A stretch of 64,000 nucleotides of DNA from Gilliamella sp. ESL0405 (GTDB taxonomy: Bacteria > Pseudomonadota > Gammaproteobacteria > Enterobacterales > Orbaceae): the NCBI RefSeq assembly GCF_019469205.1, contig NZ_CP048265.1, positions 1,674,001-1,738,000 of the forward strand, written 5' to 3'. A program made the translations under genes and the position numbers. Under the pieces are notes generated by a model, which was not told the DNA's origin, ran no database searches, and saw nothing but the letters and a program-made list of their open reading frames with translations. Of this stretch, positions 1 to 64,000 are shown in pieces (position 1 is the first letter of the stretch; each line of letters begins with the position of its first letter).

Positions 1-742
<742 letters not shown>

Positions 743-886
743 TTAATAGAATAATATTGCAGAAATTTAAACCATAAAAACTTATGCAATATATGATGAA
801 TCAGACGGGAAGTTAGTATAACAGAATATGCCTTCCCTCACAATTGAATAATTAGGTTTAATTGTTTAGTTAATCACTTTGTCTAT

Positions 887-3181
887 TTATTCAAGATTAA
901 CGATAGTACCTAATCTATTTTCATAATATTTTTTAATTTCATCAATTCGACGTTGGTTAACTTTAGTGTTTTTAACTAGTTTGACGCCATTAATCACTGC
1001 GGTTAATATCATGACAATAAACACGATAACATTAATATTAATTAAAGAAAAAAATGATATTGTTTGATTTTCATCCAAATTATAGCGATGATTTGCATTA
1101 ACTTTTAAAGCAGAAATCGTTTTAGAATTTTGATCCTTACCATAACGAATATCACTTACTACACCAACAATATTAACATTAGGCGAGATAGTGCTATTTA
1201 AGATATCAAAATAATAATTCACCGTTTTATATTCGTACAATTTCATCGAATTGTATGGTGATTCTATGTCAATTTTGATTAATGGTCTCATGTCAATATA
1301 GCTTTGATTGGTTAAAGTAATTTCTATTCCAGACTGATATTGAGAAACAATTTTTTTTATCTCTTTTTGCAATGCGGGGTTAAATGAATCTAATGTACTT
1401 GAAAGTTCCAATATTTCCATAGATTCAGCGATGATATCTAGATCAGGATTTTTTTTAGATCGCTCAAGCAATTTATCCCATCCAACACGCCTAAAGATAT
1501 CGCCCGTATAAAATAAATCAGTAATTCGGAATTTAACTTGATCACATTGTTCAACAGGTAAAATATTACAGCTATTGTCGATATCAATTACCATTTGACC
1601 AAGACTTTTTATTTTAGAAAAAGGGTTTTTGGTAAAAGCCTCATAACCTAACTCATAGTTAGCTCTCGCAACAGCTACTTGTTGCAATTTTTCAAAATGT
1701 TTAAATTCTTCATCATGTTTATATTGAATAAAATCGGGCGAAAATATATGTTTTAATGAGGTTTCGATGCTCATAACATCCCTTTCTTTCACCACTATTG
1801 GTTGGCTATTGATAAAGAAGTTATGGCATTGAAAATCTTCAGTTAAATCATTAACATCGCACGATGTGTTTTTAATCGAGATATTCACAATATCACCATG
1901 CTTGATATCACTATTATGTAAAGTAGTGAGATCGTTAATTTGTAGATTTTTAGATTGTTGCGAGTAATATCGATAAGCAAAATATCCATTATTAATTGGA
2001 TCAGTATAATATAAGAGTGTAAAAGATAAGATTATCCCAACCCCCAATAAAATTTTATTTTGCCCAACTGATTTAGGCGGTCCAAATTGCTCTACTTCGT
2101 CATGAATAGATAACGTGTGACCATAGCGAAGTAATTTTTTACCATCTTCACTAATCACCATTTCGGTAGCAGAATCTGAACTTTTAGGAATAAAATTTGA
2201 CCAATACTTAGGGTATTTTAATACCGTGTTTTCGCCTACCTCCACGATATTAGAATATTTATCATGAATTGTAGCTTCAATGACTTTCACTTGCTGTGGA
2301 GTTGATTCAAATTTAGGTTTACGCCATGCCAAAAAGGCAACGCCACCAAGAAACATTAAAATTAAAAAAGATATATTATCATCACGACTATGCCATGATA
2401 ATGTCAATAAAAAAGTGGCTAATAATAAACATATCGAAATGGATAAACAATTGCTCAAGTTACTTCGAATGGTGGCTTCGAATGCTGTTTCTTCTCGTTG
2501 GTAGAGGTTATTATTAATTGATACGCCTGAATTTACCTTATCGCCGTCGATGCTTTTCAAATCATTTTCTTGATCAATTTGCGTATAATCGCGCTCATCA
2601 TCATCATAAAGAGTGAGTGACTCAATATCAAAAGCATCTCTATTATCGTTGCGTTTTTCATAAAACTTGTCAATGCAAGTGTTGTCTTTTAAATCCCCAA
2701 AATCTTCAAATTCATATTCCTCGTTTGGATCATAGTTTTCCTGTGCGGTCTTGAGGTCGTTGCCATTAATGTTAACGACAATCGCATACTGTTTGGTAAA
2801 TACGACATCAATGGTATTGAATTGATCAATATGCTTATGCATATTATATGGAAAAAATATCTCTATATCGCCTATTTCATAATAATAGTTTATTTCTTCA
2901 GTATTGTAGTTAAGACTATGACGATTACAAATCCCTTGTAGTTGCGATACTTTGTTATCAACTAATGAGGATTGAAATTTATAGGGATAAACCGCCCATT
3001 TACTGGTTAAAAACGGTTGTAATAGTGCTAGCTCTTCATCCGTGAGATCTCGTATTGGTTCACGTAGACTTAAGTAGTCGTCTAAATTATCCTTTTTTAT
3101 ACTGCGCTCACCTTTAAAAAGAATCCAGCTAGTTAATCCAAAAATTAAAAGACCTATTTTAACAAGTGTAAACCATTCCAT
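887..3181 (-). CDS. IgaA/UmoB-family inner-membrane protein, paralog 1
   Basis: A 764-aa relative of E. coli IgaA (YrfF, 711 aa), the inner-membrane brake on the Rcs envelope-stress phosphorelay. The topology matches: TM near residues 5-23, a first cytoplasmic domain, a TM pair near 245-286, a second cytoplasmic domain, TM near 377-391, a large periplasmic domain, and a last TM near 712-735. Family marks are LTDEELALLQPFL, RYGHTLSIHDEVEQF near 352-366 (E. coli RQGRYLSLHDEVKNF), four periplasmic cysteines (441, 452, 538, 546) and the tail RRIDEIKKYYENRL. Whether it still controls an Rcs pathway is inferred. It is one of three paralogs within 8 kb; the Crp-type gene lies just upstream on the same strand. 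Confidence 0.85.
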   Translation of the reverse strand: MEWFTLVKIGLLIFGLTSWILFKGERSIKKDNLDDYLSLREPIRDLTDEELALLQPFLTSKWAVYPYKFQSSLVDNKVSQLQGICNRHSLNYNTEEINYYYEIGDIEIFFPYNMHKHIDQFNTIDVVFTKQYAIVVNINGNDLKTAQENYDPNEEYEFEDFGDLKDNTCIDKFYEKRNDNRDAFDIESLTLYDDDERDYTQIDQENDLKSIDGDKVNSGVSINNNLYQREETAFEATIRSNLSNCLSISICLLLATFLLTLSWHSRDDNISFLILMFLGGVAFLAWRKPKFESTPQQVKVIEATIHDKYSNIVEVGENTVLKYPKYWSNFIPKSSDSATEMVISEDGKKLLRYGHTLSIHDEVEQFGPPKSVGQNKILLGVGIILSFTLLYYTDPINNGYFAYRYYSQQSKNLQINDLTTLHNSDIKHGDIVNISIKNTSCDVNDLTEDFQCHNFFINSQPIVVKERDVMSIETSLKHIFSPDFIQYKHDEEFKHFEKLQQVAVARANYELGYEAFTKNPFSKIKSLGQMVIDIDNSCNILPVEQCDQVKFRITDLFYTGDIFRRVGWDKLLERSKKNPDLDIIAESMEILELSSTLDSFNPALQKEIKKIVSQYQSGIEITLTNQSYIDMRPLIKIDIESPYNSMKLYEYKTVNYYFDILNSTISPNVNIVGVVSDIRYGKDQNSKTISALKVNANHRYNLDENQTISFFSLININVIVFIVMILTAVINGVKLVKNTKVNQRRIDEIKKYYENRLGTIVNLE

Positions 3182-3259
3182 AGTAATTCCTTAATCCAAT
3201 TATTCCTTTATTGAAAAAATGCGTTTTTAAAACAACTTTATTGTTAATCAATTCCTACT

Positions 3260-3973
3260 CTATTTTGCGAATTTTCCTTTAAATTCGATAAAATCTTTTA
3301 AATTATCGATATCCTTAATTGCCAATTTACCAGCAACTTTATGGATGATATCTAAATTTATCAATTCATTAACCGCTCGACGATAGACACGATCGGTAGT
3401 GCCAAAACGTTCTGCTTCCAAGTAGTTTTTTTGAAAATGATTAACGGGTTGAATATTTAGATGATGCTGATACATATCAAAAGCAATGTTATAACTGATT
3501 GAATATAAATTTCTTTTTAAGAAGATATCTAATGTTTCTTGATAATCAAAAGCAATAGCACTCGCAAAAAACAGTGCTAATTGAGGGTATTTGAGTAATG
3601 ATTGATATAATTTATTAATGCTGACGATAGCGACAGTAAGGGCTTCTTCGGCAATGATATCAAATTGACATAAATAGTCGGTAAAAAACTCCATTTCACC
3701 GAAAATATGCTCATCACAATCTACTGTACCAAGATGAAATCGACGACCATTATTGGCTTGATAGCGTATCGAAATCGTACCATTATAAACAACAACTAAA
3801 TGATCGACTTTACACCCTTGATGAAAAAGAGTGGTTTTTTCATCAACGATTTTCTTTTCTATAATGCATTGTTCTATAATTGATTCGAATAACTTATTGT
3901 TTTCCTGCCAATAACGGCTAAATCGACCTTTATTTAATGATTTTAATTGCATATCAACGAAGTTTTTTACCAC
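3260..3973 (-). CDS. Crp/Fnr-family transcriptional regulator (YeiL-like)
   Basis: A 237-aa protein with a cyclic-nucleotide-binding-type beta-roll near residues 40-120 (TTLFHQGCKVDHLVVVYNGT, then HIFGEMEFF) and a C-terminal winged helix near 180-225 (YLEAERFGTTDRVYRRAVNE) ending in a short wing. The general plan resembles E. coli YeiL. No residue set diagnostic for cAMP binding or for an Fe-S cluster is evident, so the ligand is unknown. It lies 78 bp upstream of igaA-1 on the same strand and could be co-transcribed with it. Target genes cannot be read from the sequence. Confidence 0.75.
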   Translation of the reverse strand: MVKNFVDMQLKSLNKGRFSRYWQENNKLFESIIEQCIIEKKIVDEKTTLFHQGCKVDHLVVVYNGTISIRYQANNGRRFHLGTVDCDEHIFGEMEFFTDYLCQFDIIAEEALTVAIVSINKLYQSLLKYPQLALFFASAIAFDYQETLDIFLKRNLYSISYNIAFDMYQHHLNIQPVNHFQKNYLEAERFGTTDRVYRRAVNELINLDIIHKVAGKLAIKDIDNLKDFIEFKGKFAK

Positions 3974-4095
3974 AAACTATATACCACATCAGAATCGATA
4001 ACGTATTGATACTTAATTATCTATCGCGTTACCTTATTCTGAAGAGGCGTCATTATAGTCAACCATTGTCATAAAAGCGATAACCTAAGTTAATT

Positions 4096-4320
4096 TCATT
4101 CATTATTTTTTTGGGCTTTTTTCTTTAAGAACATCGATATAGCCAGCATAACGATAATAACGGCATAATATATTGGTATGGTTTTCATAATAATATAAAT
4201 ACCTAAATAGTTATACAATATTGAGCTAATAGCCGGGCTAAACATCGCCCCGGCACTGCCAGTGATTAAAATAAATGAAACATTTTTGCTTGATGCTTTT
4301 TTTACAAAGGTTACGTACAT
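4096..4320 (-). pseudogene. C-terminal remnant of an MFS transporter
   Basis: About 70 codons encode two hydrophobic segments typical of the end of a major facilitator: [19 protein letters not shown], then a segment beginning PIYYAVIIVMLAIS and finishing in a lysine-rich cytoplasmic tail. A full transporter has about 400 residues, so most of the gene is gone. The only ATG in frame lies at the junction with the deoD fragment and is probably fortuitous. Reading is from the minus strand, directly continuing the broken deoD piece in another frame. Confidence 0.6.
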
Positions 4321-4441
4321 TACAAACCTCTTTGGCATCGGTTAAATAATTTTCGGCAATAAATTTTGCTCTTAAAGGATCACCTGGCATGATAACGGTT
4401 TGTGCAAAGTCGTTGGGGTTAGCATTGATATGTGCGGTCAT
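4310..4441 (-). pseudogene. deoD: N-terminal remnant of purine nucleoside phosphorylase (deoD)
   Basis: The first 44 or so codons (ATG at 4439-4441) read [20 protein letters not shown] and then [22 protein letters not shown], matching the start of hexameric DeoD ([21 protein letters not shown]). Right after NVR, where DeoD continues GMLGFTG, homology stops. The frame runs on into the MFS remnant and terminates. This looks like a deletion that removed the rest of deoD and most of a neighbouring transporter. A functional enzyme is not possible from this piece. Confidence 0.75.
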
Positions 4442-4575
4442 AATATTTCCTGAATAATGAGTGAGTTGCCTCAATTATAATAAGGATATTTTTCATTTGA
4501 CTAGGACATAAGTCCGTAGCCAATGTTCGATGCCACATTTTTAGAAATTAATTTGGAAATGAATGACTATTGATA

Positions 4576-4599
4576 AAAAAAGGCGCTTAATGCGCCTTT
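4576..4599 (-). terminator. Intrinsic terminator after igaA-2
   Basis: AAAGGCGC and GCGCCTTT arms around a TTAAT/ATTAA loop, followed on the minus strand by seven T. It lies about 70 bp past the igaA-2 stop. A near-identical copy lies at 7008-7029. Confidence 0.8.
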
Positions 4600-4670
4600 A
4601 GCTTTGATTGTCTTTAAATTTTATCGACTTTAAATTTGCTCGCCGTTAACGTTGAGCAGTTAAATTAAGC

Positions 4671-6872
4671 CTAAAAAATTCTATCTTTATAATATTGAGT
4701 AATTTGATTTAACCGTTTCCGATTAAATATCACTTTTTTAATTAGTAAGATGCCATTAAGTACAAACACAAATATCAAAATCGCGAACATAAAAATATTG
4801 ACAATAACTGGCGAAGTTAACGAATAGATTTTTTGCTGTTCTGCTCGATAATATTCTTTAGAGTTAATTTTGAGCGCTGAAATGGTGTTATCTTGTCGAT
4901 AGCTAATATCGTCGATCATTCCAATCAAATTAATATTACCTTCATCATTATTAGTTAGAAGATTGTAATAATAATTTCGAGATTCGTTCAAATCGTTATC
5001 CGTTTGTAGATGATCAATATTATATGATTGAGGTATTTCAATATAGCTAACATTGGCTAAGGTAATCTCAACATCGGACTGATCAAGTTGATAACGTAAA
5101 ACCGTTCTTTTGATTTTAAACATTAACTCTTCTTTCAATCTGTGAAGATCATTAATAAATGAATCGAACCTCTTTTCTTCTAAAATAAGCGAATACGTTG
5201 GATCTGATTTAGCCTCTTTAACAATATCATCCCAATATTCTTCTTCATAATCCCTTGTATCATGTAGATTGAGTAAGCTCATTTTGATAAATTTACATTC
5301 GTAATCAAAAATATTACAAACATCATTAATATCAATTATCATCGGTCCAATATCTTTTAATTTGACAAAAGGATTAATTTCATAGCGATCAAAAGAGAAC
5401 ATATTGCTTTGTTTATTAAGTTCATCAACCAATTCCTTTTGGTATTTTTCAAAAAGCAACATCTCATCATCACGCACAGTTTTAACCGAATCTTTATTAA
5501 ATACTCTTTTAATAATTTGCGCATTGAGCATAATTTTATTATCTTTAGCATCGAATGGTTTGGTATTGATAAAAAAGTGATTACATTTATTCTCTTGATT
5601 TATATTCTCAACATCACATGATGTGCCTTTGATAGTCATATTGATCAAATCACCACGTTTGATATCACTTTGATTTAAGCTAGTTAAATCGTTAATCTGC
5701 CAATTTTTTAATTGGTTATTGTAATAGCGATATGCCAAAATAGTATTGTTAATAGGCTCTGAAAAGCAAATAAGCGCAAGCGATAAAATCCCCGCAATAA
5801 TAACTAAAAGTATATTTCGTTCGACGATTTTAGGCGGTCCAAATTCTTCTACTTCGCGATTAATTGACAACGTATGGCCATAACGAAGCAATTTTTTACT
5901 CTCTTCTACCATTTCCATCTCGATCGGCGTTGGAGTAGAACTCGGTAAAAATTTTGACCAATATTTAGGATAACTTAAATTAGTTGTTTCACTTACAACC
6001 ACAGTATTATTTATAGTATCTTTATCAAATATATTGGCTTTAATAATGTTGACCTGCTTCAAATTTGTTAAACGTTTAGGTTTAACGAACAAACAGACAA
6101 CCGCTAGTATAAGGCTTATAGTAATAATTGCGCTTAAACCATAGCTAAGCTCCATTTGATTTGCCCATAAGACAATAAACAAAAGAGTGGCAACGACTAG
6201 GGAGATAGCAGTTAGAATACCATTGTTATGTTGATTACGGGTAAGCGCCTCTAAAGGTGTTTCATCTCTTGTGGACAAGGTTTCGTATTCAATTTTTTCT
6301 TCTTCATCTTCTTCAATATTGTAATTAATAGCATGATCATCTTTATCATCGATTAACTCATCGTCAGCGTAAAAAGATTCAGGCATCTCGATCGTTTTTA
6401 TACCACTGGTAAAATTTGGATCATAATTATTGAACGCAAATTCAAGATCACAAGTATTAATATTGACTACTATGGCGTAATTCTTAGTCAAAACCACATC
6501 GACTTTATTGAACTTTTTAATAAACATAGACATTTGATAGGGAAAGAAAACCTCAATATTGTCGATTTCATAATAATAGTCGTTAACTTTTCCATTATAT
6601 AACAATCCATGGTGGGTACAGCTACCTTCAATCTGTGATACTTTATAATCAATTAATGGTTTGAGTTTATAAGGTCGAACAGCTTTTTTTTTCGTTAAAT
6701 AAGGTTCTAAGAGTGTTAACTCTTCTTGCGTTAGCTCTCGCGATGACTCTCGAGTTTGAATAAATCTTTTTAATCTTTGCTTATTATTACTGCGATCACT
6801 TCGATAAGATAGCCAAACACAAGTCCCAAATAACAATATCCCAATCTGTAAAATTATGTACAGTTCAAACAT
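4671..6872 (-). CDS. IgaA/UmoB-family inner-membrane protein, paralog 2
   Basis: 733 aa, clearly paralogous to the 887-3181 gene along its whole length. It has the same five-TM plan (N-terminal TM, TM pair near 215-260, TM near 345-360, C-terminal TM near 690-710). RYGHTLSINREVEEFGPPK and KYPKYW-type motifs are kept, as are four periplasmic cysteines in two pairs (TSCDV..NKCNHF and DVCNI..YECKF). The tail RLNQITQYYKDRIF* parallels E. coli IgaA MMEIQAYYESCL. Periplasmic and cytoplasmic domains are both complete, so it could be a functional brake on Rcs-type signalling; its partner specificity is unknown. A strong terminator follows the gene. Confidence 0.85.
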   Translation of the reverse strand: MFELYIILQIGILLFGTCVWLSYRSDRSNNKQRLKRFIQTRESSRELTQEELTLLEPYLTKKKAVRPYKLKPLIDYKVSQIEGSCTHHGLLYNGKVNDYYYEIDNIEVFFPYQMSMFIKKFNKVDVVLTKNYAIVVNINTCDLEFAFNNYDPNFTSGIKTIEMPESFYADDELIDDKDDHAINYNIEEDEEEKIEYETLSTRDETPLEALTRNQHNNGILTAISLVVATLLFIVLWANQMELSYGLSAIITISLILAVVCLFVKPKRLTNLKQVNIIKANIFDKDTINNTVVVSETTNLSYPKYWSKFLPSSTPTPIEMEMVEESKKLLRYGHTLSINREVEEFGPPKIVERNILLVIIAGILSLALICFSEPINNTILAYRYYNNQLKNWQINDLTSLNQSDIKRGDLINMTIKGTSCDVENINQENKCNHFFINTKPFDAKDNKIMLNAQIIKRVFNKDSVKTVRDDEMLLFEKYQKELVDELNKQSNMFSFDRYEINPFVKLKDIGPMIIDINDVCNIFDYECKFIKMSLLNLHDTRDYEEEYWDDIVKEAKSDPTYSLILEEKRFDSFINDLHRLKEELMFKIKRTVLRYQLDQSDVEITLANVSYIEIPQSYNIDHLQTDNDLNESRNYYYNLLTNNDEGNINLIGMIDDISYRQDNTISALKINSKEYYRAEQQKIYSLTSPVIVNIFMFAILIFVFVLNGILLIKKVIFNRKRLNQITQYYKDRIF

Positions 6873-7007
6873 ATTCCTTTATTTCCTTTATTTCCTTTTC
6901 ATTTATTACTAAAAACAACTAAAAACAATTTGAAACTGATAAATAGATTATTTTATTTTCTCTCTTCAGTTTATGAAAACTTTATTGAATCGCTTTAATA
7001 CTGAGAC

Positions 7008-7029
7008 AAAAGGCGCTTAATGCGCCTTT
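7008..7029 (-). terminator. Intrinsic terminator after igaA-3 (duplicate of the igaA-2 terminator)
   Basis: Same AAAGGCGC-TTAAT-GCGCCTTT hairpin as at 4576-4599, with matching flanking sequence. It belongs to the duplicated igaA tail described at 7086-7130. Confidence 0.75.
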
Positions 7030-7085
7030 AGCTTAGATTACCTTTAAATTTGCGGCTTTTCACGTTGAGCGTGTAAATTAAGCCT

Positions 7086-7130
7086 AAAAAGTTCTATCTT
7101 TATCATATTGAATAATTCGATTCAACCGAC
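7086..7130 (-). pseudogene. Fossil C-terminal tail of an igaA paralog
   Basis: On the minus strand this short piece reads RLNRIIQYDKDRTF followed by a stop, almost the exact end of igaA-2 (RLNQITQYYKDRIF). A stop in the same frame interrupts it a few codons upstream. The following 70 bp, including the terminator, also match the sequence downstream of igaA-2. It is therefore a leftover from a tandem duplication of an igaA gene, lying between igaA-3 and igaA-2. Confidence 0.7.
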
Positions 7131-7192
7131 TAATTCAATCTTTAATCTGCCATTTTTTTTATTAAATAATATCAATCATGGTAACAACCAAC

Positions 7193-8917
7193 CTAATGTA
7201 TACGATACGTATTGAAATTTTTAATTTTAACGTTACGAATTATATTCAAAATTGGTTTCAACAAGAACATCATACCATTAATAATGGTCGCTGAAGCTAA
7301 AAGCAAAAATAACAGCAGGTTTACACAAATTGGCAATAGATTTTCGCTGATATCTTTTTGGTATAACTCTAGCGTATTTATGGTTAATGTTGAAATGGTA
7401 TGATTAGGATCATGATCAACATTTGAAACGAATCCCGACATCGTGACCACGATATGATCTATATGAAAGTTTTTGTCAGATTGTGGATCAACACTTTCAC
7501 CCGATTGAGAACTTGTCTTATCTTTTAAACCAGCTAGAAGAAAATATCTTGTGGAACTGGCTAAATGAAAAGAGGTATCGGTAGTTGCACTGTGAATTAA
7601 TGATTCAATACATTTATCATATTGATTTTTAACAGGTACTTCACATGTTAATGACACATCTAAAAAATTTAATTTCACTACATCACCCGACTTGATGTCA
7701 CTGGTGACTAATTTTGAGGGATCATCAAAAAACCAACGTTTAGAATCGTGATTGTATTGATGATAAACAAATGAGAAATTGTCACTCACATCTGCTTGAT
7801 AATTAACACCATAAACATAAAACGCGCCAACTAAAAAAAGCCATAAATTTCGTCCCCAAAATTTTGGTGGCCCGAATTGTTCAACCTCTTTACTAACTGA
7901 CAAGTCGTAGCCATAACGAACAATTTTTTTACTGTCAACATCAACATCTAAATCAACATCAAAAGTGCTACTTTCAGGGATAAATGATTGCCAATTTTTG
8001 GGATACTTTAATTTCAAACCATGACCAATGATAATCTCATTGGATTTAACAATTTTTCTCGTTATTCTTCCTTTTACTTGATTAATAAATCGCACTTTAG
8101 CTTTATATTTTGGTTTTCGAAAATAAAAGTAAGTAGCAGCCAGAAAATTCACTCCAAACCAAAACAGATCGTTTAACTCTTTTGTATTCCAAAAACGATT
8201 AAAATAGCTTACGACAAAAAAACAAAAAAATGCCGTGAGTATCCCTCGATTTAATTTATTTCGGGAAGCTGATTCTTGCGATGTTTCTTTTCGAACTGAT
8301 AAAATTTCGTAACCCAATTTTTCACTCAGTTTATCGTGTGGACTTACTTTATGAATAGCATCGTCATCGACGTTTTCACCTTGTGAGAATTTTGAAACGC
8401 CGCTTTGCCAATATGCCGAACTTTGTTTATCTTTTTTTTCATCTGCCAAATAGGTCGCATATAATGCTGAACCAATTTTGTGATCATTTAACTTAACCGC
8501 AATAGCAAAATTTTGCGTAAGCGCAATTTCAACTTCGTTATAATCACTGAGGTAACGATCCATGTTGAAAGGAAATACAATATCAATATTATGGATTTTA
8601 TAGGAACACGTGTTTTCGGAAGGCAAAAAATCAGTTTGTTTGACACAACTACCGGAGATTGACATCACTTCTCGGGAAACTAAAGATGACTTTTTTTTCC
8701 CTGAAGATTGGTCACAAGCCATCGATAAATAAGTTTCTACACCTTTTCTTTCCTCTTCAGTTAACATTCTAAAAGCTTTGAGGTCTGTAACCGAACTACC
8801 TGCTATTAGCTTATTTTTATATTTATTATTTCTAAACTTTTTTATTGGATAAAAAATAATAGAACGAATCAATGTAATAAATAAGTGAATTATGGTGAAA
8901 AAAGCAAAAAACGGCAT
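7193..8917 (-). CDS. IgaA/UmoB-family protein, paralog 3, shortened periplasmic domain
   Basis: 574 aa, the most divergent of the three paralogs. The N-terminal half keeps the family pattern: TM near 5-22, LTEEERKGVETYL (E. coli LTPEERSAVENYL), YEILSVRKETS before the TM pair, and RYGYDLSVSKEVEQFGPPK before the fourth TM. The periplasmic part is only about 160 residues instead of about 310. The first cysteine pair (LTCEV..DKCIESL) is present, but the block with the second pair is absent. A C-terminal TM near 535-555 remains. It may have changed partner specificity or act only through its cytoplasmic domains. No frameshift is needed to read it. Confidence 0.8.
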   Translation of the reverse strand: MPFFAFFTIIHLFITLIRSIIFYPIKKFRNNKYKNKLIAGSSVTDLKAFRMLTEEERKGVETYLSMACDQSSGKKKSSLVSREVMSISGSCVKQTDFLPSENTCSYKIHNIDIVFPFNMDRYLSDYNEVEIALTQNFAIAVKLNDHKIGSALYATYLADEKKDKQSSAYWQSGVSKFSQGENVDDDAIHKVSPHDKLSEKLGYEILSVRKETSQESASRNKLNRGILTAFFCFFVVSYFNRFWNTKELNDLFWFGVNFLAATYFYFRKPKYKAKVRFINQVKGRITRKIVKSNEIIIGHGLKLKYPKNWQSFIPESSTFDVDLDVDVDSKKIVRYGYDLSVSKEVEQFGPPKFWGRNLWLFLVGAFYVYGVNYQADVSDNFSFVYHQYNHDSKRWFFDDPSKLVTSDIKSGDVVKLNFLDVSLTCEVPVKNQYDKCIESLIHSATTDTSFHLASSTRYFLLAGLKDKTSSQSGESVDPQSDKNFHIDHIVVTMSGFVSNVDHDPNHTISTLTINTLELYQKDISENLLPICVNLLLFLLLASATIINGMMFLLKPILNIIRNVKIKNFNTYRIH

Positions 8918-8987
8918 GAAACTTATTCCTTATAAATCTTGTTTTATTATAATGTAAAAAGTTAACTGTTAATTTTTTACTACAAAA

Positions 8988-9485
8988 TTAATGATTGACG
9001 GTTTTTTCACTCCGGGATAGACCGATAATTCCGGAACGCACAATTTCAACAATATTACACGTTTCACGAATTGAGGCTAAAAACGAGTCTAATTTTTCGC
9101 TCGTTCCCGATAACTGTACAATGTAATGGGTCGCAGTCACATCAACTATCGAGCCGCGAAAAATATCAGCACAGCGCTTAACTTCATCACGCGCATCGGA
9201 ACCTTTCGCCGCCACTTTAACCAGCATGATTTCACGTTCAACGTGAGGACCTTCGGTTAAATCATTCACTCGATAAACATTGACCAGTTTATGCAGTTGT
9301 TTTTGGATCTGCTCAATGACATGCTCATCCCCAGTTGTTTGAATGGTCATGCGGTGCATGGTTGGATCTTCGGTTGGCGCTGTGGTAATCGTTTCAATAT
9401 TAAATCCACGTTGAGAAAATAAACCAATAATTCGTGACAAAGCGCCCGGCTCATTTTCAGTTAGAATTGATAAAATATAACGCAT
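8988..9485 (-). CDS. ilvH: Acetolactate synthase III regulatory subunit
   Basis: 165 aa, usual length for IlvH (163 in E. coli). The N-terminal ACT domain begins [19 protein letters not shown], with the glycine-rich turn that binds valine in the family. A second ferredoxin-like domain follows, including [18 protein letters not shown] residues. It binds and activates the catalytic subunit and confers valine feedback inhibition in branched-chain amino acid synthesis. The ATG overlaps the ilvI stop (TAATG), so the two are translationally coupled. Confidence 0.95.
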
Positions 9486-11203
9486 TATGTTCTCTCCGTT
9501 TTACTAAGCCACATTTCATTCATTGCACCGCCACGAATCTGCATTGGGTAAACATGCTCGGTGGCATCAGTCATCACATCGACAAATACCAGACGATCCT
9601 TAATTGACAACGCTTTTTTAAGTTTAGATTCAAGTTCTTCTCGTTTAGTGATACTGATACCGACATGGCCGTAAGCTTCGGCAATTTTGGCAAAATCCGG
9701 CAGTGATTCCATATAGGAACTTGAATGTCGACCGGCATAAATCATATCTTGCCACTGTTTCACCATTCCTAAAAAGCGGTTATTGAGATTTAATACCAGC
9801 ACTGGTAAGCCATATTGTAAAGCCGTTGAAAGCTCTTGTATGTTCATTTGAATACTGCCATCGCCGGTGACACAAACCACATGTTTTTTCGGGAAAGCCA
9901 ATTTAACCCCTAACGCTGCCGGCAAGCCAAAGCCCATGGTACCAAGTCCGCCAGAAGTGATAAAATGACGAGGTTTATCAAACGGATAATAAAGCGCAGT
10001 AAACATCTGATGCTGTCCCACATCGGTAGTAATATAAGCATCACCCTTAGTTAACTTATACAGTACTTCAATAGCCTCTTGTGGTTTAATGCTTTCGCCT
10101 TCATGGCTATAAGCTAAACAGTGACGAGCACGCCAATGATCAATTTGTTTCCACCAATCGACTAATGCATCAAGATCTCGCTCAGCCTTGATTTCATCTA
10201 TTTGTGATAACATCGTTTCAACAACGACTTTGGCATCGCCCACCACCGGAATAGCAGCCGGAACAGTTTTTGAAATCGAAGTTGGGTCGATATCAATATG
10301 AATAATCTTCGCTTTTGGACAATATTTTTCCACATTATTGGTGGTTCTATCATCAAAGCGTGCACCAACAGCAAAAATGACATCCGCATTATGCATCGAC
10401 ATATTGGCTTCATAAACCCCATGCATGCCAATCATGCCTAAATACTTTTTATCCGTGCCGGGAAAAGCGCTAATTCCCATTAATGTTGAAGCTACCGGCA
10501 GATTTAATTTATCCGCTAAAGTTTTAATCGCCTCACTTGCGCCGGCGCTAATAACCCCACCACCAATAAAAAGGACTGGCTTTTTAGCCGCCATTAACGT
10601 GGTTAATGCTTTTTTGATCTGCCCTTTATGGCCTTGAATGGTCGGATTATAAGACCGCATTGAAACCGATTTAGGATAATGATAGTTATACTTATTCGCC
10701 GGATTAACGACATCTTTTGGTAAGTCAATCACAACCGGGCCTGGTCGACCAGTCGAGGCGATATAAAATGCCTTTTTGATCGTTTCGGGAATATCCTGAC
10801 TATCTTTAATTAAAAAACTATGTTTCACAATTGGGCGTGAAATCCCCACCATATCACACTCTTGAAAGGCATCATTACCGATTAAATTACTTGCCACTTG
10901 CCCCGACAAAATAACCAGTGGTACCGAATCCATATAAGCGGTTGCAATACCAGTAATGGTATTGGTCGCACCGGGTCCGGATGTCACCAAAACCACCCCA
11001 ACATCTCCTGTCGCCCTTGCATAACCATCAGCCATATGGACAGCCGCTTGCTCATGACGAACTAAAATATGTTCAATTCCACCTAACGTATGAATGGCAT
11101 CATAGATATCAAGAACGCTACCACCGGGATAACCAAATATCTGTTTCACACCTTGATCAATCAATGATTGAATGACCATTTCCGCACCTGACAGCTTTGC
11201 CAT
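9485..11203 (-). CDS. ilvI: Acetolactate synthase III catalytic subunit
   Basis: 572 aa thiamine-diphosphate enzyme that condenses pyruvate with pyruvate or 2-ketobutyrate, the first common step of valine, leucine and isoleucine synthesis. Visible marks are the catalytic glutamate in [14 protein letters not shown] (Glu51), the [18 protein letters not shown] block, the central FAD-binding domain, and the ThDP/Mg motif [15 protein letters not shown] with a downstream NN. Full length and co-linear with E. coli IlvI. It is divergent from ygfZ across a 286-bp AT-rich gap that must hold its promoter; no peptide-leader attenuator was recognised there. Confidence 0.96.
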
Positions 11204-11489
11204 AAGTTATTGCCTCCAGTATTACATATTTGTCATTTTTTATTCATTGTGCATTAACTTTTATACAAAATCAATAAAGTCAATAAGCTAAGATGATTCT
11301 CTGACTTTAATCCGAATAAAAAATTCATTTTTGTGAGATATCTTCCATAAAAATCATTAATTCTTTGAAAAGTGCAATATTAGCCATTGATGTTATTGTT
11401 ATCTTGTTATTTTTTATATACACTTTTCCAAAAGTTAATGATTCTAGCCAATATGGTTTTAGAATTATCCATTTCCCAAAGGTACTATC

Positions 11490-12383
11490 ATGAGCAATAT
11501 TTTTAGTAAACTAACCTCCCTTGCTGATTGGCAACTAGTCAAAATTTCCGGTGAAGATAATCACTCATATTTGCAAGGACAAGTCACCATCGATATCAAT
11601 AAATTGACTGAACAACGTGCGCTTTTCGGTGCGCATTGTGATGCCAAAGGTAAAATGTGGAGTAATTTATTAATTTTCCAACGTGGGCAAGATATTTACT
11701 ACATTGTCCGCAAAAGCGTTGTTGAGCGACAAATCGCTGAATTAAAAAAATATGCAGTCTTTGCCAATCTTACTATTGAAATCGTTAACGATCTCAATAT
11801 CGTCGGTATACCGCCAGAAGCGATTTCCGGACAACCGGCTTTAGAATCGATAATTTCACCACTGGCAGTTAACAACTGCGTGACTGTCGATAACATCACT
11901 TATATCAAATTACCGTTACCGCAAATGCGCTTTATTATGGTTACACCAAATGCCCTTCCTGATGATTTGCAACCATGTGATGATTGGGTGAAACTTGATT
12001 TAGAAGCAGGCTATGCCATTATCGATGCGCCGAATATAGAGAGCTTATTACCGCAAGCATGTAATTTACAACATTTCGATGCCATTAGCTTTGATAAAGG
12101 TTGTTATTGTGGGCAAGAAATGGTCGCCAGAGCAGAGTATCGTGGTGCGAATAATCGAGGACTCTATCTGTTATCGGGAAAAAGCGCAACATTACCAAAA
12201 ATTGGCGATAAGCTTGAGTATGAGATTGACGGTAACTGGCGAGAAAGCGGTCAAGTGTTGGCGGCGGTAAAACTCAACCAAGACAACGCTATTTATGTAC
12301 AAGTTGTTCTCGCTAATGGTATCGATATTAATACCCAATTTAGAGTCAAAGACCAACCAGATAGTCAACTTACTTTCAATTAA
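11490..12383 (+). CDS. ygfZ: tRNA-modifying/Fe-S maintenance protein YgfZ
   Basis: 297 aa folate-binding GcvT-like protein that supports Fe-S enzymes such as MiaB. The diagnostic K-G-C-Y-x-G-Q-E motif is present as KGCYCGQEMVARAEYRG near residues 205-221, and the N-terminal SYLQGQVTIDIN block matches the family. Upstream AAAGG spaced before ATG 11490 supports the start. It is monocistronic and followed by a hairpin at 12397-12427. Confidence 0.93.
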   Translation: MSNIFSKLTSLADWQLVKISGEDNHSYLQGQVTIDINKLTEQRALFGAHCDAKGKMWSNLLIFQRGQDIYYIVRKSVVERQIAELKKYAVFANLTIEIVNDLNIVGIPPEAISGQPALESIISPLAVNNCVTVDNITYIKLPLPQMRFIMVTPNALPDDLQPCDDWVKLDLEAGYAIIDAPNIESLLPQACNLQHFDAISFDKGCYCGQEMVARAEYRGANNRGLYLLSGKSATLPKIGDKLEYEIDGNWRESGQVLAAVKLNQDNAIYVQVVLANGIDINTQFRVKDQPDSQLTFN

Positions 12384-12396
12384 ACTTAAAAAAACA

Positions 12397-12427
12397 CAAT
12401 TAACCGTTAGTTACTAGCGGTTAATTG
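12397..12427 (+). terminator. Hairpin after ygfZ
   Basis: CAATTAACCGTTAG pairs with CTAGCGGTTAATTG with one mismatch. It has no clear T-run on the plus strand, so it may only define the 3' end weakly. Confidence 0.5.
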
Positions 12428-12517
12428 CTATCACGTATTTAAATTAAAACGCAAGATTACCATACCATTTTTTTAAAATGCTGGAATGGTCTTCCGATCT
12501 ATTCCAACATGTGTATT

Positions 12518-13669
12518 TTATTGTCCCAATTCTTGATTCACAATCTCAACAAAATATTGGGCGCCAGTTGTTAACACTTCATCATTAAAATTGTATGCCG
12601 GATTATGTAAATTAGCCCCTTTGCCGGCACCGAGCCAAACATAAACACCCGGTATTTTTTGTAACATAAAGGCAAAATCTTCTGATCCCATAGACGGCTG
12701 AGGATCAACCACAATATTATCTTGCCCAACCACTTTTTTAGCCGCTTCAATAGCAATATCCGCTTGCGTTGGATAATTGATCGTGGCCGGATAACGGCGC
12801 TGATAATCCACCTCTGCCTTAGCGTCAAATGTTGCAGCAATACCACTGGCGATCTGCTTAATGCGATTTTCGGCAAGGTCTTGCACTTGCGCACTAAACG
12901 AACGTACGGTACCCCGTATTACCGCTTGTTGCGGTAAAACATTCCAAGTATCGCCACTATGAATCTGCGTCACACTAATGACTAATGAGCTGATCGGATC
13001 AAGATTTCGACTAACAATACTTTGTAAAGCGTTGACAATTTGGGTAGCAGTTAAAATGGTATCTTTGCCTAAATGAGGAGCGGCTGCATGGGCGCCTTGT
13101 CCGGTCACTTTAATTTCAAAGACATCGTAAGATGCCATCATTGGTCCATGGTTGATATAAAAATGGTTTAAATTCATATTCGGCTGGTTATGTATCCCAT
13201 AAACAGCTTCAATAGGCAATTTGTCAAACAATCCGTTTTCAACCATTACTCGGGCGCCACCTTCGTTTTCTTCAGCGGGCTGAAAAATGACTACCACCGT
13301 ACCGGTAAAATCCCGATGCTCACTCAGGTATTTGGCAACACCCAATAAAGTTGCAGTGTGTCCGTCATGACCGCAGGCATGCATTTTGCCGCGGATTGTT
13401 GAGCAATATTCGATGTTATTTTCTTCAACAATATCCAACGCATCAATATCGGCACGCAATGCAATATAGCGCCCCGGCTTTTTACCATGAATAAGACCAA
13501 CTACTCCGGTTGGGGCAAAATCAGTAAATAACTCGGTAATACCAAAAGATTGAAGTTTTTCAATAATAAATTGAGTTGTATTTTTTTCTTCAAAGGCGGT
13601 TTCGGGATGCGCATGGATGTGATGACGCCAAGCGATCATATCTTGTTTCAACTCAGGGATAGAACTCAT
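12518..13669 (-). CDS. M20-family amidohydrolase (hippurate/N-acyl-amino-acid hydrolase type)
   Basis: About 383 aa starting at MSSIPELKQ. This ATG (13667-13669) has AAGGA 7 bp upstream, which an upstream in-frame ATG at 13684 lacks. The family's metal site is visible: HACGHDGHTA near residue 97, PAEENEGGARVMVENG near 130, then the dimerisation domain with GQGAHAAAPHLGKD, and a final SMGSEDFAFM. Members remove acyl groups from amino acids such as hippurate or N-acetyl amino acids; the substrate here cannot be read. It stands alone between ygfZ and pilD, both pointing toward or past it. Confidence 0.88.
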   Translation of the reverse strand: MSSIPELKQDMIAWRHHIHAHPETAFEEKNTTQFIIEKLQSFGITELFTDFAPTGVVGLIHGKKPGRYIALRADIDALDIVEENNIEYCSTIRGKMHACGHDGHTATLLGVAKYLSEHRDFTGTVVVIFQPAEENEGGARVMVENGLFDKLPIEAVYGIHNQPNMNLNHFYINHGPMMASYDVFEIKVTGQGAHAAAPHLGKDTILTATQIVNALQSIVSRNLDPISSLVISVTQIHSGDTWNVLPQQAVIRGTVRSFSAQVQDLAENRIKQIASGIAATFDAKAEVDYQRRYPATINYPTQADIAIEAAKKVVGQDNIVVDPQPSMGSEDFAFMLQKIPGVYVWLGAGKGANLHNPAYNFNDEVLTTGAQYFVEIVNQELGQ

Positions 13670-13802
13670 GGTTAATTCCTTCATTTATTATTATGTTAGT
13701 GTCAGTAAATAGGGATTTACTATACTGCTATTTTTACTATGATAAAAATAACTCTTTTTAATATCGTTATCGATTTTAGTTATATCACAAGATTAATTTA
13801 AG

Positions 13803-13845
13803 GTTTTATACTAAAACGTAGGGTATTTCTGAAAGTTCTTGACAA
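13803..13845 (-). repeat. Dispersed ~44-bp motif forming the 3' end of pilD
   Basis: Read on the minus strand, this matches the element that recurs around the CRISPR arrays and before glnE: TTGTCAAGAACTTTCAGAAA, then a TAGTATAAAAC end. Here it encodes the last residues of PilD (CQELSEIPYVLV) and its TAA stop. Confidence 0.75.
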
Positions 13846-14588
13846 AAATAGCTTAAGCAATAACCTGAAAACGATAAGAAAGGTGCAAAAGGAATTAACC
13901 GCACTTGATGTTTTGCCAGCAGATATCGCAAACAAAGATAATAGATAATACCAAGTAGGCAAGCAATTACCACTAACCAAGGCAGAAGATAATACGGTAA
14001 CCAAGCGCCAAATGCAGCCAGTAGTTTAATATCCCCACCGCCCAAACCTGCTTTTTTAAAAATGCAGAAGAATAACGTTGCCGGAATTTTTAGTAAACTA
14101 TAACCGAGAAAAATCCCCAAAAAGGCATCGTTAAGGGTAACACTGGTCAGCTCAAAATAGCTTGCAATTAATCCCAACCACATCAACGGTTGAGTAAAAA
14201 AATCGGGAAGCAGATAATACTTAAAATCAATCAATGCAAGCAGAATAAAAAAACCACTCAGCATCATCATTAGCAAACTGTGGCTGTTTAATCCTCGATC
14301 GATATAAATTAAGGTAAACAAAGTAGCAAGCAATAACTCTAATACCGGATAATGCAGCGAAATTTTATAGTGGCAATAGTAGCAACGACCTTTTAATATC
14401 AACCAAGAAATCACCGGAATTAACTGCCACAGTGCCAGTGTACTACCGCAATTTAAGCACTTTGACCGTTTTACACTTATTGCCTGCAAATATTCTATAT
14501 GGCTCAATGAAGGTGAAAACCGGCGATAAGCAACATTAATAAAGCTACCTACGGATAATCCTAAACAGATAATGAACACTAACATCAA
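13806..14588 (-). CDS. pilD: Type IV prepilin peptidase
   Basis: 260 aa polytopic inner-membrane aspartic protease that cleaves and N-methylates prepilins. The zinc-type cysteines are in KCLNCGS and GRCYYCHYK near residues 44-75. The two catalytic aspartates are in ALIDFKYYLLPD and GGGDIKLLAAFGAWL. The rest is hydrophobic helices. ATG overlaps the pilC stop by 4 bp, so pilB-pilC-pilD form one operon. The last dozen codons coincide with a dispersed repeat, so the C-terminus is probably not ancestral. Confidence 0.92.
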   Translation of the reverse strand: MMLVFIICLGLSVGSFINVAYRRFSPSLSHIEYLQAISVKRSKCLNCGSTLALWQLIPVISWLILKGRCYYCHYKISLHYPVLELLLATLFTLIYIDRGLNSHSLLMMMLSGFFILLALIDFKYYLLPDFFTQPLMWLGLIASYFELTSVTLNDAFLGIFLGYSLLKIPATLFFCIFKKAGLGGGDIKLLAAFGAWLPYYLLPWLVVIACLLGIIYYLCLRYLLAKHQVRLIPFAPFLSFSGYCLSYFCQELSEIPYVLV

Positions 14589-15760
14589 TGTATCACATCG
14601 CCGAGTTGAAATATTGGCAAATAGATAGCCATAATCAAACTGCCGACTATCAGCGATAACAACAGCATTAATAACGGTTCTAAGGTCGAAGATAAGTTAT
14701 CGGTTAACCTTTGATGTTGTTGCTGAAAATAGTGGGCTAAATTATCTAACATCAGATCCAGCGTTCCCGACTCTTCGCCGGCATGAACTAATTGCCGGCA
14801 AATATTGGGGTAACCGGCTTGCTGACGCAAGGCATAACTGAACGACTGCCCCTGCTTGATTTGCTCGATAATCAGATTAATACTGTCTTGATAAAAAGCG
14901 TTACTTGCCGTATTAACGGCTGAATTTAAACCGGTTAATAAAGGAATGCCGGCTTGTTGGGTAATAGCAAGCGTTTGGAAAATCTGGGTTAAATGGCTAC
15001 TGGTAATTAGCTGGCCAATTAACGGCAAACGCAATATCCACCTATCGATTTCAGCTTGAAAACGAGCTTTCACATAGTGTTGGTAAGTGAGATAACTTAA
15101 TAGCAGAATAAAACTCAGTATGATCCAGTTTCTTTCCAGAGAAATTGAAAGTTCAATCATGCATTGGGTAAAATAAGGGAGCTGGGCATCAAAACTTTGG
15201 TATATCTCATTAAATTTGGGTAAAACAACAAGTAACATCACCAATGCCACAACAAACGATACCACTAAAAGAAAGAGCGGATAACGCACCGCCTTTTTAA
15301 TTCGTTTGTGGAGTTCAATCGATCTTTCAAGTTGTAGGGATAACTGTTCAAAACTGGTATCGAGCTGACCAGTTAGCTCGCCAGTGGCAATGATTTGGCA
15401 ATAAAGCGAAGGGAAAACCAAATGATGATTGGCTAGCGCCTGCGATAATGTTTCGCCTTGTGTAATTTGGCTTTTCACATCGTTAAGCAAATATTGCCAA
15501 TGCGCTTTGGTCTGATCTTCAATCAGCAGCTCGAGCGCATCAATCAGTGATAAACCGGCTTTTAATAGCGTGGCTATCTGTTTTGTTACCAGCAATAATT
15601 CGTTGCGACTAAAACTTTTGCTGCTGATAAATCGCCCTGCTTTAAATTTTATTGCTACCTTGCCTTGTATTAACAACTGTTTTTGAGCTTCTTGCCTTGA
15701 ACGGGCAATAATGTTGTTTTGCTCAAAGTTGAGATCATACCAATAATAGAGCCGTTTCAC
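14585..15760 (-). CDS. pilC: Type IV pilus inner-membrane platform protein
   Basis: 391 aa member of the GspF/PilC family, which anchors the assembly ATPase at the inner membrane. Two T2SSF repeats are visible: FSRNELLLVTKQIATLLKAG near 52-75 and LTQIFQTLAITQQAGIPLL near 255-275. Each is followed by a GESGTL- or GELTGQL-type motif and a hydrophobic helix near 165-185 and 360-380. It overlaps pilB upstream and pilD downstream by 4 bp each. Confidence 0.92.
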   Translation of the reverse strand: MKRLYYWYDLNFEQNNIIARSRQEAQKQLLIQGKVAIKFKAGRFISSKSFSRNELLLVTKQIATLLKAGLSLIDALELLIEDQTKAHWQYLLNDVKSQITQGETLSQALANHHLVFPSLYCQIIATGELTGQLDTSFEQLSLQLERSIELHKRIKKAVRYPLFLLVVSFVVALVMLLVVLPKFNEIYQSFDAQLPYFTQCMIELSISLERNWIILSFILLLSYLTYQHYVKARFQAEIDRWILRLPLIGQLITSSHLTQIFQTLAITQQAGIPLLTGLNSAVNTASNAFYQDSINLIIEQIKQGQSFSYALRQQAGYPNICRQLVHAGEESGTLDLMLDNLAHYFQQQHQRLTDNLSSTLEPLLMLLLSLIVGSLIMAIYLPIFQLGDVIH

Positions 15761-16866
15761 TCGCTATCCCCTAACACCCGATCTATTTCAGCAAGACTTG
15801 TGATGCCATTTTTTACCAGCTCTTCACCCGCTTTTTTCAAGCTAGTCATATTGGTTGGCGTGATTGTTTGCTTCGCTAAAATTTGCTGTTGAATTTCCGG
15901 CGTAATAACTAATAATTCGTACAAACCAATTCGCCCCGAATACCCGCCAACACAATGTTGGCAACCAATGGCTAAATAATGTGGTACGAACTCATTGCCT
16001 AATAATATGTATTCACTGGCTGCGGTTTTGCATTCAATACAAAGTTTACGCACTAACCGTTGGGCAATCACCAGTTTTAAACTTGATGCAAGCAGATAAT
16101 TTTCAATGCCCATTTGATTAAGGCGAGTAATAGCTTCAATGCTTGAATTGGTGTGTAAGGTTGATAGAACTAAATGCCCTGTTTGTGATGCTTGAATGGC
16201 AATTTCAGCGGTTTGCTGGTCACGAATTTCACCAATCATCATCACGTCAGGGTCTTGTCTGAGCAAAGCACGTAAGATAACTGAAAAAGTTAACCCTGCT
16301 TTTGGATTGATTGCGGTTTGATTAATGCCGTCGAGTGGAATTTCGATCGGATCTTCGACACTGCAAATATTACAATCTTCTTTATTCAGTCGTTTTAGTG
16401 CACTGTATAAGGTGACCGTTTTACCGCTACCTGTTGGGCCGGTGACCAAAATCAAGCCTTGCGGATAACTTAGGATTTTTTCGAAAGTTATTAGATCCTG
16501 CGGCGATAATCCCAAATCATAAATGCTTAAGTCTAACTGCTCGTTATCCATAACCCGCAATACGATTTTTTCGCCATTGATGACCGGTAAAGTGGCAATG
16601 CGCATGGCAAAATGGTCAATCACCAATTGACCGTCCTGCGGCAATCGCTGTTCGGCTATATTTAAATTGGACATAATTTTTAGTCTTGCCGTTATCTGCT
16701 TAGCTAAAGACAAAGGTGCACTTGCCTTGTTTTGTAAAACGCCGTCAATACGCATCCGGATGCGGTAATAGGTTTGATAAGGTTCAAAGTGAATATCTGA
16801 AGCTCGCTTTTCAAGCGCTGATAATAATATGTCGTTAATACGTTCAACCAATTTATCTTCTTGCAT
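15757..16866 (-). CDS. pilB: Type IV pilus assembly ATPase, short form
   Basis: 369 aa hexameric secretion-type ATPase that powers pilus extension. Walker A GPTGSGKT lies at 143-150; Walker B/Asp box IGEIRDQQTAEIAIQASQTGH and the His box LSTLHTNSS follow; two CxxC pairs (CIEC and CQHC) form the zinc site. At 369 residues it lacks the N-terminal N1 domain present in full PilB (about 560 aa) and is shorter than E. coli HofB (about 460). It starts directly at the second N-domain (SALEKRASDIHFEPY). It lies between pilA and pilC in one transcription unit. Confidence 0.9.
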   Translation of the reverse strand: MQEDKLVERINDILLSALEKRASDIHFEPYQTYYRIRMRIDGVLQNKASAPLSLAKQITARLKIMSNLNIAEQRLPQDGQLVIDHFAMRIATLPVINGEKIVLRVMDNEQLDLSIYDLGLSPQDLITFEKILSYPQGLILVTGPTGSGKTVTLYSALKRLNKEDCNICSVEDPIEIPLDGINQTAINPKAGLTFSVILRALLRQDPDVMMIGEIRDQQTAEIAIQASQTGHLVLSTLHTNSSIEAITRLNQMGIENYLLASSLKLVIAQRLVRKLCIECKTAASEYILLGNEFVPHYLAIGCQHCVGGYSGRIGLYELLVITPEIQQQILAKQTITPTNMTSLKKAGEELVKNGITSLAEIDRVLGDSE

Positions 16867-16896
16867 AATCGCTCTCTAATGTTGGCTTTATCATAA

Positions 16897-17328
16897 TCAA
16901 AATTTAAAAATATCTTCACAAGCGGAAGTTAAACCGGCATCCGGCGGCGTTGTTATGCAAGTTCTGCTCCAATCCAAATGACCATGGGTGGTATTGATTG
17001 TCGGCGTTAGCGTAGTGGTTAAGCCAGCTAAAGCGTTTGATCCCACTAAAGTGATAACCCCATTACTTACCGTAATAGAAGCAACATAGTTACTCGATTT
17101 GGTCACCGCAATACCATTACTGCCATTGTTACATCCATTTAATGCCCCTTTTTCAATGGCACAAATTTCAACGGCTGACTTATAGGCGCTCATCGATTGA
17201 AGCATGTCAGTTAAAGCCGCTTTTTTTACATAACCTTGATAAGCTGGTAGACCGATTGCGGTTAAAATAGCTATCACCACAATAGCAATCATAAGTTCGA
17301 ATAAGGTAAATCCCGATTGATTAGACAT
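16897..17328 (-). CDS. pilA: Type IV major pilin precursor
   Basis: About 143 aa from the ATG at 17326-17328. That start gives the short leader MSNQSG before FTLFELMIAIVVIAILTAIG, a textbook PilD cleavage site with the conserved Glu5 and hydrophobic alpha-helix. An upstream extension in frame would add 25 residues and spoil the leader, so the inner ATG was chosen. Four cysteines in the mature part (CAIEKGALNGC and CITTPPDAGLTSAC) could form two disulfides including the C-terminal D-region loop. First gene of the pilABCD cluster. Confidence 0.92.
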   Translation of the reverse strand: MSNQSGFTLFELMIAIVVIAILTAIGLPAYQGYVKKAALTDMLQSMSAYKSAVEICAIEKGALNGCNNGSNGIAVTKSSNYVASITVSNGVITLVGSNALAGLTTTLTPTINTTHGHLDWSRTCITTPPDAGLTSACEDIFKF

Positions 17329-17520
17329 TTTGTTACACTCTTTGATAGAAATGATTTGAGTGATGTCTTTATAGCGAAACAAAAAAATGAAATAATAAGC
17401 CAATTAGTATTTTGGGATTTGAAATACAATCGTCACGTTAATTATTTCGGTCATGTCAAAATCGTTGTGCAATAGTTCACAAACTTCATTCGCATTACCT
17501 AAACAATTGTTGGAGTTAAT

Positions 17521-18390
17521 ATGCCCTTAAACATCATTAATGGTTGGTTACAAGGTGTTAAGCAAGTTTTATCGCCTTTTTATAATGATCGCCCGGCGAA
17601 TAAACCTATTTCATTATTGGTCATTCACAATATTAGTTTGCCGCCAAATCAGTATGGTGGCCCTTATGTGGAACAATTATTTACCGGCAAACTTGATCCG
17701 AATGCTGATCCCTATTTTGCTAAAATTTATCAATTACAAGTTTCTGCACATCTTTTTATTCGTCGTAATGGTGAAATTATCCAGTTTGTCCCGTTTGATA
17801 AACGAGCCTGGCATGCCGGACAATCACAGTTTGAAGGGCAAGAAAATTGTAATGATTTCTCAATTGGCATTGAATTAGAAGGCTGCGACAGTGAAAATTT
17901 CACCCCAGTGCAATATGAGCAGTTAGCCGCAGTAACCTTGATTCTCCAACAAACTTATGCCATTAAAAATATTACCGGGCATAGTGACATCGCCCCGATG
18001 CGTAAAACCGATCCGGGTCCTTGTTTTGACTGGCAATATTACCGGGATTTATTAAGCCAGCAATCGCAGACACAGTCGTTAATTAAGCAACTGGAATTGA
18101 TAAAACAGGCACTGCAAGACACTCAATTATGGCAATCAGCACCACCGCATCCCGATGCTTTTTTAAGTCAAGAACCGTTTGCGCTCGACACCATGCAAGC
18201 GCATGAGTGGCTACAATGGATTTTTATTCCTCGAATTTATGCTCTTATTGATGCTAATGCCGCTATCCCACAATTTGCCCTTCATCCCTATTTTGAAGAA
18301 GCATTTAAACAGCAGGAACAAGACCTAACACAGCTATTAGATCTGATTAAGCAGCTTGATCAATTATCTGCAATAAAAGATTCTGAGTAA
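17521..18390 (+). CDS. ampD: AmpD-YqcC fusion: anhydro-muropeptide amidase with C-terminal YqcC domain
   Basis: 289 aa. Residues 1 to about 178 are a full AmpD, the cytoplasmic zinc N-acetyl-anhydromuramyl-L-alanine amidase of peptidoglycan recycling. Zinc ligands are His36 (LLVIHNIS), His154 (ITGHSDIAP) and Asp164 (RKTDPGPC), with the acidic IGIELEG motif. E. coli AmpD ends at 183 aa. Here about 105 more residues match the small protein YqcC (DUF446): a helical start, then FALDTMQAHEWLQWIFIPRI and a LHPYFEEAF-type end. YqcC's function is not established, so the role of the fusion is unknown. The last codons run into a 13-14-bp tandem repeat. Confidence 0.88.
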   Translation: MPLNIINGWLQGVKQVLSPFYNDRPANKPISLLVIHNISLPPNQYGGPYVEQLFTGKLDPNADPYFAKIYQLQVSAHLFIRRNGEIIQFVPFDKRAWHAGQSQFEGQENCNDFSIGIELEGCDSENFTPVQYEQLAAVTLILQQTYAIKNITGHSDIAPMRKTDPGPCFDWQYYRDLLSQQSQTQSLIKQLELIKQALQDTQLWQSAPPHPDAFLSQEPFALDTMQAHEWLQWIFIPRIYALIDANAAIPQFALHPYFEEAFKQQEQDLTQLLDLIKQLDQLSAIKDSE

Positions 18391-18464
18391 AAGACTTTGT
18401 GTAAAAGATTCTGTGAAAATGTTCTAAGAAAAAGTTCTGCGAAAAGGCTCTGCAAAAGATTTGA
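18374..18464. repeat. Imperfect 13-14-bp tandem repeat across the ampD-yqcC stop codon
   Basis: About seven degenerate copies of AAAAGATTCTGNG run from the last codons of the AmpD-YqcC gene into its 3' untranslated region. Slippage here could change the end of the protein. Confidence 0.65.
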
Positions 18465-18473
18465 TATAAAAAA

Positions 18474-18508
18474 ACCCCCAAGTAATTGGTTGTCCAACTC
18501 TTGGGGGT
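18474..18508 (-). terminator. Terminator of the alr-mltG operon
   Basis: ACCCCCAAG and CTTGGGGGT arms; on the minus strand the hairpin is followed by eight T. It lies about 40 bp past the mltG stop. Confidence 0.85.
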
Positions 18509-18546
18509 CACTTCACCAATCTGCACGTTTTTTTCAATCAGTGATG

Positions 18547-19560
18547 TTACCGATTTAACTGTCGATACTGATTAACGGCTTGTTGATGACTGTTATAGTT
18601 GCTTGAAAAGGTATGACCGCCTGTTCCATTAGCAACAAAAAACAGATAGTTAGTTTTAGCTGGATGCGCAGCCGCTTCCAACGAGGCAAGGCTAGGCATT
18701 GCAATTGGTGTTGGTGGTAATCCTTCAATCACATAAGTATTATAAGGATTTTCAGTATCATTTAAATCTACTCGACGAATGGTGCCGGTATATTTGTCAC
18801 CTAAACCATAAATAATTGTCGGATCGGTTTGTAATTTCATTTTGGCTTTCAAGCGATTAACAAAAACTGATGCCACATTAGCTCGCTCCGAACTTAGTCC
18901 GGTCTCTTTTTCAATAATTGAAGCAATAATTAACAGCTCATAAGACGACTTGTAAGGAAGATCGCTATCTCGATTTTCCCAGACTTTTTGTAAATTATTT
19001 TTCATGGTCATATGCGCACGTTTTAATAGATTAATATCGACCGTGTTAGCTGTATAAAGATAAGTATCTGGCGATAACCAACCTTCGATCGATCCTTCAA
19101 TCCCTAACAATTTGGCGATCTCTTCATCGGTTTTGCCGTCAAGTGTCTGTTCAATATAAGGTGAATTTTTAATCACGTTAAGCCAATCTTTCGCTCGTTT
19201 TCCTTCGACAAATTGGATCGAAAAATTACTCTCTTTGCCCGAAACCAATAACGCTAAAAACTCCTCAACCGTCATATGCGGATGCAGTTGATAGGTGCCG
19301 GCTTTAATCGATCTTAACGAAGGATTGAGTTTAGATAGATAAGGCAATAAATGTGATTGCTCAAGTAAATTACTCTCTTTAACTTGCTGAGCTAACTGAT
19401 GTGATGTTGTGCCTTTTTTTAGCACAAAGACTTTATTATCATCAGTGACATTTAGATATTGTTTGGAAAACTGATGCAAAAAGTAGTAGCCAATACCAAT
19501 TGAACCACCCACAATTAATATCAAAGTAAGTAAAGTACATAAAACGATTTTCTTAATCAT
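18547..19560 (-). CDS. mltG: Endolytic murein transglycosylase MltG
   Basis: About 337 aa from the ATG at 19558-19560; a TTG three codons earlier is an alternative start. An N-terminal TM (residues 2-24) anchors a periplasmic YceG domain. LysM-like TTSHQLAQQVKESNLL lies near 50, and the catalytic region includes IASIIEKETG (the conserved Glu), VASVFVNRL, LQTDPTIIYGLG and YNTYVIEGLPPTPIAMPS. It cleaves nascent glycan strands and is thought to set their length. It overlaps or abuts the end of alr, so both wall genes are co-transcribed. Confidence 0.95.
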   Translation of the reverse strand: MIKKIVLCTLLTLILIVGGSIGIGYYFLHQFSKQYLNVTDDNKVFVLKKGTTSHQLAQQVKESNLLEQSHLLPYLSKLNPSLRSIKAGTYQLHPHMTVEEFLALLVSGKESNFSIQFVEGKRAKDWLNVIKNSPYIEQTLDGKTDEEIAKLLGIEGSIEGWLSPDTYLYTANTVDINLLKRAHMTMKNNLQKVWENRDSDLPYKSSYELLIIASIIEKETGLSSERANVASVFVNRLKAKMKLQTDPTIIYGLGDKYTGTIRRVDLNDTENPYNTYVIEGLPPTPIAMPSLASLEAAAHPAKTNYLFFVANGTGGHTFSSNYNSHQQAVNQYRQLNR

Positions 19561-19565
19561 AACTC

Positions 19566-20651
19566 TCAATCTACATAGTGAATTTTAGCCCGTGACGTCA
19601 GGCGCGTTAATAATTCATAAGCACTAATACCTGTGTGCTTAGCAATGTGTTCAACCGGTAGCTGATGCCCCCAGAAGATAACTTCATCGCCAGGTTTTTC
19701 ATGGCAATGAAGTCCTAAATCAACCACAATCATATCCATTGAGACCCGCCCAACAATCGGCACTTGACGACCATTGATCATCACCGGCGTATTTGGACTA
19801 ATACCCCGAGGATAACCGTCGCCATATCCCATTGCCACCACACCTAAGGTGGTATCGTTTGGACTGACCCAAGTTTGACCATATCCCACAGCTTCGCCTT
19901 TTTTATGCTTTCTAACAGCTATCAACTCTGATTTAAGTGTCATCACCGGTTTAAGCGCTGAAATCGCCTCATCAAACGGTGATACACCATATAAAGCAAT
20001 GCCAACCCGAATAACATCACGATGCGACTTAGGCCAAGCAAGAATGCCACCGGATGCCGCAATAGATTGTTTATTGATAGCTGGGTGATGATTCATGGAT
20101 AAAATAAATTGATCTAACAACGCAGTTTGTTTAGCCGTTTGCTGTGAGGCTAAATCATCGGCCGAACTAAAATGGCTGATAATATTGATAGAAGGTCGCA
20201 CTACCCGGCAATTTGCTAGCTTAATAAATTGTTGCTCAGCCTCATCGGGGTGAAAACCTAAGCGATGCATACCGGTATCTAATTTAAACCAGGCGGTAAT
20301 TTGATTTTCAACATCAATCGCATTTAATGCATCAATTTGCCAGCTTGCGTGAATAACCGGTTGTAAATTAAAATCGATTAAATCATTAACATCATCATGC
20401 GGGAAAAAACCTTCTAATAAAACAATTGGGGTATTAATGCCCTCTTGCCGTAATAATAACGCTTCACCCACCCGTGCTACACCAAAGTAATCGACTTTAT
20501 CTTGTAATAACTTCGCCACCCCTAACATACCATGTCCATAAGCATTGGCTTTGACAATTGCCATTAAGGCGCTATTAGGTGATTTATTTCTAAAATAGTC
20601 AATATTATGTAAAAGTGATTTGCGATTAACTTCAACTACTGCCACAGACAT
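19566..20651 (-). CDS. alr: Alanine racemase
   Basis: 361 aa PLP enzyme making D-alanine for peptidoglycan. The PLP lysine is Lys34 in IVKANAYGHGM. The second catalytic tyrosine sits in RVGIALYGVSPF, and GRVSMDMIVVDLG marks the C-terminal beta domain. Full length compared with E. coli Alr (359 aa). First gene of the alr-mltG pair; the ygfZ-like housekeeping style of coding gives no sign of transfer. Confidence 0.95.
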   Translation of the reverse strand: MSVAVVEVNRKSLLHNIDYFRNKSPNSALMAIVKANAYGHGMLGVAKLLQDKVDYFGVARVGEALLLRQEGINTPIVLLEGFFPHDDVNDLIDFNLQPVIHASWQIDALNAIDVENQITAWFKLDTGMHRLGFHPDEAEQQFIKLANCRVVRPSINIISHFSSADDLASQQTAKQTALLDQFILSMNHHPAINKQSIAASGGILAWPKSHRDVIRVGIALYGVSPFDEAISALKPVMTLKSELIAVRKHKKGEAVGYGQTWVSPNDTTLGVVAMGYGDGYPRGISPNTPVMINGRQVPIVGRVSMDMIVVDLGLHCHEKPGDEVIFWGHQLPVEHIAKHTGISAYELLTRLTSRAKIHYVD

Positions 20652-20861
20652 TGTATTTAACCTAACTTATATATCAAATGGCTATTGTAAGTTTTGTTAT
20701 GGATAATCACAAATATTTATTTTAATAAATTGGTCAATTCACTCTGTTTTATTAATCGATAACAACTGCCATTTTCCTTTATAGAGCAGTATTTGTGAGC
20801 AAAATTGAGGCAAAGAGTGTGATCAATATCGATTAATTTGCATAATGCTATTTACAGCTTA

Positions 20862-20880
20862 AATGATAATGGTTATCATT
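20862..20880. promoter_or_regulatory. Fur box upstream of the TonB receptor
   Basis: AATGATAATGGTTATCATT is a perfect 8+3+8 dyad matching the Fur 19-bp consensus (GATAATGATAATCATTATC) closely. It ends 53 bp before the chosen start of the receptor, where an iron-responsive repressor would block the promoter. Confidence 0.85.
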
Positions 20881-20933
20881 CAATCTTTATTCAAAAACCT
20901 ATAAAAAAAGAGAAGAATAGGATTAAGTTAATA

Positions 20934-23081
20934 ATGGATTTAAACATTACCAAAACTCATATCGCAACAGCGATTTGCATTTCATTAACCAATTTGCTTT
21001 TCATTGATCAAACTTTTGCCGATACCAAAAAACCCACCCCGCAAGATACCATTGTTGTGACCGCTGATCGAAACGAAAAAACCGTCTGGGATAGTTCGGT
21101 TTCGGTGACGGCAGTTAATCGAGATGAAATTGAAAATCAAAATGGCGATTCAGTTGTTGAAGCATTACGCGATATTCCCGGCGTTGAAATTATGGATAAT
21201 GCTTTAGCCGGCCGAAAACAAATTATGATACGAGGTGAAGCGCCCTCACGTATTTTGATGTTAATTGACGGGCAAGAAGTCACCTATCATCGTTCCGGGC
21301 ATGGCTCAAGCGCTGGAGTATTAATTGATATGGAATCGGTGGAACGCATCGAAGTGATTAAAGGTCCTCACTCTGTGCTTTATGGCTCGCAAGCGATTGG
21401 TGGCGTAGTTAATTTTATTACGCGTAAAGGTAGCCAAGACGGGTCGCCGTTAAGCGGTGACGCTAAAGTGATCTACAATGGCGCAACCGACGGCTTTACC
21501 GAAATGGGCACTATTAATGGTTCAATCGACAATATTTTTGATTATCGCATCAGTGGTAGCAATGCGAAAAACAATGACCGTAAAGCGTATCAAGGCAAAC
21601 TTCACAACACCGACTTTGGTAATAATAGTTTAAGTTCATGGTTTGGTTTTAATCTTGATCAACATAAATTGGGGCTATCTTTAGATCGTTATCAATTAGA
21701 TACCAAAACCTACTATGATAAGTCAAAAAATAATCCTGCTATTAAAGAGTTCTCGGTTGAAATTCCTAAATTACAACGTGAAAAAATCGGACTGTTTTAT
21801 GACTATCAAGCTGACGGCACTTTTCTTAAAAAACTGCATTATGATGCTTATGCGCAAAAACTAAATCGACAATTTCGTAACCATATTAACGTAGCGCCGA
21901 ATGCCAGAATAAACGTTGATACCCGCACGGCAACTGATGATGAACAAAAAACTTATGGTATGACGTTTCAAGCTGACTTTGTGCCGGCTAAAAACATGAA
22001 TTTGATTGCCGGGCTTCAATATCAGCAAGATAATGTCGATCAAAATTCGCATAATGTCGTTGTGTCAAAAATGCCGGTACCAATTAAAAGCTATACTCAA
22101 AATAAATTCTCCTCGAACAAATGGCAACAATCGAGCATTGCTTTATTTGGGCAAAATGATTGGGATATCACCGAGGATATTTCATGGAATTTAGGTGTGC
22201 GCCAATATTGGGTGACTTCGAAACTAAAAAAAGGATCGTCAATTATTGATAAAACGCCAGTAGTTGGATCGGCAACGTCAACGGTTAAAACCGACGGCAA
22301 AAAAAGCGATCATGATAACAATTTTGTTGTATCAACCGGGCTGACTTATTCTGGTATCCGTGATACTCAGTTAAGAGCATCGTTTGCCCAAGGATATGTC
22401 TATCCTACCCTTTCGCACCTGTATGCAGTCACCACGGCATCTGACCAAACGCTTTATGGCAATTCCAAATTAAAAGCGGAAAAATCGAATAATTACGAAA
22501 TTGGCTTGCGTTATAACAATAACAAAATTTTAGCCGATGCGGCTATCTACTATTCTGCGGCGAAAAACTATATCACCGAGATGAGCTGTGATGGTTCAGC
22601 GATTTGTGATGGCGCTATTGGTAGTAATTTTAGCTATTATGATAATGCCAATAAAGCCAAAACTTATGGTTTAGAATTTATGGTTGAATATGTTGATTTA
22701 CCCGTTACCCCTTATATAAAAGGTAACTATTTACGTCGGCAAATAAAAACCAATAAATACACCACTTATGATACCGGCAATCCACGCTTTGCTGGCAATA
22801 TTGGATTAAAACACACTGCCTATTTTGATCACGTTGATATCGATGCCGATCTGTTTATGCGCATGGCAACAAATGCAACTAAACGCAGTGAGTCATCGGT
22901 TTATCGCTATAGCGGTTGGTCAACAGTAAACTTATCAACGACCACCTCATTTGGTGCCAACAGGCAATATAAAATAGGCGTTGATCTGAATAATATTTTA
23001 AACAAAAACTATACCACTGCTTATGAAAGTATTCCGGCAGCAAAATTTAATGCGGTTATCAGTGCAAGTATGAAGTTTTAA
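20934..23081 (+). CDS. TonB-dependent outer-membrane receptor, iron-regulated
   Basis: About 715 aa. The ATG at 20934 is preferred over one 96 bp upstream because the upstream frame would translate the Fur box, and because the inner start gives a signal peptide (ITKTHIATAICISLTNLLF..FA). The TonB box is QDTIVVTADR. The plug domain holds VVEALRDIPGVEI, IMIRGEAPSRILMLIDGQEV and ERIEVIKGPHSVLYGSQAIGG; the rest is a 22-strand-type barrel ending in a C-terminal phenylalanine. The plug resembles CirA and heme/hemoglobin receptors, but the ligand (catecholate, heme or other) cannot be decided. No TonB-ExbBD or periplasmic partner lies nearby. Confidence 0.9.
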   Translation: MDLNITKTHIATAICISLTNLLFIDQTFADTKKPTPQDTIVVTADRNEKTVWDSSVSVTAVNRDEIENQNGDSVVEALRDIPGVEIMDNALAGRKQIMIRGEAPSRILMLIDGQEVTYHRSGHGSSAGVLIDMESVERIEVIKGPHSVLYGSQAIGGVVNFITRKGSQDGSPLSGDAKVIYNGATDGFTEMGTINGSIDNIFDYRISGSNAKNNDRKAYQGKLHNTDFGNNSLSSWFGFNLDQHKLGLSLDRYQLDTKTYYDKSKNNPAIKEFSVEIPKLQREKIGLFYDYQADGTFLKKLHYDAYAQKLNRQFRNHINVAPNARINVDTRTATDDEQKTYGMTFQADFVPAKNMNLIAGLQYQQDNVDQNSHNVVVSKMPVPIKSYTQNKFSSNKWQQSSIALFGQNDWDITEDISWNLGVRQYWVTSKLKKGSSIIDKTPVVGSATSTVKTDGKKSDHDNNFVVSTGLTYSGIRDTQLRASFAQGYVYPTLSHLYAVTTASDQTLYGNSKLKAEKSNNYEIGLRYNNNKILADAAIYYSAAKNYITEMSCDGSAICDGAIGSNFSYYDNANKAKTYGLEFMVEYVDLPVTPYIKGNYLRRQIKTNKYTTYDTGNPRFAGNIGLKHTAYFDHVDIDADLFMRMATNATKRSESSVYRYSGWSTVNLSTTTSFGANRQYKIGVDLNNILNKNYTTAYESIPAAKFNAVISASMKF

Positions 23082-23103
23082 TCAGTAGTCTAAATTAAGC
23101 AAA

Positions 23104-23131
23104 ATGACTATGTGATGAATCACATAGTCAT
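23104..23131. terminator. Bidirectional hairpin between TonB receptor and ygbA
   Basis: ATGACTATGTG and CACATAGTCAT arms around a short loop, between two convergent genes. Confidence 0.75.
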
Positions 23132-23139
23132 AATAAAAT

Positions 23140-23466
23140 CTAACTAATAAGATTTTTATACAGATGCTTTAGCGCCTTAACCGGATGATAGATCATCATT
23201 CTGGGACCGGCAAAACGCATAACCTGTTTTATTCTTTCTTTATAATCTTTACGATAGCAGTGGCGAGGACATTTTTCACAGGTGGTTTTCGCTTCACCAA
23301 AACGACACATGGTTAAACGTTGCATCGCATATTGCCGTAAATCTTGACACTCATCGCACAATTGATTGGCTTTTGAGTGATGTTTTTTCTGGCAATATAA
23401 ATGGATCATCACGCTCACTGTCGATTTTTCTTGTTCTATTTTAGGACCAGTATTATTGGCAACCAT
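23140..23466 (-). CDS. ygbA: YgbA-family (nitrous-oxide-stimulated promoter) protein
   Basis: 108 aa cysteine-rich small protein. The order of motifs matches YgbA: MIHLYCQKKH, LCDECQDLRQYAMQRLTMC, RFGEAKTTCEKCPRHCY, and VMRFAGPRMMIYHPVKAL. Several CxxC units suggest metal or Fe-S binding. In enterobacteria the gene belongs to the NsrR nitric-oxide regulon; no clear NsrR site was identified here. Biochemical function is not established in the family. Confidence 0.8.
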   Translation of the reverse strand: MVANNTGPKIEQEKSTVSVMIHLYCQKKHHSKANQLCDECQDLRQYAMQRLTMCRFGEAKTTCEKCPRHCYRKDYKERIKQVMRFAGPRMMIYHPVKALKHLYKNLIS

Positions 23467-23538
23467 ATTTCAATACATACATAAAAAAAATGCTAAAATA
23501 CTAAAGTAATATCACTTTGAACACAAGGATTAGTCATC

Positions 23539-24369
23539 ATGGTAAGAATGATTAACAAAGATACAACCGTGTGCATGTCTCTTTCAGCTCGCCCCGGTAA
23601 TTTCGGTACCCGCTTTCATAATTACTTATATGAAAAGCTCGACCTTAACTATATTTATAAAGCCTTTACCACCAATAATTTGAGAGATGCAATATATGGC
23701 ATAAAAGCGCTGGCAATCCGAGGATGTGCCATATCAATGCCTTATAAACAAGCTTGTATTGAGTTTATTGATGAATTGGATAATTCAGCTAAATCCATTG
23801 AATCGGTTAATACCATAGTAAATACCAATCACTATTTAAAAGCCTACAATACTGATTATATTGCTGTTGCAAAACTCATCGAAAGCAATCAAATTGCTAA
23901 AACCACGCCATTTGTATTAAAAGGCAGTGGCGGAATGGCTAATGCGGTCATTGGCGCTTTTTACGACAAAGGGTTTAAACATGGCATAATTGCAGCTCGT
24001 AATGAGTCAAAAGGGCAAGCGCTGGCAAACCGTTATGGTTATCAGTGGGTTGCAGATGAAGCGAGTATTTCACCCGAGCAAGCAAAATTAATCATTAATG
24101 TTACCCCTATCGGTATGCAAGGTGGCATTGAAGCAGATCAATTGGCGTTTAGTGAAACCCTGATTGAACAATCTGATATTGTGTTTGACGTCGTTGCATT
24201 ACCGGTTGAAACACCGTTGATAAAATATGCCAAATGTGTCAATAAAAAGATTATATCCGGCGCCGATGTTGCGGTGTTGCAAGCGCTTGAGCAATTTATC
24301 TTATATACCGGCATCACGCCTAACCAACAGTTAGTCTTGCAAGCCGCTGAATTTGCCCGACAAGGCTAA
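23539..24369 (+). CDS. Shikimate dehydrogenase-like protein (HI0607 type)
   Basis: 276 aa AroE-fold oxidoreductase. It has the shikimate-binding region (SLSARPGNFG near 15-24 in place of AroE S-x-S, and ISMPYKQACIEFID with the catalytic Lys), NTDYIA, a Rossmann loop changed to LKGSGGMANAVIGAF, NVTPIGMQ and a final ALEQFILYTG. This pattern is that of the SDH-like subfamily typified by H. influenzae HI0607, whose cellular role is unclear. It should not be taken as the main AroE. AAGGA lies 9 bp before ATG 23539. It is monocistronic, with a terminator at 24373-24410. Confidence 0.85.
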   Translation: MVRMINKDTTVCMSLSARPGNFGTRFHNYLYEKLDLNYIYKAFTTNNLRDAIYGIKALAIRGCAISMPYKQACIEFIDELDNSAKSIESVNTIVNTNHYLKAYNTDYIAVAKLIESNQIAKTTPFVLKGSGGMANAVIGAFYDKGFKHGIIAARNESKGQALANRYGYQWVADEASISPEQAKLIINVTPIGMQGGIEADQLAFSETLIEQSDIVFDVVALPVETPLIKYAKCVNKKIISGADVAVLQALEQFILYTGITPNQQLVLQAAEFARQG

Positions 24370-24372
24370 ACT

Positions 24373-24410
24373 ATTGCGGCGTCATAAAAAACGGTCGCTG
24401 ACGCCGCAAT
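24373..24410. terminator. Bidirectional terminator between aroE-like gene and ycaO
   Basis: ATTGCGGCGTCA pairs perfectly with TGACGCCGCAAT over a 14-base loop, between convergent genes. Confidence 0.8.
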
Positions 24411-24419
24411 AAAACGGGA

Positions 24420-26186
24420 TTATGACATGGTTTGATGTAATTTATGATAAACCGCCAGCAAGGATTGATGCATCGCGAACTGTTCAAGATTGTCATTTTC
24501 GGCCGGATTATTGGTTGTTAAATCCGCTAAACCGAAGAATCGTTTTTTACCGGTTGCATACTGCCACATTTCATCAACACAAGCTTTGCCATACATCTTA
24601 TTAAAAGCATTTTGATATTGATTAAACTGCTCGATATCACGTTCAAGTATAAAGTTTACTAACGTTTGCAAACAGCGATAAGCATGGTTACGCTGAGCGG
24701 TAAAGATTGACTCATTCATTTCAACCGTCCAATCGATCCACAATTTAGCTTGCTCAAGGTCTTGAGCGGCTAAGGCGAGCATGGCTTTTAACTCACCCAC
24801 TCTTAAGGTTAACCATGCATTATCTTTGCCTGTTGCTATACCTAATAATTCTCTTATACGGGCAAAATCATCTAAACCGGCATCATCTAGCTGCTCAATA
24901 AGGGAAAGGTAGTGTTTGCTGGTGTATTTGCCATTTGGTAAAGATAAAATTAACTTACGAAGTTCAATGGCCATATTATTATTGGCAATCAGCAGATCTT
25001 CTGGTGGGTAGATCTCTGACATGCCTACCGCCAATATTCGGCAAGCATATACACCTAAATGCTCATAGTCCATAATCAAAACTTCGACATGATGAGCGGT
25101 GAAAATTGCCATTAAATTTTCAAACTCTTGTTCGGTTGTTCCGGAAAAATCCCAATCGACAAAGTCAAAATCGGCTTGCTCATTGAAAAGATCCCACGAG
25201 ATCAAACCACTTGAATCAATAAAATGCGTTTCTAAATTGCTTAAATCAGCTATTTCATCATTATCAAAACTTGGCGGCGAAAACACATCGAGATCTTTTA
25301 AACTCCGCCCTTGTAATAATTCAGTCACTGTTCTTTCTAATGCTACGCCAAAGTTAGGGTGCGCACCAAAAGAGGCATAACAAGTGCCGTTTTGCGGATT
25401 AAACAACACCACACAAATAACCGGAAATTGTCCGCCTAGCGATGCATCAAAACAATAAATAGGAAAGCCTTCACTTTCCAGCGCTTGAATGGCAGATAAG
25501 ACTGAAGGATATCGATTAATCACATCAGCAGGAATCGTCGGTAAACTTATTGCCTGGGCAATAATCTTATTTTTTACGTAACGTTCAAAAATTTCCGACA
25601 ACGCTTGCACCCGAGCTTCATTACGGGTATTACCGGCCGACATACCATTAGAAGCGTATAAATTAGCAATCAAATTAACCGGAACATAAATAATTTGTTG
25701 ATCCGATTGTTGCACAAAAGGTAACGCACATATCCCACGAGCGTGGTTGCTTGATTGCAAATCGATTAAGTCGCTGGCGGTCAATTCGTTATCCGGATTA
25801 TAAAATTTCAGCAGTTTTTCAGAAAGTAAGCCTTTCGGTAAGCGATTATCTTGAGGAATTGAAAACCATTTTTCTGACGGGTAATGAACAAATTCAGCAT
25901 TGGCAGCCTGTTTACCTAAATAAAAATCCGAAAAGAAATAATTGGTCGATAAACGCTCAAAATATTCCCCTAACGCTGAAGCTAGTGCCGCTTTTTTACT
26001 TGCTCCTTTACCATTTGCAAAGCAGAGTGGGCAGTTGATGTTTTGAATATGTACTGACCAAACATTAGGAACCGGATTAAGCCAAGATGCTTCTTTAACA
26101 TCTAAACCATATTTAGCCAATTGTTGATGAAAGTAACTAATTGAATCTTCAAGCGCGGCATCTTTGCCAGGGATAAAAGTTTTCAT
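24420..26186 (-). CDS. ycaO: YcaO-family ATP-dependent protein
   Basis: 588 aa from the ATG at 26184-26186 (MKTFIPGKD, as in E. coli MTQTFIPGKD); a TTG 12 bp upstream is less likely. YcaO-fold ATPase residues are in SALGEYFERLSTNYFF, GNTRNEARVQALSEIFERYV and the later VERTVTELLQGRS-type helix. The C-terminal TPR-like region typical of the enteric form is present. Enteric YcaO has been linked to RimO-dependent methylthiolation of ribosomal protein S12; YcaO relatives elsewhere modify peptide backbones. No precursor peptide or partner dehydrogenase lies nearby, so this is the housekeeping type. Confidence 0.93.
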   Translation of the reverse strand: MKTFIPGKDAALEDSISYFHQQLAKYGLDVKEASWLNPVPNVWSVHIQNINCPLCFANGKGASKKAALASALGEYFERLSTNYFFSDFYLGKQAANAEFVHYPSEKWFSIPQDNRLPKGLLSEKLLKFYNPDNELTASDLIDLQSSNHARGICALPFVQQSDQQIIYVPVNLIANLYASNGMSAGNTRNEARVQALSEIFERYVKNKIIAQAISLPTIPADVINRYPSVLSAIQALESEGFPIYCFDASLGGQFPVICVVLFNPQNGTCYASFGAHPNFGVALERTVTELLQGRSLKDLDVFSPPSFDNDEIADLSNLETHFIDSSGLISWDLFNEQADFDFVDWDFSGTTEQEFENLMAIFTAHHVEVLIMDYEHLGVYACRILAVGMSEIYPPEDLLIANNNMAIELRKLILSLPNGKYTSKHYLSLIEQLDDAGLDDFARIRELLGIATGKDNAWLTLRVGELKAMLALAAQDLEQAKLWIDWTVEMNESIFTAQRNHAYRCLQTLVNFILERDIEQFNQYQNAFNKMYGKACVDEMWQYATGKKRFFGLADLTTNNPAENDNLEQFAMHQSLLAVYHKLHQTMS

Positions 26187-26316
26187 ATTTAATCTCAAGA
26201 AATTTTATGTTAAAATTGTTACCGTTGTACCGATTGTTTTTTTAAATCGTTTTAGTTGTATTATAGTCAATGTAGTAAAAAACCGAAACATAACTGAGGA
26301 AATAAAAGGAAACACA

Positions 26317-26661
26317 ATGAAAAACATAGCAAACTTGAATAATGTTAAAGTCACCGATCTTCTAAAGCTAAAAAAACCTCTCACCCCCATGTTCTTAACA
26401 CTTTATTATTGGATTTTATTAATCTTCTTTGCATTTATGGGAATAGCGACAATTCTGGGAGGATTTAAATCTTTTTCTTATAATTTTTCTGGTGCTTTAT
26501 ATGACATTATAATGGGGTTATTCATTATAGTTGTAGGAATTATGTCTTCACGAGTTATCTGCGAAACAATTATTATTTTGTTCAAGATTGACCCTAAAGA
26601 TATTGATATCATTGCTGACAAAGTTCAAGATACTGAGAAATCCGAATCTAACAATCAATAA
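26317..26661 (+). CDS. Small DUF4282-like membrane protein
   Basis: 114 aa. The start is the ATG at 26317, with AAAGGA 6 bp upstream; an upstream in-frame ATG inside the ycaO start region is unlikely. Two TM segments (near residues 28-50 and 62-90) are joined by a glycine-rich turn, followed by SRVICETIIILFKI and an acidic tail (KDIDIIADKVQDTEKSE). The TM2-arginine-CE pattern resembles DUF4282 proteins, whose function is not known. Divergent from ycaO. Confidence 0.7.
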   Translation: MKNIANLNNVKVTDLLKLKKPLTPMFLTLYYWILLIFFAFMGIATILGGFKSFSYNFSGALYDIIMGLFIIVVGIMSSRVICETIIILFKIDPKDIDIIADKVQDTEKSESNNQ

Positions 26662-26693
26662 GCTAATAGCACTATTTTAATGCTTAATTTTAT

Positions 26694-26722
26694 AAGCAAG
26701 TGAGGTTTATCCTCACTTTGCT
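26694..26722. terminator. Hairpin between DUF4282-like gene and tsaD
   Basis: AGCAAGTGAGG and CCTCACTTTGCT arms, with a TTTAT loop, between convergent genes. Confidence 0.65.
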
Positions 26723-26752
26723 GACAAATAATATAACAAATAATTCTCTTAT

Positions 26753-27781
26753 TTAGCCACCATTAAGCTCATTTAAAGGCCATCTGGGTTTAACATTTAT
26801 CGCTAAATCATCGCGTTGTGAATGAGCCAAATGAATCATGCCAGCATAGGCAATCATCGCACCATTATCCGTACAAAATGCGATGCGAGGATAAAAAACT
26901 TCGCCTTTACGTTGTTGCATAAGCTTTGATAGTTTATCCCTTAATGTTTTATTAGCACTCACGCCACCGGCAACAACCAATCTTTTGAAATTAGTCTGTT
27001 CAAGAGCACGACGAGATTTAATCACTAAAGTATCGACTAATGCATCTTCAAAAGCGCTGGCAATGTCAGCTTTAGTCTGATGATCAATCTCACCACTTTC
27101 ATCACGATATTGATTGATCGTATTGGCTGCGGCTGTTTTTAAACCTGAAAAACTAAAATCGAGCCCCGGGCGATCAGTCATCGGCCTTGGAAATTGAAAT
27201 CGTAATCGATCGCCTTGCTTAGCCAATTCCGATAGTTTAGCCCCACCGGGATAATCAAGTCCAAGGAGTTTTGCCGTTTTATCAAACGCTTCACCTGCGG
27301 CATCATCGATCGATTCCCCCATTAATTCATACTGCCCAATGCCAGTTACTTTAATTAACTGAGTATGTCCGCCTGAAACCAGCAAAGCGACAAAGGGAAA
27401 TTGTGGGGGATTATCTTCCAACATAGGAGCAAGCAAGTGCCCTTCCATATGATGCACAGGAATAGCTGGCACATTCCATGCATAAGCTAACGAACGCCCA
27501 ATTGATGCACCGACCATTAATGCACCAATTAGCCCCGGTCCGGCAGTATAAGCGACAGCATCAATATCGCTGGCTGACAAATTCGCCTCGTTAAGTGCAG
27601 CTTGAATTAAAGGTACCGTTTTACGGATATGATCACGTGACGCGAGTTCAGGCACCACGCCGCCATAATCAGCATGTAACTCAATTTGCGAATAAAGTTG
27701 ATTGGCGATTAATCCATGTTTATCATCATAAATCGCCACGCCAGTTTCATCACACGAGGTTTCAATACCCAGTACTTTCAT
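26753..27781 (-). CDS. tsaD: tRNA N6-threonylcarbamoyladenosine transferase subunit TsaD
   Basis: 342 aa Kae1-family protein that transfers threonylcarbamoyl onto A37 of ANN-decoding tRNAs, acting with TsaB, TsaE and TsaC. The metal-binding HHMEGH lies near residue 110. [31 protein letters not shown] and [16 protein letters not shown] are all present. Its ATG overlaps the stop of yacG (TAATG), an arrangement that places it last in a coaE-zapD-yacG-tsaD run. Confidence 0.97.
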
Positions 27782-27999
27782 TAATACTTATCCCTCAAAT
27801 CATCAATATTGTCTTCACTCCAAAGATCTTCTTCAATTTGTGCTTTATCGGCAATACGATGCTCTTCGCTTGCCCAATCACCAAGATCGATAAGCTGACA
27901 TCGCTTGCTACAAAATGGACGAAACGGACTTTGTGTTGACCATTCAACTTGTATTTGGCAAGTTGGACATTTAACAAATGTGACAGGATTTTTATTCAT
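27781..27999 (-). CDS. yacG: DNA gyrase inhibitor YacG
   Basis: 72 aa zinc protein that binds GyrB in E. coli. Four zinc cysteines are in VKCPTCQ and [19 protein letters not shown], the family signature. The rest is an acidic tail. Placed after zapD and overlapping tsaD. Confidence 0.93.
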
Positions 28000-28025
28000 T
28001 TAAACTCTTTTTTAATTAAACGGTA

Positions 28026-28763
28026 TTAGCAACAGGCTAATTCAAATTCAATACTATCAGTGTTCATATTATCATACGCGTCAAGAGGTAAAAAACGGAT
28101 GCTATAACGTGACATATGCCCGGATACTTGCGGGAAGACATTTTTATCTAAATCAACCCGAATCCGAATCAAATTAACTTCGCCGTTAGTTTCTTGAAAG
28201 AAGTTATTAGTGCAGGTATAAAATTGAAATTCGCCCAACTGCCGAATCAATTGCATACAAGAAGCTAGGGCTTGATCAAGTAGGATTAAATGTTGTAACC
28301 AATTGTGAACTTGTTCATCGCGTTTTTGTTGTGGCTGTTTAAGCCATAAATGGAAAGAAGGAAGATCAAAACTACAACAGCCGCCCGGTATGGTTAACCG
28401 TTGACGAAGGGCGGTAAGAAAACGATCATCTTTTAACGGTTGCCCTAAACGCATAATCGCATTAAATTGAGTGAGGTAATCATGAAATTTACTTATCAGA
28501 TGATTTAATAATTCTTGATCGACACCCTCAATATCCAGCCATGACGAAAGCTTTTGCTTTTGCGCTTCAATCTCTTTAATTAAATCGCCTTTCACGTCAT
28601 TACGTTCAATAATTTCTAATAGTTCGGATAATGCATGGAAAAACATTAACGCATTTGTTTCATCTAACTGGCTATGCGTCTTTAATTGATTCAATAGAAA
28701 TTCGACACGAAGCCACGTGCGCATTTTTTCATTTAATGGATGTTCAAAAATGATACTATTCAT
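28026..28763 (-). CDS. zapD: Cell-division protein ZapD
   Basis: 245 aa helical protein that crosslinks FtsZ filaments at the division site. FEHPLNEKMRTWLRVEFLL at the N-terminus and GGCCSFDLPSFHLWL with RFLPLD near the end are family marks. Its start overlaps the coaE end by 8 bp, as expected for the coaE-zapD-yacG cluster. Confidence 0.95.
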   Translation of the reverse strand: MNSIIFEHPLNEKMRTWLRVEFLLNQLKTHSQLDETNALMFFHALSELLEIIERNDVKGDLIKEIEAQKQKLSSWLDIEGVDQELLNHLISKFHDYLTQFNAIMRLGQPLKDDRFLTALRQRLTIPGGCCSFDLPSFHLWLKQPQQKRDEQVHNWLQHLILLDQALASCMQLIRQLGEFQFYTCTNNFFQETNGEVNLIRIRVDLDKNVFPQVSGHMSRYSIRFLPLDAYDNMNTDSIEFELACC

Positions 28764-29373
28764 ACTTGTTATTCTTTATTTTAAAGTTGTTCAAATATTG
28801 TTGATGCAACTTATTAACTTGCTCACTTAACGAGGCTAAGTTACCATTATTGACAATAATATCATCAGCATACGATAAGCGCTCGGCTAAAGGTACTTGC
28901 GTACGTATCATTCGTTTTGCTAATGACTCGCTAATTTTATCTCGATAAATTAAACGTTCCATTTGTAACGTTTCAGGTACATCAACCATTAGTACCCTAT
29001 CAGCTAATTGATGTAAATTATTTTCAATTAATAATGGCACAACCCAAATAACATAAGGGGCGGTCTGCTTTGCAATTTGCATTTGAGTTATTTGATGAAT
29101 TATTGGATGTAACAAATTGTTGAGCCAAAGCCTTTCATGATCATTATTAAAAATAATTTCTCTTAACTGACTGCGATCAAGTTCGCCATTTGGTAACAAA
29201 ATTTCAGTGCTAAAATGTTTTACGATTTGAGCCAAAGCATCTGTTCCAACCTCGACCACTTGACGCGCAATGATATCAGCATCAATAATTGGTACGCCTA
29301 ATTGAGCAAATAAGTTAGCAATGGTACTTTTACCACTAGCAACACCACCACTAAGTGCAACAACATAAGGCAT
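28756..29373 (-). CDS. coaE: Dephospho-CoA kinase
   Basis: About 205 aa; phosphorylates dephospho-CoA, the last step of coenzyme A synthesis. P-loop GGVASGKST is near residue 8, IIDADIIARQVV follows, and LLIENNLHQLADRVLMVDV contains the lid region. The ATG at 29371-29373 was chosen because GGA lies 9 bp upstream; the ATG at 29382 has GGA directly adjacent, too close to use. First gene of the coaE-zapD-yacG-tsaD run, divergent from lexA over 360 bp in which only the lexA control region was recognised. Confidence 0.95.
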   Translation of the reverse strand: MPYVVALSGGVASGKSTIANLFAQLGVPIIDADIIARQVVEVGTDALAQIVKHFSTEILLPNGELDRSQLREIIFNNDHERLWLNNLLHPIIHQITQMQIAKQTAPYVIWVVPLLIENNLHQLADRVLMVDVPETLQMERLIYRDKISESLAKRMIRTQVPLAERLSYADDIIVNNGNLASLSEQVNKLHQQYLNNFKIKNNKYE

Positions 29374-29689
29374 AAAACACATTCCAATTAATGACTATTT
29401 TGGCTTTAGTATATCATACAAGTTTCTTTCATAATACATAGCAAATAACCTTTAAATTAAGAAATATTTAAATTTTAAAAAGATGTACAATAGTTAATGA
29501 AAGTTATGATAAATCAATTGAATAAATAAAACCTATTGAGACCCAAAAACCGCAGCCGCTATCGCTTTAATCTTGTGTCTATTTTTACAAAAACATTAAC
29601 GATGATGCGGTTATCGCTCAAACTATCGGATAAATTTTATGGCCTTTTTGTAAAAAAATCAGATAAAACAGTTGGTTTTATATTCCTAG

Positions 29690-29725
29690 CTGTATATAAT
29701 CACATATATCTGTATATAAACACAG
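29690..29725 (+). promoter_or_regulatory. Two LexA (SOS) boxes
   Basis: CTGTATATAATCACAT (29690-29705, one mismatch in the ACAG half) and CTGTATATAAACACAG (29710-29725, perfect CTGT-N8-ACAG) sit just before lexA. Paired boxes at lexA are known from E. coli and imply autorepression. The second box also contains the AGG of the ribosome binding site. Confidence 0.9.
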
Positions 29726-29734
29726 GAAATGATA

Positions 29735-30361
29735 ATGAGACCATTAACCGCACGCCAACAACAGATTTACGACTTGATCAAAGAAAACATCCAAACAACC
29801 GGTATGCCACCTACACGTGCCGAAATCGCCCAAATGTTGGGTTTCCGCTCAGCCAATGCAGCAGAAGAACACCTTAAAGCTTTAGCCAAAAAAGGCGCGA
29901 TTGAGATGATTGCCGGATCGTCACGTGGCATTCGCCTATTGCTGGAAAATGCTGCCGAGCAACATGAGTTTGAAGGCTTGCCGTTAATTGGTAGAGTCGC
30001 TGCCGGTTCCCCTATTCTTGCTCAAGAACATATCGAAAGCCATTATCAAGTTGACCCTTCACTTTTCAAACCTAACGCCGACTTTTTATTACGTGTTCAA
30101 GGCATGTCGATGAAAGACATAGGTATATTAGACGGTGATTTACTTGCAGTGCACAAAACTCAAGAGGTTAAAAATGGTCAAGTCGTTGTGGCGCGTATTG
30201 ATGATGAAGTTACCGTTAAACGACTATCACGAAAAGGCAAACATGTTCAGTTATTAGCTGAAAACGAAGAGTTTGCTCCAATTGAAGTCGATCTTGAACA
30301 ACAAAATTTTGCCATTGAAGGCTTAGCTGTTGGGATTATTCGCAACGGTACATGGATGTAA
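29735..30361 (+). CDS. lexA: LexA repressor
   Basis: 208 aa SOS repressor and self-cleaving protease. The N-terminal winged helix includes [16 protein letters not shown]. The cleavage site is Ala90-Gly91 ([10 protein letters not shown]), with catalytic Ser125 (GMSMKDIG) and Lys162 (DEVTVKRL). The start at 29735 (MRPLTARQQ) aligns with E. coli MKALTARQQ and has AGGA 7 bp upstream; an ATG two codons earlier is less suitable. Confidence 0.97.
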
Positions 30362-30412
30362 AGGCAAAGTTAGGATAAAATACCAACTAACTATTGCTTT
30401 GGAGATAACAAT

Positions 30413-30793
30413 ATGTGGATATTTTGGTTATATGAATTTCTAGGATTTGTAGCAGTTTTGCTGGCAATTTTTGGATTTTGTCGTTTTCGTGGTCGAGGGT
30501 TTTGGTCTTTTATTTGGCATAATCTAAAGTGGGTCGCACTATCAATTGGTATCGTTTGGCTGGTTATAATCGTGCTTTGTCGGCATGACTTATATAATGC
30601 AACACACTGCTATTTTCGTGGTATAAGTATGCACACCAATACAAAATATTCGATCTATTTAGGTGAGTGTCAAGTCGAAACGCCGAGTGGTAGCTATGTT
30701 CCAATCGATCGTACCCGTGCTTTACCGGGAGCCCACGAGCATGGTGTCGACGGCGGAACTGATTTGGATCATGATGACGGTTTAGCTGAATAA
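30413..30793 (+). CDS. Small membrane protein of unknown function
   Basis: 126 aa with GGAG before the ATG. Two TM segments lie near residues 3-22 and 36-58; basic residues between them (RFRGRGFW) suggest a cytoplasmic loop. A C-terminal part of about 65 residues follows, with two cysteines (HCYF and ECQVETPSG) and an acidic, histidine-rich tail (HEHGVDGGTDLDHDDG) that could bind metal. I do not recognise the family. It sits between lexA and the convergent hisM, 51 bp after lexA, so read-through from the SOS promoter is possible. Confidence 0.65.
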   Translation: MWIFWLYEFLGFVAVLLAIFGFCRFRGRGFWSFIWHNLKWVALSIGIVWLVIIVLCRHDLYNATHCYFRGISMHTNTKYSIYLGECQVETPSGSYVPIDRTRALPGAHEHGVDGGTDLDHDDGLAE

Positions 30794-30822
30794 TTAAGTG
30801 ACTTGTCCTACCCACTCGTTAT

Positions 30823-30859
30823 AACAATCAGGCAATGATTTATACGCTGTCTGATTGTT
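30823..30859. terminator. Hairpin between the small membrane protein gene and hisM
   Basis: AACAATCAG and CTGATTGTT arms around a 19-base loop, with T-rich flanks on both strands, between convergent genes. Confidence 0.6.
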
Positions 30860-30864
30860 TATTT

Positions 30865-31605
30865 CTATTTAGATGTAGATTTTTCCTTAAATTCAGTTTC
30901 ATCTTTGCGCATATACGCTAAACAATGCTGTTCTAACTTTTTGAAAGCAAAAATAAGTGTAAAGCTGACACATAAATAGATGACCGCCGCAATCGAAAAA
31001 GCATGGAAAGGTTGATAAGTTTCGGCATAAATATCCCTTGCTATCTTCATCACATCCTGCACGGTTACCGTAAAAGCAAGTGCGGTAGAATGTAACATAA
31101 AGATCACTTCATTACTGTAAGCTGGCAACGCAATGCCAAATGCTCTAGGCAAAATAATATAGCGGTAAAGATCAAACCGATTAAAGCCCAGTGCAATAGC
31201 AGCTTGAATTTCACCTTGTGGCACATTTCGGATAGCGCCAGCAAAAACTTCAGTCGTATAAGCGCAGGTATTAAGGGTAAAAGCTAAAATAGTACAATTT
31301 AAACCACTTTGAAAAAAATCACCCAGCCAAGCATTATCCTTAACGATACTTAGGGTATAAAGACCGGTATAGATAATCAACAATTGCACATACAGTGGCG
31401 TTCCCCGAAAAATATAGGTAAATAACCAGATTGGCAACTTAATCACACGATATTGCGAATTACGCCCGACCGCTAAAATTAGCGCTAACATACCACCCAA
31501 GCTTACTGATACAATCAAGATCCAAAGTGTCATCGCAAGCCCGGTAATATGATAACCGTCAGTCCATAATAAGGCTTTCCAATAGTCTTGCAAAATATCT
31601 ATCAT
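30865..31605 (-). CDS. hisM: Histidine/lysine-arginine-ornithine ABC transporter permease HisM
   Basis: 246 aa inner-membrane permease, close to E. coli HisM in length and sequence. It begins DILQDYWKALLWTDGY, then FPIWLFTY-like PIWLFTYIFRGTPLYVQLL. The ATPase-coupling EAA loop is GAIRNVPQGEIQAAIALGFN, and SNEVIFMLHSTALAF is near the end. It works with HisQ as the membrane heterodimer. Last gene of the J-Q-M run; the ATPase gene hisP that normally follows is not here. Confidence 0.93.
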   Translation of the reverse strand: MIDILQDYWKALLWTDGYHITGLAMTLWILIVSVSLGGMLALILAVGRNSQYRVIKLPIWLFTYIFRGTPLYVQLLIIYTGLYTLSIVKDNAWLGDFFQSGLNCTILAFTLNTCAYTTEVFAGAIRNVPQGEIQAAIALGFNRFDLYRYIILPRAFGIALPAYSNEVIFMLHSTALAFTVTVQDVMKIARDIYAETYQPFHAFSIAAVIYLCVSFTLIFAFKKLEQHCLAYMRKDETEFKEKSTSK

Positions 31606-31616
31606 AATAAAACTCT

Positions 31617-32300
31617 TTATAATTTAGCTTTATTCATACCGATAGAATAGTGCTTTTCCAGCCACCATAATACGATATTTGAAATTGAGGTAAAAAACAG
31701 ATAGAAACCGCCAGCAATGAGGGCAAAATAGAGAGGTTGATAGGTGGCTTCACCAGCAGTTTTGGTTGCTTTAACTAAATCAAATAGCCCGAGTAACGAA
31801 ACTAAAGCTGTCGCTTTTAATACCACTAACCAGTTATTAGCAATCCCCGGCAAGGCAAAGCGCATCATCAATGGAAACATGACATTAACAAACACTTGTC
31901 TTTGAGTTAATCCCAACGCCGTTGCGGCATCTAAGGTATTTTTTGAAACCGACAGATAAGCGCCACGAAATGTTTCAGTAAAATAAGCCCCGTAAATAAA
32001 ACCTAAAGTGATGATGCCGGCAATAAAGGGATCGATTTCAATGATATCGATCTGTAAAAAATCGGTCAGATTATTTAACGCAAACTGCAAGCCAAAAAAG
32101 ATCAGCATCATTAACACTAGATCCGGCACGCCACGAATTAACGACGTATAAGCCTGACAAATTAACCTAATCACTCTGCGTTTAGATAACTTACCCAGCG
32201 CACAGATAATCCCTATCATCATTGCCAAAACTAATGAGGCTAAAGCTAAACTAATGGTCAACCAAGCCCCATGAAAAATTAATGAACTATAACCTTGCAT
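31617..32300 (-). CDS. hisQ: Histidine/lysine-arginine-ornithine ABC transporter permease HisQ
   Basis: 227 aa permease partner of HisM. LIRGVPDLVLMMLIFFGLQ, FIAGIITLGFIYGAYFTETF and the EAA loop near SVSKNTLDAATALGL match E. coli HisQ; it ends HYSIGMNKAKL versus RYSVGVKRADL. Three base pairs separate it from hisJ, indicating one operon. Confidence 0.93.
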   Translation of the reverse strand: MQGYSSLIFHGAWLTISLALASLVLAMMIGIICALGKLSKRRVIRLICQAYTSLIRGVPDLVLMMLIFFGLQFALNNLTDFLQIDIIEIDPFIAGIITLGFIYGAYFTETFRGAYLSVSKNTLDAATALGLTQRQVFVNVMFPLMMRFALPGIANNWLVVLKATALVSLLGLFDLVKATKTAGEATYQPLYFALIAGGFYLFFTSISNIVLWWLEKHYSIGMNKAKL

Positions 32301-32303
32301 CGA

Positions 32304-33092
32304 CTATTTAAGTTGGCTATTGACGTTAAAATCAAAATATTTATCGTTAATTTTTTTATAGGTGCCATCAGCAATAATCGCCTTTAAAGCTTGATTAAAT
32401 GCTTCACGCAATTGGTCATCGTTCTTACGAAAACCTAAACCAACACCCACATCAAAATAGTCCTTATCACTTAAAACCTCGCCAGCAAAGGCAAAACCCT
32501 TACCTTGTGGCTGTTTTAAAAATGCATAACTACCGGTCACTTCATCTTGCAAAGCTGCATCTAACCGCCCTGCTGCCAGATCAGAAAATACTTGTAATTG
32601 ATTTTGATATGGCACAATAGTCACACCATGCGATCGCCATTTATCATTGGCAAAATGCTCCTGCGCAGTACCTTGCTCAACCCCGACACGTTTCCCGGCT
32701 AAAGATTCAACCGTCGGCAATAAATCCGCTCCTTCCTTCGTAATCAAACGTGATTGAGTGCGAAAAATTTCATCAGAAAAAGCAATCTGCTTTTTGCGCT
32801 TCTCGGTCATCATTAATGAAGAAGAAATCATATCAATCTTCCTGGCTAAAAGAGACGGAATCAACGCATCAAAATCAGTCGACTGAAAAATACACTTAAC
32901 TTGAGCCTTCTCACATAAAGCTTGCGTAATCTCAATATTAAAACCGGTGATCTCCCCCTCGGCATTGATAAAATCAAAAGGCGCATAAGACGTATCAGCC
33001 CCAATTTTAATCGTCTCAGGCAAAGCCGCATGACTAACCAAAGGAAAAATAAAACCACCCATTATAAACAATGCTTTTACTAATGTTTTCAT
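32304..33092 (-). CDS. hisJ: Periplasmic basic-amino-acid binding protein (HisJ/ArgT type)
   Basis: 262 aa with a signal peptide (LVKALFIMGGFIFPLVSHA). The mature protein starts ALPETIKIGADTSYAPF; SSSLMMTEKRKKQIAFSD, GKRVGVEQGTAQEHF and GVGLGFRKNDDQLREAFN are typical of the HisJ/ArgT family. Whether histidine or lysine/arginine/ornithine is the best ligand cannot be decided, so the symbol is by context with hisQM. Confidence 0.88.
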   Translation of the reverse strand: MKTLVKALFIMGGFIFPLVSHAALPETIKIGADTSYAPFDFINAEGEITGFNIEITQALCEKAQVKCIFQSTDFDALIPSLLARKIDMISSSLMMTEKRKKQIAFSDEIFRTQSRLITKEGADLLPTVESLAGKRVGVEQGTAQEHFANDKWRSHGVTIVPYQNQLQVFSDLAAGRLDAALQDEVTGSYAFLKQPQGKGFAFAGEVLSDKDYFDVGVGLGFRKNDDQLREAFNQALKAIIADGTYKKINDKYFDFNVNSQLK

Positions 33093-33236
33093 AATAAATT
33101 CTCGTGACTAAATTTTGGCTAAATAATATAACGTGATATTTAACAATTTAATAATAAAAAAAAATTATCAACCCTACCCAGCAACGAAAATTACTAATAC
33201 AAAGCAATGTGATATAAAAGCAAAGCCTAAAAAACA

Positions 33237-33280
33237 TTGACAAGAAGTTTAAGAAAATACCTATGTTTTAGTATAAAAAC
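33237..33280 (+). repeat. Dispersed ~44-bp motif on the trailer side of CRISPR array 1
   Basis: TTGACAAGAAGTTTAAGAAA followed by a CTATGTTTTAGTATAAAAC end. Related copies lie at 34255, 34305, 35205, 35255, 36154 and 36204 beside the other arrays. Confidence 0.7.
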
Positions 33281-33302
33281 AAAAGTTTTAGATATTACAA
33301 AA

Positions 33303-33751
33303 ATATCCATAATCCTATGCAGTTGTAAAGTTTTTGTCTGGTAAAAAAACAGGAAATTGTTGTTTCTAAACGGCTTATGCAGCTGTAAACAGATTAGTGA
33401 AAGATTGAAAGCCCCCTACAGTATTTCTAAACAGCTTATCCAGCTTTAAACGGCTCTGGTGATAATTCAGCGGATTTGGATGATTTCTAAACAGCTTATC
33501 CAGCTTTAAACACATATTGACATCAGAAGCGTTAAAGCGCGTTTTTCTAAACAGCTTATCCAGCTTTAAACCCTATATATTCATATTTGAATCTGCCGTC
33601 AATTTTCTAAACAGCTTATCCAGCTTTAAACGATTTGCGTTCAGTGTTTGTAGTGTTGCTAATTTTCTAAACAGCTTATCCAGCTTTAAACCATCAAACG
33701 GCGCTCCTGAGCTGGCATCGACTTTTCTAAACAGCTTATCCAGCTTTAAAC
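33303..33751 (-). CRISPR. CRISPR array 1, type I-F-like (8 repeats, 7 spacers)
   Basis: 28-bp repeats begin at 33303 (degenerate), 33363, 33424, 33484, 33544, 33604, 33664 and 33724. Spacers are 32 bp except 33391-33423, which is 33. Read on the minus strand the repeat starts GTTTA and ends GTTTAGAAA, with a central inverted repeat, like type I-F repeats (GTTCACTGCC...AGAAA). The decayed repeat at the low-coordinate end and the shared flank at the other end place the leader at 33752 onward, so transcription is on the minus strand. The six leader-side repeats carry two substitutions relative to arrays 2 and 3; the second trailer-side repeat keeps the other form. No cas genes adjoin. Confidence 0.95.
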
Positions 33752-34373
33752 TAGAATCTCACATACTATAAACATCGTTTATAAAAACACAAAGTGCAAT
33801 TTTAGGTTTAAAAACCCTTTTTTCTAACGCTTTTGCAATATATTGATTTTTAATATTTTTATTTTTAGCTAAAAAAAAGGGGTTATAAAGTTTGTATTTT
33901 TAACTCCACGACTATTTCTAAACGACTTACCATTACCTTCCACAAAAACAGACAAGTGCACCAGACCGCACCTTCACAAAGCGCCGACAACTGAGAGAGG
34001 TTAGCACGCCAAACAAGGATGTTTGGCGAGGCGCTGCTTTGTCCGGAACAAATCAGCGCCGGTGCGTCAAGACCGAACGAAGGCGGAGGGCAGTCGAAGA
34101 CCGCTTTGGGTGGTGCTGCGAGGGGGTTATTAGGGGGATTTCGCACCAAATCCCCCTAATTCGGACGCTGACACCGTAATGAAAATATCAACCAATTAAC
34201 AGCGTCCGAAACCTGCAAACCAAAAACCCACAACTTTCAATAAAAGTATAAAACCTTGTCAAGAACTTTCAGAAAATATAGGTGTTTAAGTAAAAACACA
34301 AATCATTGTAAAAAAGTTTCAGAAAATACCCACGTTTCAGTATAAAAACAAAAGTTTTAGATATTTCAAAAAT
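33752..34373 (-). repeat. Inter-array block, copy 1: leader, GC-rich hairpin element, two 44-bp motifs
   Basis: The first ~150 bp is the AT-rich leader of array 1, with a perfect dyad TATAAACATCGTTTATA at 33767-33783. A half-repeat (TTTCTAAACGACTTA) lies at 33915-33929. A GC-rich stretch from about 33955 to 34208 holds four hairpins: 34007-34028 (CGCCAAAC/GTTTGGCG), 34030-34060 (GGCGCTG/CAGCGCC with inner TTTGT/ACAAA), 34130-34159 (12-bp stem, TTAGGGGGATTT) and 34162-34208 (CGGACGCTG/CAGCGTCCG). Two 44-bp motifs follow at 34255 and 34305. A nearly identical block begins 950 bp further on. Confidence 0.9.
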
Positions 34374-34701
34374 ATCATAAACTCCTTATGCAGCCGTAAA
34401 TATGCTAGATAAAGCTTTTGGTAAGTGTTCTGATTTATTAACGGCTTATGCAGCTGCTAAGTATTAACGGGGATCGGTATTAGCATGATGCTTTTTCTAA
34501 ACAGCTTATGCAGCTGCAAAGAGCACGAACATGGGCAAAAAACACCCGCTGCTTTTCTAAACAGCTTATGCAGCTGTAAACATGATTTGTTCAGAGTTAT
34601 TCGAAAGCTGCAATTTCTAAACAGCTTATGCAGCTGTAAACAAACCGGCGCAGAATCAAAAGTAACCGAAATCTTTCTAAACAGCTTATGCAGCTGTAAA
34701 C
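34374..34701 (-). CRISPR. CRISPR array 2, type I-F-like (6 repeats, 5 spacers)
   Basis: Repeats start at 34374 and 34434 (both degenerate), 34494 (last bases changed), 34554, 34614 and 34674, all 28 bp with 32-bp spacers. The repeat stem is ACAGCT-GCATA-AGCTGT on the minus strand. The leader follows at 34702. Four spacers on the trailer side are shared with array 3 (one with a single base difference); the leader-side spacer (34642-34673) is private. Confidence 0.95.
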
Positions 34702-35323
34702 TAGAATCTCACATACTATAAACATCGTTTATAAAAACACAAAGTGCAATTTTAGGTTTAAAAACCCTTTTTTCTAACGCTTTTGCAATATATTGATTTT
34801 TAATATTTTTATTTTTAGCTAAAAAAAAGGGGTTATAAAGTTTGTATTTTTAACTCCACGACTATTTCTAAACGACTTACCATTACCTTTCGCAAAAACA
34901 AACAAATGCACCAGACCGCACCTTCACAAAGCGCCGACAACTGAGCGAGGTTAGCACGCCAAACAAGGATGTTTGGCGAGGCGCTGCTTTGTCCGGAACA
35001 AATCAGCGCCGGTGCGTCAAGACCGAACGAAGGCGGAGGGCAGTCGAAGACCGCTTTGGGTGGTGCTGCGAGGGGGTTATTAGGGGGATTTCGCACCAAA
35101 TCCCCCTAATTCGGACGCTGACACCGTAATGAAAATATCAACCAATTAACAGCGTCCGAAACCTGCAAACCAAAAACCCACAACTTTCAATAAAAGTATA
35201 AAACCTTGTCAAGAACTTTCAGAAAATATAGGTGTTTAAGTAAAAACACAAACCATTGTAAAAAAGTTTCAGAAAATACCCACGTTTCAGTATAAAAACA
35301 AAAGTTTTAGATATTTCAAAAAT
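34702..35323 (-). repeat. Inter-array block, copy 2
   Basis: Same 622-bp length and order as copy 1 (leader dyad, half-repeat near 34865, four hairpins, 44-bp motifs at 35205 and 35255), with only a handful of base differences, for example around 34890-34950. Confidence 0.9.
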
Positions 35324-35651
35324 ATCATAAACTCCTTATGCAGCCGTAAATATGCTAGATAAAGCTTTTGGTAAGTGTTCTGATTTATTAACGGCTTATG
35401 CAGCTGCTAAGTATTAACGGGGATCGGTATTAGCATGATGCTTTTTCTAAACAGCTTATGCAGCTGCAAAGAGCACGAACATGGGCAAAAAACACCCGCT
35501 GCTTTTCTAAACAGCTTATGCAGCTGTAAACATGATTTGTTCAGAGTTACTCGAAAGCTGCAATTTCTAAACAGCTTATGCAGCTGTAAACATGCAATTC
35601 TTGATGCGTCAGCTGCGGCTGACTTTCTAAACAGCTTATGCAGCTGTAAAC
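35324..35651 (-). CRISPR. CRISPR array 3, type I-F-like (6 repeats, 5 spacers)
   Basis: Repeats start at 35324, 35384 (degenerate), 35444, 35504, 35564 and 35624: exactly 950 bp after those of array 2. Repeat sequences and the four trailer-side spacers match array 2, while the leader-side spacer at 35592-35623 is different. Leader at 35652 onward. Confidence 0.95.
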
Positions 35652-36260
35652 TAGAATCTCACATACTATAAACATCGTTTATAAAAACTCAAAGGGCAAT
35701 TTTAGGTTTAAAAACCCTTTTTTCTAACGCTTTTGCAATATATTGATTTTTAATATTTTATTTTTAGCTAAAAAAAAGGGTTTATAAAGTTTGTATTTTA
35801 AACTCCACTACTATTTTTAAACCGCTTACCATTACCTTTCCCAAAAACAAACAAGTGCACCCACCCGCACCTTCACAAAGCGCCGACAACTGAGCGAGGT
35901 TAGCACGCCAAACAAGGATGTTTGGCGAGGCGCTGCTTTGTCCGGAACAAATCAGCGCCGGTGCGTTAAGACCGAACGAAGGCGGAGGGCAGTCGAAGAC
36001 CGCTTTGGGTGGTGCTGCGAGGGGGTTATTAGGGGGATTATGCACAAAATCCCCCTAATTCGGACGCTGACATCGTATTGAAATTATCGACTAATCAACA
36101 GCGTCCGAAACCTGTAAACCAAAAACCCGCAACTTTCAATAAAAGTATAAAACCTTGTCAAGAACTTTCAGAAAATATAGGTGTTTAAGTAAAAACACAA
36201 ACTCTTGTTAAAAAGTTTCAGAAAACACCTACGTTTCAGTATAAAAACACACTTTTAACC
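35652..36260 (-). repeat. Inter-array block, copy 3 (most diverged)
   Basis: Leader, GC-rich hairpins and two 44-bp motifs (36154, 36204) in the same order, with small indels. The 12-bp TTAGGGGGATTT stem has lost one end pair and the half-repeat has drifted. No fourth array follows; the deoR-type gene starts 117 bp later. Confidence 0.85.
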
Positions 36261-36315
36261 TATTAAAAAAAACACCTCCCCCCTTCCCTTAATCACCTTT
36301 GATATTTCCCTACGA

Positions 36316-36352
36316 TATCGGTATGATTATCAATCATAATCTTTCACCGATA
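36316..36352. promoter_or_regulatory. Dyads upstream of the DeoR-family gene
   Basis: TATCGGT (36316-36322) and ACCGATA (36346-36352) flank an inner ATGATT/AATCAT dyad, 25 bp before the start codon. They could be an autoregulatory operator; this is inferred only from symmetry and position. Confidence 0.35.
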
Positions 36353-36376
36353 CAAATATTCACAAAAGGACTTTAA

Positions 36377-37138
36377 ATGATTGACTTTAATGCCTTTCCG
36401 GAACAACGACAAGCTTACATTCAGCAGCTCTTAGCTGAAAAAGGCCGGGTGGTGAGTGCTGATTTAATCTCGCAACTTGGCGTGTCAGAGCACACTATCC
36501 GTCGAGATTTGCAAAAACTTGCTCGCAACGGAATCTGTAAGCGTGTGTATGGTGGTGCGGTCAGTCAGTTAAAACAGTCAGCAAGCTTCGAAACCAGAAT
36601 GACGCAAAGTGTCGATGAAAAATCCAAAGTCGCTAAGCGATGCGCTATGTTGATTAAAAACCATTCCTGTATTTTTATCGATGCCGGCTCGACTTATCTT
36701 GCTATGGCAAGTTACATCCCTCAAGATATGGATTTAACCATTATCACCAATTCCCCGCAAATCGCCACCGTCTTAAGTAGCCGTAACAAAGGTGAGCTGA
36801 TTTTAGTCGGTGGCAAAGTCAATCCACAAACCGGCAGCACCATGGGCGCCGATACCGTCAATCAAATTCGTAATATGATTTTTGATCAAACTTTTATTGG
36901 CGTTTGCGGACTCGATCCGCAAGCCGGGTTAAGTGCGGTTTATTATGAAGATGCTTGCTTTAAAAAAGAGCTGATTGCGCAAAGTAACGAGGTAATCGCT
37001 GCGGTAATTGCCGATAAAATGTTGCAAGTTGCACGCTATAAAGTGGCAACTTGTGAAGATATTGATATTGTTATTGCCAGTCGTGAATCAAAAATTGAAG
37101 GCTTTGAACAAGTCAATTTACAAATTGAGCTGGTTTAA
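36377..37138 (+). CDS. DeoR-family transcriptional regulator
   Basis: 253 aa. The N-terminal HTH reads RQAYIQQLLAEKGRVVSADL then GVSEHTIRRDLQKLA, the family's recognition helix. The C-terminal sugar-phosphate sensor domain (ISOCOT fold) has IDAGSTYLAMASYI, TIITNSPQIATVL and ADKMLQVARYKVAT. Members repress sugar or nucleoside catabolism genes and respond to a phosphorylated sugar. Here the only neighbour is a convergent HAD phosphatase, so the target is unknown. AAAGGA precedes the ATG. Confidence 0.9.
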   Translation: MIDFNAFPEQRQAYIQQLLAEKGRVVSADLISQLGVSEHTIRRDLQKLARNGICKRVYGGAVSQLKQSASFETRMTQSVDEKSKVAKRCAMLIKNHSCIFIDAGSTYLAMASYIPQDMDLTIITNSPQIATVLSSRNKGELILVGGKVNPQTGSTMGADTVNQIRNMIFDQTFIGVCGLDPQAGLSAVYYEDACFKKELIAQSNEVIAAVIADKMLQVARYKVATCEDIDIVIASRESKIEGFEQVNLQIELV

Positions 37139-37156
37139 GTTCATGCGCTTTTTAAC

Positions 37157-37975
37157 CTAAGATTCGGCTTTTGGCTGAGCCTGCAAATCCAACATAAGTT
37201 GAATGGTTTTTAATACTGCACTTTCATCATTATAACCGGTAATAAATCTAGCAACCGCTTTGGTTTCATCAAAAGCATTACGCATAGCAAAACTATATTG
37301 AGCCTGCTGGAGCAATTCAATGTCGTTATAACCGTCACCAAATGCCATGGTTTGCCCATAATCAACATTTAATAGTTGTTGTAATTTTTTAATGGTATTA
37401 CCTTTATGCACATTATGTTCTGTAATATCTATCCATGCTGCTTCAGATACCACAATATAGGCTTGGTTTTCATAAGGGGTTAAATGGGTGCGAGTTTGCG
37501 GGCATTGTTGGTTTTCATCGTAAACGGTAATTTTAATAAAATCATCAGTAATAGTTTTAAAATCATCAACTTCAATCATTGCCGCATAAGATTGTCGTAC
37601 TTTTTGTTTTAACCGATCCGGCAAATTGGCTTTAATGGTCGCACCATTTGCAGTACAGGCAATAATAACATGATTTTTATTAACTTGTTCGAGAGTGGCA
37701 ATAATTTGTTGACCTAACTGATTGGCTAAAAATGAGCGGTAGATAAACTCACCATTAAATTTAATTGCCGTCGCACTATCACCAACAATCCAAATTTTAT
37801 CACGATAATCACCAAACAGCTCTTCTACCCGTTCACACTGCTTACCGGTACAAGCGACAAAATGGACACCCTGTTTTGCCATTTGCTCATACACTTTAGC
37901 AAATAACTGTCGATCATAATCGCCCCTGTCGTTTAAAAAAGTACCATCTAAATCACTGATAATTAACTTAATCAT
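37157..37975 (-). CDS. HAD-superfamily (Cof/IIB) sugar-phosphatase
   Basis: 272 aa. Motif I is DLDGTFLNDRGDY near residues 8-20, with the nucleophile and acid/base aspartates. The C2B cap lies between, and motif IV is MAFGDGYNDIELLQQA. This matches the YbiV/YidA/SupH group that dephosphorylates sugar phosphates; exact substrate unknown. It ends 18 bp from the convergent DeoR-family gene. Confidence 0.9.
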   Translation of the reverse strand: MIKLIISDLDGTFLNDRGDYDRQLFAKVYEQMAKQGVHFVACTGKQCERVEELFGDYRDKIWIVGDSATAIKFNGEFIYRSFLANQLGQQIIATLEQVNKNHVIIACTANGATIKANLPDRLKQKVRQSYAAMIEVDDFKTITDDFIKITVYDENQQCPQTRTHLTPYENQAYIVVSEAAWIDITEHNVHKGNTIKKLQQLLNVDYGQTMAFGDGYNDIELLQQAQYSFAMRNAFDETKAVARFITGYNDESAVLKTIQLMLDLQAQPKAES

Positions 37976-38079
37976 ACATTTTTCCTTTCACTTATTTTAC
38001 GAGATAGATCATTACTGTGATTGATTATGCAATTTTATGCAATATTTGGCAAGATTAATGCTTGTTCTATTTCTGATGA

Positions 38080-38289
38080 GTTATTGTAATCCTTATTAAT
38101 AGAGCAATCTCAACGCTATCTTTTAATGGTGTTGATACTGATGATATCTTAAGCATTGATATCACATTTCGGTCAGATGACAAGTCAATAAAACAGCTAA
38201 GTTTAACTGCTAATATCAACAATACATCAACATCGAGCATGGTAAAACGAACAAAATGCTTAGCCACGATTAATAAAACAGTGTTGTAG
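38080..38289 (+). pseudogene. Possible gene remnant without a start codon
   Basis: A 69-codon open frame reads protein-like (TLSFNGVDTDDILSIDITFR, then SDDKSIKQLSLTANINNTST) and ends in TAG, but it has no ATG and an upstream stop. It fills most of the 383-bp gap before the next gene. Probably the tail of a lost gene; chance cannot be excluded. Confidence 0.3.
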
Positions 38290-38358
38290 AAAAAATGAGA
38301 TTCATCTAAACTGTGATCGCTTTTTTTTATAGTCAATGGAAATAAAAAGGAATGTTTT

Positions 38359-38952
38359 ATGACTGACGCAACCAAAAAGAAGATGTCTTTAAGCAAAAAA
38401 ATAGTTATTGCCGGCGTAGGCTTCTTAGTCTTAGCCATTTTTGCCGGTAATAGCAGTGAGAGCAAAAAGGAGTCTGAGCCGGAAATTCAGTATCCCGCTA
38501 ATCAAACTGTTTTAATCGATGCATCATTACTCGCTATTGATAAAGCCAAAAAAGCTGATAATGATATGCAAAAAGGTAATGCGCTAAGAGAAAGAAACAA
38601 AACGATTTGTGCCAATATGGGACCATTAACGGTCGAAGATTGGATTGGAACGGTAAGCAAAATTGATTCCAATTCAGACGGTCTGGGCATTTTAAAGATT
38701 GAGATAGCTAAAAATGTTTATGTCGAAACTTGGAATAACGCAATTTCGGATAGTTTCCATAACACATTAATTCAACCTTCTACACCACTGTTTGATGCTG
38801 TTGCCAACTTAAAGAAAGGTCAAAAAGTGAAATTTTCCGGTCAATTCTTTGATGATAGCGATACTTGTATTTATGAATCAAGTTTGACTTTAGACGGTAA
38901 AGTCAAAGAGCCTGAATTTATCTTTAAATTCTCTAAAGTCAGTCCTTTATAA
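38359..38952 (+). CDS. Membrane-anchored protein of unknown function
   Basis: 197 aa with AAGGA 7 bp before ATG. A lysine-rich N-terminus (TKKKMSLSKK) leads into one TM (IVIAGVGFLVLAIFAG), giving an N-in anchor with the rest outside the cytoplasm. The outer part has a helical region (LLAIDKAKKADNDMQKGNAL) and then a beta-rich segment (VEDWIGTVSKIDS, LKIEIAKNVYVETWN, LKKGQKVKFSGQFF) that looks like an OB-fold. Two cysteines (TICANM and DTCIYE) could pair. Family not recognised. Confidence 0.7.
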   Translation: MTDATKKKMSLSKKIVIAGVGFLVLAIFAGNSSESKKESEPEIQYPANQTVLIDASLLAIDKAKKADNDMQKGNALRERNKTICANMGPLTVEDWIGTVSKIDSNSDGLGILKIEIAKNVYVETWNNAISDSFHNTLIQPSTPLFDAVANLKKGQKVKFSGQFFDDSDTCIYESSLTLDGKVKEPEFIFKFSKVSPL

Positions 38953-38997
38953 TTAGGCTACTTAAGATAATTTGTTCAGTAATCATTACCAATAAAA

Positions 38998-39026
38998 AAA
39001 CCGGAAAACATCATGTTTTCCGGTTT
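38998..39026. terminator. Bidirectional terminator between the 38359 gene and clpB
   Basis: AAACCGGAAAACA pairs with TGTTTTCCGGTTT over a 3-base loop, with A and T runs on either side. Confidence 0.9.
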
Positions 39027-39052
39027 TTATTTTCATTATTCAACCACACAAA

Positions 39053-41623
39053 TTACTGTTTAGCTTCAATATTATCACCGACTAAGTCCAAATGAATGGT
39101 TTTACCCGGTACTAATTTCCCTGCTAAAATTTGTTGAGCTAACGGATTTTCAATCTCTTGTTGAATTGCACGTTTTAACGGCCTTGCACCATAAATTGGA
39201 TCGAAGCCAACTTTCGCAAGCTGTTCTAATGCGGCATCAGAGATTTCTAATTCATAGCCTCGTTCTTCTAAGCGTTTTTCAACATGTGCCAATTGAATTT
39301 TAGCAATCGCTTTAATGTTTTCTTGACCTAGTGGGTGGAAGACCACTGTTTCGTCAATACGATTGATAAATTCCGGTCTAAAGTGTTTAGTGACAACAGT
39401 CATCACTAACGCTTTCATTTCGTCGTAACTTAACTCGACTTGACCTTGAATAAGATCTGAGCCTAAATTAGAGGTCATAATAATTACCGTATTACGGAAA
39501 TCAACCGTGCGACCTTGCCCGTCGGTTAAGCGACCGTCATCTAATACTTGTAATAAAATATTAAAGACATCCGGATGCGCTTTTTCAACCTCATCAAGTA
39601 AAATGACTGAATATGGTCGACGTCTTACCGCTTCGGTTAAATAGCCACCTTCTTCGTAACCAACGTATCCCGGAGGCGCACCAATTAATCGAGCGACTGA
39701 GTGTTTTTCCATAAATTCTGACATATCAATCCGCACCATGGCATCTTCACTATCAAACATAAAGTTTGCCAGTGCTTTACAAAGCTCAGTTTTACCTACA
39801 CCAGTTGGACCTAAGAATAAGAACGATCCGATCGGTTTATTTGGATCAGAAAGCCCGGCACGACTACGACGAATCGCATTAGCCACCGCAACCACCGCTT
39901 CATCTTGACCAATAACACGTTTATGTAACGCATCTTCCATGTGTAGTAATTTATCTTTTTCGCTTTCGAGCATTCTGGAAACAGGAATACCGGTTGCTTT
40001 CGATAATACTTCGGCAATTTCGTTATCGGTGACTTTGTTACGCAATAACTTCATGGTTTTGCCTTCTAACTGTGTTGCTGAGGCAAGTTTCTTTTCCAAT
40101 TCCGGGATTTTGCCATATTGTAATTCTGACATTTTGTTTAAATCACCGGCACGGCGTGCTTGCTCTATTTCAGTGCGAGCTTTCTCCAACTCTGTTTTGA
40201 TAGTTTGAGTGCCCGAAACTGCTGCCTTCTCTGACTTCCATTCTTCTTCAAGTGACGCATATTGTTTTTCTTTCTCAGCAAGTTCATCATTTAGCATCTC
40301 AAGTCGTTTTTTACTTGCATCATCAGACTCTTTCTTAAGCGCTTGTTGCTCAAGTTTTAGCTGAATAATGCGTCTTTCAAGGCGATCTAATGATTCCGGT
40401 TTAGAATCCATTTGCATACGAATGCTCGAAGCCGCTTCATCAATTAAATCGATTGCTTTATCCGGTAACATACGGTCTGAAATATAACGATGCGATAACG
40501 TTGCCGCCGCCACAATAGCCGGATCGGTAATCTGTACGTGGTGGTGAATTTCATAACGTTCTTTCAAACCACGTAAAATGGCAATCGTATCTTCAACACT
40601 TGGTTCAGCCACATAGACTTTTTGGAAACGGCGTTCTAACGCAGGATCTTTCTCAATATATTGACGATATTCATCAAGAGTGGTTGCGCCCACGCAGTGC
40701 AATTCACCACGAGCCAATGCGGGTTTTAACATATTACCGGCATCCATCGCACCATCACTTTTGCCTGCCCCAACCATGGTATGAATCTCATCAATAAATA
40801 GAATGATACGGCCTTCTTCTTTGGCGATATCTTTAAGTACTGCTTTAAGACGCTCTTCAAATTCACCACGATATTTAGCGCCGGCAATCAAAGCACCCAT
40901 ATCTAATGATAAAACACGTTTGTTACGTAACCCTTCCGGTACTTCACGATTAACAATACGCTGTGCTAAACCTTCAACGATAGCGGTTTTACCGACCCCC
41001 GGCTCACCAATAAGTACCGGGTTATTTTTGGTACGACGTTGCAATACTTGTATAGTACGGCGAATCTCTTCATCACGACCAATAACCGGATCGAGTTTGC
41101 CTTGTTCAGCACGTTCGGTTAAATCGATAGTATATTTTTTCAACGCACCACGTTGATCTTCTGCATTAGGATCGTTCACGTTATCATTACCTCTTACTTG
41201 ATTTACCGCCTGATTAAATTTATCTTTCGTCACGCCACTACGTTTAAGTATGTCACTTAAACTGCCTTTATCTTCTAAAGCGGCTAAAATAAATAGTTCA
41301 GATGAGATATAACTATCGCCATTTTTTTGCGATAATTTGTCACAAAGATTTAGTACTCGAATAAAATCTTGTGAAGGTATCACATCACCGCCGGCACCTT
41401 GTACTTGCGGCAAACGATCAATCGCTTGAGTTAATTCTTGTTGTAATAGAGCGATATTAGCGCCAGCCGAAGCTAATAATGGTTTAACACTACTGCCTTC
41501 TTGATTGAGCATGGCGGAAAGTACATGAACAGGCTCGATATATTGATTATCTTTACCTAATGCTAAAGACTGCGCATCAGCTAAAGCTTGTTGAAATTTA
41601 TTTGTGAGTTTGTCTAACCTCAT
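39053..41623 (-). CDS. clpB: Chaperone/disaggregase ClpB
   Basis: 856 aa hexameric AAA+ disaggregase that works with DnaK. Order: N-terminal Clp repeat domain (1-145), NBD1 with Walker A GEPGVGKT near 205, coiled-coil middle domain about 405-520, NBD2 with GPTGVGKT near 604 and [20 protein letters not shown], and a C-terminal domain. Full length, 857 aa in E. coli. A sigma-32-like promoter lies at 41692-41719. Confidence 0.98.
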
Positions 41624-41691
41624 ATTATTTATCTCCTGTGCAATAGATTTGGATCAAATGGCGAAGCATTCAATCCATTTGCATGATCACT

Positions 41692-41719
41692 AAATGAGTG
41701 TGGAAGATGAAATTTCAAG
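41692..41719 (-). promoter_or_regulatory. Sigma-32-type heat-shock promoter of clpB
   Basis: On the minus strand CTTGAAA (41713-41719) is followed after 13 bp by ACTCATTT (41692-41699), against the consensus CTTGAAA and CCCCATNT. Position and gene fit heat-shock control. Confidence 0.7.
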
Positions 41720-41912
41720 AGCTGATTGAGAATATTTTTTTACAGAATTTATACAACAAAACAACGCAAATAAGACACAGTTAACCTTGTATTAGAAAAC
41801 GTGATGAAAATCACCGCATCAGTTTACTTAAACTATCATTAAATGACAATTGAAAGATGACAAATCAACGTTTATCGATTATATTAGCCGCTCGTTTTGT
41901 TAGGTCATCTAA

Positions 41913-41950
41913 CCGTGGTTCGTAACCCATCCCACGTAAAAAAACTAGGA
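41913..41950 (+). promoter_or_regulatory. preQ1-I-like riboswitch upstream of queDE
   Basis: CCGTGG...CCACG forms P1 around the loop TTCGTAACCCATC, followed by an A-run and ACTAGGA. This has the layout of the preQ1-I aptamer (stem GG-TTC-N2-A, C-rich loop end, then A-rich tail and CTA). The pairing tail overlaps the AGGA ribosome binding site of queD, 7 bp before its ATG, which suggests translational shut-off by preQ1. Confidence 0.8.
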
Positions 41951-41957
41951 TAATATC

Positions 41958-42380
41958 ATGTTCAAAATAGCTAAAGAGTTTCAATTTGATGCTTGTCATA
42001 TGTTAGACGGGCATAATAAAAAATGTCATAACCTGCACGGTCATACCTATCGCTTATTAGTTGAGATCAGTGGTGAACTTATTACCAGCGGCTCAAGTGC
42101 TGATATGGTCATGGATTACGCTGATTTAAAAGCAATTGTTAAACAACATATTGTTGATCCGCTCGATCATGCTTATTTATACAACCAAAATAACGCTAAC
42201 GAGTGCCGGATTGCCGATTTATTAAAGCAGATGGATCGTAAAATTTTTGCCTTTCCTTGCCGTACAACTGCTGAAGGAATGTGTCAATACATCTTCGATT
42301 GCTTAGCGCAATATCTACCCGTTTCGATGATCAAACTTTGGGAAACCCCGACATCTTACTGCGAGTACCGCCGGAGCTAA
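41958..42380 (+). CDS. queD: 6-carboxy-5,6,7,8-tetrahydropterin synthase
   Basis: 140 aa. Converts dihydroneopterin triphosphate to 6-carboxytetrahydropterin in queuosine synthesis. Zinc histidines are His14 (FDACHML), His27 and His29 (CHNLHGHTY), with catalytic Cys23. The later DPLDHAYL and PTAEG-like RTTAEGMCQYIF blocks are typical. First gene of queDE behind the preQ1-type riboswitch. Confidence 0.95.
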   Translation: MFKIAKEFQFDACHMLDGHNKKCHNLHGHTYRLLVEISGELITSGSSADMVMDYADLKAIVKQHIVDPLDHAYLYNQNNANECRIADLLKQMDRKIFAFPCRTTAEGMCQYIFDCLAQYLPVSMIKLWETPTSYCEYRRS

Positions 42381-42382
42381 AA

Positions 42383-42997
42383 ATGACTGAATTTCGCATT
42401 GTTGAAATCTTCGAATCTTTACAGGGCGAAGGTTACAATACTGGTATGCCGGCAATTTTTATTCGCTTTGCCGGTTGTAATTTAAATTGTGCATGGTGTG
42501 ATACCGATTTTCGCCGATTTAGCCGATTTACCTTAACGCAGCTATTAGCAACGCTTAAGCAGTATCAAAGCAAAAATATTATTATCACCGGCGGTGAGCC
42601 AACTATGGTTAAAGCGTTGCCGGAGCTGCTCTTGTCACTCAAACAAGCCGGTTATTTTATTGCCATTGAGAGTAATGGTCTGGGCAAAGTCGATCTGCTG
42701 ATTGACTATATCGCACTAAGCCCTAAATTTTGCTATCAATCTCGCTATCAAAAAATCGCCCAACCGCTCGCCGATGAAGTGCGAATTGTTGTCGAAAATC
42801 ACCCCGATTTTCTACCATTTTGCCAATATATTGAAAAGCAAATTGATGCAAAACGCTATTATCTTTCCCCTTGTGAAAATAATGGCGTGATGAATATGCA
42901 TGACACTATTACCTTGTTAGGCAAAATTAATGAGGGTCGCGAAAATAATAAATGGCTGTTAAGTTTGCAGACTCATAAATTTGCCGGCATCGAATAA
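42383..42997 (+). CDS. queE: 7-carboxy-7-deazaguanine synthase (radical SAM)
   Basis: 204 aa from the ATG at 42383, 2 bp after queD; GGAG lies in the queD end. The radical SAM cluster motif is C-x3-C-x2-C at Cys32, Cys36, Cys39 (CNLNCAWCDTDF). IVEIFESLQGEGYNTGMPA and the ITGGEPTM SAM-binding block agree with QueE. It makes the deazaguanine ring precursor of queuosine. queC and queF are not in the window. Confidence 0.94.
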   Translation: MTEFRIVEIFESLQGEGYNTGMPAIFIRFAGCNLNCAWCDTDFRRFSRFTLTQLLATLKQYQSKNIIITGGEPTMVKALPELLLSLKQAGYFIAIESNGLGKVDLLIDYIALSPKFCYQSRYQKIAQPLADEVRIVVENHPDFLPFCQYIEKQIDAKRYYLSPCENNGVMNMHDTITLLGKINEGRENNKWLLSLQTHKFAGIE

Positions 42998-43331
42998 TTG
43001 CATTAAAGCCTATTCAGTCGCACGCTTTATCTGACAACTAAAAAACATGTTCGGCAATAGCTAAGAGGCATATCTTGTTTTTATTATTTGAAGCGGATTT
43101 AAATTAATCTTTCAAGCGCCTAAGTGGAACAAGAAGGCGAATTGGATTTGTTATTTTAGCCTTATAGATTGAATCAAAAAATACCGTTTATCAAGATGAA
43201 GTATAAACGATAGGAAAATGAGCTACTGCCGCTTTTATCAGCGATAAAAACGCAATAATCGGAAGACTCTATGTAAGAGCATAATTAGGCTTTCGATATA
43301 AAAAATAATGAAGTTGAATCCAATCGTAATG
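42998..43331. other. 334-bp gap between queE and pgeF
   Basis: No open frame of note, no convincing hairpin terminator, no repeat or RNA gene was recognised on either strand. It may be decayed sequence. Confidence 0.5.
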
Positions 43332-44099
43332 TTATTCAAACCAAATCATCGTTGCCATTCGGCCGGTGGTCTGATCACGACGATACGAAAAGAATTTGTC
43401 TTGCTCGATATAGGTACAATAATCACCACCAAAAATTTTTAAAATGCCCATTGCTTGCAAACGTTGTTTGGCAATTAAATAAAGGTTAGCCAAATATTTT
43501 TGCTGATTTGCATTAATTAATTTAAAAGCCGCACTGGCTTTAGCGTCAACTTGTTCAAAGGCTTGCTTGACTTCTTCCCCGACTTCAAACTTTTGTTGAC
43601 TAATAGCCGGCCCAAGCCACGCTAAAATTTCATTGACCGGACAAGAAAACTTTTTCACGGTTTCTTCTAAAATACCATTACAAAGCCCTCGCCAACCGGC
43701 GTGAGCAGCGGCAACCTCATCGCCTTTGATTGAACAAAAGAGTACCGGCATACAGTCAGCGGTTAACACAACACTTACTTGTTTAGCTTGACTGGTATAA
43801 GAAGCATCTGCTTGAGCTTCGTTTTGATTTATCATGCCGCTCGGGGCTTGAAGGGGAATCGATGAGATATCAAGGACTTTATTACTATGCGTTTGATTTA
43901 ACCAATATGGCTCGCTGGGAATATGCTCGGCTTCAATTATACGCTGACGATTTTGACAAACATCGGTTAAATTATCAGCCGTTCGACTACCTAAATTTAA
44001 GCTATCATAAGGCGCCTTACTGACGCCTCCGATTCGTGTTGAAGTAAATGCCCGAATATTTTTTGGCGCTGACCAGTAGGGGTAAATCGATTTAATCAT
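43332..44099 (-). CDS. pgeF: Peptidoglycan editing factor / LACC1-type purine nucleoside phosphorylase
   Basis: About 255 aa from the ATG at 44097-44099; a TTG 12 bp upstream is the alternative. Family metal ligands are in TADCMPVLF, AAAHAGWRGL and FGGDYCTY; STRIGGVSKAPYDSLNLG starts the domain. The E. coli relative YfiH is implicated in removing wrongly built UDP-MurNAc-L-Ser, and relatives show purine nucleoside phosphorylase/deaminase activity. It overlaps the 3' end of rluD, the conserved pair. Confidence 0.93.
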   Translation of the reverse strand: MIKSIYPYWSAPKNIRAFTSTRIGGVSKAPYDSLNLGSRTADNLTDVCQNRQRIIEAEHIPSEPYWLNQTHSNKVLDISSIPLQAPSGMINQNEAQADASYTSQAKQVSVVLTADCMPVLFCSIKGDEVAAAHAGWRGLCNGILEETVKKFSCPVNEILAWLGPAISQQKFEVGEEVKQAFEQVDAKASAAFKLINANQQKYLANLYLIAKQRLQAMGILKIFGGDYCTYIEQDKFFSYRRDQTTGRMATMIWFE

Positions 44100-44104
44100 A
44101 TTTG

Positions 44105-45079
44105 TTACCAATCTATTTCATCTTTATGAAGTTCTGTATCTTCTTGTAATGCTTGTATTAATTTTTGCATATCATCCGGAATAGGTGCATGCCATTGCAT
44201 TTGTTCACCAGTGACCGGATGAAACAGTTTTAACATAGTAGCATGTAAAGCTTGTCTGTCAAAATTACGTAAAGTTTGAATAAACGATTCACTCGCTCCT
44301 TTTGGCGGTCTTGGACGACCGCCATAGAGAGGATCGCCCACTAAAGGATGCGCTATATGCGCCATATGGACACGGATTTGGTGAGTTCGACCGGTCTCTA
44401 ACCGCAGTCTTAAACGAGTATGTAAGCGGTACTTTTCCATAACACGATAATGGGTAGTAGCAGGCTTGCCGGTTGGAAAAACAGCCATATGAGTGCGTTT
44501 AGTCGGATGACGAGTAATCGGCTGATCGATTGTCCCACCGGCGGTAATAATCCCCATAGCAACCGCTTCATACTCACGTGTAATTTCCCGTAATTGGAGT
44601 GATTCAACCAGATGCGTTTGAGCAACAATGGTTTTAGCCACAACCATAAGTCCGGTGGTATCTTTATCAAGCCGATGCACTATACCCGCTCGTGGTACCC
44701 GTGCTATCTCCGGATAGTGATAAAGCAACGCATTTAAAACCGTACCATTTGGATTGCCGGCACCAGGGTGCACAACAAGGTCACGAGGTTTATTGATAAC
44801 TAAAATATCATCATCTTCATAAACGATATCAAGTGGAATATTTTCCGGTTGATGATAGGTCTCTTCTTCAATTTCAGCATTGATCGTTATTTTTTCACCG
44901 CCCAGTACTTTTTCTTTAGGTTTGTTAACAATATCGTTATTAACCATCACTTTATTGTTAACGATCCAATCTTTAATTCTTGAGCGTGAATAATCGGGAA
45001 AAAGCTCTGATAATGCTTGATCTAAACGCATTCCCAGTTGGCTTGCTTCAATTTCAGTTGATAATTTTAACTCTTGCAT
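44105..45079 (-). CDS. rluD: 23S rRNA pseudouridine synthase RluD
   Basis: 324 aa. An S4 RNA-binding domain (MRLDQALSELFPDYSRSRIK) precedes the catalytic domain, whose aspartate is in HRLDKDTTGL. RTHQIRVHMAHIAHPLVGD follows. It makes pseudouridines 1911, 1915 and 1917 of helix 69. Divergent from bamD over 93 bp, the usual enteric order. Confidence 0.97.
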   Translation of the reverse strand: MQELKLSTEIEASQLGMRLDQALSELFPDYSRSRIKDWIVNNKVMVNNDIVNKPKEKVLGGEKITINAEIEEETYHQPENIPLDIVYEDDDILVINKPRDLVVHPGAGNPNGTVLNALLYHYPEIARVPRAGIVHRLDKDTTGLMVVAKTIVAQTHLVESLQLREITREYEAVAMGIITAGGTIDQPITRHPTKRTHMAVFPTGKPATTHYRVMEKYRLHTRLRLRLETGRTHQIRVHMAHIAHPLVGDPLYGGRPRPPKGASESFIQTLRNFDRQALHATMLKLFHPVTGEQMQWHAPIPDDMQKLIQALQEDTELHKDEIDW

Positions 45080-45172
45080 GTGTAATTTATCTATTTTAAG
45101 CTCATCTGTTTTAGAGTATTATATACTAATCCTAGCCTTTAATGTTTAATTATATTTTGGATTGAAAACTGA

Positions 45173-45967
45173 ATGAAATTACATTTACACTCTTTGTTAG
45201 CTATCGCTCTATGTGGTGCGCTAATAGGCTGTACCTCAACCAAACCCGAAGTTGAATATGTACCAGAGATTGAACTGCACAGTAAAGCTAAATCAGAGCT
45301 TGAAAATGGCAATATCAAATCCAGTATCACGATTTTAGAGGCAATGGATAAAAGCTATCCATTCGGTCCGTACTCCCAGCAAGTGCAACTCGATTTAATT
45401 TATGCCTATTACAAATCTGCTGACTTACCCCTTGCTATAGCCTCGATCGACCGCTTTTTAAAATTGAATCCAACGCATCCAAACATCGATTGGGTTATTT
45501 ATATGCGTGGTATTACCAATATGGCTCAAGACGATAATATGATTCAGGGATGGTTTAACGTTGACCGTTCAGATCGTGATCCAGAATTCGCTGCCGCCGC
45601 ATTTAAAGATTTTACTTATTTAGTTTCCAGTTTTCCAACTAGCCAATATGCAGCAGATGCCAAAAAACGATTAGTCTTTTTGAAAAATCGCATGGCTCGA
45701 TATGAATTAAAAGTAGCCCAATTTTATACTAAACGTGGCGCTTATGTTGCAGTTATCAATCGTGTCACCCAAATGCTGGCAATGTTCCCTGATACAGACT
45801 CAACTAAATCAGCATTATTATTAATGCGTAATGCTTATAACGAACTGGGTTTAGTTGATGAAGCCAAAAAAGTTGATCAACTTATTCAAGCCAATATCGA
45901 AAATATACCAGCTGAAGAGAAAAAATCTTTCTTCTCACGTTTCTTAAGTGTGTTTAATGGTGGCTAA
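45173..45967 (+). CDS. bamD: Outer-membrane assembly lipoprotein BamD
   Basis: 264 aa. Lipobox ALIGC with lipidated Cys20, then TPR repeats (KAKSELENGNIKSSITILEA; YAYYKSADLPLAIASIDRFL; AAFKDFTYLVSSFPTSQYA). FNVDRSDRDPEFA matches the family. BamD is the essential partner of BamA in beta-barrel assembly. Followed by a hairpin at 46012-46039. Confidence 0.96.
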   Translation: MKLHLHSLLAIALCGALIGCTSTKPEVEYVPEIELHSKAKSELENGNIKSSITILEAMDKSYPFGPYSQQVQLDLIYAYYKSADLPLAIASIDRFLKLNPTHPNIDWVIYMRGITNMAQDDNMIQGWFNVDRSDRDPEFAAAAFKDFTYLVSSFPTSQYAADAKKRLVFLKNRMARYELKVAQFYTKRGAYVAVINRVTQMLAMFPDTDSTKSALLLMRNAYNELGLVDEAKKVDQLIQANIENIPAEEKKSFFSRFLSVFNGG

Positions 45968-46011
45968 TATACTCACCAATTAAGGGCAGTTAAAGTTTAT
46001 CAAAACAGTTG

Positions 46012-46039
46012 ATGGCTATTTAAACATTTAAATAGCCAT
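46012..46039. terminator. Hairpin between bamD and the 46078 gene
   Basis: ATGGCTATTTAAA and TTTAAATAGCCAT arms, followed on the plus strand by TGTTTTATC; between convergent genes. Confidence 0.75.
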
Positions 46040-46077
46040 TGTTTTATCACAATGTATAAAAAATAAATGCGCATGAC

Positions 46078-46701
46078 CTACTTTCTGACATAAAGGTAAC
46101 GATTTTCTAAATCATGTGAAGCATTCACTAGAAATTCAGCTGTTTTAGAAGATAAAGTTTGATCCACCGAGATTAATGTAAAATCTGGTTTGAGAACTTG
46201 TTCATGAAGATATTGTGTGAATTCAAAAAATTGATCGATATCTTTTTTGGATAATAGAGCAATTTTCCCCTTTACTGTCAGCATCTTAATACGCTTATTG
46301 TCAAACTCAAGGATAAGTGTTTGATTAACCCAAACAGTGTTTTCGACTTTCAATCTTATTACTTTTTGTAATGCTGACCATTGAAACATTTGATTCAATT
46401 TTTTATGGTCATCAATATTAATCGAATATGAATTGGCATTAATCGTCATTTTTTTACGGAAGAAACTCACAATACTTATAGCAAACAAAAAGATAGAAAA
46501 TAATGCCGGAACAAGCATTCCAATAATATAAATGACCTCAAAGTATTGGTTGGGAATCATCGGCATGATCGCATCAAAGAAAATTACAAATAAATAAGTG
46601 AGACAACAAACGACTAAAAAACCAAAGCACAAAGTGAGTATCATTAAATTTTTAAATGAGCGCCGAGTGAAACAACGAAATTCAAATGTACGATTTTGCA
46701 T
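46078..46701 (-). CDS. Two-TM membrane protein of unknown function
   Basis: 207 aa, AAGGA before the ATG. TM segments lie near residues 19-42 and 57-80; then a basic stretch (SFFRKKMTIN) and a cytoplasmic beta-rich domain (WSALQKVIRLKVENTVWVNQ and following) that looks like a YcxB- or PH-like fold, and a helical end. The pattern is guessed from hydrophobicity and strand periodicity, not from a recognised family. It stands alone between bamD and leuS. Confidence 0.6.
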   Translation of the reverse strand: MQNRTFEFRCFTRRSFKNLMILTLCFGFLVVCCLTYLFVIFFDAIMPMIPNQYFEVIYIIGMLVPALFSIFLFAISIVSFFRKKMTINANSYSINIDDHKKLNQMFQWSALQKVIRLKVENTVWVNQTLILEFDNKRIKMLTVKGKIALLSKKDIDQFFEFTQYLHEQVLKPDFTLISVDQTLSSKTAEFLVNASHDLENRYLYVRK

Positions 46702-46940
46702 TAACTATTCCTTATATTTGTTTTAGAACTATAGTCTAAAGACTTTTTTAATTATATCGATATTGAATAATTTATCTCTTTTTTATGTATATTATTCACT
46801 TTATCTATCTTAACTCATAATAAATATGGATGCTCAAATCATTGTGCTTGATTCACATATCGTTTGTAAAACGTGCCAATAACCAATACAATTAGCAAAT
46901 TATTTTTTATTAGCAATAATAGATAGGACATATATTCATC

Positions 46941-49523
46941 ATGCAAGAACAATATCGCCCCGACGAGATTGAAGCCAAAGTGCAACAGCATTGGCTAGAA
47001 AACAAAACATTTCATGTTACTGAAGATCCTTCAAAAGAAAAATACTACTGTTTATCAATGTTACCTTACCCTTCGGGACGTTTGCATCTTGGTCATGTCC
47101 GAAATTACACCATTGGCGATACTATTTCACGTTACCAACGTCTAAATGGCAAAAATGTATTACAACCTATTGGTTGGGACGCCTTCGGTTTACCGGCGGA
47201 AGGGGCGGCAGTCAAAAATAATACCGCACCAGCCAAATGGACGTATGAAAATATTGCTTATATGAAAAAGCAATTACAGTTATTAGGTTTTGGTTACGAT
47301 TGGGATCGTGAAGTCACCACTTGCCGACCGGAATACTACAAATGGGAACAGTGGTTCTTTACTAAACTGTATGAAAAAGGCTTAGTTTACAAGAAAACCT
47401 CAGCTGTTAACTGGTGCCCTAACGATCAAACTGTATTGGCTAATGAACAGGTTGTTGAGGGCTGTTGTTGGCGCTGTAATACGCCGGTTGAGCGTAAAGA
47501 GATCCCACAATGGTTTATTAAAATCACTGACTATGCCGAAGAGCTTCTTAATGATTTAGATACCCTTGAAAGCTGGCCAGAACAAGTAAAAACCATGCAA
47601 CGTAACTGGATTGGCCGTTCTGAAGGGGTCGAGTTTGATTTTGCAGTTGAAAACTACAATGATAAATTGCGTGTTTACACAACTCGTCCTGATACGTTAA
47701 TGGGCGTGAGTTTTGTATCAGTTGCTGCCGAGCATCCACTGGCACAATTAGCAGCGAAAGATAATCCGAAAATTGCGGAATTTATTGCAGAATGCAAAAA
47801 TACCAAAACGGCAGAAGCCGATATGGCAACCATGGAGAAAAAAGGCATTGCCACCGGATTTTATGCTATTCATCCATTAACGGGTAATAAAGTACCGGTA
47901 TGGATTGCCAACTTTGTCTTGATTGAATATGGCACAGGTGCGGTTATGGCTGTACCGGGTCATGACGAGCGTGACTATGAATTTGCGTCAAAATATGACT
48001 TACCAATAAAACCAGTGATTTTAGATGAGCAAGGCAACGCGCCGGATCTTTCTCAAACAGCTTACACCGAGCACGGTATATTATTTAATTCGGGTGAATT
48101 TGACGGGCTTAATTTTGATCAAGCATTCAATGCTATCGCCGACAAACTCACGGCATTAGGTATTGGTGAACGTAAAGTCAATTATCGCTTGCGTGATTGG
48201 GGGGTTTCCCGTCAACGTTATTGGGGTGCACCAATTCCAATGGTGACACTCGAAGACGGCACCACCATTCCAACGCCGGAAGATCAACTACCGGTTATTT
48301 TACCGGAAAATGTCGAAATGAATGGCATCACCAGCCCAATTAAAGCCGATCCAAACTGGGCAAAAACAACCGTTAACGGGCAACCGGCGCTGCGTGAAAC
48401 CGATACTTTTGATACATTTATGGAATCAAGTTGGTATTATGCACGATATACTTGTCCGCATTACGACAAAGGGATGTTAGATGAAAAAGCGGCAAACTAC
48501 TGGTTGCCAGTCGATCAATATGTTGGCGGTATCGAACATGCTATTATGCATTTACTCTATTTCAGATTCTTCCATAAATTGATGCGTGATTTTGGCTTAG
48601 TCAATTCCGATGAACCGGCTAAACGTTTACTTTGTCAAGGTATGGTGCTTGCTGATGCATTTTACTACACCAGCCCAACTAACGAACGTATTTGGGTATC
48701 ACCGACCGAAGTGACCATTGAACGTGATGAAAAAGGCCGCATTTGCAAAGCAACCGACAGCAAAGGTAATGAGCTGGTGCATGCGGGTATGACCAAAATG
48801 TCGAAATCAAAAAATAACGGTATCGACCCACAAGAAATGGTTGAAAAATATGGCGCAGATACTGTTCGACTATTTATGATGTTTGCCTCGCCAGCAGATA
48901 TGACCCTTGAATGGCAAGAATCTGGTGTTGAAGGTGCAAACCGCTTTATTAAACGTGTATGGCGTTTAGTTTATGAACATGCCCAACAAGGTGCCTGTGC
49001 CAAACTTGACGTTGCGCAATTAAATGCAGAGCAAAAAACACTACGCCGTGAATTGCATAAAACAATTGCTAAAGTGAGTGATGATATCGGGCGTCGCCAA
49101 ACATTCAATACCGCCATTGCTGCTGTAATGGAATTTATGAATCGGCTGCAAAAAGCACCACAAGCAACCGAACAAGATCGTGCGTTAATGAACGAAGCAT
49201 TAAATGCGATTGTACGATTACTCTATCCAATGATTCCGCATGTGTGTTTTATCATGTGGCAAGCGTTAGGACACAGTGAATCAATCGACGACACCACTTG
49301 GCCGGTAGCTGATGAATCTGCAATGGTTGAAGATGAAAAACTGATTGTTGTGCAAATTAACGGTAAAGTACGTGGTAAATTCACTGTTCCGGCAGATGCC
49401 GATCAAGACTTTGTGCTTGAACAAGCCAAACAAGAAGCCAATATTCAAAAATATTTAGCTGATGTGACAATTCGTAAAGTCATTTATGTACCGGGTAAAT
49501 TATTGAATTTGGTGGTGGGTTGA
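46941..49523 (+). CDS. leuS: Leucyl-tRNA synthetase
   Basis: 860 aa class Ia synthetase, the same length as the E. coli enzyme. HIGH signature HLGH at 49-52 ([10 protein letters not shown]), CP1 editing domain with [14 protein letters not shown], zinc-type [10 protein letters not shown] region, KMSKS motif in [11 protein letters not shown], and a C-terminal domain. First of the leuS-lptE-holA-nadD run. Confidence 0.98.
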
Positions 49524-49558
49524 TATTGTTAGATAACTAAACTACAGGTGGTAATACG

Positions 49559-50053
49559 ATGAAAAAATATTTTGCATTACTCATGTTATTGGCAGTATCA
49601 CTTACTGGCTGTGGATTTCATTTGCAATATGATACAGAAGTGCCCGAGCGTTTTAAAACTTTAACTTATGTCAGTTACGACCCTTATGGTCGACTGTCAC
49701 GAGATATTAAAGAGCTATTGAAAGACAATAACGTCACGTTAGTCAATCAAGATAACGGCGGGCAGATACCTTCATTAAAAATTATCAGTGACTCGCTTAA
49801 TCGTAGCACTATCTCGATTTATCAAGACGGTAAAGCGGCTGAATATCAACTTGTGCTGACCATTCAAGCGCAAGTGATTATTGCCGGACAAGATATCTAC
49901 CCGATTAATGTACGAGTCTTTAGAACATTTTTTGATAATCCTGCTGCGGCATTGGCAAAAACAGCAGAACAAAATTTAATTGAAGATGAGATGTATCGAC
50001 AAGCAGCTAAACAAATTATCCGTAAATTAAAATCGGTTGATGCTGTAAATTAA
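49559..50053 (+). CDS. lptE: LPS-assembly lipoprotein LptE
   Basis: 164 aa. Lipobox SLTGC with Cys18, then GFHLQYDTEVPERFKTL, the conserved start of LptE, and ALAKTAEQNLIEDEMYRQAA near the end. LptE plugs the LptD barrel in the outer membrane for lipopolysaccharide insertion. AGGTGG lies before the ATG; 35 bp after leuS. Confidence 0.95.
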   Translation: MKKYFALLMLLAVSLTGCGFHLQYDTEVPERFKTLTYVSYDPYGRLSRDIKELLKDNNVTLVNQDNGGQIPSLKIISDSLNRSTISIYQDGKAAEYQLVLTIQAQVIIAGQDIYPINVRVFRTFFDNPAAALAKTAEQNLIEDEMYRQAAKQIIRKLKSVDAVN

Positions 50054-50062
50054 AATATTGTT

Positions 50063-51067
50063 ATGATAAGAATCAATGCAGATCAAATCAGCCACCAATT
50101 AGGATCGCCCTACTATCTGTTATTAGGTAGCGATCCTTACTTACAACACTACGGGCAAACCACGCTTCGCAAAGCGATGCAACAAGCGGGCTATGAAGAG
50201 CAAAACCTCTTTACGATCGATAACCAAACCGATTGGAACAAAATTTATGACTGCTGTCAGTCATTAAATCTGTTTTCCAGCAAAACCCTGATCTTATTAG
50301 ATTTTGGCGAAAGTGGCTTAAATGCTGCTATTGCAAGCAAACTTAACACACTTAGCCAAGAGCTAACCGCTGATGTCGCGCTTATCATCAGTTTGAGTAA
50401 GATCACCAAAGCGCAAGAAAACGCACCATGGTATAAAGCACTATCCGATAAACTTGTGGTGGTCAACTGCTCAACGCCTGATTTTTCTCAATTACCACAG
50501 TGGCTAAATAACCATTTACAACAAAATGAGGTAACAATTGAAAAATCAGCCATTGAACTTTTGTGTTACTATTACGAAGGTAATTTATTAGCCTTAACCC
50601 AAATTATTGAGCAGCTTAAGTTATTGTTCCCCAACCAAACTATCAGTTATGAACAGATAGAAAACAATATCAATGATTCGGCTATTTTTACCCCCTATCA
50701 TTGGATTGATGCCATGCTTGCTCAAAAAACTAAACGAGCGATTCATATATTACAACAACTTAAAGTTAACGATGTTGAGCCGTTGATATTGTTACGCACT
50801 ATTCAACGAGAGCTTATTTTAGTCATCAATTTAAAAAAAGGCTTACAGCACAAAAACTTCAAGCAGATATTTGATGAATATAAAGTCTGGCAAAACAAAA
50901 GAACAATCTATACCGCTTTTTTAAATCGTTTTACGATTAACGATCTCTATGCAGTATTGGCCAAACTGACTGAAATTGAAATCAGTTTAAAGCATGATAA
51001 TCAGTTAGCAATTTGGGATGCGCTGTCGAGTTTATCGATGCAGTTTATGGGTTTTAAGCAATGTTAA
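50063..51067 (+). CDS. holA: DNA polymerase III delta subunit
   Basis: 334 aa clamp-loader subunit that opens the beta sliding clamp. The N-terminal clamp-binding part begins MIRINADQISHQLGS and includes YYLLLGSDPYL; the lid and collar domains follow (NDVEPLILLRTIQRELILV). Ten bp after lptE, and its end overlaps nadD by 7 bp. Confidence 0.95.
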   Translation: MIRINADQISHQLGSPYYLLLGSDPYLQHYGQTTLRKAMQQAGYEEQNLFTIDNQTDWNKIYDCCQSLNLFSSKTLILLDFGESGLNAAIASKLNTLSQELTADVALIISLSKITKAQENAPWYKALSDKLVVVNCSTPDFSQLPQWLNNHLQQNEVTIEKSAIELLCYYYEGNLLALTQIIEQLKLLFPNQTISYEQIENNINDSAIFTPYHWIDAMLAQKTKRAIHILQQLKVNDVEPLILLRTIQRELILVINLKKGLQHKNFKQIFDEYKVWQNKRTIYTAFLNRFTINDLYAVLAKLTEIEISLKHDNQLAIWDALSSLSMQFMGFKQC

Positions 51068-51714
51068 CAGCACTACTGGGCGGCACCTTCGATCCGATTC
51101 ACTATGGACATATCCGGCCGGCAAAAGCATTGGCAAAAGAGGTCGGTTTAACGCAAATTTGCCTGCTACCGAATCATATTCCACCGCATAAACCTCAGCC
51201 CGATGCCACAACGGCGGAGCGATTGGCAATGTTAGAGCTTGCGATCGTTGATTTACCGCTGTTTTCAATCGATACAAGGGAGTTAAACGTCGAGGCGGCT
51301 CGCCCGTCTTATACTATCGATACGCTGGCACAGTGGCGTAAACAAAACGGCAGCCAAAAAGGGCTTGCCTTTATTATGGGTCAAGATTCCTTGCTTAGTT
51401 TACCAAGCTGGAAACAGTGGCAAAACTTACTTGATTATTGCCACCTACTTATCTGCGCGCGCCCGCATTATAGTGAAAAAATTACCGATCCGACTTTGGC
51501 CAAATGGATTGCCAAGCACCAAACCACAAATGTGGCTGATCTGCATGCTTCGCCGGCGGGCTATATCTATTTTGCCCATACGCCACTTGAGGATATATCG
51601 GCAACCCAAATCAGACAAAATATTAACGACCCTAAAAACGTTGAAAACTTGCTACCACCACCAGTTTGGCGCTATATTCATCAGCATGGGCTTTATAATG
51701 CAAAGAAAATTTAG
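51061..51714 (+). CDS. nadD: Nicotinate-nucleotide adenylyltransferase
   Basis: 217 aa. GGTFDPIHYGH at residues 7-17 is the nucleotide-binding signature. PNHIPPHKP, FIMGQDSLLSLPSW and the ISATQIR motif complete the family pattern. It makes nicotinate adenine dinucleotide in NAD synthesis. Translationally coupled to holA by overlap. Confidence 0.96.
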   Translation: MLTALLGGTFDPIHYGHIRPAKALAKEVGLTQICLLPNHIPPHKPQPDATTAERLAMLELAIVDLPLFSIDTRELNVEAARPSYTIDTLAQWRKQNGSQKGLAFIMGQDSLLSLPSWKQWQNLLDYCHLLICARPHYSEKITDPTLAKWIAKHQTTNVADLHASPAGYIYFAHTPLEDISATQIRQNINDPKNVENLLPPPVWRYIHQHGLYNAKKI

Positions 51715-51951
51715 AAAGGACTTTACATCTGGCACTTTTTTCGGCATTATTTTGCCGCTGCATTTATATATTTATATATTCTAAATTCAGTTTTCTGTGT
51801 TTATACTCAAAATCACTAAATTGGCATTAGCAAAAATCCAATAGGCTTTACTTGCAATGTCTAATTTTACCGCTTTTCGTACTCACATTGATTAACATGT
51901 GTATTGTCGTGAGTGCAATGAGTATAATTAATTTGTTGTATTTATTAATAA

Positions 51952-52179
<228 letters not shown>

Positions 52180-52249
52180 TCGTTATCAGACTTATTGTTT
52201 TTTAAATAATTAACCACCTAATCGGTTATTTCTCTTTTTTTAATACAAT

Positions 52250-52271
52250 TGCGTCGACTGATGTCGACGCA
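52250..52271 (+). terminator. Hairpin downstream of infA
   Basis: TGCGTCGAC and GTCGACGCA form a perfect 9-bp stem over a TGAT loop. A weaker TAACC/GGTTA hairpin with a longer T-run lies at about 52209-52240 and may be the main stop. Confidence 0.6.
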
Positions 52272-52347
52272 AGCGCTTTTCTATTATCTAAAATTAGCCT
52301 GTCTATTTGATTCTTGATCATTCAAACCGCAATCGGTAGTAATTAAG

Positions 52348-52380
52348 TATATCAACTTCTGCAAAATCGATTTTATCATC
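52348..52380 (-). pseudogene. Fossil 3' tail A of a lysP-like gene
   Basis: The minus strand reads DKIDFAEVD, near the functional LysP tail YEDMDFSQVD, but the stop has drifted to ATA. It precedes terminator copy 52443-52468 in a ~190-bp unit that repeats. Confidence 0.5.
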
Positions 52381-52442
52381 GTGGCTTAATTGATATTTAA
52401 TTGACTAACGACTACTTTGCTTAGCACTTTATACTAAAAAAA

Positions 52443-52468
52443 ATGGCGCCGATAGTAAGCGGCGCCAT
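52443..52468 (-). terminator. Terminator copy 1 beyond lysP
   Basis: ATGGCGCC/GGCGCCAT, perfect 8-bp stem over a 10-base loop, followed on the minus strand by eight T. Confidence 0.8.
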
Positions 52469-52538
52469 TGTATTTTATTTGAAATTAGTCAATCTATCGG
52501 ATTATCAACAATTCAAATTGCGACCTAGGCTAATTGAG

Positions 52539-52571
52539 TTATCCGCCTTTGGCAAAATTGATTTTATTTAA
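52539..52571 (-). pseudogene. Fossil 3' tail B of a lysP-like gene
   Basis: The minus strand reads LNKINFAKGG then TAA, aligned to the LysP end EDMDFSQVD-stop. Upstream coding sequence is gone. It lies between the two terminator copies. Confidence 0.5.
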
Positions 52572-52633
52572 ATAGCTAAGCTTTTTTTAGTTGGCTAACC
52601 AATACATTGCTTAGCGCTTTATACTAAAAAAAA

Positions 52634-52659
52634 ATGGCACCGATAGTAAGCGGCGCCAT
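52634..52659 (-). terminator. Terminator copy 2, directly after lysP
   Basis: ATGGCACC pairs with GGCGCCAT with one mismatch, then a run of nine T on the minus strand. It is the proximal terminator for lysP. Confidence 0.75.
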
Positions 52660-52729
52660 TATATTTTATTCTCATTAAGCCAATCTATCGGCTTATCAAC
52701 AATTCAAATTGCGACATCCGATAATTGAG

Positions 52730-54175
52730 TTAATCGACTTGTGAAAAGTCCATATCTTCGTATTTAATCCATTTGGTTTTTTTGACGATTTTATAACCGA
52801 AGTAGATCACAAAAAACAGTGGAATACCGATATAAGTTGCTATCACCCCATTCCAGTCAATGGTATCTTGCAAGAATGCTTCGTAGTTTTGACCTAAGGT
52901 AATGATTAAACAAAGTACAAAGGCAAAAATCGGTCCGAATGGGAAGAAATTCGAAAAGTAAGGCAATTTGTTTAAGTCTAATCGTTGCGCCATGTAGCCT
53001 TTTCTAAAACGGTAATGGCTAATGGCAATACCTAACCAAGCAATAAAGCCGGTCATACCTGACATATTGAGTAACCATAAGTAAACTTGTTGGTCTTTAA
53101 ACATCGAAGTTAAGAAACATAACATAGCGATAATGGTTGTTGCTATTAAAGCAAAGCGTGGTACGCCCGATGAAGATAATCGAGAGAACATTTTTGGCGC
53201 TTTACCCTCTTTAGCTAAGGCGTACAGCATACGGGTAGAGGCGTATAAGCCTGAGTTACCAGCTGATAATACCGAGGTCAAAATCACCGCATTCATCACC
53301 GCCGCTGCCGATAATAAACCAGCATGCTGGAACACTAAGGTAAACGGGCTGACGCTGATGTCGGTTTCATCATTGCGCAATAAATTAGGATCGTCATAAG
53401 GTATCAATACGCTGATGATAAAAATTGCGAAAATATAGAACAGTAAAATACGCCAAAACACTTGTCTCATTGCTTTAGGAATATTTCTTTTCGGATCTTC
53501 TGACTCACCAGCGGCAATGCCGATAAGTTCAGTTCCCTGAAAAGAAAAGCCAACGACCATAGCCACACCAATCATGGATGAAAAACCACCGACAAAAGGC
53601 GCATCACCATACCGCCAATTGCCAAAGGCGCTTTTAACTCCATCATGATGTAAAATACTGTAAAACATCGCAATCCCAATAATAATAAAGATAATTACAG
53701 TGACTACTTTAATTAATGAGAACCAGAATTCAGCTTCACCAAAACCTTTTACCGATATATAGTTTAAACAAAAAATAATGCTTAAAAATAGCAAGCTCCA
53801 CAGCCAACTATATTCACCAACATCAAACCAATACGAAATAACCAGTTGCGCCGCCACTAAATCAACCGCAACGGTGATCGCCCAGTTATACCAATAGTTC
53901 CAGCCGATAGCAAAACCAAACGCTTCATCGACATAACGTGCGCCATAAGTGGCAAAAGTGCCGGAAACCGGAAGGTAAGCGGCTAACTCGCCAAGGCTGG
54001 TCATTAAAAAGTAGACCATAATGCCAATAATCGCATAGGAGAGCAGTGCGCCTCCGGGCCCAGCAGTTGCAACGGTCGCCCCCGAAGCAACAAACAATCC
54101 GGTACCGATTGAGCCACCGATTGCTATCATGGTTAAATGACGAGCTTTTAAATCCCGTTTTAATTTATAATTCAT
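52730..54175 (-). CDS. lysP: Lysine-specific APC permease
   Basis: 481 aa with 12 TM segments, closely matching E. coli LysP through most of its length: RDLKARHLTMIAIGGSIGTG, GFGEAEFWFSLIKVVTV, GFSFQGTELIGIAAGESEDP and NMSGMTGFIAWLGIAISHYR. Amino-acid/proton symport at the inner membrane. The 217-bp upstream gap to the YeiW-like gene shows no clear lysine riboswitch. Confidence 0.92.
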   Translation of the reverse strand: MNYKLKRDLKARHLTMIAIGGSIGTGLFVASGATVATAGPGGALLSYAIIGIMVYFLMTSLGELAAYLPVSGTFATYGARYVDEAFGFAIGWNYWYNWAITVAVDLVAAQLVISYWFDVGEYSWLWSLLFLSIIFCLNYISVKGFGEAEFWFSLIKVVTVIIFIIIGIAMFYSILHHDGVKSAFGNWRYGDAPFVGGFSSMIGVAMVVGFSFQGTELIGIAAGESEDPKRNIPKAMRQVFWRILLFYIFAIFIISVLIPYDDPNLLRNDETDISVSPFTLVFQHAGLLSAAAVMNAVILTSVLSAGNSGLYASTRMLYALAKEGKAPKMFSRLSSSGVPRFALIATTIIAMLCFLTSMFKDQQVYLWLLNMSGMTGFIAWLGIAISHYRFRKGYMAQRLDLNKLPYFSNFFPFGPIFAFVLCLIITLGQNYEAFLQDTIDWNGVIATYIGIPLFFVIYFGYKIVKKTKWIKYEDMDFSQVD

Positions 54176-54392
54176 AACAATATTCTTCTTTTTAAAGAGA
54201 TTAAATTACATAAAAAAATTCAGTCATAGTCGGCTTTGCTTTTGAATATCAACCAATAACTGAGAAAATCTAACTTAACAGTTTGTGTTTATTTATCTAT
54301 ACAAATAAAGTGCGGTGAAGTGTAGCAAAAAAACAGCAGTGCGAGATAAATAATTCTAATAATAAGACCAGTTTATTAAATATAAGCAATAC

Positions 54393-54659
54393 TTATACCC
54401 TAGTTAGCTGTTCTAATTGAGATAAATAATCGAGTGCCTGCTGGCGACAGTTACCGCACATCTCAAAGCAAGGCTTTAAACGGCCACAGACAGAAGGTCG
54501 GGATGATTGCCCAAATAAGCGACAGTGAAAATCTTCATCCAAATGAATACAGGCAACGCCAGCCGGTTTACCGTTAGGCATGCCAGGAATAGCCGATGAG
54601 ATCGACGGCGCAATACAACAAGCGCCACAATTTTCACGGCATTTAAATGAATCAGTCAT
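54393..54659 (-). CDS. YeiW-like cysteine-cluster protein (YkgJ family)
   Basis: 88 aa. Nine cysteines in the CxxCxxCC zinc/iron-chelating pattern: FKCRENCGACCIAPSISS, VACIHLDEDFHC, RPSVCGRLKPC and EMCGNCRQQA. This matches E. coli YeiW in order and length. Function unknown in the family; a metal-binding role is assumed. Divergent from yeiP, which is also its neighbour in enteric genomes. Confidence 0.85.
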   Translation of the reverse strand: MTDSFKCRENCGACCIAPSISSAIPGMPNGKPAGVACIHLDEDFHCRLFGQSSRPSVCGRLKPCFEMCGNCRQQALDYLSQLEQLTRV

Positions 54660-54773
54660 CGCATTACCTTTTATTTAACGATCATCGATAAATTTTGTTG
54701 GAGACAATAGCAAGATAGCGGTAAAATAGCGAGCTAATTTTTTAACCCCCTTATTAATTGCGAAGAAAATATT

Positions 54774-55346
54774 ATGGCAAAAGCAAATGAGATAAAACGA
54801 GGCGATGCGGTCACTTATAACGGTAAATTATTACTGGTCAAAGAAATTGACGTTCAAAGCCCAAGCGCACGTGGAGCAAGCACTCTTTATAAAATGCGTT
54901 TTACCGATGTCAGAAATGGCGGTAAAGTTGAAGAACGCTTTAAAGGTGATGATATTATCGACACTATCGAACTATTTCGCCGTCCGGTCAGCTTTTCTTA
55001 TATTGACGGTGATGAATACGTGTTTATGGATAATGAAGATTACACTCCTTTTATCTTCAAAAAAGAACAAATTGAAGAAGAATTATTGTTTATTCCTGAA
55101 GGTGGCATGAATGGCATCCAAGTTTTAATGGCAGACGGTGAAGTTGTCGCATTAGAGTTGCCGCAAACGGTAGATTTAGAAATTATCGAAACTTCACCGA
55201 GTATCAAAGGCGCTTCGGCCAGTGCTCGCACCAAACCAGCGACCTTATCAACAGGTTTAGTTATTCAAGTGCCTGAATATATCGATAACAACGAAAAAGT
55301 GAAAATTCATATCGCTGAACGTCGTTATATGGGACGAGCGGAATAA
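54774..55346 (+). CDS. yeiP: Elongation factor P-like protein YeiP
   Basis: 190 aa EF-P paralog with KOW-like N-domain and two OB domains. It begins [20 protein letters not shown], with [15 protein letters not shown] where EF-P carries its modified lysine loop, and ends [15 protein letters not shown]. The group is distinct from EF-P proper; its role at the ribosome is less clear. Eight bp before ttcA. Confidence 0.95.
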
Positions 55347-55354
55347 TTAATAGT

Positions 55355-56257
55355 ATGGTGACAAGTACATATAATCAAAATAAATTGCATAAACGATTGC
55401 GTCGTCTAACAGGCGAAGCGATTGCCGACTTTAATATGATTGAAGAGGGTGATCGTATTATGGTCTGTTTATCCGGCGGTAAAGATAGTTATACTTTGCT
55501 TGATATTCTGATTAATCTAAAAATAAGCGCACCGGTCAATTTTGAATTGGTTGCCGTCAATTTAGATCAAAAACAGCCCGGCTTTCCTGAGCATGTTTTG
55601 CCGGAATATCTGCAATCGTTAGGTATCGAGTACAAAATTGTGCAGGAAAACACTTACGGCATCGTTAAAGAAAAAATTCCGGAAGGCAAAACAACCTGCT
55701 CGCTCTGTTCTCGTTTGCGTCGAGGGATTTTATATCGCACCGCAACCGAACTGGGGGCGACCAAAATTGCGCTCGGTCATCATCGTGATGATATATTAGA
55801 AACACTGTTTCTTAATATGTTTTATGGCGGAAAGCTTAAAGCGATGCCACCGAAGTTGGTTAACGACACGGGCGAACATATCATTATTCGTCCGCTGGCA
55901 TATTGCAAAGAAAAAGATATCGCCAAATATGCCGACATTAAGCAGTTTCCAATTATTCCTTGTAATTTATGTGGCTCTCAGCCTAATTTACAACGACAAG
56001 TGATTAAAGAGATGCTTAACGAGTGGGATAAGAAATTCCCCGGACGAATTGAAACCATGTTCCGTGCAACACAAAATATCACCCTATCACACCTTTGTGA
56101 TACTCACCTTTTCGATTTTAAAGGAATTAAAAAAGGTGATATCGATGAAAATGGTGGCGATTTAGCTTTTGATCGGGAAGAGTTACCACCAATAGTTGGT
56201 TTTAATGCTGCTGAGCTTGATGATCAAGAGATGATCCTTTGGAAAGAGGCAAATTAA
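55355..56257 (+). CDS. ttcA: tRNA 2-thiocytidine synthetase TtcA
   Basis: 300 aa. PP-loop SGGKDS at 40-45, two CxxC pairs ([11 protein letters not shown] and [13 protein letters not shown]) that hold the Fe-S cluster, and [17 protein letters not shown]. It thiolates C32 of some tRNAs. A weak hairpin at 56289-56312 may end the yeiP-ttcA transcript. Confidence 0.96.
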
Positions 56258-57564
56258 GCTTAAACTGATCAACGCTATTACGCTATATCGGCGCTAGTTA
56301 TTACTAACGCCGGTAGTTTCTTAAATACTTTCTTTTATTTCTTATATTTTCAAATTAACTTAATTGTTAATATCATTTATCGCAACCAAAAACTGTTCTT
56401 ACCGATGATTTCCAATCATGGTTTCTTTTATTTTCAATATTTCCAAATCAACTTATTTTTCACTATCATTTTACACTTATCTAAAAGGTTTACTTTGCTA
56501 ATCAATGAAAAAACATATATTGTCATTTATTATGAGATATAGCCTGATAATTACTGAAGTTAACACCGTTTACCGCTATCAATAATTATTATGATAGATG
56601 ATTTACTATAGCATTTCTTTAATTTCCAATATCGCCAAAATACTTAATTATTAATATCATTGATATGATTACCCTGCCAATTAATTAATACTCACATCAT
56701 CAAATTTCATTATCGATTATAACCCGCTAGCAACTTAAGTTAATCCCGTGTATCGCTATCAATAACTAACTCGACAGATTGTTTCTTAAATTGTTCAGTT
56801 AATTTCCTATATTGCTAAATTAGACTTTGTGATCATAATATTCAAAGTTTATCTAAACTATTATTCCGGCTGATTAATGTAGATAGCTATTAAAGCAATC
56901 CATTATGATATATAAACCGTTAGTACCCAATTCAAAACTTATCTTTGTCTCGATCAGTCGACAGAAATTGTTTCTTAATGTATTTCTTAAATTTCTTATA
57001 CCCCTAAATTAATTTGTTTAATCGTACTGTTAAATAATTAATAAAAGGTTGATGTGTAACAGATAAATAACAAATATCATCACGCTTGATTGCATAATAT
57101 AATCTATTGGTTAGCGAAGCTACAGCTTGCCTTGATACAAGCTTGCACTATCACCAGAATTGTTTAACAGTTTTCTAAATTGGCGTATAAATTTGTTTCC
57201 TAAAATGTCCATTAAGTGTTTTTAGTTTCCATATATAGGATTTTATCTAATTAATTATTGATTTAAAGTCTATCTAAGATACTATTTGTAATGATAAGTT
57301 TATCAAAAGATCGTCCTATTTTATCGTAGAAAAATAGCGATTAATTATTGATTTGTCAGTGTTAGATCAGCGGTGGTATGCGCAATGATCACTGATCGAT
57401 TAATTAGTATCTAAATTAACTTATTAACACATCAATTAAAGAAAATCTGTTTCTTAATCAATTTATTTGATCCGATCATTTAGCGTTAATTTAAAACTTT
57501 GATCCTGCTCACGAATTAACAAAAAAGTAAGCTAATTTTATTGTGGAATAACCTACCTTCACAT
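56258..57564. repeat. 1.3-kb AT-rich non-coding stretch with degenerate ~180-190-bp repeats
   Basis: No gene-like frame was found on either strand. Parts recur loosely: TATAGCCTGATAATTACTG (~56535), TATAACCCGCTAGCAACTT (~56714) and TATAAACCGTTAGTACCC (~56908) each start a block, with CGCTATCAATAA shared by the first two and a TTTCTTAAATTTCTTATA-like tract near the end of each. The last ~300 bp, from about 57260, shows no such pattern. Copies are too diverged for exact limits. Confidence 0.45.
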
Positions 57565-57586
57565 AAAATTGAAACGTTCCAATTTT
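57565..57586. promoter_or_regulatory. LacI-family operator in front of the hydrolase-permease pair
   Basis: AAAATTGAAAC/GTTCCAATTTT is a 22-bp dyad with a central CG and 10 of 11 paired positions, the form typical of LacI/GalR operators (TTGAAACGTTTCAA). It lies 56 bp before the start of the metallo-hydrolase gene and is the natural candidate site for the LacI-type regulator at 59757-61943. Confidence 0.65.
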
Positions 57587-57641
57587 ACAACACAACTTGT
57601 AATTTGACCCGTTTAAACAACCTAAATAATAGGAGAACAAT

Positions 57642-58469
57642 GTGAAACTACAGTTTTTGGGTACCGCTGCTTCTGAAGGTATTCCCAATCCTTTTTGTAA
57701 ATGCGATATTTGTCAAAAGACACGAATACAAAAAGGTAAAAATATCCGCACCCGAAGTTCAGTGATTATCGATGATATCTTGCAAATCGATTTTGCCCCA
57801 GAGTTTAGTTATCAAGTTATGCGTGATAATATTGACGTGACCAAAATCAAAGATCTTCTTTTTACCCATACCCACCCCGACCATTTTAATGTCGGTGATC
57901 TATTTAGTCGTATGGTCGATTATGGTTTTAATATCGATCATCCGCTGTCTGTTTATGGCAATGATATTGCGATAAATGGCTGTTTAAACGTTCTACCCGG
58001 TTATAGCTCGGAGCGGTTTGTGTTTAATTTGCTGGTGCCATATCAAACGGTAACCAGTTCGGCCGGCTATCGTATTACCCCATTGCTGGCGAATCATGCC
58101 AAATGGGAATTTTGTTATATTTACCTGATCGAAAAAGACGGCAAAACGGTACTGCACGGACACGATTCCGGCTATTTTCCGGAGCTCACCTGGCAATGGT
58201 TAAAAGCAAGTGGTAAAAAAATCGATTTAGCGGTTTTTGAATGTACTTATGGCTATAAGCAAAATGATCGCACTAATAATCATATGAGTATTGAAACGGT
58301 CATTGCTGCGCAAAAACGTATGTTAGATGATGCGATCTTCGACTCTTCAACCCAACTTATCACCTCGCATCACTCACATAGTAGTGGATTTATGCACGAC
58401 CAATTAGTTGAAATATTTGAACCTTATCATATTCAAGTCGCTTACGACGGCTTAATTAAGACAATTTAA
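57642..58469 (+). CDS. Metallo-beta-lactamase-fold hydrolase (PhnP-like)
   Basis: 275 aa, GTG start with AGGAGA 5 bp upstream; the overlapping ATG would read straight into TGA. A PhnP-like N-terminus (FLGTAASEGIPNPFCKCDIC) carries cysteines of an auxiliary metal site. The dinuclear site has HTHPDHF near 76, LLANHAKWEF, HGHDSG and a late TSHHSH. PhnP opens cyclic ribose phosphates; the clustering with a nucleoside-type permease fits a phosphoribosyl or nucleoside-related substrate, which is an inference. Co-transcribed with the permease, 14 bp upstream. Confidence 0.85.
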   Translation: MKLQFLGTAASEGIPNPFCKCDICQKTRIQKGKNIRTRSSVIIDDILQIDFAPEFSYQVMRDNIDVTKIKDLLFTHTHPDHFNVGDLFSRMVDYGFNIDHPLSVYGNDIAINGCLNVLPGYSSERFVFNLLVPYQTVTSSAGYRITPLLANHAKWEFCYIYLIEKDGKTVLHGHDSGYFPELTWQWLKASGKKIDLAVFECTYGYKQNDRTNNHMSIETVIAAQKRMLDDAIFDSSTQLITSHHSHSSGFMHDQLVEIFEPYHIQVAYDGLIKTI

Positions 58470-58483
58470 TATTGGAGTTTTAT

Positions 58484-59707
58484 ATGTCAAAAATACCCAG
58501 TTTGCTACTTATGATGTTTTTACAATATTTTGTGCAAGGTGCATGGAATATGGTTATCGGCGCAGTACTTGCTGCTCATGATTTAAAAGAGATTGTCGGT
58601 TCAACTTATTCGGTTTTGGGCATAGCTACCATTATTTCGCCACTGTTTGTGGGTATGGTTGCCGATAGATTTATCGCCTCGCAAAAAGTCATGGGCGTGT
58701 TACACATTATTAATGCTTGTGTTTTATTTACTATTCCCAATTTTATTCTCAGCGGTAATGTGACCGGCTTTTTAATTATGATCTTTATTGTTGGCTTGCT
58801 GTTTTACCCAACTACTGCCTTAGCCAATAGCGTAAGCTTCAGACATATTGACGGTGTTCGTTGGTTCCCAATTATTCGGGTCTTTGGTACCATTGGTTTT
58901 ATGGTAGCCGGATTAATTCTCGGGTTTACCGGTTTTTCAACTTCGATTAATTCGTTTTTACTTGCCGCTGGTGCCTCTGTGGTATATGGCTTATATTGCT
59001 TTATGCTACCTAATACACCGCCAAGTGGCAAAAACAAAAAATTCTCGCTACGTGATGTTTTGTGTTTAGATGCGTTATCGCTGTTTAAAGATAAATACTT
59101 TACTATCTTTATGCTATCAACCTTTATTCTGATGATAACCAAAACAGCTTATAGTGCTTATCTACCTGTCTATTTACCGGTATTAGGTATTGAGCCGGCG
59201 TCCATGATGCAAATTGCCATTGCTACCGAAGTCATATTTATGTTTATGTTATCTTTCTTATTAAGTCGTTATGGATTTAAAAAGATCATCTTATTTGGTG
59301 CCATTTGTTGGGTAATTCGCTCTTTAATGCTGTCCTTAGCCGCCACGGCAGGAGGTGTTGAGATGTATTTCTATATTATTGGTACACTTCTGTTACAAGG
59401 TATCTGTTGGGACTTCTTCTTTACAGCCGGGGATATTTATGTAGATAAAAAAGCCGGAACTGAAATTAAAGCTCAAGCGCAAGGATTACGTTTTATTGTT
59501 TCCAATGGTTTTGGTCTGTTTATGGCAGCGTCAGTCTGTGGATTTATCAATAATCGGGTTGTAACTGAAAAGTCTTTAGAGCAAGCCGGACCTCAATGGC
59601 AGCAGTTTTGGATCTATCCGGCTGTGGTTGCGGCCATTGTGGCGGTCGGATTCTGGTTCTTCTTTAACGATAAAGATGTGATTATGACATCTAAAGCAAA
59701 ATCCTAA
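58484..59707 (+). CDS. Nucleoside:H+ symporter family permease (NupG/XapB type)
   Basis: About 407 aa, 12 TM segments. ATG at 58484 with GGAG 6 bp upstream; a TTG 12 bp earlier is unlikely. FLQYFVQGAWNMVIGAVL, FYPTTALANSVSFRHID, FPIIRVFGTIGFMVAG and QGLRFIVSNGFG follow the order in XapB/NupG. It should import nucleosides such as xanthosine or a related sugar. It ends 50 bp from the convergent LacI-type regulator. Confidence 0.88.
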   Translation: MSKIPSLLLMMFLQYFVQGAWNMVIGAVLAAHDLKEIVGSTYSVLGIATIISPLFVGMVADRFIASQKVMGVLHIINACVLFTIPNFILSGNVTGFLIMIFIVGLLFYPTTALANSVSFRHIDGVRWFPIIRVFGTIGFMVAGLILGFTGFSTSINSFLLAAGASVVYGLYCFMLPNTPPSGKNKKFSLRDVLCLDALSLFKDKYFTIFMLSTFILMITKTAYSAYLPVYLPVLGIEPASMMQIAIATEVIFMFMLSFLLSRYGFKKIILFGAICWVIRSLMLSLAATAGGVEMYFYIIGTLLLQGICWDFFFTAGDIYVDKKAGTEIKAQAQGLRFIVSNGFGLFMAASVCGFINNRVVTEKSLEQAGPQWQQFWIYPAVVAAIVAVGFWFFFNDKDVIMTSKAKS

Positions 59708-59756
59708 GCAAGTAGCCTTTAACCTATCGATTGCAATATTGCTGATAATGCCTTTA

Positions 59757-61943
59757 TTAGCAATATTGCTCGCTGATTGACTCATTAATAAGCGCAATCA
59801 CTTGCTTAGCACTAAATTGCCCGCTTATCCAACCCGATAAATATTGACCGATAATATGTTCAACTAAGTGCAGATTAATTGCTTTGCCATTGATACTGTT
59901 TTCCCGTATACCATTAGCATATTGCAATTGGGCAACCGGTAGCCAGGGTGATTGATTAACAATCGGCTGATTTTGCATAATATTTTTTTGCGCCGTTGCA
60001 CCGCCCAGTAAAGCAATTTGTTCATTGATTTCAGCCGAATAGAGCCAATCAAAAAAGGTTTTTACCGCTTTGTCTTTTTGACTATATTTAGACATACCCA
60101 GCGATCCACCACCAAATAATGCACGATTACCCGGCACATTGCTATAGCCAATCAATGGTAAAATATCCCGATGATTGATATAGCTAAACAAATTAGTATA
60201 GACAATTAGCATTGCCAGTTTACCCTGTTCGAATAAATTAACCGACTGTTGCCACCAACTGGCATCAATGTTGTTTGCTGACTGAATAAAGGTCTGTAAT
60301 TGGGTTAAGGTACTTAGCGCAATCGAGTGATTTAAACACAGTTTATCTTCATTAAATAATTTTCCACCTTGCGCATAGTAACGAAGTAAAAACTCTGATG
60401 CGATAATCTCGTCATTACCCAGCGTAATGCAACTACCATACTCGATTGGGGATTCACTATTATACTGTTGATTAAAAAATGTGGCGATCTGATTGAAATC
60501 TTTAAAATTTGTCGGGATCTGCAAGTACTGTCGATACTTTTCAAAGTAAGCGCGTTTGATCAACGGATCGTCAAATAAATCTTTACGATAAAACAGCATC
60601 TGCACACTCGGATCAAATGGTATGGCATAGGCTTTGTTATCCACATAACTAAATCGCTCAACAATCTCCGGTTGATAGCGTTCAAACAGTGATGCCACAT
60701 TGAGATCAAGCTCGATTAACGGCTTAAATATGAAAGGCGCAAACCAAGGTAAACCTGCCATATCGAGTCGAACAATATCGATTTGTGGGTGCTGGTCAAA
60801 ATTCTCAACAATGTCGTAAATCTCATCAAAGGGTTTTACAATTAAGTTGACATCAATACCGCTGACTTTTTTAAAGTGGGGTAGCAATTTTTTAACGGCT
60901 TCAGTCGACGGGCTGGGTAAAATCAGAAAATTAATCACTTGCGCCGTTTGCGATAAGCCCCTTACTGCGCTATCGGGTAATTTAGTCGGTAATATAGCGG
61001 GTAATAATGAAAAGCCTTTATTAGCTAACGGCGTGATTGGTTTATCTTCAATTAATTTAATGATCTGCTCGCTCAACATCCCATAATTCATATGGTATTG
61101 GTAAAAGTCACTTTCATAATAAAAACGGTTATTGGCTAATGTGTAAATGGGTGGGCACTTATCTAAACTGCCAAAAAAGTTAGCGTTTCTGATAAAATGC
61201 GCCTGCTCCATATCCATGGTGATAATGGCATGATATTGAGGGTGTTGCTCAGTAAAAAATTGAAAAGCTAAATTATAACTGCTTTCTGACGGCGCTGAAG
61301 CAATGGTATCTAATTGCACTGAATAATTTTGCTGGACAAAAGCATTTTCCAGCCCTTGCTTGAACAAATTCGCATGATGATGTTGATAGCTACAGCAAAA
61401 TAAGCCGATATGCCGATAGTGATGCTTTATCATTTGTGCGGCGATATCTTCGCCTGCCTGTTCAAAATCTAAAGTGATAAATTGCTTTGCTTGAGCCGGT
61501 TTGCGATAGACAAAAATGATTTTTTCATCGGCTATTTTAATCGATTGATAATAAGGTTGCGCATCAGCTAAAGCGCTAATGGTGATAACAGCGTGATCAC
61601 GTTTGACGGCCACTTTTGAGATATGTTGTAATTCAAGCTCTTTTGAGTCATAGGTCAAATAGAGTGCTAGTTCGTAACCCTGCTCGTTGGCATAATTAAA
61701 CAGACCTTCATAAAGGTAAGCGTACTGTTCTTTAGTGATATTGGGCAAAATTACCGATATGGTTTTAGCACTGCCCTCTTTTAAGATTTTGGCTTGTAAG
61801 TTAAGTTGATAGCCTAACTGTTGTACGGCTTGTTCAACTAATTTGATTTTTTTGACACTGACATTACCCCGACCATTAAGCACATTTGATACCGTGCCGT
61901 GCGATACTCCCGCCAATTTCGCAATATCTTTGATCGTTGCCAT
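59757..61943 (-). CDS. LacI-type repressor fused to an ABC solute-binding domain
   Basis: 728 aa. Residues 1-60 are a LacI HTH (MATIKDIAKLAGVSHGTVSN, then hinge helix QLNLQAKILKEG). About 61-315 are a LacI-type ligand core (TISVILPNITKEQYAYLYEG, a QAGEDIAAQMIKHHYRHIGL block). From about 335 to the end is a family-1 extracellular solute-binding fold (FKKVSGIDVNLIVKPFDEIY, AIPFDPSVQMLFYRKDLFDD, LFEQGKLAMLIVYTNL). There is no signal peptide, so all of it is cytoplasmic. A regulator with two sugar-binding folds is suggested, probably acting on the convergent permease operon. Ordinary LacI proteins are about 340 aa. Confidence 0.9.
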   Translation of the reverse strand: MATIKDIAKLAGVSHGTVSNVLNGRGNVSVKKIKLVEQAVQQLGYQLNLQAKILKEGSAKTISVILPNITKEQYAYLYEGLFNYANEQGYELALYLTYDSKELELQHISKVAVKRDHAVITISALADAQPYYQSIKIADEKIIFVYRKPAQAKQFITLDFEQAGEDIAAQMIKHHYRHIGLFCCSYQHHHANLFKQGLENAFVQQNYSVQLDTIASAPSESSYNLAFQFFTEQHPQYHAIITMDMEQAHFIRNANFFGSLDKCPPIYTLANNRFYYESDFYQYHMNYGMLSEQIIKLIEDKPITPLANKGFSLLPAILPTKLPDSAVRGLSQTAQVINFLILPSPSTEAVKKLLPHFKKVSGIDVNLIVKPFDEIYDIVENFDQHPQIDIVRLDMAGLPWFAPFIFKPLIELDLNVASLFERYQPEIVERFSYVDNKAYAIPFDPSVQMLFYRKDLFDDPLIKRAYFEKYRQYLQIPTNFKDFNQIATFFNQQYNSESPIEYGSCITLGNDEIIASEFLLRYYAQGGKLFNEDKLCLNHSIALSTLTQLQTFIQSANNIDASWWQQSVNLFEQGKLAMLIVYTNLFSYINHRDILPLIGYSNVPGNRALFGGGSLGMSKYSQKDKAVKTFFDWLYSAEINEQIALLGGATAQKNIMQNQPIVNQSPWLPVAQLQYANGIRENSINGKAINLHLVEHIIGQYLSGWISGQFSAKQVIALINESISEQYC

Positions 61944-61970
61944 TAAATTTAAAACTCCAATAAAATCTAA

Positions 61971-61997
61971 ATCGGTATAAAAAGTTTTTAAACCGAT
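61971..61997. promoter_or_regulatory. Dyad just upstream of the LacI-SBP gene
   Basis: ATCGGTATAAAAA and TTTTTAAACCGAT around one central base, 12 of 13 positions paired, 27 bp before the start codon. It may be an autoregulatory site or a 5' UTR hairpin. It differs from the 57565 operator in having no central CG. Confidence 0.45.
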
Positions 61998-62022
61998 GTT
62001 ATATCATCGCTAACGCCGTTAT

Positions 62023-62579
62023 CTTGTCAAGAACTTTCAGAAAATACCCATGTTTAAGTATAAAACTGAGCTATTTTACTTTGTCATTTAGCCAGGCAAT
62101 CATTTTGGTTCCTAACGTCAGTGATATTATACAGGTAGATTTCTTGTCAAAAACTTTCAGAAAACACCTATGTTTCAGTATAAAACTGAGCTATTTTACT
62201 TTGTCATTTAGCCTGCTTTAGCAAGGCAATCAAATTTACTTGCCTAACGTCAGCGATATTATACAGGTAGATTTCTTGTCAAAAACTTTCAGAAAGCACC
62301 TATGTTTTAGTATAAAACTGAACTATTTTACTTTGCCATTTAGCCTGCTTTAGCAAGGCAATCATTTTGGTTCCTAACGTCAGTGATATTATACAGGTAG
62401 ATTTCTTGTCAAGAACTTTCAGAAAATACCTATGTTTTAGTATAAAACTGAATTATTTTACTTTGCCATTTAGCCTGCTTTAGCAAGGCAATCATTTTGC
62501 TTGCCTAACGTCAGCGATATTATACTGGCATATTTCTTGTCAAAAACTTTCAGAAAATACCTATGTTTAAGTATAAAAC
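62023..62579 (-). repeat. Tandem array of 120-132-bp units built on the dispersed 44-bp motif
   Basis: Five copies of the motif start at 62023, 62143, 62275, 62405 and 62536, with four intervening stretches that repeat CTATTTTACTTTG, TTAGCCTGCTTTAGCAAGGC and AACGTCAGTGATATTATAC. On the minus strand each unit contains TTGACA 13 bp before TATAAT, a poorly spaced promoter-like pair. The array fills the space between glnE and the LacI-SBP gene. Confidence 0.9.
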
Positions 62580-62581
62580 AG

Positions 62582-64000
62582 CTAATTGTTGCTTAACCAT
62601 TTAGCCCAGCTATGTTTGACTATCTCTCTTTCTTGCTTAAAGCTGTCGCTTTCAACCAAACTTGGGCGAAGTTGTAATGCTAATTGATGTATTTCATTAC
62701 GCATATCAATATAAGCGTTGGTGAGCGCTTGCGCTTCGGTTTCATCCATAATTTGATAATTGGCTGCTAATTCTAAAATACGTACGTTATCACTCCAATG
62801 GGTTATTTTAGGATATTGATTGGCATAATTTAGCACAAGATATTGTGATAAAAATTCAATATCGCCAATGCCACCTTCATCAATTTTTAAATTAAACCAA
62901 TCCGCTTGGGTAGTGCCTAAATGTAGGCGCATTTTTTCACGCATCTGTCTGACGTCGGTTTTTAATTGGCTTTCATCCCGTGCTTTGCAAAGTACTTGGC
63001 GGCGAATTTGGTTAAATTGTTCAATTAGCTCAGCCTCACCATAAACTGCACGAGCTCGCACTAAGGCTTGATGTTCCCATGTCCATGCTTCATGCATTTG
63101 GTAATCTTCAAACGCCGTTAAACTACAGGCTAATAAGCCAGCATCGCCCTGTGGGCGCAAGCGTACATCAACTTCATATAAAATCCCAAAGCTGGTACGG
63201 ACATTAAATAAATGGATAATACGTTGTACCAGTCGTAAATAAAATTGCCGACTATCTATCTGTTTTTCACCATTGGTGACACTACTGGCCGGGCAGTTAT
63301 GTAAAAAGACCAAATCCAGATCGGAACCATAACCCAGCTCCCAGCCACCTAATTTACCGTAAGCTATCACCACTAAACCTTTTTGGTTGTCAGTGAGATA
63401 ATCCGGCTTGCCATAACGGCTTACCATTTGATTCCATGCCATTTGTACAACGAAATCCAGTAACGCTTCTGCCACATAAGTTAGGTGATCACTCACTTTC
63501 ATGGTGGTTAATACATGCTGCACATCAGCAGCAGCAATATGCAGTAGTTGCATCTGTTTAAACTGACGTAAGGCTTCGAGTTGTTGCTCTTCATCATCAA
63601 CCGCTATACGCAGTAAATATTGATACAGTTCACTTTTATAAGCATCAGGGGCAGCCGTTTGATAGAGCGAATTGATATCAATCAGTTCATCTAACAAAAT
63701 GGGATAGTGGGCTAATTGGTCGCTGATCATTGGCGATGCGCTACATAAGCGGATCAATTGTTTCAGTGCGGTTGGATACTCAAGCAGTAGCTCCAGATAG
63801 GTGGTACGACTAACGATGTTTACCAGTAATGGAAAAATTCTTGGCAGTAAAATAAGTGGTTGTTGTTCATGACAAGTCAAAGCGAGTAATCGTGGCATTA
63901 GCTGATCTAAAATCTCACGCCCTCGCACGCCGATTGTTCGTTTGCCGATATCATCTCGAAATTGCAGCAACAATTGACATAGCTGCTGCGCATCTTGCTC
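62582..64000 (-). CDS. glnE: Glutamine synthetase adenylyltransferase/adenylyl-removing enzyme, C-terminal half
   Basis: The frame is open to the window edge, so the 5' half (residues before about 470 of some 945) is outside. Visible are [20 protein letters not shown], the second nucleotidyltransferase domain with [21 protein letters not shown] (metal-binding Asp pair), [14 protein letters not shown], and a GlnD-PII-UR_A-like helical end ([18 protein letters not shown]). GlnE adenylylates and deadenylylates glutamine synthetase in response to PII. The gene ends normally next to the tandem array. Confidence 0.95.

Follow-up and report, generated by a model that had tools for sequence, protein, structure and literature searches.

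Genomes in which several CRISPR arrays coexist have been described before, and the parts of Fehrenbach et al. 2026 (PMC12814883) on which we draw take a last spacer common to several arrays as a sign of common ancestry and report that new spacers are spread over arrays with the same repeat. According to the same parts, a cas locus is accompanied by 1.48 arrays on average, with a median of two for type I-F and a maximum of 23 at one V-A locus; definitive empirical evidence as to why genomes retain several arrays is still missing, and one experiment alone is known to have followed uptake split over two arrays (PMC12814883). As far as the consulted portions of the sources go, IHF has a role in type I CRISPR leaders (PMC8047081) and the TwoAYGGAY family is predicted to bind CsrA (PMC4333381).

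The single-contig genome of the bee-gut bacterium Gilliamella sp. ESL0405 (2,809,609 bp) carries 21 arrays with 131 spacers in 8 clusters, one of which makes up the locus described here; it lies in the window, i.e., the whole stretch of 64,000 nucleotides that was analysed (1674001-1738000 of the genome). A single cas gene set appears to serve all 21 arrays. We consider it likely (probability about 0.8) that they are the working memory banks of one type I-F system, multiplied as units of array, leader and flanking repeat; on the best reading, a system of known type has gained an unusual number of arrays through recombination between repeated flanks.

That the window holds three CRISPR arrays with 28-bp repeats, 32-bp spacers and leader junctions at 33752, 34702 and 35652 had been predicted from its letters, and both our reading of the sequence and an array scan bear this out (Table 1); the arrays are of type I-F. 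On the minus strand the repeat reads GTTTACAGCTGCATAAGCTGTTTAGAAA, with variants, and since the arrays lie on that strand each leader is found to the right of its own array. Array 1 (A15) is longer than arrays 2 and 3 (A14 and A13) and its spacers are unlike theirs; the scan gave it 7 repeats and 6 spacers, to which the degenerate repeat and the terminal spacer were added by eye. Genome-wide, the 28-mer has 50 matches with up to 3 mismatches and the reversed 28-mer has none; all 50 fall inside the 8 clusters, and the scan covered stretches around hits of a genome search, arrays of at least 2 repeats being counted. Spacers are exactly 32 bp in 120 of the 131 cases. Leader-proximal repeats come in 12 variants, each uniform across the leader-proximal part in most arrays; 6 of these variants have an intact 6-bp stem, and in the other 6, that of array 1 included, 1-2 stem pairs are mismatched. 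Elsewhere in the window, a PreQ1 riboswitch (41909-41954, 48.4 bits) lies directly upstream of an ORF at 41958 that resembles queD.

Table 1. Features of the array cluster, in positions of the window
Feature	Position	Strand	Remarks
Dispersed 50-bp repeat, left end of insert	33228-33307	plus	orientation as in the right-end copies
Array 1 (A15)	33305-33751	minus	7 full repeats, then a degenerate one at the distal end (33305-33330); 7 spacers, 32-33 bp long; leader end on the right
Leader 1	33752-33928	minus	IHF motif 33836-33848 and TATA-like box 33762-33770, both on the minus strand
Block 1, structured	33929-34373	plus	TwoAYGGAY-like core 33979-34084; Rfam match 34002-34072
Two copies of the dispersed ~50-bp repeat	34256-34352		inside the stretch of block 1, 33929-34373 (plus)
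Array 2 (A14)	34374-34701	minus	6 repeats, those at the distal end degenerate; 5 spacers, the leader-proximal one found nowhere else
Leader 2	34702-34878	minus	177/177 identical to leader 1; IHF motif 34786-34798; TATA-like box 34712-34720
Block 2 with 50-bp repeats	34879-35323	plus	439/445 identical to block 1
Array 3 (A13)	35324-35651	minus	6 repeats, 5 spacers; four distal spacers in common with array 2
Leader 3	35652-35827	minus	IHF motif 35736-35748; TATA-like box 35662-35670; 168/177 identical to leaders 1 and 2
Block 3 with 50-bp repeats	35828-36271	plus	right end of insert
Insert without counterpart in relative G002	33211-36288	none	flanking genes same as in G002

Cas1 has a single match in the genome, in a gene run with cas2-3, csy1, csy2, csy3 and csy4, and all six genes (cas1f, cas2-3f, csy1, csy2, csy3, csy4) score above the NCBIfam curated cut-offs, which makes one complete I-F operon. 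This operon, the 28-bp short-stem repeat with 32-bp spacers, CC, the PAM of type I-F, and the leader motifs (motifs only) together agree with type I-F. The I-F3 (Tn7-like) CRISPR transposons do, to our knowledge, without cas1 and cas2-3; both genes are present here and full-length against the NCBIfam models, which sets the system apart from them. The gap between cas2-3 and csy1, of 815 bp (L123:8387-9201; genome 2052386-2053200), contains a 107-aa ORF in the same direction as the operon, along with two hairpins that by eye resemble the I-F repeat, and might be a small autoregulatory module. The arrays adjacent to the cas genes, A16 and A17, form a tandem pair with a block between them; A16 (2048146-2047951) has the most diverged leader and a first spacer of 20 nt. 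Among the 19 arrays that bear a leader, WATCAANNNNTTR, which we take to be the IHF consensus, stands at -97 in 18, A16 being the exception, and a TATA-like box (TATAGTA) at -19 in all; a relaxed IHF motif is found at -96 to -98 in 21 of 25 aligned leaders of Gilliamella and Frischella. No intact leader directly adjoins A1 or A8 and, given also the missing motif of A16, some copies are therefore probably not competent.

The original prediction had further claimed that a whole unit of array, leader and element was duplicated, and had proposed aligning the units. The stretches 33752-34701 and 34702-35651, of 950 bp each, align without a gap and with 29 mismatches, 22 of which sit in the leader-proximal spacer and 7 in the remaining 918 bp; the third unit differs more, leader and block showing 42 aligned differences to unit 1 and 40 to unit 2 (168/177 in the leader and 315/332 in the block against unit 2, about 95% overall). 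With its mismatches concentrated in one spacer, the gapless alignment upholds that claim, and we read the locus as a tandem duplication of the entire unit, followed by uptake of new spacers. Two other points of the description hold in part. The "622-bp block" is right as the distance from junction to distal repeat (33752-34373), but it is really made up of a leader (about 177 bp) and a structured repeat element, and the latter is also present away from arrays. Likewise, the 950-bp spacing is true between the junctions but is no meaningful period, neighbouring junctions in other clusters lying 816-1502 bp apart; it arises because arrays 2 and 3 each happen to be 328 bp. The identity pattern would fit a single unequal exchange in which leader 3 of one sister recombined with leader 1 of the second: leaders 1 and 2 agree at 177/177 positions, blocks 1 and 2 at 439/445, and array 2 resembles array 3 save for one spacer and one base, as such an exchange would make array 2 from array 3 and follow it with copies of leader 1 and block 1. 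The resulting order would be array 1, leader 1, block 1, array 2, copy of leader 1, copy of block 1, array 3, leader 3 and block 3, and since leaders 1 and 3 first differ at 33789, the exchange could fall within the first 37 bp of the leader.

Arrays 2 and 3 have four distal spacers in common, of which three are identical and the fourth has one mismatch; their leader-proximal spacers are not the same. We take distal spacers in common to show descent from copied arrays, and the genome has three families of terminal spacers (A13/A14/A18/A19/A21; A1/A2/A8/A9; A3/A4/A5). Beyond these families and the A13/A14 spacers there are near-matches only, between A4 and A7 (one mismatch) and between A13 and A17 (six), which look like related targets captured separately. 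The difference between A13 and A14 demands at least one uptake after the duplication, and one in each copy is the simplest reading because both arrays hold five spacers; judged by sequence, a gain plus a deletion in one copy is a possible alternative at their first spacer. Several independent sites of spacer uptake, as had been predicted, find support in this difference, in arrays that share only the terminal spacer and are otherwise private, and in the IHF motif of 18 of the 19 leaders.

About 94 of the 131 spacers were searched in 11 relatives (E <=0.05), with matches at that threshold in the genomes of 8, and all spacers of at least 30 nt were then compared with the 19 target loci found. 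A total of 14 different spacers match other Gilliamella genomes with up to 5 mismatches; CC stands directly 5' of the match in 10 of these and is missing at the other 4. The window has 13 different spacers, 12 of which were compared, and outside matches exist only for the spacer A13.4/A14.4 and for A15.3, the latter without CC. The A13.4/A14.4 spacer also has matches on 5 IMG/VR contigs, at 3 mismatches and beside CC, and its target, judging from the neighbouring genes, is presumably a lambda-like tail assembly gene. Reversed spacers gave 1 match at <=7 mismatches on these target stretches. For the other 4 of the five window-spacer patterns searched, IMG/VR gave nothing. Target stretches in relative G006 contain homologues of RecT, exonuclease VIII, DnaB, endolysin and integrase. 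A search for phage targets in INPHARED returned only three Flavobacterium records at E 0.09, which we put down to chance.

When 18 leader+block units are placed in a tree, they group by locus: the 8 loci require 7 label changes, the minimum possible, against a mean of 12.6 after shuffling, which suggests that units arrived at several sites and then expanded locally. Well-supported inner branches number 3 of 15, and A11, which groups with A12 and A17 of other loci (support 96/97), is the single supported exception to the grouping by locus. With the 177-bp leader alone, A20 is closest to A5 of another cluster (98%), so that exchange between loci may blur the history; a derivation of A20 from the 370k cluster, as the leader alone would have it, was not upheld by the leader+block tree. 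At 59108-59646 of the genome (L009:7109-7647), the place of a 32-bp spacer between two CRISPR repeats is taken by 483 bp of phage-like DNA with a Phage_tail_S homologue, next to a leader with an internal deletion; possibly this is a giant untrimmed spacer.

In the window, the insert is flanked by the genes of an ABC transporter and a deoR-type regulator, between which G002, the one relative in which both neighbour genes were shown to be kept, has 144 non-aligning bp. Among 30 relatives searched with the deoR-type gene, 9 have it, and repeat, leader and block were absent from the examined deoR stretch in all 9; a 25-base match in G004 was dropped, not being the deoR-type gene. No target-site duplication could be defined at the window site, since identity to G002 is only about 78% in the deoR gene and the flanking stretches give a poor alignment. 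Of the 8 array clusters, 5 are bounded on either side by the dispersed repeat of about 50 bp. Copies of this TTGTCAAAAACTTTCAGAAAACACCTATGTTTTAGTATAAAAC-like repeat also occur at 62023-62580 of the window and at many other loci of the genome, often in tandem every 110-180 bp.

The block beside the leaders is a covarying structured element at the edge of the Rfam family TwoAYGGAY, a predicted CsrA ligand. Over 16 blocks from several species, 20 of 50 predicted pairs show a compensatory change; in the alignment of the core, pairing is preserved in 97.1% of pair cells (30-47% when slid, 87.5% when shuffled), double-change cells number 39 against a shuffled mean of 11.6, further pair types are not above the shuffles (140/500), and GGA stands in both hairpin loops in nearly all of the 16 rows. 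TwoAYGGAY (RF01731) scores 43.9 bits in the window against a gathering threshold of 43 under permissive filters, and exceeds the threshold at 6 places among 14 other stretches, all in G. bombicola; the fast filters of Rfam reported it neither in the window nor in 5 other block-bearing stretches of the genome and 2 of G005. Of 35 genomes surveyed, 28 yielded leaders and 21 yielded blocks, and no block turned up in the 7 genomes that gave no leader, 2 of which are <75% complete (Fisher p 0.0005, Spearman 0.84, both uncorrected for kinship). Our genome has the most leader hits, 20, and the next has 13. A block lies within 1 kb of 4 of the 11 leaders of G005, where rotation expects 0.08 and 12 of 20000 rotations come as high (20 block places were used, the model counts 25); G005 alone enters this comparison, since in our genome rotations near zero reproduce the actual arrangement. 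Among the 10 leaders listed for G032 (G. bombicola, judging by coordinates), 4 have a block on their outer side at a distance of 242-243 bp, as do 6 of the 13 in G031 at 191-209 bp. Away from arrays stand 18 of the 37 listed copies of our genome (38 in total), and tandem blocks without arrays occur at 1649k, 1833k, 2411-2414k and 2539-2544k. G027 has 30 blocks and 2 leader hits, the examined blocks mostly following genes of about 460 aa, which rules out the block as CRISPR-specific; as phage, plasmid or E. coli sequence it was likewise dropped, the 332 bp tested being matchless in three collections. These ~460-aa genes (L173-L180, L182, L183) are multi-copy, often tandem, with variable C-terminal positions and a block behind; the 1-2 members tested had no Pfam or NCBIfam match, and the family looks like one of variable surface proteins. 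In G. bombicola (L043, L047, L048, L061, L071, L073, L075, L089, L092), blocks begin 133-161 bp past the distal end of the array, and at some loci outward-pointing blocks also lie past the leader, so that inverted blocks flank some arrays.

It may be asked whether a single unit was misassembled as three, near-repeats in tandem being a classic source of error and several G. bombicola arrays standing at contig ends. We find this hardly conceivable: the genome is a single 2.81-Mb contig, the tandem arrangement is seen again at other clusters, array content differs between the units and 7 substitutions lie outside the one spacer, and these differences lead us to reject assembly duplication as far as sequence can tell. 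It is also very improbable that the duplicated copies are inert relics, neither acquiring nor guiding. Their short arrays with degenerate distal repeats, the want of a direct leader in A1 and A8 and of the IHF motif in A16, and stem mismatches in 6 of 12 repeat variants would suit such a view, which agrees poorly with the uniform leader-proximal repeats of most arrays, with private spacers that have CC-flanked matches in 7 arrays, and with A4 and A7 having caught near-identical targets separately.

As for the manner of multiplication, array and leader might have travelled on a non-autonomous element, delimited by the block and/or the 50-bp repeats and moved by some recombinase, the tandems being successive insertions. 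In keeping with this, 50-bp repeats of the same direction bound the insert, the G002 site lacks a counterpart of it, the distance between block and array is near-constant in other species (G032, G031), blocks also stand behind the tandem ~460-aa genes of G027, and 8 dispersed clusters are found in one genome; we nonetheless regard it as unlikely, though worth serious attention, since no transposase was recognised by eye among the ORFs adjoining clusters, the junctions are blurred with no target-site duplication seen, and the units group by locus in the tree. Mobilisation by IS200/IS605 or a REP transposase was set aside, there being 0 Y1 transposase matches in the genome (the control was positive in 5 of 14 genomes). 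It is quite doubtful that the TwoAYGGAY-like repeat is a general cassette partner in Gilliamella, multiplying and dispersing its neighbours (array+leader units here, variable ~460-aa genes elsewhere), with many uptake sites and possibly wired to CsrA. A regulatory role of the block through CsrA is speculative, and we deem it decidedly improbable that the block is a transcribed CsrA-binding RNA and that a link between CRISPR and Csr carbon storage was selected rather than hitchhiking. The TwoAYGGAY scores here and at the 6 places in G. bombicola, the pair conservation with its excess of double changes, the conserved loop GGA, the CsrA gene of the genome and the CsrA binding predicted for the family (in the portion of PMC4333381 used) argue for such a link; against it, block orientation and side relative to the leader vary between species, nearly half of the listed copies (18/37) lie off arrays and G027 has 30 copies for 2 leader hits, the Rfam fast filters were silent in 7 other block-holding stretches (our genome and G005), and the measure based on further pair types stayed within the shuffles.

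Under the preferred reading of array units multiplied within one I-F system, a unit would have reached the ABC-transporter/deoR gap, probably by recombination via the block or the bounding 50-bp repeats, and the unequal exchange would have made the tandem. Cas1 and Cas2-3 would then have put new spacers beside the copied leaders, a step needed for at least one copy and simplest for both, by which arrays 2 and 3 would be alike in old spacers and unlike in the newest, and crRNAs from the arrays would be loaded into one Csy complex and direct it against Gilliamella prophages. The block would be a structured element in its own right, carried along and the source of long direct repeats. It seems reasonable to see in this genome a natural test bed, with one cas operon, near-identical tandem leaders and up to 18 motif-complete leaders in one cell, each array being recognisable from its spacers and often also from a repeat variant of its own; the structured element linked to the arrays offers a testable route for their multiplication.

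Already known are type I-F CRISPR-Cas, multi-array genomes and last spacers in common (PMC12814883, in the parts consulted); new, within the literature searched, are leader-bearing units in tandem that took up spacers afterwards, so many arrays for a single I-F locus, and the association with a structured repeat. No report of dispersed array units in Gilliamella was met in that literature, which was mostly non-subscription. With TwoAYGGAY (RF01731) the block shares two GGA-loop hairpins and one multibranch core, matching model positions 43-120 of 168, whereas it is larger, multi-copy, partly tandem and placed beside CRISPR leaders or other genes, with a near-threshold score in the window. Compared with type I-F CRISPR-Cas, the six genes, the 28-bp hairpin repeat, the 32-bp spacers, the mostly present CC and the IHF motif in leaders are the same, while 21 arrays, 12 leader-proximal repeat variants, tandem array+leader units and the cas2-3/csy1 gap of 815 bp with its ORF are different. 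Finally, shared last spacers are alike in this genome and in the multi-array genomes of PMC12814883, but 21 arrays for one I-F locus come near the extreme and, by the sections compared, units with tandem leaders are found only here.
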